Assembly: GCF_039822205.1 (NCBI RefSeq)
Contig: NZ_JBAGBW010000003.1
Location: 47,983 to 111,982, forward strand
Origin: Thermodesulfobium sp. 4217-1
GTDB taxonomy: Bacteria > Thermodesulfobiota > Thermodesulfobiia > Thermodesulfobiales > Thermodesulfobiaceae
DNA: 64,000 nt
Direction of reading: 5' to 3'
Part shown: positions 1-64,000 of the stretch, piece by piece
Layout: the number at the start of each line of letters is the position of its first letter
Position numbering within the stretch: position 1 is the first letter of the stretch
The notes under the pieces: generated by a model
Seen by the model: the letters and a program-made list of their open reading frames with translations, nothing else
The model's database searches: none
What the model was told of the DNA's origin: nothing
Program-made: the position numbers and the translations under genes

Positions 1-810
1 AAAAAGTTCTTTATTGTTCTTACTATAGCTTTAGCTATAGGTTTGGTTTTTTATCTTGTTAAAGGTAGAGTTGGAAGCGTTGATAAAGTTCAAAACAGTA
101 GTAAAACTGTTGAAAAAAATATTTCTGATGTTCAAAACAATAGTACATCTTCGAATACAAGCAACACAAAGGACAAGACAGATAGGAAAATTGATGAAAC
201 ATCTAAAACTTATAGTTCAAGATATGAGATTGATAGGGCAAAAGGCAAAACTGTCGTTCTAACCTTTGATGCAGGTGCGGACGGAAGCAGATTGCCAGAT
301 ATTTTAGATATTCTATCTGAAAATCATGTCAAAGCAACCTTTTTCCTTACAGGTCCGTTTTGTGAAAAATATCCGAATCTTGTTAGTATGATTACTAAGC
401 ATGGTTTTGAAGTTGGAAACCATTCTTATGCGCATCACGATATGACAAAAATGTCCGATGAGGCGATCAAAGAAGATATTTTAAAGGCCCAAAATATTAT
501 TATTGAAACTACTGGTCAGGATCCAAGGCCTTGGTTTAGACCACCTTATGGAGCACGAAACGATAGGGTGAGAGGGGTATTGAAATCTTTGGGATATGAG
601 ACAGTGTATTGGACTATTGACTCTCTTGATTGGGAGGATAATATGACTGTTGATAGAGAGAAAAAGAGAATATATAATAATTTAAAAGATGGGAGCATAA
701 TATTGCTTCATATTGGTAGCAAAACTACTCCTGTGATTCTTTCTGAGATGATAAAGTATTTTAAGAGTCAAAATTATAGAGTTACTGATTTATCTGGAGC
801 TCTGCGATGA
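1..810 (+). CDS. polysaccharide deacetylase, 5' end outside the window
   Basis: NodB-type (carbohydrate esterase 4) deacetylase, expected to remove acetyl groups from peptidoglycan or another GlcNAc polymer outside the membrane. The reading frame is open from base 1 and encodes a hydrophobic segment (KKFFIVLTIALAIGLVFYLV), so the gene starts upstream of the window and carries an N-terminal membrane anchor or signal; the TTG at 43 is not the true start. A Lys/Ser/Asn-rich linker follows. The catalytic domain has motif 1 as TFDAGAD rather than TFDDG, then HSYAHHD, RPPYGARND and LLHIG. The changed second Asp of motif 1 is seen in some Firmicutes members. uspA follows after 15 bases. Substrate unknown. 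Confidence 0.85.
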   Translation, partial: KKFFIVLTIALAIGLVFYLVKGRVGSVDKVQNSSKTVEKNISDVQNNSTSSNTSNTKDKTDRKIDETSKTYSSRYEIDRAKGKTVVLTFDAGADGSRLPDILDILSENHVKATFFLTGPFCEKYPNLVSMITKHGFEVGNHSYAHHDMTKMSDEAIKEDILKAQNIIIETTGQDPRPWFRPPYGARNDRVRGVLKSLGYETVYWTIDSLDWEDNMTVDREKKRIYNNLKDGSIILLHIGSKTTPVILSEMIKYFKSQNYRVTDLSGALR

Positions 811-825
811 ATAAGGAGGATAAAT

Positions 826-1284
826 ATGAAAATTCTTGTTGCTGTCGATGGTTCTAAATATTCTAGAGAGGCAGCACTTTGGGCAGTAAAGATAGCTAGG
901 AAAGAAGTTGAATATAAGATTATTGCAGTTTATGTAGAAAAGATACTTTCGAGAAACGATTATTCTTTATCAGATGAGGATCTTGATCTTAGAATCGATA
1001 AAAATGCAAAAAATGTGTTTGAAAAGTCTTTTGAAAACATAGAGCTTGATGGTATAAAAATTGAAACAAGAGTTGAAAAAGGCAGTCCCGCTTCGAAAAT
1101 TTTGGATATTTCTGATAAAGAAGATGTCGATTTAATAATTGTCGGCAGTAGGGGGAGATCTGGTGTAAGCCATTTCTTTCTGGGCTCTGTGTCTGACAAG
1201 GTTTTTACTTATTCTGTAAGGCCGGTGCTTGTCGCTAAGGTTAGAGAGATAGAGCCAATAATAGAAACGGTGGCTATAACTTAG
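826..1284 (+). CDS. universal stress protein, UspA family
   Basis: Small cytoplasmic stress protein of 152 residues, a single Usp domain. The N-terminus MKILVAVDGS is the family's first strand and nucleotide-contacting Asp. The C-terminal G-x2-G-x9-G-S motif (GSRG...GS) is intact, which indicates an ATP-binding member. The start is well supported by AAGGAGG just upstream of ATG 826. It lies 15 bases after the deacetylase, so the two are probably cotranscribed. Its 3' end overlaps the convergent PimA-like gene by 11 bases. The stress that induces it cannot be read from the sequence. Confidence 0.9.
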   Translation: MKILVAVDGSKYSREAALWAVKIARKEVEYKIIAVYVEKILSRNDYSLSDEDLDLRIDKNAKNVFEKSFENIELDGIKIETRVEKGSPASKILDISDKEDVDLIIVGSRGRSGVSHFFLGSVSDKVFTYSVRPVLVAKVREIEPIIETVAIT

Positions 1285-2374
1285 ATTTAAAGATACTTTC
1301 TGACTCTTTATAAAGTTCAATTAGCGATGATGTAATTTTTTCCCATGAAAAATTTATTGCATAAGGTCTTGCCTTTTTTTCTAAATCTACTCTTACGTCT
1401 TTATTTTTGATTAAATAGCATATCTTATTCGAAAGATCGATGTGGTCGTTTGGCTCTACTAATAATCCATATTGACCGTTTTTTAACAGGGTTCTGTAAC
1501 CAGTAATGTTCGATGCAATTACCGCAGTGCCACAAGAGAGCGCCTCTAAAATAGTCATACCAAAGCTTTCTCCTCCCAATGCTGGCGAACAAAATATCCA
1601 AGCTTTGGAATATTCTTTTGCAAGGTCTTCTTCGCTTAATTCTCCCAGAAATTTTATGCTTTCTAATTCTTGAAATTTACTAATTTTCTTTTCGGTAGAA
1701 TATCCTGCAATTCTGAGCTGGGCATCGGGAAAGTTTTTAGAAATTTTGTTCCATGATTTTAATATTACGTCAAGGCCTTTTCTTTTTTCAAGCCTACCTA
1801 CAAAAAGGACTGTAGGGTTCTGATATTTTTCACAGGGTGCAAATATATCAATATTGACTCCGTTTGGTACAATTTTGAAATCACCAGATATATATTGTTC
1901 GGCAAAATGCATTGACGCTTCGGATACAGCAATTTTGACAGCTACCTTGCTTGAAAATCTTTTTGATATTGGTTTAAACCATTCGAAAGGAAATGGGATA
2001 TCTGAGTAGGCATGAAACGTTCCCACTATAGGTTTGTTAAGTGCGAATACTGAAAAAAGAGATGGACCTGGTGCGAATGGTTCATGTATATGCCAAATAT
2101 CAAAACTTTCTTTAAGCAAGAGTATTTTTCCTAATGCGCCTGGAGTTGGGGCGAGCCTTGCTATTGAGCCATTTGTCATAAATGGAAGTGAACGCCCCAC
2201 TGTGTGAAATCTCGCGTGATCTATATTATATGCGAGTATTTTTCCTGGTTCAGCAGGCGCAATTATATGAGTTTCGATATTCTGCTTGTCGAAAAATTTT
2301 TGTAGAAAAAAGAGATGGGTGTTAACTCCACCTTTAAAGGAAAAAGAGTATGGACTAACAAGCGCTATTCTCAA
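1274..2374 (-). CDS. GT4 glycosyltransferase, PimA-like (phosphatidylinositol mannosyltransferase candidate)
   Basis: GT-B fold family 4 glycosyltransferase of 366 residues, predicted to act at the inner face of the membrane. The N-terminus MRIALVSPYSF, the GG-V-x-H loop, the NGSIARL segment, the HEP motif and PNGVN match actinobacterial PimA, which moves mannose from GDP-mannose to phosphatidylinositol. The C-terminal donor motif includes GGESFGMTILEA. The start is TTG at 2374, overlapping the TGA of the acyltransferase upstream (TTGA). It is the last gene of a run that also has inositol-1-phosphate synthase and PI-phosphate synthase, so I infer PI as acceptor. The sugar is not proven; a general GT4 role is the alternative. 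Confidence 0.75.
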   Translation of the reverse strand: MRIALVSPYSFSFKGGVNTHLFFLQKFFDKQNIETHIIAPAEPGKILAYNIDHARFHTVGRSLPFMTNGSIARLAPTPGALGKILLLKESFDIWHIHEPFAPGPSLFSVFALNKPIVGTFHAYSDIPFPFEWFKPISKRFSSKVAVKIAVSEASMHFAEQYISGDFKIVPNGVNIDIFAPCEKYQNPTVLFVGRLEKRKGLDVILKSWNKISKNFPDAQLRIAGYSTEKKISKFQELESIKFLGELSEEDLAKEYSKAWIFCSPALGGESFGMTILEALSCGTAVIASNITGYRTLLKNGQYGLLVEPNDHIDLSNKICYLIKNKDVRVDLEKKARPYAINFSWEKITSSLIELYKESESIFKSKL

Positions 2375-3237
2375 CTATAATCATCTCCAATCCAATTCGG
2401 TTGAAAGATAAACCATTGAGTTGGGCTAATTGTTACCAAGTTTTCTATATGTTTTATTATCAAATTTGTGATTTCTTCTTTTGAGCATTCAACATTGTAC
2501 TCTATTTCTTTAAAATATACTTGATATTTATTATTAGATTTATATAAAGCAGCTACAAAAAATTTTGGATTTGTTTTTTTAATCAAAATTGATGGGCCAT
2601 CATTGAATATGCACTCTCTGCCAAAGAAAGTGGTCTTAATTCCGTGGCTGGTTAGATTCCTATCGACCACAAGAGCTATTACATTGCCATTTCTTAACTC
2701 CTTTAATGACTTTATAGCAGTAGCTTTGTTAAGAGGTATTATTTCTAGTCCAACTTTCTTCCTAATTCTCTTGAAGAAGTTAAATAGCCAATTTGGTTTT
2801 ATGGATTCTACCACTGCAAATGCTTCTTTATTACATTCTCTTGCTGCAGAAGCTATCAAAAAGGACCCGAGATCCCAATTTCCAAAGTGTGCTGTAGTAA
2901 CTATTATCCCTTTGTCATTCGCTCTCTTAAAACACTCTTTGATGTTTGAATATGAAGCATCAAAATCATTTATAAAATATCTAATAAATTTAACCATAAA
3001 CGGTAAAAAAATTACTTCAAGATAATAAATTGAATAGTTATAAAAATTTTGGGCTACCATAGAATCTAGCTCTTTTTCGCTTAAGGATGGAAATTGTGAC
3101 TTAAACCTAAGCCTGGACATTTGGCACCCTTTTTTGTGAAGAGACATCATAATATGTGAAATTGGATGCGCTAAAAGATTTATAGTTTTAAGGATAAGAC
3201 TGCATAGAAAAATTTGAGCCCTTTCTTTATAGAGCAC
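2371..3237 (-). CDS. LpxL/HtrB-family acyltransferase, PatA-like
   Basis: Membrane-associated acyltransferase of the lipid A biosynthesis/PIM acyltransferase family, 288 residues. It has the catalytic H-x4-D motif as AHFGNWD near residue 117 and ends in the family's typical FQPNWIG segment. In Mycobacterium tuberculosis the PI-phosphate synthase, acyltransferase (PatA) and PimA genes are adjacent in that order, the same order as here. This favours acylation of a PI mannoside over a lipid A role, and no Lpx gene is in the window. Start is GTG at 3237 with only a weak ribosome-binding site. It overlaps the downstream glycosyltransferase by 4 bases. Confidence 0.8.
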   Translation of the reverse strand: MLYKERAQIFLCSLILKTINLLAHPISHIMMSLHKKGCQMSRLRFKSQFPSLSEKELDSMVAQNFYNYSIYYLEVIFLPFMVKFIRYFINDFDASYSNIKECFKRANDKGIIVTTAHFGNWDLGSFLIASAARECNKEAFAVVESIKPNWLFNFFKRIRKKVGLEIIPLNKATAIKSLKELRNGNVIALVVDRNLTSHGIKTTFFGRECIFNDGPSILIKKTNPKFFVAALYKSNNKYQVYFKEIEYNVECSKEEITNLIIKHIENLVTISPTQWFIFQPNWIGDDYS

Positions 3238-3292
3238 TATCTTACATTAACCTTAAATTAATTTGAAATTAAAAATTTTATAACTTTTCAAA

Positions 3293-3865
3293 CTATCTGT
3301 ATCCTTTAAATGCAATAAAAATCCTTTGAAAAGTTGTAAAAATTGATAGAGCTGTAAGTATTATAAGGCCCAGCAACAAATATCCTGATGCTAAAGATAC
3401 GATTAACAATATTAACCTCTCTGGTCTTTGCATAAGCCCACCTTTTATTGGGACGTTATCGCACTCAGATCTTGCTTTCGCATAAGAAATCATATATGAA
3501 AAGATCATTGCTAAAAAAGAAAAAATTATAATCAGGTTATTGTTATTTAGTATTCCATATATCGCTATAAAGGAGAAAATAAAGCCTTCTGAAAGCCTAT
3601 CGAGTGTAGAATCTAAAAACCCGCCAAATTTGGTTATTTTACCAGAGATTCTTGCTACTGCGCCGTCTAATGAATCAAAAGAAACAGCAATTAGTAAAAA
3701 TATTGCGCTAAATAGTCCTGGTAGAAAGATGATTGAGAGAGATGCTGCAAAAGTTAACAGAGTACAAAAAATAGTTAATGAATTTGGAGAAATATTCATT
3801 TTTGAAAGGAAGCTCGCTATGGGATAAATAATAGGTTTTACTAATTTTCTCTTATCTATTTCCAT
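3293..3865 (-). CDS. CDP-alcohol phosphatidyltransferase, phosphatidylinositol-phosphate synthase type
   Basis: Integral membrane enzyme of 190 residues with about six hydrophobic segments. It carries the complete signature D-x2-DG-x2-AR-x8-G-x3-D-x3-D (DSLDGAVAR ... DSTLDR). The region YAKAR followed by MQRPERL matches the inositol-phosphate-binding motif of actinobacterial PIP synthase (PgsA1) and archaeal archaetidylinositol-phosphate synthase, and is not typical of PGP synthase. Expected reaction: CDP-diacylglycerol plus inositol 1-phosphate gives PI phosphate. Inositol-1-phosphate synthase lies three genes upstream and would supply the substrate. The ATG start overlaps the PHP gene by 14 bases. 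I am confident of the family and fairly confident of the substrate. Confidence 0.85.
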   Translation of the reverse strand: MEIDKRKLVKPIIYPIASFLSKMNISPNSLTIFCTLLTFAASLSIIFLPGLFSAIFLLIAVSFDSLDGAVARISGKITKFGGFLDSTLDRLSEGFIFSFIAIYGILNNNNLIIIFSFLAMIFSYMISYAKARSECDNVPIKGGLMQRPERLILLIVSLASGYLLLGLIILTALSIFTTFQRIFIAFKGYR

Positions 3866-4586
3866 TTATTAACCTGCCACCTATTTTTTGTGCAATATTT
3901 TTAATGTCTGAGTTTAGCCTTGTTCTTGCAATTCTCAAATGTTCTTTTATGCTCCAAAATTCTCCACATGCTATAGTTTGTCTATTTATTATAGCTCTTT
4001 TTACGTCTTCAAGCGTTTTTACGTTGTCTGGAAACAGCGTATACGCACTTCCTATTGTGTCTAGTGTATGAGAATCGGTTCCTGCGAGTTCTGCTAAATT
4101 TAATGTCTTATTTAAATCTATCACCTTTTGTCTAATCACTCTGCCAGCAAGTGTAGGATTTATTATTTCTATTGCGTCTGGTTTCGGAAAGTTTTCTTTT
4201 TTAAATATATTTTTTATACAACGAAGTGGGATGCTGTATGTTAGGGGGCTCATTGGGTGGGGGAGAACTATTATTCCTCCTGATTCATAGGTTATTTCTA
4301 TAGTTTTGTAAAGGCTAGTGAATTTTCTAATATGCCTGTCTATAAAAAGGCATATTATATGGCCCTGGAGCGTAGTTACTTCGACTCCTGGAACGACAAT
4401 TATGCCATATTTTTCGCCTAATTCGGCTGCTTTTAGAGAGCCCTTTATGTTGTCGTGATCGGTTATGGCTATTATTTTAAGATCAGTATTTCTTGCTGCA
4501 TATTTTACAATCTCTTCTGGCGAAGCTATTCCATCACTAAAGCTGCTGTGTATGTGAAGGTCGCCTTTAATAAATTTTTTATCCAT
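3852..4586 (-). CDS. PHP-domain phosphoesterase (first of two)
   Basis: Metal-dependent phosphoesterase of the PHP family, 244 residues. Seen: N-terminal DLHIHSSFSDG, then ITDHDN, LPHPMSP and GTDSH, which together supply the usual His/Asp metal ligands. The family covers histidinol phosphatases, DNA polymerase subunits and small-molecule phosphatases such as TrpH. Here it sits between an acyltransferase and the PI-phosphate synthase, overlapping both neighbours (8 and 14 bases). A lipid or inositol phosphate substrate is therefore plausible, but that is inference from position. Start ATG at 4586. Confidence 0.85.
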   Translation of the reverse strand: MDKKFIKGDLHIHSSFSDGIASPEEIVKYAARNTDLKIIAITDHDNIKGSLKAAELGEKYGIIVVPGVEVTTLQGHIICLFIDRHIRKFTSLYKTIEITYESGGIIVLPHPMSPLTYSIPLRCIKNIFKKENFPKPDAIEIINPTLAGRVIRQKVIDLNKTLNLAELAGTDSHTLDTIGSAYTLFPDNVKTLEDVKRAIINRQTIACGEFWSIKEHLRIARTRLNSDIKNIAQKIGGRLINGNR

Positions 4587-5355
4587 TTTTTATCTCCATA
4601 GGCAGAAAGATGTACCACTGATTTGGGTACTTGATTACATATTTTTCGAAAGAGTTTGCCCATTCTTGCATAGCTATCCTGTAATCTTTCTTGGGTTCAA
4701 TATAATTTTCTATATAACAGTCAAAGTCAAATGGTTTTTTTCTGATTATAAAAACTGGTAAAATTGGGCAGTTTCTTGATGACGCTATTTGAAACGCTGC
4801 CTTTGGAAAAGAAACTTTGTGATTTAAAAAATCTACATATTCTGAAGGAAAATTTGATGATATATCGCTTAGCATACAAAGAGGACGATTTTGTTTAAGA
4901 GATGTTATTATTTCTCTTAAGCCATTTTTTGCAGGGATTACATCAAAGCCTATTCTTGAACGAATTAGCTTTATGATATAGCCGGCAAGTGGAAAGTCTA
5001 GATTGGCCACAACTTTGAGCTTTAAGTCTTTATGGTCAAGTAGACTTCCAATATCCCAATTGCCAATATGTGCCGTACTTACAATTGCCCCTCTTTGAAG
5101 TGAAAGCGCCTCATCAAGATATTCTAAATTTAAAAACCTCACGTTAAATTTTTTCTTGTTAAAAATTAACGTGATAACTTCGTATATATAGTCGCTAAAT
5201 GAAACAAGGGCTTCTTTGGCAAGTTGTTCTGGGTTTTGCTGACCTGATGCGCTGCTTATTAACTTATAATTGTCGAGTACGACTTCTCTTTTTTTCTTAT
5301 TGTCCCAGTAGATGCCAAAGATTACCCTTTTTATTAACTTTTTCAGTAAAGACAG
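4579..5355 (-). CDS. second LpxL/HtrB-family acyltransferase, probable CTG start
   Basis: Acyltransferase of about 258 residues with the catalytic H-x4-D motif AHIGNWD and the C-terminal WYIFLPME segment. Calling the first standard start (GTG 5142) gives only 187 residues and removes the family's N-terminal helices. The frame continues upstream with convincing family sequence (NPEQLAKEALVSFSDYI) and is open to 5368. No ATG, GTG or TTG lies there, but CTG at 5355 is 5 bases after AGGGAGA and follows the inositol-phosphate synthase stop by one base. I take that as the start. With the other acyltransferase it could place two acyl chains on a PI mannoside. Confidence 0.78.
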   Translation of the reverse strand: MSLLKKLIKRVIFGIYWDNKKKREVVLDNYKLISSASGQQNPEQLAKEALVSFSDYIYEVITLIFNKKKFNVRFLNLEYLDEALSLQRGAIVSTAHIGNWDIGSLLDHKDLKLKVVANLDFPLAGYIIKLIRSRIGFDVIPAKNGLREIITSLKQNRPLCMLSDISSNFPSEYVDFLNHKVSFPKAAFQIASSRNCPILPVFIIRKKPFDFDCYIENYIEPKKDYRIAMQEWANSFEKYVIKYPNQWYIFLPMEIKNG

Positions 5356-5356
5356 A

Positions 5357-6421
5357 TTATTCTCCCTTTATAAAATCTTCAAGCATTGCTCTTGCTTGGG
5401 TGTCTGGATATTGTACAGGTGGACTTTTCATCAAGTACGCACACGCGCTGACTATCGGGCCTCCCAATTTTCTATCTTTTGCCAATTTTACTAACCTTAC
5501 TGCATCGACTATTATTCCGGCAGAATTCGGAGAATCCCAAACTTCTAGCTTGCACTCAATATTTAATGGAACTTCACCAAAGGCTTTGCACTCTATTCTT
5601 ACGTATGCCCATTTTCTATCGTGTAGCCACGGAATATAATCTGATGGCCCTATATGTATATTTTCTTCTGACATTGGCTCTGGCATTAGAGAATTTACCG
5701 CATTGGTTTTGCTAATTTTTTTTGATTCCAATCTCTCTCTTTCGAGCATGTTCAAGAAGTCTAAATTGCCGCCAACATTAAGTTGGAATGTCCTCTCTAT
5801 CTCAAGTCCTCTATCAAGGCAAATTTGTGTAAGTGCTCTGTGCAGTATTGTGGCTCCCAATTGAGATTTTATGTCGTCGCCTATTATGGGCAAGTTTTTA
5901 TCCTTGAATTTTTTTGCCCATTCTTCTTTGCTTGCTATAAAAACTGGTATTGCGTTTATTACACCAAGATTTGCTTCTAACGCACAGTTCATATAGAATT
6001 CGGCGGCTTTTTGGCTGCCCACTGGTAAGTAATTTATCAACACATCTGCTTTTGCTTCTTTTAGAACTTTTACAACGTCGACAGGTTCTGCTTTTGATTC
6101 TATTATTGCTCTAGCTGCGTATTTTCCTATACCATCGTTGGTATGCCCTCGCATAACTGTTACGCCGAGATTTGGAACGTCATGGATTTTTATTGTGTTG
6201 TTTGGCTCTGCAAATATGGCCTCTGAGAGATCTTTGCCAACTTTTCTCTCATCAATATCAAAAGCAGCAACAAAACGAATGTTTTCTAATTTATATGGCC
6301 CTATCTCATCATGGATTAATCCTATAGGGTTTTTTTCTGAATTTCTATAAAATTCAACGCCCTGTACCAGAGATGAGGCGCAATTTCCAACCCCTACTAT
6401 TGCAACTCTTATTTCTTGCAT
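5357..6421 (-). CDS. ino1: myo-inositol-1-phosphate synthase
   Basis: Converts glucose 6-phosphate to inositol 1-phosphate with NAD as cofactor, in the cytoplasm. The 354-residue protein matches the shorter bacterial/archaeal type: Rossmann motif [12 protein letters not shown] at residues 11-22, [29 protein letters not shown] and [12 protein letters not shown]. Actinobacterial Ino1 has the same landmarks. It supplies the inositol phosphate for the PI-phosphate synthase gene three positions downstream. The ATG start overlaps the preceding PHP gene by 13 bases; its stop is followed one base later by the probable CTG start of the acyltransferase. Confidence 0.93.
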
Positions 6422-7080
6422 TTTAAAACTCCTTTCTTTTTTTGAAAACTTGCTGATATTTTATAAAAAATATTTTCCACAAAAAAATATCTTCCAAAAA
6501 TTGTAGATTGGCTTAAGATTTTGACTAAATTGTCCCTACAAAAGTTTAAATCTGTTTCAACATAAGAATAAGTTCTACCAAATCCCTCTATCGAATGTGC
6601 ATCACTTCCTGCTGCGTCCACCTTTCTGTATTGACTCGCAAATCTCTTTGCAACAAAATTTTCATATGGTAATGATTTTGCATTAAACGATTCAATTATA
6701 TCAAATTGATCTATTAGTAGTTTCTTGGCATTACTTTTTAGGGCACTTCTAAAGACAGAAAATGGATGGGGTATATATACAAGCCCTCCCTGTTCCCTGA
6801 TTTGGTTGATGGTATCTTTTGCGCTTAAAAAAGGTTTAATTTCACTATGCAAAAAAAGCCCAATTATTTCTCCTTCTGAAGTAAGGATTTCTTCACCTAC
6901 TATGACTTCAATCTCTTTTATTTTCTTCTTTGCAAGTAGTGCTCCTTTTATTGTATTGTGGTCTGTGACAGCAATTACGTTTATGCCATTTAACAGCGCT
7001 TTTTTACGTAAATCTTCAATTGATATATTTGAATCCTTTGAAAAGTTAGTGTGAATATGCAAGTCAATTTTATATTTCAT
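6409..7080 (-). CDS. PHP-domain phosphoesterase (second of two)
   Basis: PHP-family metal-dependent phosphoesterase of 223 residues. Seen: [11 protein letters not shown] at the N-terminus, VTDHNT, IPHPFSV and GSDAH, supplying the His/Asp metal centre. It resembles the other PHP protein in this run (3852-4586) but is shorter. It overlaps nth by 4 bases at its start and ino1 by 13 bases at its end. Substrate unknown; an inositol- or lipid-phosphate role is possible from context only. Confidence 0.83.
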
Positions 7081-7724
7081 TTATTTATTGATATGCCTAC
7101 CTTTGGGCAAATGTCATATAAAACGCATTCTGGACATTTGGGTTTTTTTGCGGTACATATCGTTCTTCCGTGTTGGTTTAGAAAATAAGAAAACTTAAAC
7201 CAATCTTTTTCTTCAACATTAGAGGCTATTTCTTTTTCAACAATTAATGGGTCATCCTTTTTGGAAAGGGACAATCTTACTGCCAGCCTTTTCACGTGTG
7301 TGTCAACAATTATAGCGCTTTTATTAAATACATAGCCTAAAATGGCATAGGCAGATTTCCTGCCTATGCCTGGAACTTTAATTAGATTGTCAAAGTCATT
7401 GGGCAAATTCCCCCCGAAATTTTCAAGTATAAATTTTGCTCCCTCTTTTAGAGACCTTGCTTTGTTGTGATAAAATCCAGTTGAATGGATTGCCTTTTCT
7501 AAACTATCTAACGAAATACTGTTTAAATCATCAAAATTTTTCAGGTATTGAAATAAGTCTTTTGTAACAAAATTTACCTTTTCATCGGTACATTGTGCAG
7601 ATAGAATTACAGATACATAGAACTCAAAAGGGCTATTAAAAATCAATTTACTTTTTATTTCTGGATAAAGCTTTTGAAGCCTGATTAATATTTCAGAATA
7701 AGTATTGCTATTATTTGAGATCAT
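7077..7724 (-). CDS. nth: endonuclease III
   Basis: Base-excision repair glycosylase/AP lyase that removes oxidised pyrimidines. The 215-residue protein has the helix-hairpin-helix motif (VPGIGRKSA), the catalytic Asp in VDTHVKRLA, and the C-terminal [4Fe-4S] motif C-x6-C-x2-C-x5-C (CTAKKPKCPECVLYDIC). The catalytic Lys falls in the HNKA segment. It starts with ATG 5 bases after the pnp stop and overlaps the next PHP gene by 4 bases, so it is part of the rpsO-pnp transcription run. Confidence 0.95.
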   Translation of the reverse strand: MISNNSNTYSEILIRLQKLYPEIKSKLIFNSPFEFYVSVILSAQCTDEKVNFVTKDLFQYLKNFDDLNSISLDSLEKAIHSTGFYHNKARSLKEGAKFILENFGGNLPNDFDNLIKVPGIGRKSAYAILGYVFNKSAIIVDTHVKRLAVRLSLSKKDDPLIVEKEIASNVEEKDWFKFSYFLNQHGRTICTAKKPKCPECVLYDICPKVGISINK

Positions 7725-7729
7725 TTTAG

Positions 7730-9895
7730 TTATCTATTTACCCTTTTTTGCTTTCCTTGATATCTATCGCCTTTACTCTCTGATGGGTCTTCTGAAAGGG
7801 CTTTTATGCTGAGATTTATCTTCCCATTGCTTTCAAGATCGAGTACCTTTACAGTTACTTCGTCACCCAAGCTTAAAACTTCCTCAACATTTTTTACCCT
7901 TGTTTTCGAGAGCTCAGATATGTGAACGAGTCCTTCTTTGCCTGGTGATATTTCAACTAAAGCTCCAAAATTAAAAATCTTTGTTACCTTTCCTGTATAA
8001 ATTTGTCCTGGGATTATCGGTTTTACAAGATTCTGTATAATTTCAATGGTTTTATCCAGGCTCTCTCCAGAATTAGATGCTATAAAAATTTTGCCATCTT
8101 GTTCAATGCTTATCTTGGATCCTGTCTCTTCTATAATTTTTTTAATTATTTTGCCGCCCTGGCCAATTACGTCGCTTATCTTTTCTGGATTAATTTGAAT
8201 CATTTCTATTCTAGGAGCATAGTTTGAAAGCTTTTCTCTTGGGCTTGATATTGTGTTTGTCATCTTGTCTATGATAAATTTTCTACCCTTGTTTGCTTTG
8301 GCAATTGCTCTTACGAGCGCATCAAGAGGTATGCCCGGGACCTTTACGTCCAATTGGAGTGCGCTAACTCCATCAACAGTACCTGTGACTTTGAAGTCCA
8401 TATCGCCTAAAGCATCTTCTAACCCTGTGATGTCAGACAGAATAATGCTGTCTTCCTTTTCATAAATAAGACCCATTGCTATTCCGCCAACGTGTTTTGA
8501 TATTGGCACTCCTGCATCCATTAGCGAAAGAGAAGATCCACATGTAGATGCCATAGAGGATGAGCCGTTTGACTCAAGTATCTCAGAAACCACCCTAATA
8601 GTGTATGGGAAATCTGATTCTTTGGGTAGAACTGGAACCAATGCCTTTTCTGCAAGAGCTCCGTGCCCAATCTCTCTTCTTCCTGGACCCCTGGAGGGTC
8701 TAGCTTCGCCTACACTAAATCCTGGAAAGTTATAATGATGCATATATCTTTTTCTTATTTCGCTATTTGTTTGGTAAAGTGTATCGATTATTTGAGAGTC
8801 CTCTTGAGTCCCCAATGTAGCAATACTAAGGGCTTGCGTCTGACCTCTGGTAAACAAAGCCGAGCCGTGTGCCCTAGGTAATATGCCTACTTGAATTGTA
8901 ATGGTCCTTATTTCGTCGAGATCCCTGCCATCGAGCCTTTTGTTGTTTTTTATAATATAGCTTCTGACTATTTTTTTAAATTTACTCTGAAACGCTTGAT
9001 TCAACAGCAATATATTTGATTCTACGAATTCTATTCCGAATTTTTCAGAGATTTTCGAGATCATCTCTTCTTTTAATGCTTTTTCCAAGTTTTCATAATC
9101 TATTTTGGCTTTGAGCGGGAAGTTATTGGTGATTTCATCCGTTAGAATTTTATCTAAAGCGTCTATAATTTCTTTTGTAGGCTCTTGAATGTAAACAGAG
9201 CTCTTGGATGGATTTATTTTTGAAACGAGGTCTCTTTGTAGATCGCATATATTTTTTATAACAGGGAGCGAAAAGTTTATTGCTTCAATTATCTCTTGTT
9301 CAGGTATTTCTTTGAATCCTCCCTCAATCATCAATATATTCTCTTCTTTTCCAACGATTACAATGTCTATATCGCTATTTGCAATTTGATCTATTGTGGG
9401 GTTTAAAATAAACTTTCCATCAATCTTGCCTACTCTAACTGCGCCTATCGGACCGCCAAATGGGATGTCTGATATACAAAGGGCTGCGCTGGTTGCGATG
9501 ATAGTAAGTACATCTGCTGGAAAATCATTGTCAATTGAGAGCGGGAAAGCTGATATACAGACATCATTTCTAAGTCCCTTGGGAAACAACGGTCTAATAG
9601 AACGGTCTATAATTCTGCTATAAAGTATAGCTCTTTCGCTAGGCCTTCCCTCTCTTTTAAAGAAGCCGCCAGGAAACTTGCCTGCTGCATACATCTTTTC
9701 GTCGAAATCGACTACGAGAGGCATAAAATCTAAATCACTGCGTGCTTCTTTGGACATAGTTGCTGCACTAAATACGATAGTATCACCAGATCTTACTGTA
9801 ACTGAGCCATTAGCTTGTTTTGCCAATAGACCCGTTTCTATATTGATCGTAATGCCTTCTGCGATTTCCTTTGTAAGGCTATATACCTCACTCAT
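7730..9895 (-). CDS. pnp: polyribonucleotide nucleotidyltransferase (PNPase)
   Basis: Phosphorolytic 3'-5' exoribonuclease of mRNA decay, 721 residues. Order of domains: RNase PH-like domain 1 (FPGGFFKREGRPSERA is diagnostic), an alpha-helical linker, RNase PH-like domain 2 with the active-site region GQTQAL and later DFKVTGT, a KH domain (IGQGGKII, about residues 555-610) and an S1 domain (VTKIFNFGALVEI, about 620-690), then a basic tail. The ATG overlaps the rpsO stop as TAATG, which implies translational coupling; rpsO-pnp is a widespread pair. Confidence 0.97.
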   Translation of the reverse strand: MSEVYSLTKEIAEGITINIETGLLAKQANGSVTVRSGDTIVFSAATMSKEARSDLDFMPLVVDFDEKMYAAGKFPGGFFKREGRPSERAILYSRIIDRSIRPLFPKGLRNDVCISAFPLSIDNDFPADVLTIIATSAALCISDIPFGGPIGAVRVGKIDGKFILNPTIDQIANSDIDIVIVGKEENILMIEGGFKEIPEQEIIEAINFSLPVIKNICDLQRDLVSKINPSKSSVYIQEPTKEIIDALDKILTDEITNNFPLKAKIDYENLEKALKEEMISKISEKFGIEFVESNILLLNQAFQSKFKKIVRSYIIKNNKRLDGRDLDEIRTITIQVGILPRAHGSALFTRGQTQALSIATLGTQEDSQIIDTLYQTNSEIRKRYMHHYNFPGFSVGEARPSRGPGRREIGHGALAEKALVPVLPKESDFPYTIRVVSEILESNGSSSMASTCGSSLSLMDAGVPISKHVGGIAMGLIYEKEDSIILSDITGLEDALGDMDFKVTGTVDGVSALQLDVKVPGIPLDALVRAIAKANKGRKFIIDKMTNTISSPREKLSNYAPRIEMIQINPEKISDVIGQGGKIIKKIIEETGSKISIEQDGKIFIASNSGESLDKTIEIIQNLVKPIIPGQIYTGKVTKIFNFGALVEISPGKEGLVHISELSKTRVKNVEEVLSLGDEVTVKVLDLESNGKINLSIKALSEDPSESKGDRYQGKQKRVNR

Positions 9896-10167
9896 TATGC
9901 AGTTTCTCTAAGGCCAAGTTTGCCAATCAGCTTTCTGTATCTGTTTATGTCTTTGCCCTTTACATAAGATAGTAGTCTCTTTCTCTGATTGACCATTTTC
10001 AAAAGCCCTCTTTTTGAGTGAAGATCGCTTTTGTGCTCTTTCAAGTGTTCTGCAAGTTTCTCAATACGATAAGTTAATATTGCTACCTGTACTTCTGCTG
10101 AGCCTGTGTCGTTCTCATGCAAACCGAAATCTTCTATTACCTTCTTCTTAAGTTCCTTTTCTAACAT
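9895..10167 (-). CDS. rpsO: 30S ribosomal protein S15
   Basis: Primary 16S rRNA-binding protein of the small subunit. The 90-residue product has the conserved core [13 protein letters not shown], then HSKRGLL and RKRLLSYV. I chose ATG 10167, which has a strong AAGGAGG upstream and gives the standard length; the in-frame start at 10194 would add nine non-family residues. It is the first gene of the run ending at 1274. S15 often represses its own mRNA through the leader, but I cannot identify a specific structure here. Confidence 0.97.
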
Positions 10168-10297
10168 AAAATCCTCCTTAAATAATAAATCCACTATCCA
10201 AGCAATGTCGTTTGTAATCTTGCAATGCCTAGATAGGGTAAGTTTGAAAACATATGATATTAGTAGTCAAACATTTAGATCTATTCTATCATAAATG

Positions 10298-10303
10298 TAT
10301 AAT
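10298..10303 (+). promoter_or_regulatory. candidate -10 box for the YqgF-like/comEB genes
   Basis: TATAAT at 10298-10303, 24 bases upstream of the TTG start at 10327. A weak -35 (TTTAGA, 10274-10279) lies 18 bases before it. Predicted by eye only. Confidence 0.3.
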
Positions 10304-10326
10304 ATTCAAAAAGTGAGGTTAAAATT

Positions 10327-10725
10327 TTGATTTTAGGGATTGACGCAGGGAGATATAAGGTTGGTTATGCAATCTTAGGCAATGATTATAAAGTTTTTGT
10401 CAAAGGGATAATATTATTTGATAATTTTAAAAGTGAATTCTCCGAGATTATCCATAATTATGAAATCGAAAATATAATTGTTGGAAGTGGCACGGGGCAC
10501 AATGAAATCGTAAGCTTGATAAAGGAAGTCGATCCTGATTTAAAAGTTATAATAGTATCAGAGATAAATAGTTCTGTAGAGGCAAAGTGGAGATATATAA
10601 ATTCACTAAAAGGGATTAAAGGACTGTTTTATAGAATAATTGGTTATGCTGATAAGCCTGTTGATGACATTTCAGCAGTAATAATAGCTGAAAGATATTT
10701 GAAAGAAAAGGAGAAAAATAATTGA
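10327..10725 (+). CDS. RuvC/YqgF-like RNase H-fold protein
   Basis: 132-residue protein with an RNase H-like first strand ([16 protein letters not shown]) and a C-terminal [15 protein letters not shown], the layout I recall for cyanobacterial YqgF-like 'resolvases'. It is distinct from the RuvX gene at 50484 in the same window. The conserved acidic positions (Asp in GIDAG, DD near the end) suggest a nuclease, but the substrate is unknown. Start is TTG at 10327 after GAGGT. Its stop overlaps the TTG start of the deaminase gene, so the two are coupled. Confidence 0.6.
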
Positions 10726-11180
10726 GACCAGATTGGGATTCTTACTTTATGCAAATCGCCAATTTAGTAGCCACACGTTCAACCTGTATAAGGAGGAAGG
10801 TTGGCGCAGTCATTGTTAAGGACAAGAGAATATTGTCAACTGGATACAATGGTGTTCCTTCTGGGCTCCAACATTGTTTGGATATAGGCTGTTTAAGGGA
10901 TAAACTGAAGATTCCGTCTGGGGAGCGGCAAGAACTTTGCAGAGGTTTGCATGCTGAGCAAAATGCTATTATTCAAGGGGCGATGTACGGTGTTAGCTTG
11001 ATGGGCTCAGTGATATATGTTACCAATCAACCATGTATAACCTGTGCAAAGATGTTAATTCAATCAGGAATAATTAAAATATATTATCAAGGAGACTATC
11101 CCGATCCTCTTTCTTTGGAGATGTTAGGTGAGGCAAGGATTGAAACGATAAAATTTATTCCTGATGAAAAAGAGGTGTAG
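10722..11180 (+). CDS. comEB: dCMP deaminase (ComEB family)
   Basis: Zinc-dependent deaminase converting dCMP to dUMP for thymidylate synthesis, 152 residues. Zinc and catalytic motifs are present: HAEQNAI (His ligand and catalytic Glu) and [12 protein letters not shown] (two Cys ligands). The N-terminus [10 protein letters not shown] with [11 protein letters not shown] matches the family. The TTG start overlaps the upstream stop by 3 bases. The next gene starts 6 bases downstream. Confidence 0.93.
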
Positions 11181-11186
11181 TTTATT

Positions 11187-12206
11187 TTGTTATTTCTTAT
11201 GTGCTTAATATCTTTTTTATTTTCACTGCTAAATACAAAATTTGTAATTTTTTTCTCTGAGAAGCTAAAAATCTATGACAAGCCTGATAGTAGAAAAATT
11301 CATAATGAATTAATCTCTCGACTTGGCGGAGTAGGTTTTTTTATACCTTTTTTAATTTCTATGTTTATGTATTCTTTTTTTGTAAAAGGTTTTGAGATTG
11401 TTGATTTTTTAATTTGTATTCTTCCAGTTTTTCTACTTGGGTTATATGACGATCTATTCGGAATTAACCCTCTGGTAAAATTGGCGGCTCAGATTTTCGC
11501 TTCGGTAGTGGCTTTCAATTTAGGATTTCGTATTGATTATATTTATTTTCCCTTTATAGGGTATCTTTTTTTTGGGGGACTTTCCCTTTTTTTTACAATA
11601 TTTTGGTTGGTGGGACTATCTAACGCTCTTAATTTAGTAGATGGCATGGATGGACTTGCGTCTGGAGTCGCTATATTAATATTGTTATCTATGGCAATCG
11701 TTTCATATGTTCTGGACAGAAATTTTGTTTTTGTAATATCGGTATTGCTTCTGTTTTCAATGACAGGTTTTTTTGTCTTTAACATAAACCCTGCAAGGAT
11801 ATTTATGGGCGATAGCGGTTCCTTGACGGTAGGATTTATAATAGGGTTGCTTTCTGTGTCTGGTTTTATGAAGGGGCTTACGCTGGTGACACTCTTTTCT
11901 ATAATAATTATGTTAATAATTCCTGTAGCGGATACCTTATGGGCTATAATAAGAAGATCTATATCAGGGAAATCGATTTTTTCCCCGGATAAAGGACACT
12001 TTCATCATGTACTTTTAGAAAAAGGATGGAGTGTCAGAAAGATTAATTTTTTATTTAGAGGTATAACTGTGGTAGGATCTTTGGTCTTCTTCTTTGTCTT
12101 TCTGCCTCAGGAGTACTTTTTGTTTACTGCTTCTTTTTTGATTTTTGGATATTTCTTTCTGTTTTTAATTGAATCTATTGTTATTGGAGTGAGAAAAAGT
12201 GCATAA
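11187..12206 (+). CDS. polyprenyl-phosphate N-acetylglucosaminyl-1-phosphate transferase (WecA/TagO/MraY family)
   Basis: Integral membrane transferase of 339 residues with about ten hydrophobic segments. It loads a UDP-linked amino sugar phosphate on undecaprenyl phosphate to start a cell-envelope polymer. Seen: GLYDDLFG, the DGMDGLASG loop, FMGDSGSL and the C-terminal cytoplasmic DKGHFHHVLLEKG typical of TagO/WecA rather than MraY. The next gene, UDP-GlcNAc 2-epimerase, overlaps by 8 bases, supporting secondary polymer synthesis (teichoic acid-like or O-chain-like). Start TTG at 11187. Confidence 0.88.
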   Translation: MLFLMCLISFLFSLLNTKFVIFFSEKLKIYDKPDSRKIHNELISRLGGVGFFIPFLISMFMYSFFVKGFEIVDFLICILPVFLLGLYDDLFGINPLVKLAAQIFASVVAFNLGFRIDYIYFPFIGYLFFGGLSLFFTIFWLVGLSNALNLVDGMDGLASGVAILILLSMAIVSYVLDRNFVFVISVLLLFSMTGFFVFNINPARIFMGDSGSLTVGFIIGLLSVSGFMKGLTLVTLFSIIIMLIIPVADTLWAIIRRSISGKSIFSPDKGHFHHVLLEKGWSVRKINFLFRGITVVGSLVFFFVFLPQEYFLFTASFLIFGYFFLFLIESIVIGVRKSA

Positions 12207-13350
12207 AGCATTGCTAATTTTTGGTACGCGTCCTGAGGCTATTAAAATGGCTCCTCTTTTTTTGGAGTTAAAAGAATCAAAGAATTTTGAACCAATCGTA
12301 GTGGTTACCGCCCAACACAGAGAGATGTTGGATCAGGTTTTAAAGATTTTCAATATTGAGCCCGATTTTGATTTAGACATCATGAAACCAGGCCAGAGCC
12401 TTGAGGGCATAACTATTAGAGCTTTGGAGGGTCTCTCCACCATCATGAGAAAGGTTAGCCCTTCTATCGTTCTTGTTCAGGGAGATACTACGACGACTTA
12501 TGCAGGTGCGCTATCGGCTTTTTACCATAAAGTGCCAGTAGGACACGTGGAAGCAGGACTGAGAACTTATGACAAATTCAACCCTTACCCCGAAGAGATC
12601 AATAGAAGGATGACGACTTGCCTTGCTGATTTGCATTTTGCTCCAACTATTACATCTTTTAACAATCTAATTAGAGAAAACGTTAAAAAAGATGATATAT
12701 ACATCACTGGAAACACCGTGATCGATTCTTTACTAAATATATCCAAAAGAGATTATGATTTCCCACCTGCATTAAACCCAATAATAAACTCTTCACTAAG
12801 GAAGATTTTGATTACTGCCCATAGAAGAGAGAATTGGGACGAGATGAAGAATATTTTTTCAGCAGTTAAAAAGTTAGTTGAAAATTTTAATGATATACAA
12901 ATAGTTTTTCCAGTTCATATGAATCCAAAAATAAGACGTGATGCACAGGATATTCTGGGCAATAATCCAAGAATATCCTTGCTTGAGCCCCTTGACTATG
13001 AAACATTTATCCATGTTATGAAGAGCTGCTATCTTATACTTACAGATTCGGGAGGTGTCCAGGAAGAGGCTCCTTCATTGGGCGTGCCCGTGGTCGTTAT
13101 GAGAAAGACTACAGAAAGGCCTGAGGCCCTGAAAGCAAATGCTGTAATATTAAGCGGGACAGATGGAGAAAAGATTTATGACACCACAGCAAAACTCTTG
13201 AGCGATTCTGTTTTTTACTCTTCAATGAAAAAGAAGCTCAATCCTTATGGTGACGGAAGAGCCTCTTTTAGAATATTGAAATCTTTAGAATACTTTTTTG
13301 AGCTTAGTCAAGAAAAGCCTGAAGATTTTCACTATGACTATGAAGAATAA
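12199..13350 (+). CDS. wecB: UDP-N-acetylglucosamine 2-epimerase (non-hydrolysing)
   Basis: Interconverts UDP-GlcNAc and UDP-ManNAc for envelope polysaccharides. The 383-residue GT-B fold protein shows GTRPEAIKMAPL, QGDTTTTYAGA, GHVEAGLRT, the PEEINRR active-site segment, TAHRREN and DSGGVQEEAPSLG. GTG start at 12199 inside the end of the transferase gene. Its stop lies 3 bases from the stop of the convergent LUD gene. Confidence 0.95.
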   Translation: MHKALLIFGTRPEAIKMAPLFLELKESKNFEPIVVVTAQHREMLDQVLKIFNIEPDFDLDIMKPGQSLEGITIRALEGLSTIMRKVSPSIVLVQGDTTTTYAGALSAFYHKVPVGHVEAGLRTYDKFNPYPEEINRRMTTCLADLHFAPTITSFNNLIRENVKKDDIYITGNTVIDSLLNISKRDYDFPPALNPIINSSLRKILITAHRRENWDEMKNIFSAVKKLVENFNDIQIVFPVHMNPKIRRDAQDILGNNPRISLLEPLDYETFIHVMKSCYLILTDSGGVQEEAPSLGVPVVVMRKTTERPEALKANAVILSGTDGEKIYDTTAKLLSDSVFYSSMKKKLNPYGDGRASFRILKSLEYFFELSQEKPEDFHYDYEE

Positions 13351-13353
13351 TCT

Positions 13354-13995
13354 TTAAAAACCCAACTCCTCGTTTATTATAAACACGCTAAAAGGGGTAA
13401 GGCTTGGCCTCTTTTCTAATATTGTAGTGATGTTACATGTTCTTGTTGGACCCTGACAATCCATGCATTCACCTGTTACGGTGCACGGATTTGGCCTATT
13501 TAGCCTCTTATTGTTGATTGGGGCTGCGATTGTTTTAATTCTTCTTCTGGCTTCTTCTTCGTCTTTTACTATCTTGTTTGTGCCGGCCAGGATTATAACT
13601 TGCTTTGGTCCAAATATCATTGATGCAACTCTGTTTCCCACTCCATCAGTGTTTACAAGTTTTCCATCAAGAGTTATTGCGTTTGATCCTGTCATAAAAG
13701 TATCGCAAGTTAGCTGTTTTCTTCTTAAGTTTAAGACTTCTTCTGAGGAAAGACCAGCTTTATTGTGATCTAAAATTAGATTGCCTCTTTTAGCTAAAAT
13801 TTCGAGTATTCCGAGATTTTGTACTGTGGTAGATCCACCAACGCCTATGATGTCTTTCTCAGGAATCAGTTCTAAGAGCCTTTTTATAAGCTCTTCTCTT
13901 GTGCTAAAAAAATCAGCGTTAAAATTATTTTTTTTCAAAGCTTCTACAACCCGTTTCCCAAACACTTCACCGTGCCATTGCAAATTTGAATCCAT
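13354..13995 (-). CDS. LUD-domain (LutC/YkgG-like) protein
   Basis: 213-residue protein of the LUD family (formerly DUF162), related to LutC of lactate utilisation. Seen: GVGGSTTVQNLG, TGSNAITLDGKLVNTDG, and a Cys-rich C-terminal C-x5-C-x2-C-x6-C (CTVTGECMDCQGPTRTC) common in this subgroup. It stands alone, without LutA or LutB, so a lactate dehydrogenase role is not supported here. Start ATG at 13995 with GGAGGGAAG upstream. Exact function unknown. Confidence 0.8.
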   Translation of the reverse strand: MDSNLQWHGEVFGKRVVEALKKNNFNADFFSTREELIKRLLELIPEKDIIGVGGSTTVQNLGILEILAKRGNLILDHNKAGLSSEEVLNLRRKQLTCDTFMTGSNAITLDGKLVNTDGVGNRVASMIFGPKQVIILAGTNKIVKDEEEARRRIKTIAAPINNKRLNRPNPCTVTGECMDCQGPTRTCNITTILEKRPSLTPFSVFIINEELGF

Positions 13996-14282
13996 TTTCT
14001 TCCCTCCAATTAAAAATTGTTATAGTTAATGATATCACTAAATATAATTGTTTTTTTAAATTTAAAGGCTTTATATCATAAATAAATTTTTATTAATTTG
14101 AGAAATAAAGTTTCTATTAATATAAATCTTATTTATTTAGAAAATTAAGATTGTTCTGACAAAAGTAGTGACATTTGACAATATTAAAATTACAATGTTG
14201 GAGATCTAATTAGTATGTAAAATTTTATTATTGACATGATAAGAAAAATCTATTAACCTATAAGTGATTTTTGTAGTTAGGG
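13996..14282. other. AT-rich divergent intergenic region
   Basis: 287 bases between the LUD gene (-) and the ATP synthase operon (+). Very AT-rich, no ORF or RNA gene seen. It should hold promoters for both directions; the best candidate toward atp is listed separately. A consensus TTGACA at 14231-14236 is present but has no well-spaced -10. Confidence 0.6.
14168..14196 (+). promoter_or_regulatory. candidate sigma-70-type promoter of the atp operon
   Basis: GTGACA (14168-14173) and TACAAT (14191-14196) with a 17-base spacer, 86 bases upstream of the first atp gene. Each box is one mismatch from consensus. Not verified; the region is AT-rich and chance matches are likely. Confidence 0.4.
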
Positions 14283-14501
14283 GTGAGTTCTATAAAAAAA
14301 ATTAAAAAAGAACAAATCCCGCCTTTACATGTAGCTCAGTTGGGCTTTAACGTTTTAGGATCAACTTTAGGAGGGCTTTTATTAGGGTGGTTTTTGCAAG
14401 AGAAATTAGGATTTGGAATAGTAGGTTTTCTGTTTGGGCTCTTACTAGGAGTTTTTTCTGGATTATGGATTATTTTAAAGCAAATTTTAAATCAAAAATG
14501 A
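14283..14501 (+). CDS. atpZ: AtpZ/AtpI-like small membrane protein (ATPase_gene1 family)
   Basis: 72-residue protein with two hydrophobic helices (glycine-rich, GSTLGGLLLGWFL and FGLLLGVFSG) after a basic N-terminus. Proteins of this family sit at the head of atp operons and help c-ring assembly or ion supply to the ATP synthase. Position immediately before atpB, 16 bases away, supports the call. GTG start at 14283. Confidence 0.75.
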   Translation: MSSIKKIKKEQIPPLHVAQLGFNVLGSTLGGLLLGWFLQEKLGFGIVGFLFGLLLGVFSGLWIILKQILNQK

Positions 14502-14517
14502 AAGGGGGTGAAAAGAG

Positions 14518-15273
14518 TTGCATATCGCAGAAGAATTTATGTTACACAAGATCATTCCAATAAACATTGCTGGTTTTGATTTAAGCATTACACAGGCAGT
14601 TTTATGGATGTGGATAGCGTCTGTTATTATGCTGCTGTTTTTGTTTTATTGCAGCAAGAACATGACGGTTATACCTTCTAATAGGCTGGTTACAATGTTT
14701 GAAGTTTTTGTCGACTTTGTCAAAAAGGACATGGTAGAGAGTTTTATGCACGGGCAAGATGTAGAGAGATTCTTCCCACTAATAGCATCTATGTTTTTCT
14801 TTATTTTTGCATCAAACTTCATAGGAATTATCCCTGGGACTTATACTCCGACGAGCAACATCAATACAACTGCTGTCCTGGCTATATTTGTGTTTATCCT
14901 TTATAACGTTCTGGGAGTTATTAGGAACGGTGTAGGCGGATATCTAAAAAGTATAGTTGTTCCTGGTCTTCCTGCTCCTATTATTCCGGTTGTTTTTGTC
15001 ATAGAGGTATTTAGCCACTTTGCAAGGCCTCTTTCATTGGCAATAAGGTTATTTGCCAATATGATGGCTGGACACATTATAATCGGTGTTTTGATTTATC
15101 TTGCACTGCTTGCGACAGGAGCATTTATGGGTGGCATAATGCTCGGGTCTGTTTCTTTCGCTGCTTCTGTGGGAATGTATTTCTTGGAAGTTTTTGTAAA
15201 ATCACTTCAAGCGATAATCTTTGCTGTTTTAACATCAATGTATATTGCTGGTGCTGTTGCACCTGAACATTAG
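14518..15273 (+). CDS. atpB: ATP synthase F0 subunit a
   Basis: Membrane stator subunit forming the two ion half-channels against the c-ring. 251 residues, about six helices. The essential arginine is in LSLAIRLFANMMAGH, and the family motif FGIIPGTYTPTSNINTT-like segment precedes it (IGIIPGTYTPTSN). The TTG start at 14518 follows AAAGGGGGTG at a good distance; ATG at codon 8 is the alternative. Confidence 0.95.
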   Translation: MHIAEEFMLHKIIPINIAGFDLSITQAVLWMWIASVIMLLFLFYCSKNMTVIPSNRLVTMFEVFVDFVKKDMVESFMHGQDVERFFPLIASMFFFIFASNFIGIIPGTYTPTSNINTTAVLAIFVFILYNVLGVIRNGVGGYLKSIVVPGLPAPIIPVVFVIEVFSHFARPLSLAIRLFANMMAGHIIIGVLIYLALLATGAFMGGIMLGSVSFAASVGMYFLEVFVKSLQAIIFAVLTSMYIAGAVAPEH

Positions 15274-15319
15274 TTTTTGTTTCACAACTTTAATTAAAAA
15301 TTTTTGGAGGTGTTTTTAA

Positions 15320-15571
15320 ATGGATGCAGTAAGTATAAATCTTGGTTTGGCTCAGTTGGGCGCAGGTGTTGCTATTGGATTTGCCGCTGCTGGTGGTGGC
15401 GCAGGAATGGGTATATTGGGTGGATATTTTTTGACCGCTCTTGCAAGACAGCCAGAACTTCTTGGACCACTACGTACCTATATGATTTTGGTATTGGTCT
15501 TTATTGAAGCTCAGGTTCTTTATGGTTTTACTGTTTCTATGATCCTTTTGTTTGCTGCTCCTAAGCATTAG
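15320..15571 (+). CDS. atpE: ATP synthase F0 subunit c
   Basis: Hairpin membrane subunit of 83 residues forming the rotor ring. It has a glycine-rich first helix, the polar loop ARQPE and the ion-binding Glu in helix 2 (FIEAQVLYGF). At the places where Na+-type c subunits carry Gln and a Ser/Thr after the Glu, this protein has Met (in GAGMG) and Ala, so I infer H+ coupling. GGAGGTG precedes ATG 15320. Confidence 0.95.
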   Translation: MDAVSINLGLAQLGAGVAIGFAAAGGGAGMGILGGYFLTALARQPELLGPLRTYMILVLVFIEAQVLYGFTVSMILLFAAPKH

Positions 15572-15602
15572 TCTTTTATTCTTTTAAGGGAGATCTAAAA
15601 AA

Positions 15603-16088
15603 ATGATGAATTTTGAATTTGGTCTGGAGTTCTGGACTATTGTCTCCTTTTTTATATTCTTCTTTCTATTTGCAAAGTTTGTTGTTCCACCAATAAATAA
15701 TGCTCTTAAAGAGAGAGAAAAGGCTATTGCAGGGGCGATAGAGCAGGCTCGAAATGAAAGAGAAGAGGCAGAAAAGCTCTTACAAGAATCAAAAAAAGAA
15801 CTTGAGGAAACAAGGGCTCGTTCTTCAAAGATTGTAGAAGAGGCAAGAGCTTATGCTGATGATGTTAAGAATGACATTGTTAAAAAAGCAAAAGATGAAG
15901 CACAGAAAATAGTTGAAAATGCTTCCAAAGATCTTGATAGAGCGAAGGCAGAAGTAATAGCTGAGCTAAAAGTGGAAGTTGTTAATCTTACCATTACTCT
16001 TGCAGAAAAACTCCTTGAGAAAGAAATGGACAAAACCGTACAAACAAAATTTGTTACAGAATATTTACAAAAAATGGGTAAGAACTAA
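15603..16088 (+). CDS. atpF: ATP synthase F0 subunit b
   Basis: Peripheral stalk subunit of 161 residues. One N-terminal membrane helix (FWTIVSFFIFFFLFAKFVV) is followed by a long charged coiled coil ending in LQKMGKN. It links subunit a to F1 through delta. It starts at ATG 15603 after GGGAGATC; an adjacent ATG one codon later is equally possible. atpH follows one base after its stop. Confidence 0.95.
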   Translation: MMNFEFGLEFWTIVSFFIFFFLFAKFVVPPINNALKEREKAIAGAIEQARNEREEAEKLLQESKKELEETRARSSKIVEEARAYADDVKNDIVKKAKDEAQKIVENASKDLDRAKAEVIAELKVEVVNLTITLAEKLLEKEMDKTVQTKFVTEYLQKMGKN

Positions 16089-16089
16089 G

Positions 16090-16632
16090 ATGGACAATAG
16101 CTATGTCTTAGCAAAGAGATATGCAAGGGCTTTTTTGTCTATTCTTAAGGAAAAGAATTCAGACTTGCAAGGTGTGGTAGACGAAACACAAACTCTTCTT
16201 CAAAGCTTTAAGGATACAGGTCTTGACAAAATAATTGTGAATCCTGTTCTCGATTTAAGCATGAAGAAGAGTCTAATTGAACCTTTAAAAGATAAGATTT
16301 CACAAGATATTTATGCTTTTGTGGAATTTCTTATCGACAAAAATAGATTTACATTGCTCCCTTTCATTTTAGAATCTCTTGAAGAAACGTTAAATGAGGA
16401 GCGTGGCAGGATTATTGCCAATCTTGAGGTTGCTTCGCCATTGACTGACGATTTGAAATTAAATTTTTCAAATTATTTCAAAACAAAGTTTGATGCGAAA
16501 AGCGTCGAGATTATAGAAGTTGTCAACGAAAAGATCATTGGTGGTTTTAGGGCAAAAATTGGAGATTATCTTATTGATGCAAGCGTTAGGGGGTCCTTGG
16601 AAAAAGCCAAGAGACTTCTTTTAGCTAACTGA
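16090..16632 (+). CDS. atpH: ATP synthase F1 subunit delta
   Basis: Connects the b stalk to the top of the alpha/beta hexamer. 180 residues from ATG 16090 ([18 protein letters not shown] matches the family's N-terminus), which is one base after the atpF stop; an in-frame start at 15979 lies inside atpF and is rejected. The C-terminal motif [20 protein letters not shown] is typical. Confidence 0.94.
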
Positions 16633-16649
16633 AGGGAGGTGTTGTTTTT

Positions 16650-18164
16650 TTGAAGATAAGGGCTGAAGAAATTACTGATGTAATAAAGAAACAGCTTTCA
16701 GCTGTTAAAGCCGAACCAGAATCAGCACTGGTGGGCACAATAATATCTGTTGGTGACGGAGTTGCAAGGATTTGGGGTTTGAAAGATGCAATGATGTCCG
16801 AGCTTTTGGAATTTCCAAATGATGTTTATGGAATCGTATTCAACCTTGAAGAGGATTCAGTTGGTGCAATTATTTTGGGTGATGACTCCAAATTAAATGA
16901 GGGTGATACCGTTAAGTCGACTGGTAGAGTTATATCTGTTCCAGTTGGGCCAGAGTTGGTAGGTAGAGTGGTAGATGCCTTAGGAAGACCTCTTGATGGC
17001 AAGGGTCCCATAAATTCAAAAAAATTCAGGGTGATTGAGAGGGTGGCTCCTGGTGTAATTACCAGACAGTCAGTTAATCAGTCTGTACAGACAGGGATTA
17101 AGGCTATCGACGGTATGATTCCTATTGGAAGAGGCCAGAGAGAGCTGGTAATTGGCGATAGACAGACTGGTAAAACGGCAATTTGTATAGACACAATTCT
17201 CAATCAAAAAGATCAAGACATGATATGTATTTATGTGGCTGTTGGCCAAAAAGCCTCAACTGTTGCAACAATCATTAAAACACTTGAGGATAACGGTTCA
17301 TTGGATTACACAATTGTCGTAGTAGCTAATGCTTCTGACGCTGCTGCTCTTCAGTATATTGCTCCATTTAGCGGTTGTTCTATGGGTGAAGAATTTATGG
17401 AACAGGGCAAAGATGCTCTAATAATTTATGACGACCTTTCAAAACATGCATGGGCTTATAGACAGGTTTCACTTCTTCTCAGAAGACCTCCTGGCCGTGA
17501 GGCATATCCTGGCGATGTTTTCTATTTGCACTCCAGGCTTCTTGAAAGGGCAGCAAAACTTAACAAGAATTATGGTGGAGGAAGCTTAACTGCTTTGCCT
17601 ATTATTGAAACTCAGGCGGGCGACGTAACAGCATATATTCCTACAAACGTAATTTCTATTACGGATGGACAGATATATTTGGAGCCAGAACTCTTTTATG
17701 CGGGCGTAAGACCTGCTGTAAACGTTGGTCTTTCTGTATCTCGTGTAGGCGGTGCTGCTCAAACTAAAGCTATGAAACAGGTTGCGGGCAGATTGAGATT
17801 AGAATTGGCACAATATCGTGAGTTAGCTGCTTTTGCTCAGTTCGCATCAGACCTTGACGCATCTACAAGACAGGTTTTAACTCGTGGTGAGAAGTTGGTA
17901 GAGCTCTTAAAACAGCCTCAATATTTAACTTTCCCACTATGGAAAGAGGTTTGTTCGATATTTTCTGGCGTAAGAGGATTTTTGGATGATTTGAACACCG
18001 ATGACATTCAAAGATTTGAAAAAGAGCTTCTTGCTTATATTGAGGCTCACAACCAGAACATTATCGAATCAATAACCAAAGAAAAAGCAATATCAAAAGA
18101 GACTGAAGAAATGCTTGAAAAAGCTATAAAAGATTTCAAGTCTCTTTTTGCGGGCGGTAAGTAA
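16650..18164 (+). CDS. atpA: ATP synthase F1 subunit alpha
   Basis: Non-catalytic nucleotide-binding subunit, 504 residues, normal length. Walker A is GDRQTGKT near residue 169, and the family signature [17 protein letters not shown] is complete. TTG start at 16650 after GAAGGGAGGTG. It lies 17 bases after atpH and 2 bases before atpG. Confidence 0.97.
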
Positions 18165-18166
18165 AA

Positions 18167-20459
<2,293 letters not shown>

Positions 20460-20470
20460 GGGTGGGATAA

Positions 20471-20899
20471 ATGAAAATGTTAATTTTGACCCCTGAGGGT
20501 GTAATAGCTGACGAAGAAGTTACATTCGTTTCGGCTGTTGGAGAGGAAGGATCTCTTGGTATTTTGCCAAGGCATGCACCTCTGGTTACCACTTTGAAGA
20601 TAGATGTGGTAGAATTTGTTAAAGAGAATTCTGATAGAGAAGTGGTTGCTGCTATTGGAGGCATCCTTGAAGTTAAGGATAACAAAGTTACTATTTTAAG
20701 TGATGCTGCTGAGTTCTCTGTTGACATAGATGAGCTAAGGGTAAAAGAAGCTGAGAAAAGGGCTAGAGCACGTTTGACTATGAAAACGGAAGAAGTTGAT
20801 GTAAAGAGAGCAGAAGCTGCTCTTGCAAGAGCCCTTGCAAGGCTTAAGGCTGTAGAGCTATTAAATAGAAGAACTGGAAGTAGGAAAAGAGGTGTGTAA
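20471..20899 (+). CDS. atpC: ATP synthase F1 subunit epsilon
   Basis: Rotor-associated regulatory subunit, 142 residues. N-terminal beta sandwich (GEEGSLGILPRHAPLVT) and a C-terminal helical hairpin. Start ATG 20471 after GGGGTGG. It ends the atp genes; murA follows with little or no gap. Confidence 0.95.
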   Translation: MKMLILTPEGVIADEEVTFVSAVGEEGSLGILPRHAPLVTTLKIDVVEFVKENSDREVVAAIGGILEVKDNKVTILSDAAEFSVDIDELRVKEAEKRARARLTMKTEEVDVKRAEAALARALARLKAVELLNRRTGSRKRGV

Positions 20900-20904
20900 G
20901 AGGT

Positions 20905-22203
20905 ATTTTAGGAACAAATAACTGTAATGGAAATTTTTCTAAACAATATTATAGGATTTGTGGCGGCAAATCGTTATCTGGTTCTGTAAAGACTAGCGGT
21001 TCAAAAAATGGGTCGTTGCCTGTTATGGCAGCGACCTTGCTGTTCGATTCTCCTGTATTTCTATCAAACGTCCCTTATTTGCTTGATGTCGATACGATGG
21101 GCAAGATAATTTCAAGCCTTGGTGGTAAAGTAGATTTCAAAGGCGATTCACAGGTCTTGATTGATCCTTCTAATATATCCAATTATGAGCCTCCTTTGGA
21201 GCCTGTTATTGCAATGAGAGCCTCGTTTTTAGTAGCAGGAGCGCTTCTTGCTAGATTTGGCAAGGCAAAAGTAGCCCTGCCTGGCGGCTGTGCTATTGGT
21301 TCTAGGCCTGTCGATATTCATCTTAAGGGTTTTGAAGCCCTTGGTGCAAAAAGATCAATCGAACACGGGTTTGTAAATTTAGAGTGTGAGAAATTGCGGG
21401 GAGCCAATATATATCTCGCTTACCCAAGCGTTGGTGCTACTGAGAACTTAATAATGGCATCTGTATTTGCTGAAGGAATGACTGTTATTGATAATGCTGC
21501 TAAAGAACCTGAGATATTTGGCCTTGCTGATTTTTTAAATTTATGTGGTGCGAAAATTAAAGGCGCTGGTTCAAGAACTATCGAGATTGAAGGTGTAAAA
21601 TCTCTTAAGCCAGTTGATAACTACAGGATTATTCCCGACAGAATTGAGGCTGGCACTCTGATGCTTGCTGGGGCGATCACAAAGGGCGATATATTTGTAG
21701 AAAATATAAACTATGACTTTATGGGATCCGTGATAGATAAGATGGTTGAAGCTGGAATTGACATAGCTTCTGAGAAAAATGGTATTAGGGTAAGGTGCAA
21801 CATTAGACCAAAACCTATAATGATAAAAACTTCTCCACATCCCGGTTTCCCTACTGATATGCAGGCACAATTTATGGCGCTTCTATCTGTGGGGGAGGGC
21901 ACTTCTGTGATTACTGAAATGGTTTTTGAAAACAGATATCTGCATGCTGAAGAGTTAAGCAGGTTGGGGGCAGATATAAGGATCGATGGAAGAACGGCTG
22001 TCATATTTGGAACCGATCACCTATCTGGTGCACCAGTGAGAGCTCTTGATTTGAGGGCAGGGGCAGCACTTGTTATTGCTGGGCTTGTAGCTGAAGGCGA
22101 GACAAGAGTATTTGGACTCTCACACTTGAATCGTGGTTATGAAAATCTGGAGTTTAAACTTAGAGGACTCGGTGCTTCTATTTCTAGAGAGGTGTTGCCT
22201 TAA
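20905..22203 (+). CDS. murA: UDP-N-acetylglucosamine 1-carboxyvinyltransferase; 5' end uncertain
   Basis: First committed enzyme of peptidoglycan synthesis, adding enolpyruvate to UDP-GlcNAc. The fold is clear from CGGKSLSGSVKTSGSKNG onward, GGCAIGSRPVDIH, and the C-terminal DLRAGAALVIAGL and YENLEFKL. The usual active-site Cys loop region (PGGCAIGSRP) is present. The conserved N-terminus lies in a frame with no ATG, GTG or TTG before the SGSKNG motif; only TTG 21016 follows it. Options are ATT 20905 (GAGGTG 10 bases upstream), or ATG 20927 in another frame joined by one missing T in the run 20934-20938, which would give MEIFSKQYYRICGGK. The coordinate uses ATT. Confidence 0.85.
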   Translation: MLGTNNCNGNFSKQYYRICGGKSLSGSVKTSGSKNGSLPVMAATLLFDSPVFLSNVPYLLDVDTMGKIISSLGGKVDFKGDSQVLIDPSNISNYEPPLEPVIAMRASFLVAGALLARFGKAKVALPGGCAIGSRPVDIHLKGFEALGAKRSIEHGFVNLECEKLRGANIYLAYPSVGATENLIMASVFAEGMTVIDNAAKEPEIFGLADFLNLCGAKIKGAGSRTIEIEGVKSLKPVDNYRIIPDRIEAGTLMLAGAITKGDIFVENINYDFMGSVIDKMVEAGIDIASEKNGIRVRCNIRPKPIMIKTSPHPGFPTDMQAQFMALLSVGEGTSVITEMVFENRYLHAEELSRLGADIRIDGRTAVIFGTDHLSGAPVRALDLRAGAALVIAGLVAEGETRVFGLSHLNRGYENLEFKLRGLGASISREVLP

Positions 22204-23285
22204 TGAATTTTTTTATAAACAATAATTGTATAAAAAATACTATTTCTTTATTTAAGACCTTTACAAGTTCTTCTATGTTTTCTATCAAGACTTTTACTTG
22301 CTTATTTTTTGTCTTTTCTATATTGTTTTTTTATCAAAGCAACTGCTTTGCTTTTACTAAAAGTGAATACAGTATTAATAGCTCACACCTTTATATATTT
22401 AAATTTAAGCCAACTGAAGTTAGACTGATACCTTATTTAAACGATTACCCAATAAGGGCAAGGGATGTGGTTAACTACTACAACCCATTTATATTGGTAA
22501 ATGGCACTTTTTTTTACTCTAATATACTTCTAGGCGCTTTATATATGCATGGTGAACCCTTATCCTATATGGGGGATAAGAGAGCAACTTTTTACTATTA
22601 TAAGAACAATACAGCAAGCATAAATTATTTGAAATACAGAGTTAGGCTTGATATTTGTAGCTCAACTTCAAAGTGTAAAGTTCTATATCTTGACGGGGTT
22701 AATAGACCTCAGAACTATTATGAAAACATATTGTATACAAATGGTTATTCCAGACCAGTGCTGCCAACTTCTGGCATATTATTGAAGATAAATGAAGATG
22801 GGACTTTTGAGTATCTCTATACCAGAAGTGCCATTCCTTCTCCTGGAGAATATGTATTGTTGGCCAATCACGATCTCGATGTCTTAAACAACCTTGCTCC
22901 TACAGACAGAATTAGTGTGAGCATTGAACCTGAGATAAACAACAATCTTGACTTTTATATTTCTGGTGGCCCAATGCTTTTGTTTAACGGCCAGAATGTT
23001 GCGCTTCAATCAAGTAAAAATGAATATATTGTAAACGATATAAAAATGGGCAACCATATGAGGACGGGTTTAGGAATTGATTCAGCTTCTAATATCTACG
23101 TTTTTGCTGTTTCATATCCAGGGTGTACTATTGATGAGCTTGCAAATGTATTGCAGAATCTTGGATTAAAAAATGCTATGCTTTTGGACGGTGGATATTC
23201 AACTACACTTTATGAAAAAGATAAATTTCTTGTCGACAGCGATGCAAGGGCTAATATTTCTTATTTAATGTTCTTTATCAATTAA
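22203..23285 (+). CDS. phosphodiester glycosidase (NAGPA-domain) protein, exported
   Basis: 360-residue protein with a hydrophobic N-terminal segment (about residues 20-45, ending near NCFAFTK) that should export or anchor it. The C-terminal part has the NAGPA-domain features ISGGPMLLFNG, RTGLGID and the hallmark MLLDGGYSTTLY. Members cleave GlcNAc-1-phosphodiester linkages or act on envelope glycans. The ATG overlaps the murA stop (TAATG), so it is coupled to a peptidoglycan gene. Substrate unknown. Confidence 0.75.
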   Translation: MNFFINNNCIKNTISLFKTFTSSSMFSIKTFTCLFFVFSILFFYQSNCFAFTKSEYSINSSHLYIFKFKPTEVRLIPYLNDYPIRARDVVNYYNPFILVNGTFFYSNILLGALYMHGEPLSYMGDKRATFYYYKNNTASINYLKYRVRLDICSSTSKCKVLYLDGVNRPQNYYENILYTNGYSRPVLPTSGILLKINEDGTFEYLYTRSAIPSPGEYVLLANHDLDVLNNLAPTDRISVSIEPEINNNLDFYISGGPMLLFNGQNVALQSSKNEYIVNDIKMGNHMRTGLGIDSASNIYVFAVSYPGCTIDELANVLQNLGLKNAMLLDGGYSTTLYEKDKFLVDSDARANISYLMFFIN

Positions 23286-23333
23286 TTTGTATAATATTTA
23301 TATGATTTCTCTAAGTAAAGGAGAGTGAATAGT

Positions 23334-24734
23334 TTGAGTATAAAATTTGGAACGGATGGCTGGAGGGCAAAAATTGCACAGGATTTTACCTTTGAAAGCC
23401 TTGAAAAGGCGACATTGGCTTTAGCTATAACACTTGAAGAGGAAAACGTTTCAAAAAAAGATTGTGTTATTGGCTATGATACAAGATTTTTTTCTGAAGA
23501 TTTTGCAATGCACTCTGCTGAAATATTATCGGGAGTTGGTTTTGACGTGACTATTTCCGAAAATTTTGTTCCAACTCCTACACTTGCCTTTTCAGTTAAA
23601 GATATGAGCTGCGCTGTTGGTATTATGATTACTGCAAGTCATAATCCATATAAATATAATGGATTTAAAATAAAACAAAGCTTTGGCGGATCGGCTTCTG
23701 GAGATTTCACATCAAAGGTTGAGTCAAATTTATCTAAAATAAAAAACTATAAATTCAGCAACGAAAAAAAGAAGGTTACTGTAAAAAACCTTTTTGAAAA
23801 CTACAGAAATTCTTTATTGAAATTTGTCGATGTAGATCTCATAAAGGGCTCAGATCTTAAGGTTGCTATAGATTGTATGAATGGCGCTGGATCTGGATAT
23901 CTTGCAAAACTTTTATCCGATCTTAATATCAAAGTATTTCCTGTAAGAAATGAAAGAGATCCTTATTTTAAAGGTTCTAGGCCAGAGCCGATTCCTCAAT
24001 TACTTGGGCCTTTGTCATACGAAGTCTTTTCTAACTCTTTAAATCTGGGCACTGCCCTTGATGGCGATGGAGATAGAGTTGCGTCCTGTGATTCATCTGG
24101 CACTGTTTTTACTTCTCAGCAAACTTATGCCCTCTTACTCAATCACCTTGTTACAAACAGGAAGATGAAAGGGAAGGTTTTAAAGAATTTTGCCGTAAGC
24201 GTTTTGATAGATAAGCTTTCTAAATTATACGATATCGAGTTTGAAGTGTTGCCAATCGGATTCAAATATATTTGTTCAAAGATGATTAGTGAGGGCAATG
24301 TTTTAATGGGAGGCGAGGAAAGTGGCGGATTTGGTTTTTTCGGCCATATACCTGACAGGGATGGCTTTTTATCCTCGCTATATCTAATAGAATCAGTTGC
24401 TGTTACAAAGAAATCTTTAATGGATCAGCTAGATGAAATATACGATAAAGTTGGATTTTTTGAATATGATAGATATGATCTAAAATTAGAAACTTCAGTT
24501 GATGAGGTAAGAAGAAAAATAAAAGACCTTGTCGATAATCCGATGAAGACAATTAACGACAAGTTGGTTATTAAAATTTCCACTATTGATGGAATAAAAT
24601 ATATATTAGAAGATGAAAGCTGGCTTTTAATAAGGCCATCTGGGACTGAGCCTTTAGTTAGAATTTACGCAGAAGGAACAAGCATCCATGAGGCTAAAGC
24701 TCTAACAAGATTTGGCAGAAGTCTTTTTCATTAA
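23334..24734 (+). CDS. phosphohexomutase (phosphoglucomutase/phosphomannomutase family)
   Basis: Alpha-D-phosphohexomutase of 466 residues. Seen in order: FGTDGWR, catalytic phosphoserine loop TASHNPYKYNGFK, metal loop DGDGDR, sugar loop GGEESGG and phosphate loop RPSGTEPLVRIY. It would make sugar 1-phosphates for envelope glycans. The ASHNP-x2-YNG form suggests glucose/mannose rather than glucosamine (GlmM). I prefer TTG 23334 (10 bases after AAAGGAGA) over GTG 23325, which sits on the ribosome-binding site. Confidence 0.87.
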   Translation: MSIKFGTDGWRAKIAQDFTFESLEKATLALAITLEEENVSKKDCVIGYDTRFFSEDFAMHSAEILSGVGFDVTISENFVPTPTLAFSVKDMSCAVGIMITASHNPYKYNGFKIKQSFGGSASGDFTSKVESNLSKIKNYKFSNEKKKVTVKNLFENYRNSLLKFVDVDLIKGSDLKVAIDCMNGAGSGYLAKLLSDLNIKVFPVRNERDPYFKGSRPEPIPQLLGPLSYEVFSNSLNLGTALDGDGDRVASCDSSGTVFTSQQTYALLLNHLVTNRKMKGKVLKNFAVSVLIDKLSKLYDIEFEVLPIGFKYICSKMISEGNVLMGGEESGGFGFFGHIPDRDGFLSSLYLIESVAVTKKSLMDQLDEIYDKVGFFEYDRYDLKLETSVDEVRRKIKDLVDNPMKTINDKLVIKISTIDGIKYILEDESWLLIRPSGTEPLVRIYAEGTSIHEAKALTRFGRSLFH

Positions 24735-24757
24735 GTTAAAAGACTAAATAAAATTAT

Positions 24758-26425
24758 CTATTTTAATGCTATAGCCTGGATGAATATTCCTGGGCTTTTC
24801 CTATAGCGATTGAAAATCGAGTCTTTTATGTAGTTAGAAATTTTTTCTTCGAGTTTTTCTTCATTTTCTATTTTCTGGCTTTTTAAGAAAAATGAATAGA
24901 TGGACGTTTCAATCTCCTTTTGGAGCATATTTTCTTGATTGCTTAATCCTGATATCTTGATCTTTGGAGATGATAATATTTTGAATTTCTCAGGGTCAAA
25001 CAAAATTGAAATAAGCACCAACCCTTCTTCTGACAACTTCTTTCTTTCTAAAAAAGAGGTTTTATTGAATTCAATTATTTCTGGGCCGCTTGTAATCATA
25101 TTTTTCATTGGGAGTTCATCAATTATTTTTACTTGACCCTCGTTTAACTCAACTACTGTTCCATTTTTTGCTAAAATTACATTTTCTTTTTTAAAATCAA
25201 GTGTAAGAGCTAAGTCTAAAAAGTGTTTCATATGTCTATACTCACCGTGGAAAGGCAGCAAATTTTTTGGTTTTACTAAGTTTATGAGAAGCTTTATGTC
25301 TTCTTTTGAACCATGTCCAGATACGTGTACCTTGTAATTTGGTTCATATAAAATTTCTGCGCCCAATTTAAAAAGTTTGTTTATTGTCTTGTTCACAAGC
25401 GTTTCATTGCCTGGAATTGGTGACGCTGAAATTATGACAGTGTCATCTGAAAATATCTTAACGTCTTTGTGATTGTTGTTTGCAATTCTAGTTAACACAG
25501 AGAGGGGTTCTCCCTGACTGCCTGTGGTTATTATTGTGGTTTTTTCGAGAGGATGAGTTTTTAGCTCGTGTTGTTTTAGGTGATACTCTTCCGGGAAAGA
25601 AAGATATCCCAATTCCTTTGCTATTGATACAGTGTTTATCATGCTTTTGCCAAGTATGCAAAACTTTCTGTCAAAAGCAATTGATGCGTTTATTGCTTGC
25701 TGTACCCTGTGGACATTTGAAGCAAATGTCGTGAGTATTATCCTGCCGTTTACTTTTCTGAAGACATCGAAAAACTTTTCACCAACAATTTTCTCAGAAG
25801 GGGTAAAACCTTCCCTTTCAACGTTTGTGATATCAAGCATCAGTAAGTCTATACCTTTTGAGCTAATTGAAACCAGTTTTGAATATTCTGTTACTTTTTT
25901 ATCTATTGGAGTCTGATCGAATTTGAAATCTCCAGAATGAATAATTGTTCCGTGGGCAGTATGGATTGCATAACCTACACCGTCGGGAATACTGTGATTA
26001 ACGCGGAAGGATTCTACAAATATATCATCTACAAAAATAATTTCGCCTGAATTAATTTCATGAAAGACTATATCCTTTGAAGATATTTTGTAATCTTTGA
26101 GTTTTGCCCTTACCATACCAAGCGTTAACTTGGTTCCATATATTGGTAAGTTCACTTTTTTCAGCAAAAAAGGAATAGCCCCTATGTGATCTTCGTGACC
26201 ATGGGTGATAAAAAGAGCTTTTGCCTTGTCTTTTTTATCGATTACGTATTGGAAGTCTGCTATTAAAAGGGATGACCCAAAATTCGAGTCTGGAAACTTT
26301 ATTCCACAATCAAGAACTATGAGCGCCTTGTCACTTTCGAACAGTGTCATATTTCTTCCAATTTCTTCAATTCCACCTAGTGGAATTATCTTGATAGGTG
26401 AGCTTTTTTTAGTAAAATTAAAAAT
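24758..26425 (-). CDS. rnj: ribonuclease J, probable ATT start
   Basis: Metallo-beta-lactamase/beta-CASP RNase with 5'-3' exo- and endonuclease activity in mRNA decay and rRNA maturation. Metal motif THGHEDH, HSGDFKFD, and the beta-CASP segments TTGSQGEP and HVSGHGSKED are present. The first ATG (26350) cuts into the conserved N-terminus: upstream codons encode PIKIIPLGGIEEIGRN, which RNase J always has. No ATG, GTG or TTG is available, but ATT 26425 lies 5 bases after AGGAGGA and gives 555 residues, the normal length. I take ATT as the start. Confidence 0.92.
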   Translation of the reverse strand: MFNFTKKSSPIKIIPLGGIEEIGRNMTLFESDKALIVLDCGIKFPDSNFGSSLLIADFQYVIDKKDKAKALFITHGHEDHIGAIPFLLKKVNLPIYGTKLTLGMVRAKLKDYKISSKDIVFHEINSGEIIFVDDIFVESFRVNHSIPDGVGYAIHTAHGTIIHSGDFKFDQTPIDKKVTEYSKLVSISSKGIDLLMLDITNVEREGFTPSEKIVGEKFFDVFRKVNGRIILTTFASNVHRVQQAINASIAFDRKFCILGKSMINTVSIAKELGYLSFPEEYHLKQHELKTHPLEKTTIITTGSQGEPLSVLTRIANNNHKDVKIFSDDTVIISASPIPGNETLVNKTINKLFKLGAEILYEPNYKVHVSGHGSKEDIKLLINLVKPKNLLPFHGEYRHMKHFLDLALTLDFKKENVILAKNGTVVELNEGQVKIIDELPMKNMITSGPEIIEFNKTSFLERKKLSEEGLVLISILFDPEKFKILSSPKIKISGLSNQENMLQKEIETSIYSFFLKSQKIENEEKLEEKISNYIKDSIFNRYRKSPGIFIQAIALK

Positions 26426-26509
26426 ATATATCCTCCTGATTAAATTTTAACTATTATGTTATAATAACTAAAAATAAGTTAATTTATTATAGCATTTTAA
26501 TCTTGATTT

Positions 26510-26531
26510 AGAGTGGGTAAGCACCCACTCT
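26510..26531 (+). terminator. GC-rich hairpin followed by T-rich run in the rimP leader
   Basis: Perfect stem A-GAGTGGGT (26510-26518) with ACCCACTC-T (26523-26531), loop AAGC, followed by TTGTGTTTTTT. This is the form of an intrinsic terminator, yet no + strand gene precedes it: the neighbour upstream is the divergent RNase J. It may be an attenuator or leader hairpin of the rimP-nusA-infB operon. Confidence 0.7.
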
Positions 26532-26564
26532 TTGTGTTTTTAAAAAACCGAAGGGATGATATTC

Positions 26565-27041
26565 TTGAGGGCTAAAGATATAAAGGAAAAATTGATTAAT
26601 ATCGTTGAAAAAGTTTTGCTTAATTTAGGCTTTGAAATGTATGATTTGGAGTACTTTAAACAGGGCAAAAGATGGGTATTGAGAGTATTTATCGATAATA
26701 TCGAAAGACCCATTTCTGTAAATGATTGCGAGGTTGTTTCAAAAGAGTTGAGCGCTATTTTAGATTATTACGATATAATCCCCGATAGTTTTTTGCTTGA
26801 AGTATCTTCGCCTGGAATAGAAAGAAAATTAAAGAAAAATTCTGATTTTATAAGGTTCAAAGGTGAAGAAGTAGTAGTAAGCTTTTCAAAATCAAGTCTT
26901 AATCCTATTATTGGTGTACTCGAGGGGATTGATGATGCTGGAGAATATATTTTTATTAATACAGGGAAATCTGAAGAAAAGATAAACCGAAATGATGTTA
27001 AAGAGGTAAGAATACATTTCAGGTTTAAGGGAGATAAATGA
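26565..27041 (+). CDS. rimP: ribosome maturation factor RimP
   Basis: 30S subunit assembly factor, 158 residues. Family landmarks are VLLNLGFEMYDLEY, the segment LRVFIDN, and LEVSSPGIERKL (the most conserved stretch). I choose TTG 26565, 9 bases after AAGGG; ATG 26556 directly abuts that ribosome-binding site. The 3' end overlaps nusA by 4 bases. First gene of a translation/transcription operon. Confidence 0.93.
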   Translation: MRAKDIKEKLINIVEKVLLNLGFEMYDLEYFKQGKRWVLRVFIDNIERPISVNDCEVVSKELSAILDYYDIIPDSFLLEVSSPGIERKLKKNSDFIRFKGEEVVVSFSKSSLNPIIGVLEGIDDAGEYIFINTGKSEEKINRNDVKEVRIHFRFKGDK

Positions 27042-28063
27042 TGAAAATAGATTTACACGTTCTTGAACAGTTAGAAAAGGAAAAAGGGATTACCATGTCT
27101 GCGATGATTTACGTTTTGGAGTCAGCCCTTTTGGCTTCATACAAGAAATATTATCCATCGAAAAGCGTTTCGTTAAAAATAGATCCACACAGTGGAGATT
27201 TAGAAATTGTTGTTAAAAAGACGGTTGTTGAAAAGGTGAACAACCTCTTTGATGAGATAAGTCTTGCTCAGGCTCGTGAAGTTGAACCACAAATCAACAT
27301 AGGGGAGACCTTAGATGTTTTGGTAGATCCTAAAAATTTTGGAAGAATTGCAGCTTTGACTGCAAAACAAGTTTGGCAACAAAAGATAAAAGAGGCCGAG
27401 AGAGATGCAGTATTTGAAGAATTTAAAGACAGAGTTTTTGGAGTTATATCTGGCAAGATTTTAAGACAAGAAGGAAAGAATTGGTATGTCCAGCTTGGAA
27501 GAGCCGAGGGCATATTGCCCCAAAAAGAAACTGTATATCAGGATAAATACAGTGCAAATGAAAGATATGTGTTTTACGTTTTGTCTGTGAAAAAGCTACA
27601 AAAAGAAGTTGAAATAGTCTTATCAAGAAGTCACCCAAATTTAGTTAAAAGAATATTTGAGCTTGAATCTGCTGAAATTAGATCTGGAATAGTAGAGATA
27701 ATATCTATTGCAAGGGATCCTGGCAGTAGATCTAAGATTTCTGTTCTTTCTAGGGATACTCATATTGATCCACTGGGTGTTTGTTTGGGTTTAAGGAATG
27801 CCAGGATACAAAATGTTACAAAAGAGCTCAGAGGAGAAAAGATTGACGTAATTTTATACAATGACGATCCGAAAATTTATATTGCTAGCGCTCTTTCGCC
27901 TGCTAAAATTAAAAGAGTAGATATTTTGGATCAAGCTAAAAAGGAATCAAGAGTTTATGTAGATAAGTCTCAGCTTTCTTTGGCTATTGGGAGAGATGCC
28001 CAGAATGTTCGATTGGCGCATAAACTCACGGGATACAAAATAGATATAAAAATAGAAGAATAG
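27038..28063 (+). CDS. nusA: transcription termination/antitermination factor NusA
   Basis: RNA polymerase-associated pausing and termination factor, 341 residues: N-terminal domain, S1 domain (FGVISGKI region), and two KH domains (IDPLGVCLGLRNARI and LAIGRDAQNVRLA). No C-terminal acidic repeats, as in many non-proteobacteria. Two adjacent ATG codons; overlap with rimP by 4 bases means coupling. Confidence 0.96.
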   Translation: MMKIDLHVLEQLEKEKGITMSAMIYVLESALLASYKKYYPSKSVSLKIDPHSGDLEIVVKKTVVEKVNNLFDEISLAQAREVEPQINIGETLDVLVDPKNFGRIAALTAKQVWQQKIKEAERDAVFEEFKDRVFGVISGKILRQEGKNWYVQLGRAEGILPQKETVYQDKYSANERYVFYVLSVKKLQKEVEIVLSRSHPNLVKRIFELESAEIRSGIVEIISIARDPGSRSKISVLSRDTHIDPLGVCLGLRNARIQNVTKELRGEKIDVILYNDDPKIYIASALSPAKIKRVDILDQAKKESRVYVDKSQLSLAIGRDAQNVRLAHKLTGYKIDIKIEE

Positions 28064-28074
28064 CCTTAAAATAT

Positions 28075-28362
28075 ATGTTAAAGGGATATAGAAAATGCAT
28101 TTGTTGTGGCAGCTTCTTGCCTAAAGAACAAATGCTGAGGTTGGCAAGGACCAAAGCAGGGGAAGTTCTAATTGACATAGATAATAAAATTTACGGAAGA
28201 GGAAGCTACATTTGTTTTTCTTGTAATGATATTTCTAAATTTAAAAAGAGAAATGTTATCTCAAGATCTCTTAAAACAAATGTTGATATAAAGTTTTATA
28301 ATGAAATTGAGGAATATTTAAAAAATTTATCAATTAAGATCAAGGAGGTGAGCGCTGATTGA
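28075..28362 (+). CDS. rnpM: YlxR/RnpM-family RNA-binding protein
   Basis: 95-residue protein of the YlxR (DUF448) family, recently tied to RNase P modulation in Bacillus. Seen: RKCICCGSFLPKEQMLRLAR, GRGSYIC and a second Cys pair region (CFSCND). It keeps its standard place between nusA and infB. Overlaps infB by 4 bases. Function in this organism is inferred from the family. Confidence 0.85.
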   Translation: MLKGYRKCICCGSFLPKEQMLRLARTKAGEVLIDIDNKIYGRGSYICFSCNDISKFKKRNVISRSLKTNVDIKFYNEIEEYLKNLSIKIKEVSAD

Positions 28363-30410
28363 AAAGAATATATGAACTTTCAAGAGAATTAGGCATTTCA
28401 TCTAAGGAAATTATGGAAATATTATCAGGTTTAGGAGTTGCTGTAAAATCTTCCTTATCTTCAGTAGGTGAGGAGGAGGAATTTATGGTAAGAGCCGCTA
28501 CAGAACCTGAAAAGAAGGCTGAAGTAAGCGAAGAAACAAAAAAAGTTGAGGTTGAAAATAGAGATTTGGAAAAAGAAGATGTAACAAATGTTACGGTAGT
28601 TGATGTACCAAAGGCTGTTCCCCAGGAGAAAGAAACTGTCCAAATAGAAAAACCAATGCAAGAGGAAAAAAATATTTTATATATATCTGATGGCATGACT
28701 CCAAGAGAAATTGCCCAAAAGATTAAGGTTAAAGAAAGTGACATTATAAGAAAGCTCATACAGCTTAAAACACTTGCTACTATAAATCAAGCATTAGGCA
28801 TTAACCTAATTGAAAGCATAGCAAGGGAATTTGGCTATGAACCAGTAATAAAAGAAGAAGAATCTTTATCCTTTGTTGATGAGGATATTGAAAAAGAAGA
28901 TGATTTGAAACCGAGACCTCCTATTGTTACGATTATGGGGCATGTAGATCATGGTAAAACTACCCTTTTAGATAAAATTCAGAAAACCAAGATTGCATCA
29001 AAAGAGTTTCGTGGAATAACACAAAAGATTGGTGCATATCAGGTAGAAATTGATGGTAAGAAGATTACCTTTATTGATACACCAGGTCACGAAGCATTTA
29101 CTGCTATGAGAGCAAGGGGCGCTAATGTAACAGATATAGTTATCTTAGTAGTAGCTGCAGATGATGGTGTAAAACCTCAAACAATTGAAGCCATACAGCA
29201 TGCAAAGGCAGCAGGTGTTCAGATAATGGTTGCGATAAATAAAATTGATAAACCTGGAGCGCAGCCAGAGAAAATAATGCAACAACTTACTGAGTACGAA
29301 CTTGTCCCCGAAGAATGGGGTGGGAAGACTATATTTGTTAAAGTTTCTGCAAAATCTGGAGAAGGCATTGATGAACTTTTAGAGATGACCTTGCTATTGG
29401 CAGAAATGATGGAATATAAATCTAATCCAAAAGCTTTAGCCAGAGGTCTTGTGCTTGAGGCAAAATTAGAGAAAAATAGAGGTCCTGTGGCATCTGTCCT
29501 TGTCCAAAAAGGAACTTTAAAAACGGGTGATTTTGTATGTGTTGGCTCTGCTAGCGGCAGGGTGAGGGCACTGATTAATGATAGAGGCAAGAGGATAAAA
29601 GAAGCAGGACCATCAACCCCTGTTGAGATTTTAGGAATAAATTTAGTGCCAGAGGCCGGAGATAGTTTGTACGCTCTAAAAACCGATAAAGAAGCAAAAA
29701 TGATGGCCGAGAAGATGTTAAATAAGAAAAAAGAGTTGCAAATTCAAAGGATGAAGAAACCAACCCTTTCTTGTTTTGTGCAGGGAGGAGATCTGTCTGA
29801 AATTAAAGAATTGAAGCTTATATTAAAGGCTGATTCTCAAGGCTCGCTGGAGGCAGTCCTTAGTTCTTTGTCAAAAATTAAAGAAGATAACGTAACTATA
29901 AATATTCTTTCATCTGGCACAGGCGGTATTTCTGAGTCAGATGTAATGCTTGCGTCTGCTTCACAGGCTATTATAATTGGTTTTAATGTAAGACCTTCCA
30001 ATACAGCTTTCAAGCTTGCTACAGAAGAGGCAATTGATGTAAGGACTTATAGGGTTATATATGACCTTATAGAGGATATTTCAAAAGCGATCAAGGGTCT
30101 TTTGCCACCAAAGTATGAAGAAACGATTCTTGGTAGGGTTGAGGTAAGACAAACCTTTAAAGTCCCAAAGATTGGTCTTATTGCAGGGTGTTATGTTATA
30201 GACGGTAAGGTTACAAGAGATTCAAAAGTAAGAGTTTTGAGGGATAATGTTATTATTCATGAAGGCGAGCTCTCATCGCTTAAGAGATTTAAGGATGACG
30301 CGAAGGAAGTTAATCAGGGATATGAGTGTGGAATTTCGATAAAAGACTTTCATGATGTTAAAGAAAATGATATTTTTGAAATATATAAAATGGTAGAGAT
30401 AGCTTGTTAA
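28359..30410 (+). CDS. infB: translation initiation factor IF-2
   Basis: GTPase that places initiator tRNA on the ribosome, 683 residues. N-terminal IF2-N segment (RIYELSRELGISSKEIMEIL), a charged Lys/Glu linker, a second IF2-N-like region, then the G domain: GHVDHGKTT near residue 194, DTPGHEAF and NKIDKP, followed by domains II-IV (GTGGISESDVMLA). TTG start after AAGGAGGTG. Confidence 0.97.
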   Translation: MKRIYELSRELGISSKEIMEILSGLGVAVKSSLSSVGEEEEFMVRAATEPEKKAEVSEETKKVEVENRDLEKEDVTNVTVVDVPKAVPQEKETVQIEKPMQEEKNILYISDGMTPREIAQKIKVKESDIIRKLIQLKTLATINQALGINLIESIAREFGYEPVIKEEESLSFVDEDIEKEDDLKPRPPIVTIMGHVDHGKTTLLDKIQKTKIASKEFRGITQKIGAYQVEIDGKKITFIDTPGHEAFTAMRARGANVTDIVILVVAADDGVKPQTIEAIQHAKAAGVQIMVAINKIDKPGAQPEKIMQQLTEYELVPEEWGGKTIFVKVSAKSGEGIDELLEMTLLLAEMMEYKSNPKALARGLVLEAKLEKNRGPVASVLVQKGTLKTGDFVCVGSASGRVRALINDRGKRIKEAGPSTPVEILGINLVPEAGDSLYALKTDKEAKMMAEKMLNKKKELQIQRMKKPTLSCFVQGGDLSEIKELKLILKADSQGSLEAVLSSLSKIKEDNVTINILSSGTGGISESDVMLASASQAIIIGFNVRPSNTAFKLATEEAIDVRTYRVIYDLIEDISKAIKGLLPPKYEETILGRVEVRQTFKVPKIGLIAGCYVIDGKVTRDSKVRVLRDNVIIHEGELSSLKRFKDDAKEVNQGYECGISIKDFHDVKENDIFEIYKMVEIAC

Positions 30411-30526
30411 GTGTCTTTGAATCATTTTTTAAGGTTGAACTGAGTATATTGCTTTAGTTTAATAAAATTATTTATAAAAATTTTAACAATGTTTATGTTT
30501 AAAATAAATATAAATTTTTAATTGCT
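30411..30526. other. AT-rich gap between infB and ylxP
   Basis: 116 bases, very AT-rich. I see no hairpin with a T-run, no ORF and no clear promoter. The operon probably continues through it because the gene order is the standard one. Confidence 0.4.
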
Positions 30527-30805
30527 ATGGTAAGAGCAGGCTTAATTATTTTTAAATTTTATTTTCCATATATTGTTAGCATAAAAGAACATAGAAAGAT
30601 TATGCTAACAATCATTTCAGATATAAAAAGACACAATATAAGCGTAGTTGAAGTTTTAAGTGATAATATTAGATCAAGCTCTCTGTGTCTCTCTTTGGTA
30701 AGGGAAAACGAAAATGATATACGCAAACTTTATGATTTTTATATTAATTTTTTTCTCGATAGGTCTGATATAAGCCTTATTTCTTATAATATTGAAATAT
30801 ATTAG
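30527..30805 (+). CDS. YlxP-like (DUF503) protein
   Basis: 92-residue protein with the short alpha/beta layout of the DUF503 family: a hydrophobic first strand, IKEHRKIMLTIISDIK, then SVVEVLSDN. YlxP is regularly found between infB and rbfA, as here. No clear ribosome-binding site is visible before ATG 30527. Function unknown in the family; a ribosome-linked role is inferred from position. Confidence 0.75.
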   Translation: MVRAGLIIFKFYFPYIVSIKEHRKIMLTIISDIKRHNISVVEVLSDNIRSSSLCLSLVRENENDIRKLYDFYINFFLDRSDISLISYNIEIY

Positions 30806-30864
30806 ACTCTTTTGATTTTGTAAGTTTCTTGTCTTCAGTCTTAACTTTTACAGGAGGTAATAAA

Positions 30865-31230
30865 ATGAATGTAAAGATAGAGAGATTGAGAGAAACCATT
30901 AAGAAAGAACTTGCTGTTTTGATATATGAATTGAAGGATTCAAGGATTAAAGGTTTGGTTTCAATTATGGAAGTAGATATGTCAAATGATCTCAAAAATG
31001 TTAAAGTTTGGGTGAGCATATACGGAGATGAAAAATCAAAAGAAGAAACTTTGAAGGGTCTTGCTTCTGCTTCAAGGTTTTTAAGAGGCGAGTTGACTAG
31101 AAGGATTGGCTTGAAATACGCTCCGCAAATTCTTTTTGCAATTGATAACTCTCTTGAGAGAGGCGGCAAGATATTTGAGATTCTCAAGAAAATTGACAAT
31201 ATTGACAATGAAGAAGGTGAACAGGACTGA
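30865..31230 (+). CDS. rbfA: ribosome-binding factor A
   Basis: Late 30S assembly factor, 121 residues, KH-like fold. Seen: RLRETIKKELAVLI, DSRIKGLVSI, KVWVSIYG and RRIGLKYAPQILF. The ATG at 30865 has CAGGAGGT at ideal distance; the in-frame start at 30829 has no site and adds foreign residues. Its TGA stop overlaps the probable CTG start of nrnA. Confidence 0.94.
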   Translation: MNVKIERLRETIKKELAVLIYELKDSRIKGLVSIMEVDMSNDLKNVKVWVSIYGDEKSKEETLKGLASASRFLRGELTRRIGLKYAPQILFAIDNSLERGGKIFEILKKIDNIDNEEGEQD

Positions 31231-32183
31231 GTAATATTCCAGAAAGAATATTAAAATTTCTAGATAGTTATAATTCTTTTGATATATACACACATCTTGA
31301 GCCTGATGGAGATGCTATAGGGTCTAGCCTTGCGATGTATTTTTTCTTGAAATCAATTGGCAAAGATGTAAGATTTATAAAGCCTTATAAAACTCCAAAC
31401 AGCGTGTTGGGTTTTCCAGGGATGGAAAATACTTATTCTCTTGATAAATTTGACCCATCAAGGGTTGCTATCTTGCTTGATGCATCTTCTTTAAAGAGAA
31501 TTGGCAAGCCCTATGAAGAGCTTTTTTCTAAGTACGAGCACTCTTTCATTATTGATCATCATCATGGTCCATATTTTGACTCTGATATTTATGTGGACAC
31601 TACAGCTAGTGCTACTGCGGTTTTGGTTTTTGATGTTATGGAGAAGATGGACTGTAGGGTAAGTAGTGTTGTTGCCACTTATTTGTATCTGGCTTTGCAC
31701 TATGATACAGGTGGTTTTTATTATACGAATACTAACAAAAAATGTTTGCAAACTGCTGGAAAGTTGATCGAATTGGGTGCTGACATGAACCTTGTTATGC
31801 AATATTATGAGAGAGACGCCAATAGCATAGCAAAAATGGGTTTTCTGTTGTCTAGATTAAAGGCTTCTGATGGAATCTCCTGGTTACCTATATCGTATAA
31901 TGATTATGTAGAATTTTCATTAGAACCCGATGTCACGAAAGGTTTAATTGAGTGGCTAAGGAGGATAAAAGACTGCAAGGTTTCTATCGTCTTCAGAGAA
32001 GATCAGCCTGGTAAAGTAAAAATGAGCTTTAGAGGTAAAAATACAGGGAAACTTCACCTTATTGCAGAACATTTTGGTGGAGGCGGGCATCCAGAGGCTT
32101 CTGGTGCTATTATTGAAGGGAAATTTGATGAAATTGTAGATTTAGTTTTACTTTATACGAAAAAAGAGGTATTTGGCGATTAA
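31227..32183 (+). CDS. nrnA: DHH-family oligoribonuclease/pAp phosphatase NrnA, probable CTG start
   Basis: Degrades short RNA fragments and pAp using a Mn2+ DHH/DHHA1 core. Seen: HLEPDGDAIGSS, DASSLKRI, IIDHHHGP and C-terminal GGGGHPEASG. The first ATG (31335) would delete the essential H-x3-DGDA motif. The frame runs upstream to a stop at 31218, and CTG 31227 lies 7 bases after AAGGTG and overlaps the rbfA TGA (CTGA). From CTG the protein is 318 residues, the normal length. ATT 31236 is the alternative. Confidence 0.92.
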   Translation: MSNIPERILKFLDSYNSFDIYTHLEPDGDAIGSSLAMYFFLKSIGKDVRFIKPYKTPNSVLGFPGMENTYSLDKFDPSRVAILLDASSLKRIGKPYEELFSKYEHSFIIDHHHGPYFDSDIYVDTTASATAVLVFDVMEKMDCRVSSVVATYLYLALHYDTGGFYYTNTNKKCLQTAGKLIELGADMNLVMQYYERDANSIAKMGFLLSRLKASDGISWLPISYNDYVEFSLEPDVTKGLIEWLRRIKDCKVSIVFREDQPGKVKMSFRGKNTGKLHLIAEHFGGGGHPEASGAIIEGKFDEIVDLVLLYTKKEVFGD

Positions 32184-33081
32184 CGGTTTTTTAAATATAT
32201 TCAAAGACAAGTCGAGAAGTTCTTTTGAAATAGTTGATACAGTAAAAAAAATGTTTAAGGACATTCTGGATATTGATATAAAAGTTGGTCACTTAGGAAC
32301 CTTAGATCCTTGTGCTGTTGGCGTTTTGCCAATGGCAATAGGTAAGGCTACCAGACTTTGTGAGTTTATGGAAAATAATGATAAAAAATATCTCTTCGAA
32401 TTAACTTTAGGGATCAAGACGACTACTGGAGATCAGGAGGGCGAGGTTTTAGATATTCAAACCCCACCTATTTTTTCTGATGAAAAAGTGATATCTGTTT
32501 GCTCTGAATTTATTGGACATTACAAACAAAAAATACCTTCATATTCTGCAGCTAAAGTTGATGGTAAAAGATTTTATGAGCTTGCAAGGTCGAACCAAGC
32601 TGTTCCAGAGAGATACAAGGATGTAGATATTAAAAGGCTTCAGTATATAAAGCGTGATAAAAATTCTTTTTGGTTTGAAGTTGTGTGCTCTTTTGGGACA
32701 TACGTTAGATCTCTATGTGAAGATATTGCATCAAGTTTGGGGACTATTGGGACGATGACCTACTTGCTAAGAGAGGCATCAGGAAGTTTTTTCCTTAAAG
32801 ATAGCCTCAGCCTTGAAAATTTAGAATATTTAATTTCAAAAAAGGAGTATTTTAAGATTTTGACTTCTGTAAATAAAATGCTCTCACATATACCCGTCGT
32901 AATTTTAAACTATGATAATTCAAGAAAGTTTGTGAATGGCGGTGAAATTTGGATTAATAAAGATTTTGAAAATTTGGATATTTTAAGAATATTTTGTACT
33001 TCTGGTACATTTTTGGGTTTAGCTGAAAGACATAATGGAAGCAAAAAAATTTGGAAACCTAATAAGGTGATAGTTATATGA
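32173..33081 (+). CDS. truB: tRNA pseudouridine-55 synthase
   Basis: Makes pseudouridine 55 in the T-arm of tRNA. 302 residues with the catalytic Asp in HLGTLDPCAVGVLP, KKYLFELTLG, and KIPSYSAAKVDGKRFYELAR. The TTG start overlaps nrnA by 11 bases, and the stop overlaps the ribF ATG (ATGA). Typical place in the infB-rbfA-truB-ribF order. Confidence 0.95.
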   Translation: MAINGFLNIFKDKSRSSFEIVDTVKKMFKDILDIDIKVGHLGTLDPCAVGVLPMAIGKATRLCEFMENNDKKYLFELTLGIKTTTGDQEGEVLDIQTPPIFSDEKVISVCSEFIGHYKQKIPSYSAAKVDGKRFYELARSNQAVPERYKDVDIKRLQYIKRDKNSFWFEVVCSFGTYVRSLCEDIASSLGTIGTMTYLLREASGSFFLKDSLSLENLEYLISKKEYFKILTSVNKMLSHIPVVILNYDNSRKFVNGGEIWINKDFENLDILRIFCTSGTFLGLAERHNGSKKIWKPNKVIVI

Positions 33082-34001
33082 TAAGGGGAATTTATAGAAA
33101 AGAAGATAAAAAAGGATCAAGATTTTTAACTATTGGTACTTTTGACGGAGTGCACCTTGGTCATCAGAAGTTATTTAGTCAACTTAAAAAAATGAAAAAA
33201 AATGATGATGACATAATTAGCGTTGTAACCTTCGAGCCCCACCCACGAATATTTTTTAAAAGTATGGAAAATCTATCCTTAATTACTATTATTGAAGAGA
33301 GAGTAAGACTTTTACTAGAGCATGTGGACGAGGTAATAGTTCTGAAATTTGATGAATCTTTATCCAAGCTTTCTCCAGAAGAATTTATTAGCTTTCTTTG
33401 TAGTAATTTCAAAATTGATACAATCATAGAAGGTGACAATTTTCATTTTGGTCACGGAAAGGGCGGAAACGTTAATCTTTTAAAAACTTTGGGGAGACAA
33501 TTTGGGTTTAGCTTAGATATTTCAGACCTATATATTTTTGATGGGTTGCCAATTTCAAGTTCTAGGATTAGAAGACAAATCATATCAGGTAAAATTGAGG
33601 AAGCAAATAAGCTTCTGGGCTGGAATTTTTTTATTTCTGGAGAAGTAGTTCACGGAGATCGCATAGGAACATTTTTGGGTTTTCCAACCGCAAATCTTAG
33701 ATTGCCTGACTATAAGATAATACCCCAATCAGGAGTTTATTCGACCGATGTTGAAGTCTCTGGGAAAAAATATTTAGGAGCCTTAAATATTGGAGTCAAG
33801 CCGACTATTGGTGGAAAAAAGAGGACAGTTGAAGTTCACCTGATCGATTTTGATGGGAACCTTTATCAGGAAGTTGTTACTGTCAATTTTAAATTTAAAA
33901 TTCGAGATGAGGTCAAGTTTGATTCTATTGCTGCTCTTAAAAAACAAATTAAATTGGATATAGAGAAAATTATAGATATAAGCCATAAGGAAAATGAATA
34001 A
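33078..34001 (+). CDS. ribF: bifunctional riboflavin kinase/FAD synthetase
   Basis: Converts riboflavin to FMN and FAD. 307 residues: N-terminal nucleotidyltransferase domain (GTFDGVHLGH, SSSRIRRQI) and C-terminal flavokinase domain (GDRIGTFLGFPTANL, GALNIGVKPTI). Normal length. Start overlaps truB by 4 bases. Its stop lies 27 bases from the convergent aroH. Confidence 0.95.
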   Translation: MIRGIYRKEDKKGSRFLTIGTFDGVHLGHQKLFSQLKKMKKNDDDIISVVTFEPHPRIFFKSMENLSLITIIEERVRLLLEHVDEVIVLKFDESLSKLSPEEFISFLCSNFKIDTIIEGDNFHFGHGKGGNVNLLKTLGRQFGFSLDISDLYIFDGLPISSSRIRRQIISGKIEEANKLLGWNFFISGEVVHGDRIGTFLGFPTANLRLPDYKIIPQSGVYSTDVEVSGKKYLGALNIGVKPTIGGKKRTVEVHLIDFDGNLYQEVVTVNFKFKIRDEVKFDSIAALKKQIKLDIEKIIDISHKENE

Positions 34002-34028
34002 AGGCAGTTCGCCAGTGTTACATATTTT

Positions 34029-34412
34029 CTATTGTTTTATAAGATCTGGTCTTAACTTCATGGCTTCATTAAGAAAAATATGATTTACTTGGGATTTACC
34101 TTTTTTACTATAGCATTGAATAAGAATTCTTATGCACAATTTAGGAGCGTTTGTAACATTAGCCTCTACAGCCCCGAAAACAGGGGTTTCAGGAAACCTT
34201 ATTCTAAGGAATTTTCCAGCAAATTCAGAATGAATATCCTGGGTTACTGAGATAATAAAATTAACGATGTCCTCTTCTTCTATACTGTTTTCTTCAACCA
34301 TCTTGTTTACAAGTTCAATAGTTTTTTCCATTATTTCATTGGGTTCATCTTTTGATAGAGTAGTGGCTCCTCTAATTGCTAATAATCTTAAGTTTTCTTT
34401 GTCCTCTTTCAT
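34029..34412 (-). CDS. aroH: chorismate mutase, AroH type
   Basis: Turns chorismate into prephenate for Phe/Tyr synthesis. 127 residues, the same length as Bacillus AroH. Active-site residues are recognisable: Arg in AIRGAT, Glu in VEANVT, and CIRIL with its Arg; the C-terminus ends MKLRPDL. I choose ATG 34412 (after GGGAGG) over ATG 34424, which overlaps the ribosome-binding site. Single gene, flanked by ribF (convergent) and folD (divergent). Confidence 0.9.
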   Translation of the reverse strand: MKEDKENLRLLAIRGATTLSKDEPNEIMEKTIELVNKMVEENSIEEEDIVNFIISVTQDIHSEFAGKFLRIRFPETPVFGAVEANVTNAPKLCIRILIQCYSKKGKSQVNHIFLNEAMKLRPDLIKQ

Positions 34413-34449
34413 TTTTCCTCCCATTTCCCATAGTTTTTTATTATGATAA

Positions 34450-34477
34450 TTTAAAATATATTATTTTGCCTTATAAT
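34450..34477 (+). promoter_or_regulatory. candidate promoter of the folD-his run
   Basis: TTTAAA (34450-34455) and a consensus TATAAT (34472-34477), spacer 16, about 30 bases before the folD start. The -10 is good, the -35 weak. Confidence 0.35.
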
Positions 34478-34508
34478 AAAGTATCATAAAAATTTGGAGA
34501 TGATAAAG

Positions 34509-35372
34509 TTGAGTGCAATTATCTTAAATGGTAAGGACGTTGCTAGTCAATGGGAGCAAAAAAACAGATTGAGAGTTCAGAACCTTAAAAACAAAGGCGT
34601 TAACGTTTGTCTTGCTGTAGCAAGGTTCAATGATGATGAGGGATCAAAGGTTTACGTTAAGAAAAAGGTAGCTATGTGCGAAAAATTGGGAATAAGACCT
34701 ATTTTATTAGAAGAAGAGGGATTAGATCAAGTACAGATACAAAATAGAGTTTCCAATTTAAATCAGGATAAAGAAGTAAACGGAATAATAGTCCAACTCC
34801 CATTGCCAAAAGGCATTGATAAGGAGAAAGTTTTGTCTTTAGTAAGCCCAGAAAAAGATGTTGATGGTCTAAATGTTTTTTCATGCGGCTTGTTATATAA
34901 AAATTTGCCCGGTTTGAGGCCGTGCACCCCTAGTGGAATAATTCACCTGTTAAAAGAATATAAGATAGACATGGTTGGCAAGAAGGCCGTGGTCCTTGGG
35001 AGGAGTCAGCTTGTAGGACTTCCAATTTTCCTAATGCTTTTGCATGAGAATGTAACTCCAACGATTGTTCACTCGAAAACAAAGGATTTAAAGGCTGTTT
35101 GTAAAGATGCAGATATATTAATTGTTGCCACTGGAAGAGCAAAAATGGTCAACAGAGAATATGTGAAAAAAGGTGCAGTTGTGGTAGACGTGGGCATATC
35201 CAGACTGGAAGGCAAGATTGTGGGAGATGTGGACTTTGATGATGTAGTAGACGTGGCGGGCTACCTTACTCCTGTACCAGGAGGAGTGGGGCCTCTTACT
35301 ATAATGTCTTTAATGGAAAATGTTATTCAGGCGGCATCTGTTCAAGCAGGTATAAAAGATGACGTTGTTTAG
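34509..35372 (+). CDS. folD: methylenetetrahydrofolate dehydrogenase/cyclohydrolase
   Basis: Interconverts methylene- and formyl-tetrahydrofolate, supplying formyl groups to PurN and PurH encoded further down. 287 residues: SKVYVKKK (with the catalytic Lys in Y-x3-K), GIIVQLPLPKGID, DVDGLN, VLGRSQLVGLP and PVPGGVGPLT. TTG 34509 is preferred; it lies 8 bases after GGAG, while the in-frame TTG 34494 overlaps that site. Its end overlaps hisC by 14 bases. Confidence 0.95.
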   Translation: MSAIILNGKDVASQWEQKNRLRVQNLKNKGVNVCLAVARFNDDEGSKVYVKKKVAMCEKLGIRPILLEEEGLDQVQIQNRVSNLNQDKEVNGIIVQLPLPKGIDKEKVLSLVSPEKDVDGLNVFSCGLLYKNLPGLRPCTPSGIIHLLKEYKIDMVGKKAVVLGRSQLVGLPIFLMLLHENVTPTIVHSKTKDLKAVCKDADILIVATGRAKMVNREYVKKGAVVVDVGISRLEGKIVGDVDFDDVVDVAGYLTPVPGGVGPLTIMSLMENVIQAASVQAGIKDDVV

Positions 35373-36408
35373 AGAAGATCTTTTAAAGGTAGAACCGTAT
35401 AGGCCAGTAGAAGTAGATGACGCTATAAGGCTTGATAGAAATGAAAGCCCTTTTAATTTACCCTTACAAATAAAAGAAGAAATAATTAGCGCCTTTTCCA
35501 ATCTGCGACTTAATCAATATCCAGATGCATGGTGCGGTTCTGTTAAAGAAGCTTTTACAGGTTATATCGGCAAGATCAGATCCGAAGAGGTTACTGTGGG
35601 AAATGGCTGTGATGAGGTAATACAAAACGTTATCATGGCTTTTGCTTTAAATAATGGGCCCATTCTTTCTTTTTGGCCGACATTTCCTACTTATCGGATA
35701 GCATCGAGAAATTTAGGACTCGAATATATTGAAATTCCTTTAAATGAGGACTTTACTTTGCCCTTAGAGAAAACAATAAATTTTATAAAAGAGAAAAAAC
35801 CATCCATAGTTATTTTATGCAATCCAAATAACCCAACAGGAAACTGTTTTCCGAGTGAGGATATAGAAGAAATAATTAATAGCACAGATGGAATTATATT
35901 GATTGATGAAGTATATTGTGAGTTTAGTAAAAAGAGCTTTGTCGACAAATTTAGATCTTATCCAAATGTTTTAATACTGAGAACTCTATCAAAAGCTTTT
36001 TCGGGTGCTGGAATAAGGATGGGTTTTGCTTTTGGAGACAAATCGCTTATTGATGAGGTTGAAAAGGTTAGATTGCCATATTTGTTGTCTCATTTTTCCC
36101 AGATAGCTGGAAATATTATTCTAAAGAATAGCAATTTATTTATTCCAAATATTGAGGCTATTAACGTTGAGATAAAGAGAATTTATGAAGGCTTAAGAGA
36201 GATGAATATTCAAGTATATCCAACTGAAGCCAACTTTTTATTGGCAAATTTTAACAAGCCAACTAAAAATATTGTTGAGAGGCTTAAAGAGAGAAAAATT
36301 TTAGTTAGATATTTTCCATATTTGCCTAATCATATAAGAATTTCAGCAGGGTTTAAATCTGATACTGATGTTTTATTAAAGGAGCTAGGTAAAATAATAA
36401 ATGAGTAA
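35359..36408 (+). CDS. hisC: histidinol-phosphate aminotransferase
   Basis: PLP enzyme of histidine synthesis, 349 residues. Seen: LDRNESPFNLP, GNGCDEVI, NPNNPTGN, IDEVYCEF and the PLP-lysine motif TLSKAFSGAGIRMG. Start ATG 35359 inside the end of folD; its stop overlaps the HAD gene by 8 bases. It belongs to a split his set (hisC, B, H, A here; others are outside the window). Confidence 0.93.
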   Translation: MTLFREDLLKVEPYRPVEVDDAIRLDRNESPFNLPLQIKEEIISAFSNLRLNQYPDAWCGSVKEAFTGYIGKIRSEEVTVGNGCDEVIQNVIMAFALNNGPILSFWPTFPTYRIASRNLGLEYIEIPLNEDFTLPLEKTINFIKEKKPSIVILCNPNNPTGNCFPSEDIEEIINSTDGIILIDEVYCEFSKKSFVDKFRSYPNVLILRTLSKAFSGAGIRMGFAFGDKSLIDEVEKVRLPYLLSHFSQIAGNIILKNSNLFIPNIEAINVEIKRIYEGLREMNIQVYPTEANFLLANFNKPTKNIVERLKERKILVRYFPYLPNHIRISAGFKSDTDVLLKELGKIINE

Positions 36409-37210
36409 CTTTATAGTTTTTGATATAGACGGAGTCCTAATACAGACCAATGGTTCTTTTGTTGAATCTACAATTAAAACTTTTGAGTTTGTTAGGACGA
36501 TGTATAATAAACCTGCAAAATGTAATATTGACCATATAAGTTTTTTAAAGTCATTAGGCGGTTATAATAACGATTGGGACTTAACTTTTGCTCTTTTAAC
36601 GATTAGTTGGGCTTACGAAAAGTTTGACGATAATGAACTTTTGGCAATTCTAAAAAATCATTTTAAGAAAGATAACATCTTACCAAAGATAGAAATAACT
36701 TTTGAGTTTGTTAAGAGAATATTTCAAGAATACTATTTAGGCGAGAAACTTTTTTTTGAGATGTATGGAGAGAAGCCAAAGTTTGTTTTATTTAAAGGGT
36801 TTATTTATCAAGAAAAGCCAGTAATAAATTTTTGTAATTACTCTTTAAACTTAGAAAATATAGGAATTTATTCTGGCAGGTGTTTTAAAGAAGCTGAGGT
36901 GGCCTTGAGAGCAGTTAACTTGATGCCATTGAAAGAATTTTATTTTACTGACGATAGCGGTTTTAAGAAACCCGATCCTACCCCTCTAGAAAAGATGTTT
37001 ATAATAAATAATTGTTCAAAAATGATTTACGTGGGTGATACCCTTGATGACCTTGAATTGGTTAAGAGAGCGCGCGAAAATGATTTGCCTGTAGAATTCA
37101 TTGGAGTTGAAACTGGCACTTATTCAAACCAGCTTTTTGAAAGCGTGAAAAACCTTTCCTTTGCCAAAATGTTTCAGGATGTAAGAGTATATTTAGATAG
37201 TATTACTTAA
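36401..37210 (+). CDS. HAD-superfamily phosphatase, histidinol-phosphatase candidate
   Basis: 269-residue haloacid dehalogenase-type hydrolase with all four motifs: DIDGVL (nucleophile), YSGR, KKPDP (Lys) and VGDTLDDL. The cap region lies between motifs I and II (subfamily I). It overlaps hisC by 8 bases and precedes hisB, and no other histidinol phosphatase is adjacent. I therefore suggest it dephosphorylates histidinol phosphate; this is inference from position. A housekeeping phosphatase is the alternative. Confidence 0.7.
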   Translation: MSNFIVFDIDGVLIQTNGSFVESTIKTFEFVRTMYNKPAKCNIDHISFLKSLGGYNNDWDLTFALLTISWAYEKFDDNELLAILKNHFKKDNILPKIEITFEFVKRIFQEYYLGEKLFFEMYGEKPKFVLFKGFIYQEKPVINFCNYSLNLENIGIYSGRCFKEAEVALRAVNLMPLKEFYFTDDSGFKKPDPTPLEKMFIINNCSKMIYVGDTLDDLELVKRARENDLPVEFIGVETGTYSNQLFESVKNLSFAKMFQDVRVYLDSIT

Positions 37211-37314
37211 AGTATCTGATATGCTAAGAAGTTAGTAGGAGCTATTCAAGTTGAGTTTGATTTTAGAGTATATAATTATTTGTTTAACAAACAAGAGAGA
37301 GGTAGGTTTTTTGG

Positions 37315-37926
37315 ATGAGCGATGAAGCAAGTGTGAAAAAAATAATCAGGGCCTCAAGCGTAAAAAGGAAAACTAATGAAACCGATATCGAATTGGAGAT
37401 AAATTTAGATGGTATTGGTGATAGCTCAATTCAGACTGGCATTGGTTTTTTCGATCACATGCTTAGCACTCTTTCAAGACACTCTAATATCGATATGAAG
37501 CTAAAATGTAATGGAGACTTGTTTGTCGATTACCACCATAGTATTGAAGATGTGGGGATTGTTATTGGAGAGGCGATTTTGAAAGCTTTAGGAAATAAAG
37601 CTGGCATAAAAAGATTTTCTGATAAGATTTTGCCAATGGATGATGCTTTGGTCTTGTGTGCTATTGATATTTCTGGGAGATCTTATTTTTCATATGACGT
37701 TGACTTTGAATGTGAAATGATTGGGAAGTTCAATACAGAGCTTGTTGAAGTTTTCTTTAATTCTCTTGCAATGAATTTAAAAATTAATCTTCATTTAAAA
37801 AAATTATCTGGCTTTAATAGCCATCATATTGCAGAGGCTTGTTTTAAATCGTTTGCTCTGTGTCTAAAAGATGCTCTGTCGCTAACGAATTCTGAATCTA
37901 TTCCTTCTGTTAAGGGGTGCATCTAA
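37315..37926 (+). CDS. hisB: imidazoleglycerol-phosphate dehydratase
   Basis: Sixth step of histidine synthesis, Mn2+-dependent. 203 residues, a monofunctional dehydratase. Motifs: GFFDHMLSTLSRH, DYHHSIEDVGI and NSHHIAEACFK, which supply the metal-binding His and Glu. A -10-like TATAAT at 37271-37276 lies upstream but lacks a well-spaced -35. The stop overlaps the hisH start (TAATG). Confidence 0.95.
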   Translation: MSDEASVKKIIRASSVKRKTNETDIELEINLDGIGDSSIQTGIGFFDHMLSTLSRHSNIDMKLKCNGDLFVDYHHSIEDVGIVIGEAILKALGNKAGIKRFSDKILPMDDALVLCAIDISGRSYFSYDVDFECEMIGKFNTELVEVFFNSLAMNLKINLHLKKLSGFNSHHIAEACFKSFALCLKDALSLTNSESIPSVKGCI

Positions 37927-38540
37927 TGATAGGAGTATTGTGCTATAAAGGCGGAGGTAACTTAGGCAGTGTGTTTAAGGCAATAAAATATCTTGGATAC
38001 GATTTTAAAGAGGTTTGGAGTCCTGAAGAGCTAAAAAAGGTTGATGCTATAATCTTTCCTGGACAGGGTTCTTTTGCGCAGGCATATAGGTCTCTTAAAG
38101 AGGTGAATCTATGGGATTCCCTCAAGGAATTTATATCAGAAAACAAACCCTTTTTCGGAATTTGCTTAGGGTTGCAATTGCTTTTTGACTATTCCGATGA
38201 GTATGGCTTTACTGAAGGCTTAAAGATTATTTCTGGTAAGGTTGTGGAGTTTGGCCCAGAATTTATAAAGCCGCATTTGGGTTGGAATCAGGTTTTCAAT
38301 ACTGCAGAATTCAGATTTTTTGAAGATATTCCTGATGCCTCTTCTTTTTATTTTGTTCACTCATATTATCCTGAAGTTCTTGATCTTTCTTGTAAAAAGG
38401 CTTTCTCTGAGTATGACGATAAGAAGTTTGCATGTGTTATTGAAAAAGATAATGTGTTTGCATGCCAGTTTCATCCCGAGAAAAGTGGTCGTTGGGGGCT
38501 GAAACTTTTGGATAATTTTTTGAGATCTACAAAGTTTTAA
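37926..38540 (+). CDS. hisH: imidazole glycerol phosphate synthase, glutamine amidotransferase subunit
   Basis: Releases ammonia from glutamine for HisF, which is not in the window. 204 residues with the triad: Cys in GICLGLQLLF, His and Glu in CQFHPEKS. HSYYP and the oxyanion region are normal. I choose ATG 37926 (8 bases after AAGGGG, TAATG overlap with hisB) over GTG 37917, which sits on the ribosome-binding site. Confidence 0.94.
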   Translation: MIGVLCYKGGGNLGSVFKAIKYLGYDFKEVWSPEELKKVDAIIFPGQGSFAQAYRSLKEVNLWDSLKEFISENKPFFGICLGLQLLFDYSDEYGFTEGLKIISGKVVEFGPEFIKPHLGWNQVFNTAEFRFFEDIPDASSFYFVHSYYPEVLDLSCKKAFSEYDDKKFACVIEKDNVFACQFHPEKSGRWGLKLLDNFLRSTKF

Positions 38541-38639
38541 GATTATTTATAGATTGATTATAAAAGACTGTACCAAGGTTTGCCAATGATTTTTATATAC
38601 GTAACATGCTTGCAGCGAAAATATAAATTACTAAATATT

Positions 38640-38667
38640 TTGGAAAATTTAAAGGCGTTATTATAAT
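38640..38667 (+). promoter_or_regulatory. candidate promoter of the hisA-pur run
   Basis: TTGGAA (38640-38645) and TATAAT (38662-38667), spacer 16, in the 170-base gap between hisH and hisA, 43 bases before the hisA start. The gap has no other visible feature. Prediction by eye. Confidence 0.4.
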
Positions 38668-38710
38668 ATTTTTTGGCATATAGTGTTGAGAAATGTGATG
38701 AGGAGGATTA

Positions 38711-39418
38711 ATGTTTGAAATAGTGCCTGCAATTGACATATATCATGATAAAGTGGTCAGACTTTATCAGGGTGATTTTGATAAGGTGAAGGTATATGGA
38801 GACGCTGAAGAATTTCTTGATAAGCTAAAGTCTTCTGGAATAGGTTTTGTTCATATAATTGATCTGGAGGCCTCTAAAATTGGCAGATTTACTGCCTTTA
38901 ACGTTCTGGAAATGGCTAAATCAAAAGGTTTTGTTGTTCAATGGGGAGGAGGGGTAAGAAGATACGAAGACGTTAAGGATTTGGTAAAGTTGGGAGCAGA
39001 TAGAATTATCATTGGTACGGTTGCATTTACCGATGAAGAGACTCTTGAAGCAATTTTAAGAGACTTTGGAAACAAAATTCTAATTTCTTTAGATTTCAGA
39101 GATGCGAAACTTTGTTTTCATGGATGGACTTCTTCAATTTCTATAGAATTAAAAGACTTGCAAAATAAGTTCGTTAATAGAAATAATCTGGGTTTTTTGG
39201 TTACAGACATAAATAGAGACGGAACTCTTTCTAACCCTTCATTGGAGCTATTTGAGAGTATTAGAAATATATTCCCAAAACACAATTTGATTGGCGCTGG
39301 CGGCATATCCAAGAAAGAACACGTTCAAACCCTTGAGGATATAGGTTTTAACGGTGCTGTAATAGGTAAAGCATGGATGGAAGGTCATATAAAATTTTTT
39401 GACGGAAAGGTAGTTTAA
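38711..39418 (+). CDS. hisA: phosphoribosylformimino-AICAR phosphate isomerase
   Basis: (beta/alpha)8 isomerase of histidine synthesis, 235 residues. Catalytic Asp in PAIDIY and in the ISLDFRD strand; phosphate-binding loops WGGGVRRYEDV and GAGGISKKEHV. AGGAGG before ATG 38711. It is followed 2 bases later by purF, tying histidine synthesis to purine synthesis. Confidence 0.94.
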   Translation: MFEIVPAIDIYHDKVVRLYQGDFDKVKVYGDAEEFLDKLKSSGIGFVHIIDLEASKIGRFTAFNVLEMAKSKGFVVQWGGGVRRYEDVKDLVKLGADRIIIGTVAFTDEETLEAILRDFGNKILISLDFRDAKLCFHGWTSSISIELKDLQNKFVNRNNLGFLVTDINRDGTLSNPSLELFESIRNIFPKHNLIGAGGISKKEHVQTLEDIGFNGAVIGKAWMEGHIKFFDGKVV

Positions 39419-39420
39419 CT

Positions 39421-40806
39421 ATGTGTGGTATATTTGGAATTCTTTGTCCCGCTAAGAGAGATGTAGCAAAGCATACATATTTTGCGTTGTACTCTCTTCA
39501 GCATAGAGGACAGGAAAGTTGCGGAATAGCTGCAACTGATGGTACAAGTATGATGATACAACGTTCTATGGGTTTAGTGTCATCTGCATTTTCGGAAAGA
39601 GAGCTTCAAGAGTTATATGGTTATGCTGCACTTGGTCACGTTAGATATTCTACTACTGGAAGACCAAATATAGAAAATGCTCAACCGCTGAAAATGAGAT
39701 ATAAGGGCGGAACATTTGCTTTGGCTCATAACGGAAACATTGTAAATATCAAAGAGCTAAGGGAACAAGTTTCTAATTTGGGCATCTCACCGCACACATC
39801 TTCTGATACAGAGCTTATGGGTCACATAATAGCAAACAACTTTAAAAGTGATTTTAAATCGACCCTTGCCGACGTGTGCAACAGGTTTATCGGAGCATAC
39901 TCTTTGGTATTTTTGACTGAAGAAGAGATATATGCTATTAGAGACCCTTGGGGCTTTCGACCGCTTTGTATGGGTTCTTATGAGGACGGATACGTTGTGT
40001 CTTCTGAAACTTGTGCTTTTGATATTATCGGAGCAAAGTTTATCAAGGAGATTGGGCCAGGAGAGATGGTAAGAATTCATAAAAATGGTTATGAGATAGA
40101 ACAAATATTGGAGCCAAAAGGTAACTTTCTGTGCTCCTTTGAATATATATACTTTGCAAGACCTGACTCAGTGGTTTCAGGGAAGAGACTTTATGAAGTT
40201 AGGAAAAAATTTGGTGAGCTTTTGGCTGAAGAGTCTCCAGTTGATGCCGATATTGTTGTAAGTGTCCCAGACTCGGGTACTCCCGCTGCGATTGGTTTTG
40301 CCCAAAAGTGTAAAATACCTTTCAATGAAGTTTTTATAAAAAACAGGTATGTGGGAAGAACCTTTATCCAACCTACAAAGGATTTAAGAGAAAGGGGTGT
40401 TCGTTTAAAGTTAAACCCTATATCAGAATTGGTAAGAGGAAAAAGGGTTGTGGTTGTGGATGATTCTATTGTACGAGGCACAACAAGCAAGGAGATTGTT
40501 AAAATGTTATGGGAATGTGAACCCAAAGAGATTCACTTTAGAGTGAGCTCGCCAATGGTGAGCCACCCATGTTTTTATGGTATTGATACGGCATCAAGAG
40601 GAGAGCTTTTGGCAAGCAAGATGAATCTAGAGCAAATCAGAGATTTTTTGGGAGTAAACAGCCTGGCATATCTTTCAAGAAAAAGCACTGTTGAGGCCAT
40701 TGGTATTGATTATCCCTGTTTGGCATGTTTTGGAGCTGATTATCCCACTTATATACCGAGTGAGGAAGTGAGAGAAAAATATGCGCTTGAGAAAAATGAA
40801 AAGTAA
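39421..40806 (+). CDS. purF: amidophosphoribosyltransferase
   Basis: First step of purine synthesis: PRPP plus glutamine gives phosphoribosylamine. 461 residues. Cys2 (MCGIFGIL) becomes the N-terminal nucleophile; HRGQESCGIA, GHVRYSTTG and the PRPP loop VVVDDSIVRGTTS are present. Cys pair CLAC near the C-terminus may be part of an Fe-S site as in Bacillus PurF. Two bases after hisA. Confidence 0.96.
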   Translation: MCGIFGILCPAKRDVAKHTYFALYSLQHRGQESCGIAATDGTSMMIQRSMGLVSSAFSERELQELYGYAALGHVRYSTTGRPNIENAQPLKMRYKGGTFALAHNGNIVNIKELREQVSNLGISPHTSSDTELMGHIIANNFKSDFKSTLADVCNRFIGAYSLVFLTEEEIYAIRDPWGFRPLCMGSYEDGYVVSSETCAFDIIGAKFIKEIGPGEMVRIHKNGYEIEQILEPKGNFLCSFEYIYFARPDSVVSGKRLYEVRKKFGELLAEESPVDADIVVSVPDSGTPAAIGFAQKCKIPFNEVFIKNRYVGRTFIQPTKDLRERGVRLKLNPISELVRGKRVVVVDDSIVRGTTSKEIVKMLWECEPKEIHFRVSSPMVSHPCFYGIDTASRGELLASKMNLEQIRDFLGVNSLAYLSRKSTVEAIGIDYPCLACFGADYPTYIPSEEVREKYALEKNEK

Positions 40807-40889
40807 TGTATTTATAACTTTTTTGGTAAAAATTTTACTTTTCAAAAACAATCATAATTGGTTGGTTTTAAACTGTGAGGAGGCGTATG

Positions 40890-41906
40890 ATGTCGGAAAA
40901 TGAATTTACATATGCAAAATCTGGAGTCAATATTGATAGTGCAAACAAGTTTATTGAAGAAATAAAGAAAATAACCAATAAAGCCTTTGGTTCATTTTCA
41001 GAAAATTTAGGAGATGGTTTTGCAGGTTCTTACCCACTTGATAATTTTGGCTCTGACTTTGTCTTATTGTCATCTTGTGATGGAGTAGGGACTAAGGTTT
41101 TGGTGGCAAAAAAGGCCAATATTTGGAATGGTATCGGACAAGATCTGGTGGCTATGAACGTAAACGACATATTGGTACATGGCGGGAAGCCTTTGTTCTT
41201 TTTAGATTATATTGCCTGTTCAAAGTTGGACAATAAAATTGCTCTTGAAATTGTTTCTTCTATAGTAGAGGCATTAAAACCTACTGGCGGTGTACTATTG
41301 GGCGGAGAGACTGCTGAAATGCCAGATCTTTATAAAAAAGGTGATTGGGATCTCTCTGGATTTGTAGTAGGGGTGGTAAAAAGAGCCTCTCTTTTGCCAA
41401 AAAATATTAAATCTGGCAATATATTAATAGGGTTATCTTCGAATGGAGTCCACAGCAATGGATTTTCATTGATAAGAAAGATAGTTAAAGAAAACAAAGT
41501 TGATATATTGAAGACCAACACCCCTAAAGGTATCAGTTTGGCAAGGGAGCTTCTAAAACCTACAAAAGTTTATTATTCTGATGTTTTTCCCTTTATCGAA
41601 AAGGGTTTGATTAATGGACTTGCACATATTACTGGAGGTGGTATAGAAGGCAACTTAATAAGGATTTTGCCTAAGAATCTAAAGGCAGTGGTAAAAAGGG
41701 ATTTCGATATACCCTGGATTTTCAAGTGGATTTCAGAATACGGTGTAAGTGAAGATGAAATGTATAAGGTTTTTAATATGGGAATAGGAATGATATTAGT
41801 CGTAAACCCCGCTAATGTGGAAGAAATTTTAAAGTCTTTGGGTTCAAATGCTAAGATTATAGGTAAAATTGTTGCCTCTGATGAGAGGAGAGTTGAATTT
41901 GCATAG
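40890..41906 (+). CDS. purM: phosphoribosylformylglycinamidine cyclo-ligase (AIR synthetase)
   Basis: ATP-dependent ring closure in purine synthesis, 338 residues. Seen: YAKSGVNID, SCDGVGTKVLVA, NDILVHGGKPLFFLDYIA, GGETAEMPDLY and HITGGGIEGN. Two ATG codons (40887, 40890) follow AGGAGG; I choose the second, at normal spacing. GTG 40875 overlaps the ribosome-binding site. Confidence 0.95.
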   Translation: MSENEFTYAKSGVNIDSANKFIEEIKKITNKAFGSFSENLGDGFAGSYPLDNFGSDFVLLSSCDGVGTKVLVAKKANIWNGIGQDLVAMNVNDILVHGGKPLFFLDYIACSKLDNKIALEIVSSIVEALKPTGGVLLGGETAEMPDLYKKGDWDLSGFVVGVVKRASLLPKNIKSGNILIGLSSNGVHSNGFSLIRKIVKENKVDILKTNTPKGISLARELLKPTKVYYSDVFPFIEKGLINGLAHITGGGIEGNLIRILPKNLKAVVKRDFDIPWIFKWISEYGVSEDEMYKVFNMGIGMILVVNPANVEEILKSLGSNAKIIGKIVASDERRVEFA

Positions 41907-42501
41907 ACTTAAAGTTGGGGTTTTAGCTTCAGGCAGAGGATCGAATTTTAAAGCTATAGCCCAAAAAGCTGAAAATGTTGAGATAGTTTTATTGGTGGTT
42001 GATAAATCTGATGCAAAGGCTATTGAAATAGCAAAGGACTTGAATATTCCTTATAAAGTTATCGATAGAAAAAATTTTGGCAATAAAGAAGATTTTGAAA
42101 GAGAAATAATTAACGTTTTAGATTCCTACAGCGTAGAGTTGGTCGTTTTAGCTGGTTTTATGAGAATTTTGGGCGCTGAATTTGTAGAGCATTTTAAGTG
42201 GAGAACAATGAATATACATCCTTCATTGTTGCCATCTTTTCCTGGACTTCACGCTCACAATCAAGCTCTCGAATATGGTGTTAAGGTTAGCGGATGCACC
42301 GTTCATTTTGTAGATACTGGGACCGATACTGGGCCAATAATTTTGCAGTCTGCCGTATGTGTACTTGAAGATGATAGTGAAGAGAGCCTGTCTTCGAGAA
42401 TCTTAGAAGAAGAACACAAGATTTACCCTTTTGCTGTTTCATTATTTGCTCAAAATAGGTTAATAATTGATGGAAGAAAGGTAAAAATTAAGAATATATA
42501 A
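41899..42501 (+). CDS. purN: phosphoribosylglycinamide formyltransferase (10-formyl-THF)
   Basis: Adds the first formyl group in purine synthesis using 10-formyl-tetrahydrofolate. 200 residues: VLASGRGSNF, LAGFMRILG, MNIHPSLLPSFPGLHA (catalytic Asn/His) and DTGTDTGPIILQ (catalytic Asp). The start is TTG 41899 or TTG 41893, both after GAGAGGAG and inside the purM end; I use 41899. Confidence 0.94.
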   Translation: MHRLKVGVLASGRGSNFKAIAQKAENVEIVLLVVDKSDAKAIEIAKDLNIPYKVIDRKNFGNKEDFEREIINVLDSYSVELVVLAGFMRILGAEFVEHFKWRTMNIHPSLLPSFPGLHAHNQALEYGVKVSGCTVHFVDTGTDTGPIILQSAVCVLEDDSEESLSSRILEEEHKIYPFAVSLFAQNRLIIDGRKVKIKNI

Positions 42502-42530
42502 TATATATAATAAACTTTAGGGAGGTCAAT

Positions 42531-44027
42531 ATGCAAAGAGCCTTGATAAGTGTTTACAATAAAAGTGGAATTGAAGAATTTGCTAAGGAGCTAAACAAGT
42601 TAGGATTTGGTTTACTTTCTACAGGTGGTACTGCAAAATATCTTAAATCTTTTGACTTTCCTGTGATTGAAGTTTCTGAGTATACACACTTTCCTGAGAT
42701 TCTGGGTGGTAGGGTAAAAACTCTTCATCCAATTATTTTTGGTGGCATTTTAGCTCAAAGAGACAATCCAAATCACATACAACAAATAAAGAATTTAGAC
42801 ACCATTGATGTGGTTGTTGTAAATCTTTATCCATTTTTAGAAACTATGAATAGAGGGGCACCTATAGAAGAAATAATTGAAATGATTGATGTTGGAGGGG
42901 TTGCTCTTATAAGGGCTGCTGCAAAAAATTATAAAGATGTTCTCGTTTTGATTGATCCAAATGATTACAACAAGACTATTGAACTTTTAAGAAACAATAC
43001 AATGACACTTGAATATAGAAAATATCTTGCTGCTAAAGCTTTTCAGCATACAGCTTCTTATGACTCTCATATAGCAGCATATTTTTCTGATGACCTGTTT
43101 CAAGAGCAGTTTACTCTCACTGGTAAAAGGATTCAGAGTCTTAGATATGGCGAAAATCCTCATCAGAAAGCCTTTCTTTACAAGACCGAGGATGGATATC
43201 CCCTTGATGCTGAATTTCTAAGCGGCAAAGAGCTTTCTTTTAACAATATTGTAGACATAGACGCCGCCCTGCGCTTTCTAAACGATTTTATAGATGAAAA
43301 GGCGATAGTGGTTATAAAGCATAACCAAGCTTGCGGATTCGCCGTTGCAGATGATCTTTTAACTAGCTATGCCAAGGCTTATGAGGGAGATAAAGAATCA
43401 GCTTTTGGTGGCATTTTAGCTATAAATGGGGATGTGGATGAAGTTCTTGCAAGAGAGATTTATAAAAACTTTTATGAAGTGATATATGCTAATGACTTTA
43501 GCGAAAAGGCTTTAGAAATTTTGCGAGAAAAGAGGAATCTTAGGATTTTAAGAGGGTCTACAAAGAGAACCAACTGGAATTTTAACATAAAACAAATTGG
43601 TGCTGGCTTCTTACTACAAACGGAAGACTTCCTTAAAATGGACAATTTTGAAGTAGTGACAGAGGTAAAACCCGATGAAAAAACTATGAAAGATTTGATA
43701 TTTGCATGGAAATTGTGTAAAAACTTTAAGTCTAATTCTATTGTTTTTGCTAAAGACGGCCAATTGGTTGGTTCTGGTGCAGGACAGACAAGTAGAGTGA
43801 TGTCTGTAAAGATTGCAGGTATGAGAGCTATGGATAAATCTGCTGGTTCAAGTCTTGCTTCTGATGGCTTTTTCCCGTTTAAAGATTCAGTGACCCTTGC
43901 AGGTGAATATGGCATTAAGGCAATTATTCAACCAGGCGGCTCTAGGAGAGATGAAGAGGTTATTGAAGAAGCAAATAGATTGGGAATACCCATGATCTTT
44001 ACTCACAGAAGACATTTCTATCACTAA
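42531..44027 (+). CDS. purH: bifunctional AICAR transformylase/IMP cyclohydrolase
   Basis: Last two steps to IMP, 498 residues. N-terminal cyclohydrolase (STGGTAKYL, GGRVKTLHP) and C-terminal transformylase (RYGENPHQKA, KHNQACGFA, GGSRRDEEVI). It also recycles AICAR released by HisH/HisF, which explains the joint his-pur cluster. GGGAGGTC precedes ATG 42531. Confidence 0.96.
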   Translation: MQRALISVYNKSGIEEFAKELNKLGFGLLSTGGTAKYLKSFDFPVIEVSEYTHFPEILGGRVKTLHPIIFGGILAQRDNPNHIQQIKNLDTIDVVVVNLYPFLETMNRGAPIEEIIEMIDVGGVALIRAAAKNYKDVLVLIDPNDYNKTIELLRNNTMTLEYRKYLAAKAFQHTASYDSHIAAYFSDDLFQEQFTLTGKRIQSLRYGENPHQKAFLYKTEDGYPLDAEFLSGKELSFNNIVDIDAALRFLNDFIDEKAIVVIKHNQACGFAVADDLLTSYAKAYEGDKESAFGGILAINGDVDEVLAREIYKNFYEVIYANDFSEKALEILREKRNLRILRGSTKRTNWNFNIKQIGAGFLLQTEDFLKMDNFEVVTEVKPDEKTMKDLIFAWKLCKNFKSNSIVFAKDGQLVGSGAGQTSRVMSVKIAGMRAMDKSAGSSLASDGFFPFKDSVTLAGEYGIKAIIQPGGSRRDEEVIEEANRLGIPMIFTHRRHFYH

Positions 44028-44107
44028 AACATAATGTTTAAGTTTCATATCTTTAGATCGATATTTAAAAGATTTTAATAGCATAACTTATCAATTAGGA
44101 GGTATAT

Positions 44108-45340
44108 GTGGGTTCAATTTTAGTTATAGGAAGCGGCGCAAGGGAACATGCAATTGCCTGGAGACTTAAAAAAGAAGGAAAGGATGTCTTTCTTTCTCCA
44201 GGAAATGGTGGTACATCCCTAAATTGGATAAACAAGATCCTTGCAAAGGATGACATAGAATCCTTTTGTAAAGTAGTAGGCGTGGACATGATAGTTATAG
44301 GTCCAGAAAAACCTCTTACTGAAGGAGTTTCTGATTTTTTGAGATCAAAAGGTTTTTATGTTTTTGGTCCTGGTGCTGAAGCGGCAAAATTAGAAGGCAG
44401 CAAGGTTTTTGCAAAATCTTTTATGAAGAGAAATAATTTGCCAACAGCAGATTTCGTCTTCTATGAAGATGAGGAATCATTGAATAAATATTTTGATCAT
44501 TGCAAATATCCGGTGGTCATAAAGGCAGATGGTCTTGCATCTGGCAAAGGAGTAGTAGTTGTAGATGATAAAGAAGAGGCTAATAACGCAGTGACTTTTC
44601 TTAAAAAAAACTTTCCAGAAGCTTCTAAATACATACTTGTAGAAAAATGTCTGACAGGCAAGGAACTTTCTGTATTTGTGTTAATAAATGACAAAGGATA
44701 TGTTGTTTTAGATAATGCAAGAGATTACAAGAGACTAAATGATTTTGATGAAGGACCGAATACGGGTGGTATGGGGTCTTATTCTCCTGTTGACGATCTG
44801 CCCGATTTTCAGGTTAACAAAATTGAAAATGATATAATTATACCCACTATTAATGCTTTAAAGAATGAAAAAATTGCTTATCAGGGCGTTTTATATTTTG
44901 GCATAATGTTAACGAAAAATGGGCCATCGATTCTTGAGTTTAACTGTAGATTTGGTGATCCAGAAACCCAAGTGCTTATACCAAGGATTCTTAATTTGTC
45001 TGAACTTTTGTATGCTATAGCTAAAAACGAACAAATACCTGAACCAAAAATTTCAAGTAAAAAAGCACTATCAGTTGTTCTTGCTGCCAGAGGATATCCT
45101 GATAACCCTGAAACTGATAAAAAGATTGATATTGATAAAAAAGTATTTGAAGATGAAGATACTGCAATTTTCTTCGCAGGGGTAAAAAGAGACAATAATG
45201 ATCTCTTAACTTCTTCTGGCAGAGTTTTGAACGTGGTAGGCATGGGAGAAACCTTTGAGAAGGCAAGAGAAAAGGCTTATAGCTTGGTTAGATATATTAA
45301 TTTTGAAGGAATGTATTTTAGGAGGGATATCGGTTTATGA
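44108..45340 (+). CDS. purD: phosphoribosylamine-glycine ligase
   Basis: ATP-grasp ligase, second step of purine synthesis, 410 residues. Seen: GSGAREHAIAW, VIGPEKPLTEG, GSKVFAKSFM, KADGLASGKGVVV, NTGGMGSYSP and EFNCRFGDPETQV. GTG start after TTAGGAGGT. Its end overlaps purE by 4 bases. Confidence 0.96.
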   Translation: MGSILVIGSGAREHAIAWRLKKEGKDVFLSPGNGGTSLNWINKILAKDDIESFCKVVGVDMIVIGPEKPLTEGVSDFLRSKGFYVFGPGAEAAKLEGSKVFAKSFMKRNNLPTADFVFYEDEESLNKYFDHCKYPVVIKADGLASGKGVVVVDDKEEANNAVTFLKKNFPEASKYILVEKCLTGKELSVFVLINDKGYVVLDNARDYKRLNDFDEGPNTGGMGSYSPVDDLPDFQVNKIENDIIIPTINALKNEKIAYQGVLYFGIMLTKNGPSILEFNCRFGDPETQVLIPRILNLSELLYAIAKNEQIPEPKISSKKALSVVLAARGYPDNPETDKKIDIDKKVFEDEDTAIFFAGVKRDNNDLLTSSGRVLNVVGMGETFEKAREKAYSLVRYINFEGMYFRRDIGL

Positions 45341-45828
45341 TTTCAATAGTAATAGGAAGTTACAACGATTATGAAACTATCATTCCAGCAATCAAAGAAC
45401 TTAAAAAATTTAATTTAAAATTTGAACTGGTAGTGAGCTCTGCTCACAGAAATACTGAAGAAACAATAGAATGGGCAAAAAAAGCTGAGAGTAGGGGCGT
45501 AGAGGTTATTATAGCTGTTGCAGGCCTTGCTGCTCATCTGCCGGGCGTCTTAGCTGCGGTAACAACTTTGCCTGTTATAGGAGTTCCTCTTGCTAATTCC
45601 CCAGTCTCAGGCATGGATTCGATGTTTTCTATAGTCCAAATGCCGTCAGGGGTGCCTGTTGCAACAGTTGGGCTTGGAAACGTTAAAAATGCAATTTATC
45701 TTGCTATGAGAATTCTTGCAATAAAATATCCTGATATAAAGAGTAAGGTTTTAAAAAATACAGAAGATATGAAGAAAAACATTCATGAACAAAACAAGGT
45801 TCTTCAAGAGAAATTAAAGGATCTTTAA
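45337..45828 (+). CDS. purE: 5-(carboxyamino)imidazole ribonucleotide mutase / AIR carboxylase
   Basis: Carboxylation step of purine synthesis, 163 residues, octameric family. SAHRN, GLAAHLPGVLAA, PVSGMDSMFSIVQMP are diagnostic. The first loop reads GSYND where most class I enzymes have GSxSD. No purK is visible in the window, so class I (needing PurK) or class II (direct CO2 use) cannot be decided. Confidence 0.92.
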   Translation: MISIVIGSYNDYETIIPAIKELKKFNLKFELVVSSAHRNTEETIEWAKKAESRGVEVIIAVAGLAAHLPGVLAAVTTLPVIGVPLANSPVSGMDSMFSIVQMPSGVPVATVGLGNVKNAIYLAMRILAIKYPDIKSKVLKNTEDMKKNIHEQNKVLQEKLKDL

Positions 45829-46632
45829 TTGCTCTTTTTAATAATGCTTTTTGATTTTTCTATTCACCTTTCAGAGGCTACTGCATCATCTTTGCGCTTA
45901 GCTGGTCTAAGGACTGGTAAAATAACTACTTCCATATCTTTTTACAACATCATCGCTTTAATATCAAGGATGTCAAATATGTTTCAGGCACCACTTTTAG
46001 GGGTATTAGTTGATACCGCTGTTTTAACAGGAAATATTGACAGATTAGGATTTAATTTTAGAACTGTTATATTTTGTGGAGCATTGGGAGACGTTCTGGC
46101 AATAGTACTTATGCCATATTCTATAGCTTTTTTTTCGAGAATAATTCTTTGGTTTGATGAAACTGGTTCTGTGCCAATGGCACTACTCAAATTGCTGAGG
46201 TTTAAAAATTTAAAGTTAATTTATAAAGACTTATCAAGTGTAAAATTTTTAAAAAGATTTGAAGAATTTGATTTCCATAAGATACCGAAAAGTTTTATAT
46301 TTTTTAATATAATTGTTGTTGCAGTATATACAGTTGGGGTAATGTCATCTCTATTTGCTGGAGCTCATCTGGCTGCTTACAGGGTGACAGCTACTCAGCT
46401 TTCGGGAATTGTAAATGGCGTAGCTACTATATTGATGGCCTTTGTCGTAGATCCTACTGCTGCTTTGATTACCGATGATGCGCTGCATAAAAGAAGAACA
46501 TATAATAATGTCGAGTCAATGGTTTATTTGCTGCTATTCACAAGAGTATTGGGATCTCTTGTTCTGGCTCAGATAATATTTTTGCCAGCAACCTGGTATA
46601 TAATGAGTGTAACGACTTTTTTACATAAATAA
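45829..46632 (+). CDS. amj: lipid II flippase Amj family membrane protein
   Basis: Integral membrane protein of 267 residues with about six hydrophobic segments. The N-terminal block (HLSEATASSLRLAGLRTGK, then SRMSNMFQAPLLG) matches the Amj/DUF2837 family as I recall it, the alternative lipid II flippase of Bacillus. Role: moving peptidoglycan precursor across the membrane. TTG 45829 comes directly after the purE stop, with AAAGGA upstream, so it is read with the pur genes. Whether MurJ also exists is unknown. Confidence 0.72.
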   Translation: MLFLIMLFDFSIHLSEATASSLRLAGLRTGKITTSISFYNIIALISRMSNMFQAPLLGVLVDTAVLTGNIDRLGFNFRTVIFCGALGDVLAIVLMPYSIAFFSRIILWFDETGSVPMALLKLLRFKNLKLIYKDLSSVKFLKRFEEFDFHKIPKSFIFFNIIVVAVYTVGVMSSLFAGAHLAAYRVTATQLSGIVNGVATILMAFVVDPTAALITDDALHKRRTYNNVESMVYLLLFTRVLGSLVLAQIIFLPATWYIMSVTTFLHK

Positions 46633-46665
46633 ATTTATATTAATAACTTTTTAAGGAGGAGAGTC

Positions 46666-46965
46666 TTGATTGATAGGGAGACAATACTGCATGTAGCCAA
46701 TCTAGCAAGATTGGAACTAAAAGATGATGAAGTAGACAAGCTTAAAGAGGATCTTGGCAATATTTTGAACTATTTTATTACATTAAACGACGTAAATACC
46801 GATAATGTGGCTCCTACTTTTCACCCCTTTCCCATAAATAATATATTTAGAGAAGATATCGTGAAAGAGTCCTTTTCTGTGGATGATATTCTGTCGAATG
46901 CCCCAAGTAGCGCTACGACCTACTTTTTAGTTCCCAGAATTGTGGAGGAAAAAAATGGAAACTAA
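46666..46965 (+). CDS. gatC: Asp/Glu-tRNA amidotransferase subunit C
   Basis: Small linker subunit that stabilises GatA-GatB, 99 residues. HVANLARLELKDDE and the C-terminal Pro-containing tail (FLVPRIVEE) are typical. TTG start at 46666 after AAGGAGGAG. It overlaps gatA by 11 bases. Confidence 0.94.
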   Translation: MIDRETILHVANLARLELKDDEVDKLKEDLGNILNYFITLNDVNTDNVAPTFHPFPINNIFREDIVKESFSVDDILSNAPSSATTYFLVPRIVEEKNGN

Positions 46966-48403
46966 AAAATTTACAATTGGCCAACTAATTAAGGGTTATA
47001 AAAATAAGAGTGTTAGCCCAAGAGAAGTATTAGATTATGTTTTCAGTAATATAAAACTTTATGAACCAAAGATAAATTCTTTTGTTACTTTAATGGAAGA
47101 ATATGCTTACAAAAGCGTTGAATCCCTGAGCTTTGACGAAATTGATTCAAAACCTTTATGGGGAGTGCCAGTGGCAATAAAGGATAATATGTGTGTCAAT
47201 GGTTTCAAAACCACTTGCAGCTCTAAAATTCTTGAACCTTTTACTCCGATATATACCGCTACGGCTGTCCAAAGGTTGATTGATGCAGGTGCAATTGTTG
47301 TTGGAAAAACCAACCTAGATGAATTTGCTATGGGTTCTTCCACTGAAAATTCCGCATTCTTCACTACCTCAAACCCATGGGACATAGATAGGGTTCCTGG
47401 AGGAAGCTCAGGAGGATCGGCATCTGCTGTTGCAGCGAGATTTGTCCCGCTTGCTACAGGTTCAGATACTGGTGGCTCTATAAGACAGCCTGCCTCTTTT
47501 TGTGGTGTAGTAGGATTTAAGCCAACTTATGGCACTGTATCAAGATATGGTTTAGTGGCTTTTGCATCATCTCTTGATCAGATAGGACCTTTTGCTACAA
47601 AAGTGAAGGATGTAGAGGCTGCTTTTTCTGTGATTAGCGGAAAAGACGAAATGGATTCCACTTCTCATCCTTACGTATTTTCTCCGGTAGATAAGAATAT
47701 AAAAGAATATAAGATAGGTATTGTCAAAGAACTTTATGAAACAGAGGGGTTTGATTCTGAAGTTTTGGATTCTTTGAACAACGTTATAAGACTTCTTAAA
47801 TCAGAGGGCTGCAAAGTTGATTTTTGTTCTCTTCCGCATCTACAGTACTCACTGCCAGTTTACTACCTAGTAGCCACTTCTGAGGCTAGCTCAAACCTTG
47901 CAAGATTTGATGGTGTGAGATATGGACTGAGGGTGGAAGGCAAGGATATTATTGAGACCTTCCTTCAAACAAGAGGGCGTGGTTTTGGTAGTGAGGTAAA
48001 AAGAAGAATAATGTTGGGAACCTATGCTCTTTCGAGCGGCTATTACGATGCATACTATTTAAAGGCATCAAAAGTTAGAACTCTTATAGTCAATGATTTT
48101 GAGAAAGCCTTTGGAGAGTATGACTGCTTAATATGTCCAACTTCCCCGACAACTGCTTTTAAAAAAGGTGATAAGACGAACGATCCACTTTCAATGTATT
48201 TATCTGATATAGCTACCATCCCCGTAAACCTTGCAGGGCTCCCTGGAATTTCTATTCCAGTTGGTCTTGATAAAAAAGGTCTTCCTATCGGATTGCAAAT
48301 TATTGGTAAACCCTTTAACGATAACGATGTTCTAAATTTTGCAAGTAAGATTGAATCAATTATAAATTTTGAGGCTGAGCCTTCTCTATTGGGAGGTAGA
48401 TAG
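46955..48403 (+). CDS. gatA: Asp/Glu-tRNA amidotransferase subunit A
   Basis: Amidase-signature subunit releasing ammonia from glutamine, 482 residues. Ser-cisSer-Lys triad region: VAIKDN (Lys), PGGSSGGSASAVAA and TGSDTGGSIRQPA. Start ATG 46955 after TGGAGG; the in-frame start at 46940 overlaps the ribosome-binding site. With GatB and GatC it makes Gln-tRNA(Gln) and/or Asn-tRNA(Asn). Confidence 0.96.
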   Translation: METKKFTIGQLIKGYKNKSVSPREVLDYVFSNIKLYEPKINSFVTLMEEYAYKSVESLSFDEIDSKPLWGVPVAIKDNMCVNGFKTTCSSKILEPFTPIYTATAVQRLIDAGAIVVGKTNLDEFAMGSSTENSAFFTTSNPWDIDRVPGGSSGGSASAVAARFVPLATGSDTGGSIRQPASFCGVVGFKPTYGTVSRYGLVAFASSLDQIGPFATKVKDVEAAFSVISGKDEMDSTSHPYVFSPVDKNIKEYKIGIVKELYETEGFDSEVLDSLNNVIRLLKSEGCKVDFCSLPHLQYSLPVYYLVATSEASSNLARFDGVRYGLRVEGKDIIETFLQTRGRGFGSEVKRRIMLGTYALSSGYYDAYYLKASKVRTLIVNDFEKAFGEYDCLICPTSPTTAFKKGDKTNDPLSMYLSDIATIPVNLAGLPGISIPVGLDKKGLPIGLQIIGKPFNDNDVLNFASKIESIINFEAEPSLLGGR

Positions 48404-48407
48404 ATTT

Positions 48408-49859
48408 ATGAATAATAATGTCGTAATTGGTTTGGAGATTCATGCTCAATTGAAAACAAACACAAAGATGTTTTGTGGCTGTAGGACATCTTTTGGCGAT
48501 AAACCAAATTCTAACGTGTGCCCTGTATGTATGGCTCTGCCTGGCTCTCTTCCTGTCTCCAACAAGAAGGCAGTTACATATACCGTTATGAGTGGTTTAG
48601 CTCTTAATTGTACAATTTCTAGATATTCCAAATTTGATAGAAAACAATATTTTTATCCCGATATGCCCAAAAATTATCAGATTTCACAATATGATTTGCC
48701 CTTTTGCAGGAATGGATATCTTGAATTTTTCTGTGATGATGAGCTTAGAAAGGTAAGAATTCATAGAATCCATCTTGAAGAAGATACTGGAAAACTAATA
48801 CACACAGGCGATATAATGGAATCAGAGCAGAGCATGGTGGACTATAACAGAGCTGGTACACCTCTGATGGAGATCGTTACTGAGCCTGATATTTCGTCTC
48901 CAAAAGAGGCTAGACTTTTTATGTTCGAGCTCAGGAATCTCTTGAGGTACCTTGACGTTTCAGATGGAAATATGGAAGAAGGATCTATGCGCTGTGACGC
49001 AAATATATCCCTAAAAAATCCTGATGGTACTCTTGGAACTAAAGTCGAAATTAAAAATATGAACTCTTTGAAATCTCTTGAAAAGGCATTAGAATTTGAA
49101 ATTAACAGGCAGTCACATGTTATAAGTTCTGGTGGAATTATAATTCAAGAGACAAGACATTTTGATGAACGTGATAGTACAACTCATTCTCTGAGAACGA
49201 AAGAGGAAGCTCACGATTATAGATATTTTCCTGAACCAGATCTCTTGCCTGTAGTTATTACCGATGAAGAAGTTATGAGCATATCGTGCAACTTGCCCGA
49301 ACTTCCATTGAAAAAATATTTTAGGTTTATTGAAGAGTTAGGTATTGGTAAAAATGATGCCTCCACACTTATTTTTGATTTGAAATTAGCCAACTTTTTT
49401 GATGAGTGTGTGAAATGTAAGTGCTCCCCTAAAGAGGCTGTAAAGTGGATACTGGGTGACTTAACTTATTTTTGGAACGAGAAAAAAATAGAACCTGATA
49501 GTAATGTTTTTACCCCGCTCTATCTAAAAGAAATTCTCGATCTTATTGATGAGAAAATAATAAGCATTAGACAAGCGAAGGAAGTTGTTGAAAAGGTTTT
49601 CGAAATGATTGAGTCTCCAAGAAATATTATTGAAAAGCTTGGGATTAAACAGATTTCTGATGAGGGATTCTTGATCGATACTGCTAAAAGGATCGTAGAA
49701 GAAAATCCAAAAGCTGTCCAAGACTTTCTTAAGGGAAAAAAGAATGCAGTAGGATTTCTTGTCGGTCAACTGATGAGGGAGACTAAGGGTAAGGCTTCTC
49801 CAGAGATGTCTAATAAAATAATTAATGAAATTTTGAATGAGTTAAGCCCCAAGGAATAG
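48408..49859 (+). CDS. gatB: Asp/Glu-tRNA amidotransferase subunit B
   Basis: tRNA-binding kinase subunit, 483 residues. VIGLEIHAQLKTNTKMFC, a zinc Cys cluster (CGC...CPVC), FYPDMPKNYQISQYD, DYNRAGTPLMEIVTEP, and the C-terminal YqeY-like tail (FLVGQLMRETKGKASP). ATG 48408, 10 bases after GGGAGG, is preferred over the in-frame start at 48369 within gatA. Confidence 0.96.
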   Translation: MNNNVVIGLEIHAQLKTNTKMFCGCRTSFGDKPNSNVCPVCMALPGSLPVSNKKAVTYTVMSGLALNCTISRYSKFDRKQYFYPDMPKNYQISQYDLPFCRNGYLEFFCDDELRKVRIHRIHLEEDTGKLIHTGDIMESEQSMVDYNRAGTPLMEIVTEPDISSPKEARLFMFELRNLLRYLDVSDGNMEEGSMRCDANISLKNPDGTLGTKVEIKNMNSLKSLEKALEFEINRQSHVISSGGIIIQETRHFDERDSTTHSLRTKEEAHDYRYFPEPDLLPVVITDEEVMSISCNLPELPLKKYFRFIEELGIGKNDASTLIFDLKLANFFDECVKCKCSPKEAVKWILGDLTYFWNEKKIEPDSNVFTPLYLKEILDLIDEKIISIRQAKEVVEKVFEMIESPRNIIEKLGIKQISDEGFLIDTAKRIVEENPKAVQDFLKGKKNAVGFLVGQLMRETKGKASPEMSNKIINEILNELSPKE

Positions 49860-49897
49860 TAGATTTATTTTGTATTATTATAAAGGAGGATCATAAA

Positions 49898-50503
49898 GTG
49901 TCTTACAAAAAAATTGTTCTAATGTTTGTATGCATTACTATATTTTTTTGCGGGAGATCCTTTGCAAATTGGGGGGATAGGACACACGAATATATTCTTG
50001 AGACTATAAATAATAGCGGTCTTTACAAAAGCTCACTTGAATATTCTAGTTCTTTTAAAGACAACAGCGATAACGTGTTAAAAATCAATCTAAGATCGGC
50101 TGCTCTTAGCTTAGATGAATCGTTGATTGAGAGAACCTTAGAATCGACTCCAGTCTCTTTAATGAATTCAAGAGAATATTTTCTTGCTGAGGGAATAAAG
50201 TATTACTTGCAAGGCAATTGGGCCCAAAGCATTGGCGCACTGAGTATTTGTATTGATAAAGATCCCCTTGATATTTATAGTTGGTATTATATGGCTAAAG
50301 ATTATGAATTGAGAAATGATTATAATAGCGCTAATTATGCTTATCAAAAGGCACTGTCAATAGATCCAAATAGCGTTGGTGTTTTGAAGAGCTATGCGAG
50401 ATTCTTGAATCTAGCTGGTTTAACTGATCAATATAAAGTTGTTAAAAATCACATTAAAGATATTTATTCGAGAGATAGCAATCTTGAGATATTTGGGAAT
50501 TGA
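49898..50503 (+). CDS. exported TPR-repeat protein
   Basis: 201-residue protein with an N-terminal signal peptide (basic SYKK, hydrophobic core, likely cleavage after RSFA near residue 23). The rest is helical, with TPR-like units at about residues 95-165 (YLQGNWAQSIGALSICIDKDP; SANYAYQKALSIDP). TPRs bind partner proteins; the partner is unknown. GTG start after AAAGGAGG. Its end overlaps ruvX by 20 bases. Confidence 0.75.
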   Translation: MSYKKIVLMFVCITIFFCGRSFANWGDRTHEYILETINNSGLYKSSLEYSSSFKDNSDNVLKINLRSAALSLDESLIERTLESTPVSLMNSREYFLAEGIKYYLQGNWAQSIGALSICIDKDPLDIYSWYYMAKDYELRNDYNSANYAYQKALSIDPNSVGVLKSYARFLNLAGLTDQYKVVKNHIKDIYSRDSNLEIFGN

Positions 50504-50900
50504 TTGGGGAGTTAGCCATCTGGGATTAAGCATAAGCGATCCTGATGAAAAGATTGTTTTTCCAATGGGTTCAATTACAAGAAACACCTGGAAGGAAGAC
50601 TTAATTAAAATTAAAAAAATAATAGAAGAAAAAGGCATACAGGCAATAGTTCTTGGAGACCCTATAAGGACAGATGTAGCTTCTGCTTCATCTAAGTCAA
50701 TTCTTAAGGTTAAGAGAAAATTGGAAACTTTGGGAGTTGGCGTTTTCCTCTTTGACGAAAGATATTCTTCTAAGGAGGCACTAAAACTTCAGGAGATTCT
50801 TGGCAACAAAGATAAAAATAAAGTTCATGAGATTGCTAGTTCGATTATTTTGAAGTCATATCTGGAACACAAAGCAAATGTTGCAAAGAACTTGGGTTAA
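50484..50900 (+). CDS. ruvX: pre-16S rRNA nuclease YqgF/RuvX
   Basis: RNase H-fold nuclease that matures the 16S rRNA 5' end, 138 residues. Seen: LGIDWGVSHLGLSISD, IVLGDPIRTD and FDERYSSKEA, with a C-terminal HEIASSIIL. I choose TTG 50484 (MRYLGIDWG); starts further upstream lie deep in the TPR gene. The ribosome-binding site is weak, suggesting coupling to the TPR gene. Confidence 0.88.
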   Translation: MRYLGIDWGVSHLGLSISDPDEKIVFPMGSITRNTWKEDLIKIKKIIEEKGIQAIVLGDPIRTDVASASSKSILKVKRKLETLGVGVFLFDERYSSKEALKLQEILGNKDKNKVHEIASSIILKSYLEHKANVAKNLG

Positions 50901-50913
50901 ATTAATATAGTCT

Positions 50914-51108
50914 ATGGATTTTTTAAAATCTATATCCTTCTTGCCTGAAAAGTGTAATATGTGTGGTAGGTGTTCTTTAGAGTGTCCTAGGGGTGTAATC
51001 TATCTCAATGGTTTTTTTAGGCCAATATTTGTTGACCTGTCAAGGTGCGATGCTTGTAAAAAATGCGAAAAAGTATGTAAAAATAATGCGATTGAGGTTT
51101 TATCTTAG
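50914..51108 (+). CDS. two-cluster [4Fe-4S] ferredoxin
   Basis: 64-residue ferredoxin with two C-x2-C-x2-C-x3-C motifs: CNMCGRCSLEC and CDACKKCEKVC. It carries low-potential electrons. The last base overlaps the GTG start of the CbiA-type gene, so the two products probably serve one pathway. Confidence 0.88.
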   Translation: MDFLKSISFLPEKCNMCGRCSLECPRGVIYLNGFFRPIFVDLSRCDACKKCEKVCKNNAIEVLS

Positions 51109-52490
51109 TGAAGAAAAATTTTAAAAAAATTTTAATTTCCGCTCCATTTGGCCGATCTGGCAAAACATCCTTTTCAATAGGACTAACTCGTGCGCTTTCA
51201 AGAAAAGGATACACAGTTCAAACTTTTAAAAAAGGGCCTGATTTTATAGATCCTAGCTGGCTTTCTATGTCTTCGGGAAGATCATGCAGAAATTTAGATT
51301 TATTTATGATGGATAAAGAAACAATTTTAGATTCTTTCATCAGAAACTCTTCTGATGCAGATATTTCAATAATAGAGGGGGCAATGGGACTCTATGACGG
51401 AATTGACTATTTGGGTACGGGTTCAACTGCTGAAATTGCAAAAATAATTGATAGTCCTATTCTCTTTGTTATGCCTGTTCAGAGAATAACAAGAAGTTGT
51501 GCCGCACTTATAAAGGGCTATGTCGAATTCGATAAAGAAATAGATATAAAGGGCGTAATACTAAATAAAGTTGCAAGAGACAGGCAGAAAAACTTAATTA
51601 TCAATGCATTGGAACACTATAATTTACCAGATGTCTTAGCCTCTTTCCCTAAGGATGACAAACGATTGTCCATTCCAGATAGACATTTAGGGCTAATACC
51701 TGCTAAAGAAAGATTGGAACTAAATTCTGTAATTGACAGATTTGCTGATGCTGTAGATGAACATATGAATTGGGATTTGTTTTTCGATATAGCCAAAGAT
51801 CCTGTAGAACCAATCAGTAAGCTTATTGATAATCTAACTGGATACGATCTTTTGTCTGACGTTAAGATTGGTATTTTACAGGATATATCTTTTTCATTTT
51901 ATTACCCTGAAGTATTTGATTTTTTGAAAATGTCAGGTGCAAAAGTAGAAATCATAAATTCTTTAACGGATAAGCGTCTTCCAGATATAGATGTGCTTTA
52001 TATTGGCGGAGGGTTTCCTGAAGTTTTTGCTAAAGAGCTTGAGGGAAATGATTCGCTAAGGAGATCTATTAAGGATTTTGGCGAGAACAATAATCCAATT
52101 TATGCTGAATGCGGCGGGTTAATGTATTTATCTGATTTTATTGAAAACGACGGTAATAAATATAATATGGTTGGGCTCTTGCCATTTGGCATTCATATGG
52201 ATAAAAAACCTGTGGGACATGGTTATGAAGAGGTTGAGGTATTTGAAGAGAATCCATTTTTCCCAAAAAGGACAAGGATTAGAGGACATGAATTTCACCA
52301 TAGCAGCGTATCTATGAATAGAAGTGAAGATATTAAATTTTCTATGAAAGTTCTTAGGGGAAATGGCATAATGAATAAACTCGATGGCGTGGTGTATAAA
52401 AGGGTTATGGCATCATATCTTCACATTCATCCATTAGGTTTTAAAGATTTTATAGCCGATTTGCTAAAGTCTGCATGTATTTCTAAGTAG
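51108..52490 (+). CDS. cobyrinate a,c-diamide synthase family amidase (CbiA/CobB; possibly DsrN-like)
   Basis: 460-residue glutamine-dependent amidase. N-terminal ATPase domain with a P-loop (SAPFGRSGKTS) and FKKGPDFIDPSWL; C-terminal class I amidotransferase domain with nucleophile Cys in YAECGGLMYL and the final HIHPLG. Family members amidate side chains a and c of cobyrinate; the DsrN branch of sulfate reducers is thought to amidate siroheme. No other cobalamin gene is near. A coupled ferredoxin precedes it. Family is firm, substrate open. Confidence 0.85.
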   Translation: MKKNFKKILISAPFGRSGKTSFSIGLTRALSRKGYTVQTFKKGPDFIDPSWLSMSSGRSCRNLDLFMMDKETILDSFIRNSSDADISIIEGAMGLYDGIDYLGTGSTAEIAKIIDSPILFVMPVQRITRSCAALIKGYVEFDKEIDIKGVILNKVARDRQKNLIINALEHYNLPDVLASFPKDDKRLSIPDRHLGLIPAKERLELNSVIDRFADAVDEHMNWDLFFDIAKDPVEPISKLIDNLTGYDLLSDVKIGILQDISFSFYYPEVFDFLKMSGAKVEIINSLTDKRLPDIDVLYIGGGFPEVFAKELEGNDSLRRSIKDFGENNNPIYAECGGLMYLSDFIENDGNKYNMVGLLPFGIHMDKKPVGHGYEEVEVFEENPFFPKRTRIRGHEFHHSSVSMNRSEDIKFSMKVLRGNGIMNKLDGVVYKRVMASYLHIHPLGFKDFIADLLKSACISK

Positions 52491-52536
52491 AGCAAGACGA
52501 TTGACTTTTCTTGTTTTTAAGATATTAAATTTAGTG

Positions 52537-52542
52537 TATAAT
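52537..52542 (+). promoter_or_regulatory. candidate -10 box for the small membrane protein
   Basis: TATAAT at 52537-52542, 32 bases before the TTG start at 52574. TTGACT at 52501 is too far away to pair with it. Confidence 0.3.
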
Positions 52543-52573
52543 ATTATATGATTTTTTTTGGAGGTGGAGGGTC

Positions 52574-52885
52574 TTGGACCGCAAAGAACATTTTGTAAAG
52601 ACAGGAAGAAAGCTTATGCTACCTGCATCGTTTGTGTATATTGTGTTTTTTCTATTTAGTTTATTTTTTGCTATGAGAAGGTTTGATTCTTTTGGTTGGG
52701 GGACTTTAAGCTGTGTTTTTTGGATTTTGATTGTTTTATCAGTAGTTTTTACTAAAGATCTCTTCGTAAAATATTTTCTAGCTCTATTGGAGAAGGTTTC
52801 TTTTTCAATTGCCAGGCGCTTTAATTTGCTTGCTGGAGATATTAACTCAAACGAATATTGTGATTCGGAAGTTATCGAAAAGTAG
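52574..52885 (+). CDS. small membrane protein of unknown function
   Basis: 103 residues; I do not recognise the family. A basic N-terminus is followed by two hydrophobic helices (about residues 16-34 and 44-62), then an amphipathic segment and an acidic tail (ending SEVIEK). TTG start after GGAGGTGG. Its stop abuts the stop of the convergent LysE gene. Confidence 0.6.
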   Translation: MDRKEHFVKTGRKLMLPASFVYIVFFLFSLFFAMRRFDSFGWGTLSCVFWILIVLSVVFTKDLFVKYFLALLEKVSFSIARRFNLLAGDINSNEYCDSEVIEK

Positions 52886-53503
52886 TTAGATTGATATCAG
52901 ACTAATTATTCCAAAGCCCAAAATTACCAGGGCTGAGAGCTTGTTTACAAGAACGAGATTATTTTGACTTAACTTTTCGCGCATTAAGTTTGTTGTTGAA
53001 CAAAGAATTATCCACCAAAAAGTTGAGCCTAAAAAAACTCCGATAGTTGGAAATATTGAATAGCTAAATTCTATATTGTTATTGAACAAACCGACCCCTG
53101 CAAAGATAGCCCCAAATGATAATATTGTCATTGGATTGATTACTGTTAAAAAAAGAGTTGATAAGTATGAGCTAATAAATCCTATGCGTGATTCTTTTTT
53201 TGAATCCTTTACTGGTATTGATTTAAAAATAGTATAACCAAGATAGATTAAAAATATCCCCCCTACTAAGTGAATAATATATTGACTGTCAAGGAGCCAT
53301 TTTGATATTTTTGAGATGCCAATTATCGCTAAAAAAGAATATGCACTGTCAGCAGTTGCAGCTCCCAATCCTGATATAAGACCATTTGAGAGCCCATTTG
53401 ATAAGGTTCTTTTTATGCAGAGTATGCTTATCGGTCCAATTGGGGCTGCAACTGAAATTCCTATAAAAAACCCTTTAGTTAAGAAAGACAGATTAGACAA
53501 CAT
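52886..53503 (-). CDS. LysE/RhtB-family amino acid exporter
   Basis: 205-residue membrane exporter with about six helices. The N-terminal motif FFIGISVAAPIGPISILCIKR is the family signature, followed by GLISGLGAATADS. Substrate is likely an amino acid or derivative. It overlaps the upstream Lrp-type regulator gene by 11 bases, so the regulator probably controls it. Confidence 0.85.
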   Translation of the reverse strand: MLSNLSFLTKGFFIGISVAAPIGPISILCIKRTLSNGLSNGLISGLGAATADSAYSFLAIIGISKISKWLLDSQYIIHLVGGIFLIYLGYTIFKSIPVKDSKKESRIGFISSYLSTLFLTVINPMTILSFGAIFAGVGLFNNNIEFSYSIFPTIGVFLGSTFWWIILCSTTNLMREKLSQNNLVLVNKLSALVILGFGIISLISI

Positions 53504-53954
53504 TTACATTAACTGGAAGCGATGAGACTTCTTTTACGGTTGATAGAACTACCATTGTTTTTGTTTTTATACCAGCTATAGATTTAAGTTCGTTGCTGAT
53601 AATTTTTTCTAAATCATTTGTATTTGAACAGCGGATCTTAACCATGTAGTCAGCGTCTCCAGTAATATGATAACACTCTAAGATCTCTGGTATAGTTTTA
53701 GTTTTTTGTAAAAAGTAGGCTCTTCCTTCGGGATTTTCTATTGTGATAAATATCAAAGCTGTTAATCCCAATCCAACCATATTGGGATCGATTATTGCTG
53801 AATATCCCTTTATAACCCCTGAAATTTCCAATTTATGAACCCTCTCTGCTGCTGCGGGAGGTGACATATTTAACAAACTTCCTAACTGGGACCAGGATGA
53901 ACGGGCATTTGACATTAGCTCCCTTATAACTTTTAAATCAATGTTATCTAACAT
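53493..53954 (-). CDS. Lrp/AsnC-family transcriptional regulator
   Basis: 153-residue feast/famine regulator: N-terminal HTH (LDNIDLKVIRELMSNARSS; SPPAAAERVHKLEISGVI) and C-terminal RAM ligand domain (GLTALIFITIE, CYHITGDADYMVKI). ATG 53954 has AGG 6 bases upstream; the in-frame ATG 53972 lies within a perfect palindrome that is probably an operator. It is followed by a LysE exporter, a common regulator-target pair. Confidence 0.9.
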   Translation of the reverse strand: MLDNIDLKVIRELMSNARSSWSQLGSLLNMSPPAAAERVHKLEISGVIKGYSAIIDPNMVGLGLTALIFITIENPEGRAYFLQKTKTIPEILECYHITGDADYMVKIRCSNTNDLEKIISNELKSIAGIKTKTMVVLSTVKEVSSLPVNVNVV

Positions 53955-53964
53955 AAAAAACCTC

Positions 53965-53987
53965 ATAATCATAAGTATTATGATTAT
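53965..53987. promoter_or_regulatory. perfect 10-bp inverted repeat, candidate Lrp-family operator
   Basis: ATAATCATAA (53965-53974), spacer GTA, TTATGATTAT (53978-53987). The dyad lies 11 bases upstream of the chosen lrp start, where autorepression sites are often found. The arms match perfectly over 10 bases, though the region is AT-rich. Confidence 0.65.
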
Positions 53988-54033
53988 AATAGATTGTTTT
54001 TGAAACTATGTCAAGGATACAGGTTAAATGGCG

Positions 54034-54507
54034 TTATGGTTTTCTTTTACATTTAGGGCACATAGACAAATGTTTTGGGATTGGTTTTCCCTCACCAAAC
54101 AATTTGTTTGCTATAAGCGTCATATCTGGTATAAAGGCGTCACATTTTGCGCACTTTATAAGGTTTATTTGATGATCGACCTTAAAATCATCGAGATTGG
54201 TGGTAACAAAATATGGGTTTGGCATGTGCTTTATTGCATTAGTAGGACAATAATCTATACACTGTCCACAACAGGTGCACTGATCTAAGTCCATATGATA
54301 GTTTATTTTGTCATCTATCTGTGATATTTTTATAACCTTTGCCGGGCAAAAGTACTGACATATACCGCATGCAATACATCTGGTGGGATCGTGTTCTGGA
54401 TAGCCGTGAAATCCCTTTGGATGCTTTGGCAAGTTAACACTCGATATATCTTCTGTTATGGGTGGCTTAAAAATATTCTCAATTAAGATTCTTATCAGTG
54501 GAAGCAT
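54034..54507 (-). CDS. hydrogenase-complex ferredoxin subunit (NuoI/HyfH-like) with C-terminal Cys-pair domain
   Basis: 157-residue peripheral-arm Fe-S protein. Two [4Fe-4S] motifs, CIACGICQYFC and CTCCGQCIDYC, match NuoI/HycF/HyfH. The C-terminal part adds CAKC and CPKC pairs, which may form a zinc ribbon or another metal site, as in some group 4 hydrogenase subunits. It is the last gene of the eight-gene complex, 24 bases after the NuoH-like gene. It would pass electrons from the HycB-like subunit toward the NuoB-like cluster. Confidence 0.85.
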   Translation of the reverse strand: MLPLIRILIENIFKPPITEDISSVNLPKHPKGFHGYPEHDPTRCIACGICQYFCPAKVIKISQIDDKINYHMDLDQCTCCGQCIDYCPTNAIKHMPNPYFVTTNLDDFKVDHQINLIKCAKCDAFIPDMTLIANKLFGEGKPIPKHLSMCPKCKRKP

Positions 54508-54531
54508 GGCGTCTCCTTTCTAATATACAAT

Positions 54532-55473
54532 TTAAACATGTGTGAAAAATGCTAATAAAAGCCCTAATATAGAAATTGGCCAGGTAAATTTTACAAATAT
54601 ATTAATTGCCTGATTAAGCTCAATTCTTGCTGTTGCGGCTTCTAATAATGAGAGCAGCGATGCGAATACAAAGCATATTAATATTATTGAGATTAATATA
54701 AGATTTGTTGGTATGATGAATATTGGTAAAAATAGATAAGAAAATAAAAATCCCAAAATAACCCACTCCATAAAATGCGAGATTTCAAAAAGCGCAAGGG
54801 CAGGCCCGCTTGCCTCTACCGTAGGTCCCTCCAATATTTCTTGTTCAGCATTTGGTATTGAAAAGGGATTAAGCTTTAGCTTCGCAAGTGAACACAAAAT
54901 AAATATCGGAATAAATATGATTTTTAAAAAGATTGATGTGGTATTAAAACCCTTTGCAGCAAGGTCAAATAAATTAAAAGTTGGGGATCCGTTTACGCTA
55001 AAAGCTAGTGCCGTAATGATCAATATCATTGGCACGTTGTATGCAAAAAGAAGTTGGGCCTTTCTTGATGCTCCTATTTGACCAAATATAGAGTTCGTAA
55101 AGTATCCAAATAAAAGATAACAAATAGTAGGCACTTCAGAGAGATAAAATATTACTATAAGATCGAATGGTATTTTGTGTGAGTTAAACTTGACAAATGG
55201 TAATGGAATAGGAAAAAGAGAGAGAGCAATTGATATGGACACTACGCCTATAATTGGGGTTATAAAATACAGAACCCATGGCATATTTTCTGGGATTAAG
55301 GTTTCTTTGCTAAATAACTTTATAATATCGTAGAAGCCTTGTGTCAGTGGAGGACCAATTCTAAGCTGCATTTTTGCCTTTAACTTTCTTCTAAATGAGT
55401 CCATAAGACCTCCAAGCAAGAATGAAAAGAGAAAACCGGGAAAAATTAAAATTGAAAGTATATATGAAATCAT
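54532..55473 (-). CDS. hydrogenase membrane subunit, NuoH/HyfC-like
   Basis: 313-residue integral membrane protein with about eight helices. The loop QLRIGPPLTQGFYDIIKLFSKE corresponds to the NuoH/HycD quinone-site loop, in the IGPP form usual in group 4 hydrogenases. A second conserved segment (ILEGPTVEASGPALALFE) is also present. It couples the soluble arm to the ion-pumping subunits. ATG overlaps the NuoB-like gene by 4 bases. Confidence 0.88.
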   Translation of the reverse strand: MISYILSILIFPGFLFSFLLGGLMDSFRRKLKAKMQLRIGPPLTQGFYDIIKLFSKETLIPENMPWVLYFITPIIGVVSISIALSLFPIPLPFVKFNSHKIPFDLIVIFYLSEVPTICYLLFGYFTNSIFGQIGASRKAQLLFAYNVPMILIITALAFSVNGSPTFNLFDLAAKGFNTTSIFLKIIFIPIFILCSLAKLKLNPFSIPNAEQEILEGPTVEASGPALALFEISHFMEWVILGFLFSYLFLPIFIIPTNLILISIILICFVFASLLSLLEAATARIELNQAINIFVKFTWPISILGLLLAFFTHV

Positions 55474-55892
55474 CTTCCCTCCTTAAAAACCTCTATGGCT
55501 TTTTGTAATCCCAAAAATATATTCTTAGGATGAGCAGAGCATCCTCCGACATAAGCGGTTACAGGAATTAAATTATGGGCAGGACCTACAATGCTATATC
55601 CATCTGTAAATACCCCAGAACTTATAGAACACGCGCCAATGCACACAATTACCTTTGGGTTTGGCAGCATATCGTATATTCTTAAAAGAGGTTCCTTAGA
55701 TCTTGCTGTTACAGGGCCAGTGACCAGACATATATCTGCATGCTTTGGGCTGCCAACTAATTTGCAGCCCAGTCTCTCTACATCGTATCTTGATGCAAGA
55801 AGAGCTACAATTTCTATGTCGCAGCCATTGCAAGAACCTGTATTCAAATGAAACAACCAGGGTGATTTACTTCTTCCAATCTTAAAAATCAT
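55470..55892 (-). CDS. hydrogenase small subunit, NuoB/HyfI-like
   Basis: 140-residue protein carrying the proximal [4Fe-4S] cluster next to the NiFe site. Cys ligands: GSCNGCD, GACSISSG and GGCSAHP. This is the short single-cluster form of group 4 hydrogenases and complex I. It lies 1 base after the NuoN-like gene and overlaps the NuoH-like gene by 4. Confidence 0.9.
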   Translation of the reverse strand: MIFKIGRSKSPWLFHLNTGSCNGCDIEIVALLASRYDVERLGCKLVGSPKHADICLVTGPVTARSKEPLLRIYDMLPNPKVIVCIGACSISSGVFTDGYSIVGPAHNLIPVTAYVGGCSAHPKNIFLGLQKAIEVFKEGR

Positions 55893-55893
55893 T

Positions 55894-57183
55894 TTAATTT
55901 ACCACCTTAATCAAGCTATTGATGACGTTTATTAAATAGTTTGGGTATATACCAAAATATAAAATTGCTATACATAAAATTGTGAGCGAGATATTTGTAA
56001 CAAATTTTTCTTCAAAACTTATCTTGTTTTTTGCCATGCTTTCTTCACTTCCCCAAAAAATTTTATGATAGGCACGGATATAGTAAATAAGAGTCAAGCA
56101 GCTTGCAATAATTAGAAAGATGCTAAGCAACAAGCTTTTATCAAAAGCTGCCTGATAAAGTAACAATTTTCCAGAAAAACCAGGCAAGAAAGGAGCGCCT
56201 ATTAGGCTAAGTGAGAAAATCAAAAATGTTATTGATAAAAATGGATATTTTTTTGCAATGCCGCTTAATTCTGATATATTTGTGGTGCAAAAAATACTTT
56301 CAATTTTGTCAGTTATAACGAATAGCCCAAATTTTGAAACAGAATGATTTATTAATATTATTATGGCTGCGATTAATCCTAAACTATTTCCAATTGCAAG
56401 CGCTAAAAGAAAGTAGCCGGTGTCATCAATTGTCGAATAAGAGAGAAGTCTTTTTAGATCTTTTTCAAGGTATGCCATTATTGCTCCGACAACAATTGAT
56501 AATATTGCCACGAAGAACAGTATATTGTTTAGATCTTGATATGTTATAAATGATATCGACTTAACTTCTTGCAATATGAAGAACAATAGGTAAAAGTCTA
56601 TTACTTCTCCGACACATACAACTGCAGATGATATTATAGGATTTGTGATGCTAACGAATTTTGGTTGCCACCAGTGAAATGGTGTGGCAGCTAACCTTAA
56701 AGATATTGCAATTATAGCTAGAAGGCCAGTAAATGAAATAAAACTTGTGCTATTTAAAATAAAAAGTAAATAATAGATTATGTTAACAATAAAATATATT
56801 TTGTAAGAGTTAAAAGATTTAATTTTCATAAATAGGAAGCCAAATGTTATTAAACTTAAGAGTTCTAACACAATGCTGTAAAGCAATGCATCGTGATTTA
56901 AGAGTGCGAATAACTGAAAGATAAATGCTATTACGTACAAAGGTGAAACTGATTTCTCGAAATCCTTAACTGACAATATGATAGAAATCATAGCAGAGAC
57001 GATAAATACCGTTATTATAAAAAATGCCCTTAAGTCAAAAGGTGAAAAAATTCCTAAGTTAATTAGATCGTATCCTAATGAAGAAAATGCAATCAAAACT
57101 AATATAAATCTTATAATTTTATTTTTTGCATTTGAAAGTAATATTAGACATATTGCTAATAATAAATCAGATATTAATACCAA
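55894..57183 (-). CDS. hydrogenase antiporter-like membrane subunit, NuoN/HyfF-like
   Basis: 429-residue integral membrane protein with about 12-14 helices, of the Mrp/complex I antiporter family. Conserved features: a Lys-bearing helix region (YLEKDLKRLLSYSTIDDTG), HSVSKFGLF and FLPGFSGKLLLY. Expected to translocate H+ or Na+. It lies 15 bases after the NuoL-like gene. Assignment to the N versus M type is uncertain. Confidence 0.83.
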   Translation of the reverse strand: MVLISDLLLAICLILLSNAKNKIIRFILVLIAFSSLGYDLINLGIFSPFDLRAFFIITVFIVSAMISIILSVKDFEKSVSPLYVIAFIFQLFALLNHDALLYSIVLELLSLITFGFLFMKIKSFNSYKIYFIVNIIYYLLFILNSTSFISFTGLLAIIAISLRLAATPFHWWQPKFVSITNPIISSAVVCVGEVIDFYLLFFILQEVKSISFITYQDLNNILFFVAILSIVVGAIMAYLEKDLKRLLSYSTIDDTGYFLLALAIGNSLGLIAAIIILINHSVSKFGLFVITDKIESIFCTTNISELSGIAKKYPFLSITFLIFSLSLIGAPFLPGFSGKLLLYQAAFDKSLLLSIFLIIASCLTLIYYIRAYHKIFWGSEESMAKNKISFEEKFVTNISLTILCIAILYFGIYPNYLINVINSLIKVVN

Positions 57184-57198
57184 GTTAACACCTCCTTG

Positions 57199-59085
57199 TC
57201 ATCTAACTAGTTGGACAATAGCTATTACTATTATCATTGAAACTATGCTCGTCACCAGCCACATCTCGTTTTCAAGCCACTTTATAGGTATATATATAAT
57301 TTCAAATGCAGTTTTTAACAAATCATTTGAAAAGTCATACCACTTGTCAGAATCTGTAAATCTGTAAAAGTTTTTTGAAAGGCTTTCAACATCGAATATG
57401 TAATCAAATGCATTGATGTTTTTTAATGAGCTTGTTTTTACCTCTCCACCGGTAAAGCTTTGAACTCTTTTGAACTTTTTGTTTGTGGCGAAAATTATTA
57501 TGATAGGAGCAAAAATAGCCACTATTGCGAATATGGCGGTAAAGCTTGCAAGGTAGCCTCCTCCAGAGGATAACAAGACCCCTAGGTTAAAGTTGAATAT
57601 TTCCTGGTTTAAATTTAAGTTAAGGCTATGAAGAGCTGGAACAAGAAGATATGAAATCAAAAATTGCGGCAATATTCCAATTAGTATGCAAAAGATTGCG
57701 AGCAGAGAAATTGAGAATATTTCAATTTTATATTTGCCTTCTTGTATATTTTTAAATTCTTCTTTTTGGAATCCAAAAAAGGCTGTTGAAGATGCCTTTA
57801 TGAAAGAAAGCAGGGTAAGAGTGCTTGCAATAAGACCAATAGCCGCAGCAAATGGATAATTTGCTTGAATTGCTGCATAATAAAACATCCATTTACTTAT
57901 AAATCCATTAAAACCCGGCACGCCTGATATTGAAAACGATCCTATAAGAAAGAGGGCAGCTGTAAATGGAAGTTTTTTAAAAAGTCCACCCATCTTTGTA
58001 AGGTCTTTGCTGCCTGTAGCGTTTTGCATTATCCCAGAGCATAAAAATAGAGTGCATTTAAATAGCCCATGATTAAGCGCGTGAAAAAGTGCGCTTGCAA
58101 TCCCAAGGGGGGTTCCAAGTCCAATTCCCGCAACCATATATCCAATTTGAGATACGGTATGAAAGGCAAGAAGTTTTTTTATCTCTGTCTGTTTTAGCGC
58201 ATACATTACGCCAATTAGTGATGTTAACGAGCCTACAGTAACTATCAGTGCGTTCCATGGTAGCGGATAGGGATACAATATTACATACATCTTTACAAGG
58301 ATATACACACCAGCTTTAACAAGGCATGCAGCATGTAAAAGTGCGCTAACAGGAGTCACAGTGTTCATGGCGAAGGGTATCCATGTGTGAAGCGGCCATT
58401 GAACAGATTTTGCCATACATGCAATTAATATTCCTAGAAGGATTATATTGGTATATATGCCAAAACTACTTCCTTCAAGTTTTGAGATAATTAGATTTCC
58501 ATGTGTACAATATGCAATAGCAATAATACCAAGTAACAGCCCGTATCCAGCAATGTGTGTCATAAGATATGCCTTTTTCGCAGAGTAGCTTGAAAGATCT
58601 CTTTCATACCAAAAGCCGATTAGTTGATAAGAACAAAGTCCAATAAGTTCAAAGAAAATATACGTCCAGATTAAATTATCACTCAATACTACTCCAAGAT
58701 ATCCACCAATAAAGAGCTGCATAAGACCAAAAAATCGGCCCATTCCATTTTTTTCGTGAGACATATACTCAATAGAATAAATGCAAACGCAAAAACTAAT
58801 AAAGGATCCAAAAAGTGCAAAAAATAAGTTAATTCCATCGGCTCTTAGTATTAAGTTCAAATTAATAATGTTGAAAAGGTTTTGGCTGAAGGGACTGGTA
58901 GAAAAAGGATGATTAATAAAATTTATGCAAAGGTATATTATGGTTAGTAAAGAAATTAGAGAAGTAATTATCGAAATAGATCCATGAAACTTGCGCGAAT
59001 TTATTTTGTGAAATAGGAAAGAGATTATACTTCCAGAAAAAAGAATTCCTATGCTTAGAAAAATTATAAAATTTTTGTCTAACAA
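57199..59085 (-). CDS. hydrogenase antiporter-like membrane subunit, NuoL/HyfB-like
   Basis: 628-residue integral membrane protein with about 15-16 helices. Landmarks of NuoL: MSHEKNGMGRFFGLMQLF, FFELIGLCSYQLIGFWYER (conserved Glu), HTWIPFAMNTVTPVSALLH, KKLLAFHTVSQIGYM and HALNHGLFKCTLFL. The C-terminal part includes two extra helices but no long lateral helix can be proven by eye. Second ion-translocating unit of the complex. Confidence 0.88.
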   Translation of the reverse strand: MLDKNFIIFLSIGILFSGSIISFLFHKINSRKFHGSISIITSLISLLTIIYLCINFINHPFSTSPFSQNLFNIINLNLILRADGINLFFALFGSFISFCVCIYSIEYMSHEKNGMGRFFGLMQLFIGGYLGVVLSDNLIWTYIFFELIGLCSYQLIGFWYERDLSSYSAKKAYLMTHIAGYGLLLGIIAIAYCTHGNLIISKLEGSSFGIYTNIILLGILIACMAKSVQWPLHTWIPFAMNTVTPVSALLHAACLVKAGVYILVKMYVILYPYPLPWNALIVTVGSLTSLIGVMYALKQTEIKKLLAFHTVSQIGYMVAGIGLGTPLGIASALFHALNHGLFKCTLFLCSGIMQNATGSKDLTKMGGLFKKLPFTAALFLIGSFSISGVPGFNGFISKWMFYYAAIQANYPFAAAIGLIASTLTLLSFIKASSTAFFGFQKEEFKNIQEGKYKIEIFSISLLAIFCILIGILPQFLISYLLVPALHSLNLNLNQEIFNFNLGVLLSSGGGYLASFTAIFAIVAIFAPIIIIFATNKKFKRVQSFTGGEVKTSSLKNINAFDYIFDVESLSKNFYRFTDSDKWYDFSNDLLKTAFEIIYIPIKWLENEMWLVTSIVSMIIVIAIVQLVR

Positions 59086-59103
59086 ATTTCTCCTCCTTTA
59101 CTC

Positions 59104-59523
59104 TTATTCTGTAGAAATTGTTGCTGCCTGTTCGATTGCCCCTGTTGGACAGGCCTGAGCGCACGCAGCAACGAAATTATTTTTTTCACAAAGATTACAT
59201 TTTTGAGCTATTATTTTTACATAATGTGTGCTTTGTCTTGATATCATTTCGATTGCGCCAAATGGGCACATATAGTAGCAAGTTTTACAGCCAACGCATG
59301 CATCAGGATTTATATCAATTACTCCCTTTCTCCTATCTATAGCTTTTACAGGGCAAACCTTTTCACATATTCCACACATTGTGCAATATGTGATTTTGAA
59401 GCTTTCTGTAGATTCATTTTTTGATATAAAAATTCTTGGTTGAGATGAATTGTTTATTTCTTTGCACGCATCCATACATTTTTGACATCCAATACATTTT
59501 TTTTGATTTATTCTAAGTCTCAC
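59104..59523 (-). CDS. HycB/HydN-like four-cluster ferredoxin subunit
   Basis: 139-residue protein with four [4Fe-4S] motifs: CIGCQKCMDAC, CTMCGICEKVC, CVGCKTCYYMC and CNLCEKNNFVAACAQAC. This is the HycB/HyfA/CooF type, which takes electrons from formate dehydrogenase or CO dehydrogenase in known group 4 complexes. No such dehydrogenase is in the window, so the electron donor is open. ATG 59523 lies 9 bases after the large-subunit stop. Confidence 0.88.
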   Translation of the reverse strand: MRLRINQKKCIGCQKCMDACKEINNSSQPRIFISKNESTESFKITYCTMCGICEKVCPVKAIDRRKGVIDINPDACVGCKTCYYMCPFGAIEMISRQSTHYVKIIAQKCNLCEKNNFVAACAQACPTGAIEQAATISTE

Positions 59524-59532
59524 ATCTTCCTC

Positions 59533-60630
59533 CTATCTTTGAGTACATGAGAGGCATGGATCTACGCTGGCAACTATTAAGGTAGCATTTGCCAAATCGT
59601 TATTGGGCAGCATTGCTGAGAGGGCTGGAAGATTGACAAAGCTCGGGGCTCTAATCTTGTGCCTAAAGGGAACATCCGAACCATCAGATACCAGAATGTG
59701 AACGTCCTCGCCCCTTGGCGCCTCATGCCTACCTATTGCTGTACCTTCGGGAATTATTGGTCTAATTTCTTTAGCAATTGGGCCATCTGGCATAATTTTT
59801 AGAAGTTCTTTGATAATGTGTATGCTTTCCAAAATTTCTAAGAGCCTCACTTCTACTCTTGCAAAAACATCACATCCATCAGAGACGATTACTTGCCAGT
59901 CGACCATGTCGTAAGCAGCTCCTGGCTCGTCAACTTTTCTAATATCTTGTGGCATTCCAGATGCTCTTGCGACAGGTCCTACGACTGAATATGTAATTGC
60001 ATCTTCTTTTGTGAGGACCCCAACCCCTTTGGTCCTGAGTTCAATTGTTTTGTCATTCATAACTACGTCAATAAATGATTTGCAATCTTCTTCCACTTCG
60101 TTTAATACCTTAAAAATTTGTTCTAAATCTGTAATATCCCTTCTTACTCCGCCTATCGTATTAAACGAATAGTTTGCTCTGTGCCCGGTGGTTAATTCCA
60201 TTAGATCTTTTACTTTTTCCCTCGAATTCCATATTAAATAAAATACGCTTATAAAACCAATTACATGTGCTGCTATTCCTGCCCAAAGAAGGTGTGAATG
60301 AATTCTTTCAAGTTCGCTAACTACTGTTCTTAAACATTTAGCTCTTGGGGGTACGTTAACATTTCCAAGTTTTTCTACTGCCTGGACCCAGGCCATTGGA
60401 TGGGTCATACTTCATATTCCGCAAACTCTTTCGACAAGTGGAATTATTTGCCAGAAATTTTTGGTTGCAGATAGATATTCAATACTGCGATGTACGTGAC
60501 CTAAATCTATTGTAGCGCTCTTTATTCTGGAACCTTCTGCTTCAAGAGTGTATGTGGCTGGTTCTTCGAGGGCTATGTGAATAGGCCCAATCGGTAGAGA
60601 AAAACCCTTTTTTATCTCACTTTCAGACAA
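59533..60630 (-). CDS. group 4 [NiFe] hydrogenase large subunit (NuoD/HyfG-like) with in-frame UGA, predicted selenocysteine
   Basis: Read through one TGA (60412-60414) this is a 365-residue catalytic subunit. Residues 68-73 are RVCGI-U: the L1 motif RxCGxC has its first Cys at 70 and TGA as codon 73, where the second Cys belongs. The frame continues without a break into SMTHPMAW, ELERIHSHLLW, RHEAPRGE and ends with an intact L2 motif DPCLSC (Cys359, Cys362) plus TQR, with no C-terminal extension. Without readthrough there would be two useless fragments (72 and 291 residues). A SECIS-like hairpin lies 23 nt downstream. A nonsense mutation or sequence error is the alternative. It overlaps the NuoC-like gene by 8 bases. 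Confidence 0.8.
60380..60393 (-). promoter_or_regulatory. SECIS-like hairpin downstream of the in-frame UGA
   Basis: On the coding strand GCCTG-GGTC-CAGGC forms a perfect 5-bp stem with a GGUC loop. The loop begins 23 nt after the UGA, within the 16-37 nt range usual for bacterial SECIS elements, and opens with GG as they require. The E. coli fdhF SECIS loop also contains GGUC. A weaker outer TCCAA/TTGGA pairing is possible. Confidence 0.6.
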
Positions 60631-61087
60631 TTTTGTCCTCCTGAACTTTATTTTTTCTTATTAAAATTTTTTCTGTTTCTTGTTTAAGAAGAGGCATTTT
60701 TAATTCTTTTTGTGATGTAAGTAGAAGTCCATTTTTTACGTCTTTATTGTCAGTAAAATCAATGCCAAACATTTCAAAACACTCACTTTCTCCCCAATTG
60801 GCATTTGGATATATTGAAGTTATACTGTTATATGTGGCAGGGAGGTTTTTCTTGAATTGGAATGAAAATAAATGACCCTCAATATCGTATAGATTTTCCA
60901 AAATTATTGATTTTTCATCTTCAAGATCCAAATGCGCATTGACCAGCACGAACCTTGCATCAATTGACCTCATCACAATAGCAATTTCTAAAGGATTTTC
61001 GTCAGTGGTGTTTCTATAAATGCCTTTGTCTAAGACACAGGAATTTTTGATCTTTTCAAAGATAATGCTTAAGTTTTGTTTTTTCAT
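60623..61087 (-). CDS. hydrogenase subunit, NuoC/30-kDa-like
   Basis: Short (154-residue) homologue of the complex I 30-kDa subunit, which in HycE/HyfG is fused to the large subunit but is separate here. The signature is YPNANWGESECFEMFGIDF near residues 112-130. I start at ATG 61087; the in-frame ATG 61108 adds seven residues and cannot be excluded. First gene of the eight-gene hydrogenase run; it overlaps the large subunit by 8 bases. Confidence 0.8.
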   Translation of the reverse strand: MKKQNLSIIFEKIKNSCVLDKGIYRNTTDENPLEIAIVMRSIDARFVLVNAHLDLEDEKSIILENLYDIEGHLFSFQFKKNLPATYNSITSIYPNANWGESECFEMFGIDFTDNKDVKNGLLLTSQKELKMPLLKQETEKILIRKNKVQEDKIV

Positions 61088-61299
61088 AAAGTTACTCTCG
61101 CCCCTCATTAAAATTTATTTATAAATATTACTTTTTTATAGCAATGCATTTCATAATCATTTTATAATAAAAAATACTTATTTTTTAATAAATTAAATTT
61201 ACTAATTTCTTAGACAATTCTAAATTTTCTCAATCTTGTAAATGGTTACACTTTTAAGTTAATTTAGTAAAATTCATAAATAGTTAGGAGGTAAATTGA
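61088..61299. other. AT-rich divergent promoter region (hydrogenase operon / fumC)
   Basis: About 210 AT-rich bases between two divergent transcription units. Several TATAAA/TATAAT-like boxes point toward the hydrogenase genes but none has a convincing -35. No ORF or RNA gene seen. Confidence 0.5.
61245..61273 (+). promoter_or_regulatory. candidate fumC promoter
   Basis: GTTACA (61245-61250) and TAAAAT (61268-61273), spacer 17, 26 bases before the fumC ATG; TTAGGAGG ribosome-binding site follows. Confidence 0.35.
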
Positions 61300-62673
61300 A
61301 TGAATTTTAGAGTTGAAGAAGATGTGATTGGTCAGGTAAGGATCCCAGAAGAAAAGCTTTGGGGGATTCAAACTCAAAGGGCTATTGAGAACTTTAAAGT
61401 TGGGAATGAAGTTATGCCATTTGAAATTATTAAGTCTCTTGGTATAGTGAAGAAGGCTGCTGCAAAGGCGAATTTGAAGTTAAAAATTCTTGAAGAGAAA
61501 AAGTCTAAAGCGATAGTTGAAGCAGTCAATGAAATAATTGACGGAAAATTCCTTGATCAATTTCCATTGCATATATGGCAAACTGGCAGCGGAACAAGCA
61601 CTAATATGAATATAAACGAAGTTATAGCAAATAGGGCTAATCAGATTCTAAAGGAAAATATTGTAGATCCTCATGACGACGTTAATATGTGTCAAAGCAC
61701 GAATGATATTTTCCCTACTGCAATGCACATTGCCTTTGTATCGGAAATTAAAAAATTTCTTTTCCCTGCACTGGATAAATTTAGCGAGACTCTTAAGGAT
61801 AAATCAAGTCAATATAAAAATATAATAAAAGTAGGTAGGACTCACCTTCAAGATGCCGTCCCTATAACTCTTGGCCAAGAGATTTCTGCTTGGCAGACAA
61901 TGATTGACAGGTCGAAAAGCATGATTGAGAGTTCATTGGATCAATTAAAGGATCTGGCTCTGGGTGGTTCAGCTGTTGGCACAGGATTGAACGTTCATCA
62001 TGGTTTTGAAGATATCGCTGTTAGGGAAATAAATAAAATTACGGGTGAAAATTTCTCTCCATCGGCAAATAAGTTTTACTCTTTGAGTAGCAGAGAACAA
62101 ATAGTATTTTCACATGGTGCTTTAAAATCTCTTGCAACCGATCTCATGAAGATTGCAAATGATATTAGGCTGTTGTCAAGCGGACCAAGATGCGGTATAG
62201 GTGAAATCTCTATTCCTGCAAATGAGCCAGGCAGTTCAATAATGCCTGGAAAGGTTAATCCAACTCAGTGTGAAGTAATTACAATGGTTGTTTGCCAGAT
62301 ATTTGGGAACGACTTAACAATCTCTTTTGCTTCTAGCCAAGGAAACTTTCAATTAAATGTTTTTGCACCGGTAATTGCTTATAATTTTTTGCAATCTGTA
62401 AAGCTTTTATCTGATTCAATAAGCTCATTTGATAACAAGTGTGTGAAGGGCCTCACTCCAAATATTGAGAAGATAAATTATTATCTGAAAAATTCTCTTA
62501 TGAGTGCTACCTTTCTCAATCCATATATCGGTTATGATAAAACAGCGAATGTTGTAAAGGAAGCTTTTACAGAGAATATATCAATAAAAGAGGCTGTTTT
62601 GAAGCTTGGATATTTGGAAGAGAGTGAATATGACTTACTTTTTGATTTAAGAAAAATGGTAGGATTGGAATAA
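61300..62673 (+). CDS. fumC: class II fumarate hydratase
   Basis: Interconverts fumarate and malate, 457 residues. WGIQTQRAIENFK, TGSGTSTNMNINEV, GRTHLQDAVPITLGQE and the signature GSSIMPGKVNPTQCE, whose TQCE ending points to fumarase rather than aspartase. Oxygen-stable type without an Fe-S cluster. Monocistronic, bounded by a strong terminator downstream. Confidence 0.95.
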   Translation: MNFRVEEDVIGQVRIPEEKLWGIQTQRAIENFKVGNEVMPFEIIKSLGIVKKAAAKANLKLKILEEKKSKAIVEAVNEIIDGKFLDQFPLHIWQTGSGTSTNMNINEVIANRANQILKENIVDPHDDVNMCQSTNDIFPTAMHIAFVSEIKKFLFPALDKFSETLKDKSSQYKNIIKVGRTHLQDAVPITLGQEISAWQTMIDRSKSMIESSLDQLKDLALGGSAVGTGLNVHHGFEDIAVREINKITGENFSPSANKFYSLSSREQIVFSHGALKSLATDLMKIANDIRLLSSGPRCGIGEISIPANEPGSSIMPGKVNPTQCEVITMVVCQIFGNDLTISFASSQGNFQLNVFAPVIAYNFLQSVKLLSDSISSFDNKCVKGLTPNIEKINYYLKNSLMSATFLNPYIGYDKTANVVKEAFTENISIKEAVLKLGYLEESEYDLLFDLRKMVGLE

Positions 62674-62677
62674 AATT

Positions 62678-62702
62678 TAGGGTGCAAATTTCTTGCACCC
62701 TA
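62678..62702. terminator. bidirectional intrinsic terminator between fumC and the MFS gene
   Basis: Perfect 10-bp stem TAGGGTGCAA / TTGCACCCTA with loop ATTTC, flanked by A/T-rich tracts on both sides. It lies between two convergent genes and can end both transcripts. Confidence 0.85.
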
Positions 62703-62708
62703 GTAAAT

Positions 62709-63944
62709 TTACTGTAATTCTTTGCCCATTGTTTCTGGCAAGAAAAATATTAAGATCGCACCGAGAAAGAAAAAGATAGAAGTAATTGTTAGTGACGCGC
62801 CAAGACCATAGCTAATAGCAAAGAAACCTACTACTGTAGGAGCAAATGCGCTTAGCGCTCTGCCTGTATTGTAGGTGAAGCCTACCCCTGCACCCCTTGC
62901 TTTTGTGGGGAAGAGTTCTGAGATGAATGCTCCAAATCCGCTAAAATACCCTGATCCAAAGAATCCAAGGAAAGGACCGAGCAACATTAGCGTATTAGCA
63001 TCCTTTGTGTGTCCATAAAAATATACCAAAATTGCTGATATTATGAGGTAAAAAGAAAATGTAGGTCTTCTTCCCAATCTATCTGCTATAAATCCAAAAC
63101 TAACGTATCCTAAAAAGGCACCGACCATAGTTGGCATCATAAAGTTCGAACTCTTTACTATACTAAGTCCTGCTCCGCCTTTTTCTACTGGAGAGCTTAA
63201 AAATCCAGGTAGCCAGACAAATAATCCCCAATAAGCAAACATAACTGCTGAGCTAATTAAAGTGGTAATTAATGTATATCTAAGCAGGTATGGCTTAAAT
63301 ATTTCTACAAATGAAGACAGAAAAGCTCTGTTCTTATCAGTTTTCTCAATCCATATCTTTGGTTCATCTACAAATTTTGTTACATAAAATATAAATAGAG
63401 CTGGAAGTATGCCTATAAAGAAAAGTACCCTCCATCCATGTGCTGGAATAACATAAGCAGCTACTAATGCGGCTAAGAAGTAGCCTATCGCCCAACCGCT
63501 TTGCATAATGCCTATTGCCTTTCCTCTGTGTTTGGTTGGCCAAGATTCGCTTACAAGCAGGGCACCAGTAGCCCATTCGCCGCCCATTCCCAGTCCAAGA
63601 AGAGTTCTTGCTATTGCAAGCTGCCAAATGTCTTGAGAGATACCGCTTAAACCAGAACAAATTGAAAATATTAATACAGTTGACATCAAAGCCTTTTTCC
63701 TACCAATTTTGTCGGCGACAATGCCCCATATTATACCGCCAACAGCTGAAGAAAGTAGAGTAAGTGAAGCCAAGAGTCCTAAAATTGCGGTGTTTATGGA
63801 CCACTCTTTCATGATACTTGTGAGAGCGAAGGCATAAAGCATAACATCAAATGCATCTAACCCCCATCCCATAAAACCTGCAAAAAGAGAATACCACTGG
63901 CTTTTGTTGATCTCTAAGTACCATGGAACGCTTTTTTCTGACAT
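62709..63944 (-). CDS. MFS transporter, metabolite:H+ symporter type
   Basis: 411-residue major facilitator with 12 predicted helices. Motifs: GWGLDAFDVMLYA in helix 1, GIVADKIGRKKA in loop 2-3, LGLGMGGEWATGALLVSE in helix 4-5 and ADRLGRRPT in loop 8-9, typical of the aromatic/carboxylate MHS-like carriers. Substrate unknown; the neighbouring fumarase makes a carboxylate a fair guess. ATG 63944 is 6 bases after AAGGGGTG and preferred over 63962. Confidence 0.82.
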   Translation of the reverse strand: MSEKSVPWYLEINKSQWYSLFAGFMGWGLDAFDVMLYAFALTSIMKEWSINTAILGLLASLTLLSSAVGGIIWGIVADKIGRKKALMSTVLIFSICSGLSGISQDIWQLAIARTLLGLGMGGEWATGALLVSESWPTKHRGKAIGIMQSGWAIGYFLAALVAAYVIPAHGWRVLFFIGILPALFIFYVTKFVDEPKIWIEKTDKNRAFLSSFVEIFKPYLLRYTLITTLISSAVMFAYWGLFVWLPGFLSSPVEKGGAGLSIVKSSNFMMPTMVGAFLGYVSFGFIADRLGRRPTFSFYLIISAILVYFYGHTKDANTLMLLGPFLGFFGSGYFSGFGAFISELFPTKARGAGVGFTYNTGRALSAFAPTVVGFFAISYGLGASLTITSIFFFLGAILIFFLPETMGKELQ

Positions 63945-64000
63945 AGTTTGCACCCCTTCCACTATAAAAATTATTATAATAATACCATTAAGCGTTAGAA
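63945..64000. other. upstream region of the MFS gene, window edge
   Basis: 56 AT-rich bases holding the MFS ribosome-binding site; a TATTATAAT-like stretch near 63970-63983 could be its -10. No further feature visible. Confidence 0.35.

Follow-up and report, generated by a model that had tools for sequence, protein, structure and literature searches.

Natural [NiFeSe] hydrogenases (HysA, FrhA and MvhA/VhuA/VhuU) use a UGA-encoded selenocysteine (Sec) for one of the four Cys residues that bind nickel, and the position concerned, the first Cys of the L2 motif, is a terminal Ni ligand. In the available part of the May 2026 catalogue of prokaryotic selenoproteins, hydrogenase alpha subunits (FrhA, MvhA/VhuA/VhuU) carry the motif UxxC, the only hydrogenase subunits with CxxU are FrhD/MvhD/VhuD, and no Sec form of the L1 motif is included (PMC13188914). 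The corresponding part of a 2022 catalogue gives the same UxxC motif for the alpha subunits (PMC9312934), and an L1 Sec form is named in none of the available sections of three further papers (PMC1794560, PMC11227280 and PMC11291895). Sec has been placed in L1 by engineering: in E. coli Hyd-1 and Hyd-2 it was substituted for the Ni ligands one after another, among them the second L1 Cys (HybC 64), and the four Hyd-2 variants with Sec at HybC 61, 64, 546 or 549 were all active according to the available part of that report (PMC11212049). Those enzymes were artificial and TAG-encoded, whereas the predicted Sec described here is natural, UGA-encoded and conserved, and occurs in hydrogenases of groups 4 and 3. 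Because the engineered Hyd-2 variants are active, a bridging Sec is chemically plausible; because they exist, the L1 Sec, which a sequence-only reading of this DNA had held to be undescribed as a bridging selenolate, is a novelty among natural enzymes only, judging by the literature searched. Deep-Sep credits a Thermodesulfobium MAG with four known selenoprotein genes; the word "hydrogenase" is absent from the available part of its main text, and the gene studied here may already be in its listing under another name (PMC12013277).

The locus lies in the window, by which we mean the whole 64,000-nucleotide stretch of Thermodesulfobium DNA that was analysed. Its features are as follows.

59533..60630, minus strand: gene for the large subunit of a group 4 [NiFe] hydrogenase; 365 codons, one of them an in-frame TGA (TTG start at 60630, TAG end at 59533)
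60412..60414, minus strand: TGA, codon 73, predicted Sec (TGA in 4/4 genomes of the genus)
60400..60429, minus strand: L1 motif RVCGI-U-SMTH (frame translation, pattern match)
59545..59562, minus strand: L2 motif DPCLSC, both Cys intact (translation and alignment)
60380..60393, minus strand: candidate SECIS hairpin GCCUG-GGUC-CAGGC, 23 nt from TGA to loop, identical in four species
60623..61108, minus strand: NuoC-like subunit, 161 aa (Complex1_30kDa)
59104..59523, minus strand: polyferredoxin subunit, 139 aa (Fer4 family matches)
57199..59085, minus strand: NuoL-like antiporter subunit, 628 aa (Proton_antipo_M and Proton_antipo_N)
55894..57183, minus strand: NuoN/M-like antiporter subunit, 429 aa (Proton_antipo_M; best NCBIfam match NDH_I_N)
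55470..55892, minus strand: NuoB-like small subunit, 140 aa (Oxidored_q6)
54532..55473, minus strand: NuoH-like membrane subunit, 313 aa (NADHdh)
54034..54507, minus strand: NuoI/HycF-like ferredoxin subunit, 157 aa (Fer4 matches; PRK12387, formate hydrogenlyase iron-sulfur subunit, below cut-off)

The complex I-like partner set expected of a group 4 [NiFe] hydrogenase is present across 54034-61108. The large-subunit frame reads ...PLVERVCGI before the TGA and SMTHPMAWV... after it, with L2 in the context DPCLSCTQR. In a HMMER alignment, the TGA occupies the column of the second L1 Cys of Pyrococcus MBH (MbhL, 6cfw_L) and E. coli formate hydrogenlyase (HycE, 7z0s_E), the best sequence matches among solved structures; both the placement of the TGA at exactly this Cys and the intact L2 had been claimed from the letters, and both are borne out. 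Residues 70, 73, 359 and 362 are invariant Cys columns in a 30-protein alignment that the query entered with C for U, and the L1 CGxC and L2 DPCxxC ligand set is complete (C70, U73, C359 and C362) if the TGA encodes Sec. The natural [NiFeSe] enzymes have Sec at the first L2 Cys (UxxC; PMC13188914, available part), whereas here the second L1 Cys is affected and L2 reads DPCLSC, which places the protein outside the classical [NiFeSe] definition. MbhL and HycE have Cys at the site. So does Ech2 (Ech2E) of Thermoanaerobacter kivui, with CGIC, which is the closest named protein among the matches listed (56% identity over 291 post-TGA residues) and the sister in our tree. CGIC is found in 117 of the 120 matches listed; of the other three, one breaks off at the TGA and two escaped the search expression. 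As a separate observation, the window's large subunit (59533-59562) ends right at DPCLSCTQR, without a C-terminal extension, and the proteins of a second clade described below continue past DPCFSCTER.

By this alignment, selenium at residue 73 would bridge Ni and Fe. Sec might instead be inserted without bridging in the working site, for example as only a terminal or displaced ligand, a reading that gains from our literature search having found no structure of a natural L1-Sec hydrogenase. However, the other three predicted ligands and the neighbouring invariant residues are kept in the large subunit, and the predicted model has the HycE fold, HycE being its top match, so we consider a non-bridging selenium improbable.

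The bridging reading presupposes that UGA is decoded as Sec, and the search for Sec machinery proposed with the sequence-only reading was answered in full: the bacterial selenoprotein gene set selA, selB, selC and selD is complete in the genome (2.0 Mb in 69 contigs; window GC 35%). Its tRNA-Sec scores 76.1 bits with anticodon tca, the gene for SelB (626 aa) begins just behind the tRNA-Sec gene, selA is present, and selD, above cut-off, has its own in-frame TGA. The selD frame reads ...RCAG-TGA-AAK... in the window's genus (loci L074-L077, genomes G000-G003, of which G000 is the window's) versus ...KCAG-TGA-ASK... in G048 (L078), a genome of the second clade; given this ...CAG-TGA-A.K... context, SelD is itself a predicted selenoprotein. 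The hairpin downstream of the selD TGA has the loop AGGUG, which resembles the GGUC of the hydrogenase gene. Elsewhere TGA is an ordinary stop, ending 5 of the 37 window ORFs of at least 250 aa, so TGA is not simply reassigned and a change of genetic code is ruled out. Some bacteria are known to have opal suppressor Cys tRNAs, and such a tRNA, reading UGA as Cys or another residue, would leave an ordinary [NiFe] site. But the only tca-anticodon tRNA among the tRNA-like matches read is tRNA-Sec, tRNA-Cys has the anticodon gca, and under suppression the hairpin behind the TGA would be purposeless; we therefore regard suppression, too, as very unlikely.

The hairpin itself was found as it had been described, with 5 bp and a GGUC loop 23 nt after the TGA (GCCUG-GGUC-CAGGC at 60393-60380). 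The published bacterial SECIS model, in the part available, has a loop of 3-9 nt with G in the first two places and a stem of 4-16 bp, lies 16-37 nt after the UGA, and has a minimum free energy of at most -7.5 kcal/mol (PMC13188914, Fig. 2 legend). A fold check had also been proposed, and its outcome was mixed: loop, stem and spacing are within these limits, but the hairpin alone reaches -6.8 kcal/mol against the -7.5 limit, and the 53 nt downstream of the TGA are not unusually stable (z +0.5). Among the 15 codons that follow the TGA, the genus shows a change in 1 of 12 degenerate codons, versus 117 of 350 gene-wide (P 0.05); equally little change is seen in 34 of 350 windows of the gene. The joint usage in the window of the hairpin codons GCC, GTC and CAG, chosen after the hairpin had been seen, is 0.005. 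An Rfam scan of 50000-64000 gave no match above gathering scores. Taken by itself, the RNA evidence from the window's own genus is thus modest. We observed, in addition, that one Cys form (L018, genome G070) has a similar hairpin, GCCUG-UGUU-CAGGC (-14.1 kcal/mol), behind its L1 TGC; it is either a SECIS relic or chance, and because of it the window hairpin may partly follow from the protein sequence.

A clear RNA element came from the second clade. When 98 genomes were searched with the protein, 79 gave a match, and one more of them, G048 of another family, had TGA at this codon. Genomes were then searched with the pattern RxCGx-TGA-xxxH, with the reversed pattern as control. Of 386 genomes, 12 contained the pattern, in 8 cases within a real hydrogenase gene and in 4 within a short chance frame; the control matched 2 of 386, and the pattern therefore exceeds chance. 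In the phylum of G048, a different one from that of the window, it occurred in 16 of 82 genomes, 15 of them real, and the control in none. Matches L046, L047, L048, L054, L071 and L072 were discarded as short chance frames, and G053, flagged with one TGA, was rejected as a complex I-like sequence without the L1 CxxC. At E 1e-100, the same 82 genomes gave 20 HycE-like matches, comprising 15 with TGA (65-100% identical to the query, which is included) and 5 with Cys (44-46%). L2 reads DPCFSC in 13 of the 15 TGA genes and is masked in the other two. Synonymous variation at codons +4 to +12 after the TGA is 0.058 versus a gene mean of 0.53 in 14 genes (the masked L068 left out), a minimum among 254 windows that none of 20000 random sets reached, and these frozen codons fold into ACAGUAC-GG[G/C]-GUACUGU or a variant with a 5-nt loop. 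A tRNA-Sec above 60 bits was found in 10 of the 15 TGA genomes versus 39 of the 67 others, so that it is uninformative as a discriminator within this phylum; in the remaining 5 TGA genomes, none was found among the 45 candidates scored per genome. As for the codon preceding the TGA, Ile is encoded by ATA in the window (60415-60417, minus strand) and in 14 of 14 aligned genes of the second clade (L056-L070), where nearby Ile codons are mostly ATC; ATA possibly belongs to the UGA context.

The frozen codons bear on whether translation terminates at the TGA and re-initiates, yielding two polypeptides, the second from the ATG two codons after the TGA. Such an ATG is present in the window and in G003, and VhuU provides a precedent for a large subunit split elsewhere. 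However, the bridging ligand would be lost, and the start codon is unconserved, L057 having GTA and L068 and L069 GTT where others have GTG. A group 3 gene (L049) has no start codon in the nine codons inspected after the TGA, and re-initiation would also have to contend with the freezing of codons +4 to +12 in the second clade. We judge it quite unlikely.

Group 3 provides a third lineage with TGA at the same L1 position. Two genomes, G131 (L055) and G201 (L049), have CGV-TGA-PGAH in Mvh-like large subunits with L2 intact (TGA near locus position 1500), and they are the only ones to match among the genomes searched of their respective phyla (1 of 2 and 1 of 6). Their hairpins, GGCUU-CGGGUA-AAGCC and GGCCU-CGGGUA-AGGCC, are one compensated pair apart. 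An FlpD/MvhD gene adjoins the G131 large-subunit gene, with NuoF-, NuoG-, HdrA- and MvhG-like neighbours recognized by eye, and a database protein 86% identical to the G131 subunit reads CGVC. The maturation gene hypD, the only Hyp gene searched, is present in G131 and in G000-G003; it was not found in G201, a genome 83% complete. Hairpins of -6.2 kcal/mol or below followed the site in 15 of 18 Sec forms versus 2 of 20 Cys forms, the other three Sec forms having weaker ones (-3.9 kcal/mol). These counts cover 18 of 21 real Sec loci (L059, L062 and L068 were dropped as near-copies or masked) and 20 of 30 Cys loci (L031-L040 were unmatched by the search expression).

In the window's genus, the orthologue comparison that had been suggested as a check found TGA rather than Cys at codon 73 in all four genomes examined, representing four species and including two single-contig assemblies, and Cys in the nearest named relative, T. 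kivui Ech2E. A MAG contig (L010), which may be of the same species as G002, has TGA at the same codon; a contig-level scan for relatives gave one relative only. These occurrences rule out an assembly or sequencing error. Pairwise dN/dS in the genus is 0.07-0.10 downstream of the TGA and 0.014-0.148 upstream. Thus, a nonsense mutation or sequencing error that ends the subunit at residue 72 and leaves the hydrogenase dead, for which one could cite the ordinary TGA stops of 5/37 long window ORFs, can be set aside as very improbable in view of the TGA in 4/4 congeners, the constraint downstream, the intact L2 and the same TGA in two unrelated groups.

In the tree, the four Sec proteins of the window's genus group with Cys proteins including T. 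kivui Ech2E (support 100), and the second clade of group 4 Sec proteins branches with another Cys clade (support 98). The tree comprises 112 rows, computed in quick mode, with one gene entered twice (L027 and L096); it leaves out the majority of the other proteins listed, as well as 12 of 50 loci (L031-L040, L099 and L110) and 8 of 82 proteins tried, which the search expression did not match. The two group 4 clades thus have separate Cys sisters, and with group 3 included, L1 Sec appears to have been gained three times; descent from an ancestral Sec is possible too, but at the greater cost of many losses. Among the clusters listed for the G048 enzyme, 33 of 120 start at the third codon after the UGA. 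For group 3, 23 of the 120 clusters listed start just after L1, a figure that is suggestive only, because a Met stands there anyway.

The proposal of Sec in L1 is upheld by the sel genes, by the TGA of the congeners and by the recurrence of this codon, with a hairpin behind it, in independent lineages. Its best evidence is the sel genes and the conservation in the window's genus, along with the well-marked RNA element in the second clade. We conclude that UGA codon 73 is likely read as Sec, which would give a bridging Ni-Se-Fe selenolate in a membrane-bound, energy-converting [NiFe] hydrogenase. SelB carrying Sec-tRNA-Sec would bind the GGUC-loop hairpin behind the UGA and insert Sec, and Hyp proteins would build the Ni-Fe(CN)2CO site on Cys70, Sec73, Cys359 and Cys362. 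The complex would pass electrons between ferredoxin and H2/H+, with the NuoL-, NuoN- and NuoH-type subunits moving ions, and Sec might make it easier to repair the enzyme after oxidation, or might tune the Ni-Fe site. More broadly, it is likely that these enzymes form a natural second class of selenium hydrogenases with a Ni-Se-Fe bridge, gained at least three times (two gains in group 4, one in group 3) and hidden in databases by gene callers that cut at the L1 UGA.

What is understood of natural selenium hydrogenases has come from a single position, the terminal L2 ligand, which is also a proton relay. If the L1 Sec is confirmed, selenium would help also at a ligand other than this relay, and these organisms would offer native enzymes for testing the effects of a Ni-Se-Fe bridge on H2 bias, overpotential and recovery from O2. 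It would also mean that databases contain the products of many hydrogenase genes in truncated form, as the 33 of 120 clusters listed for the G048 enzyme suggest.
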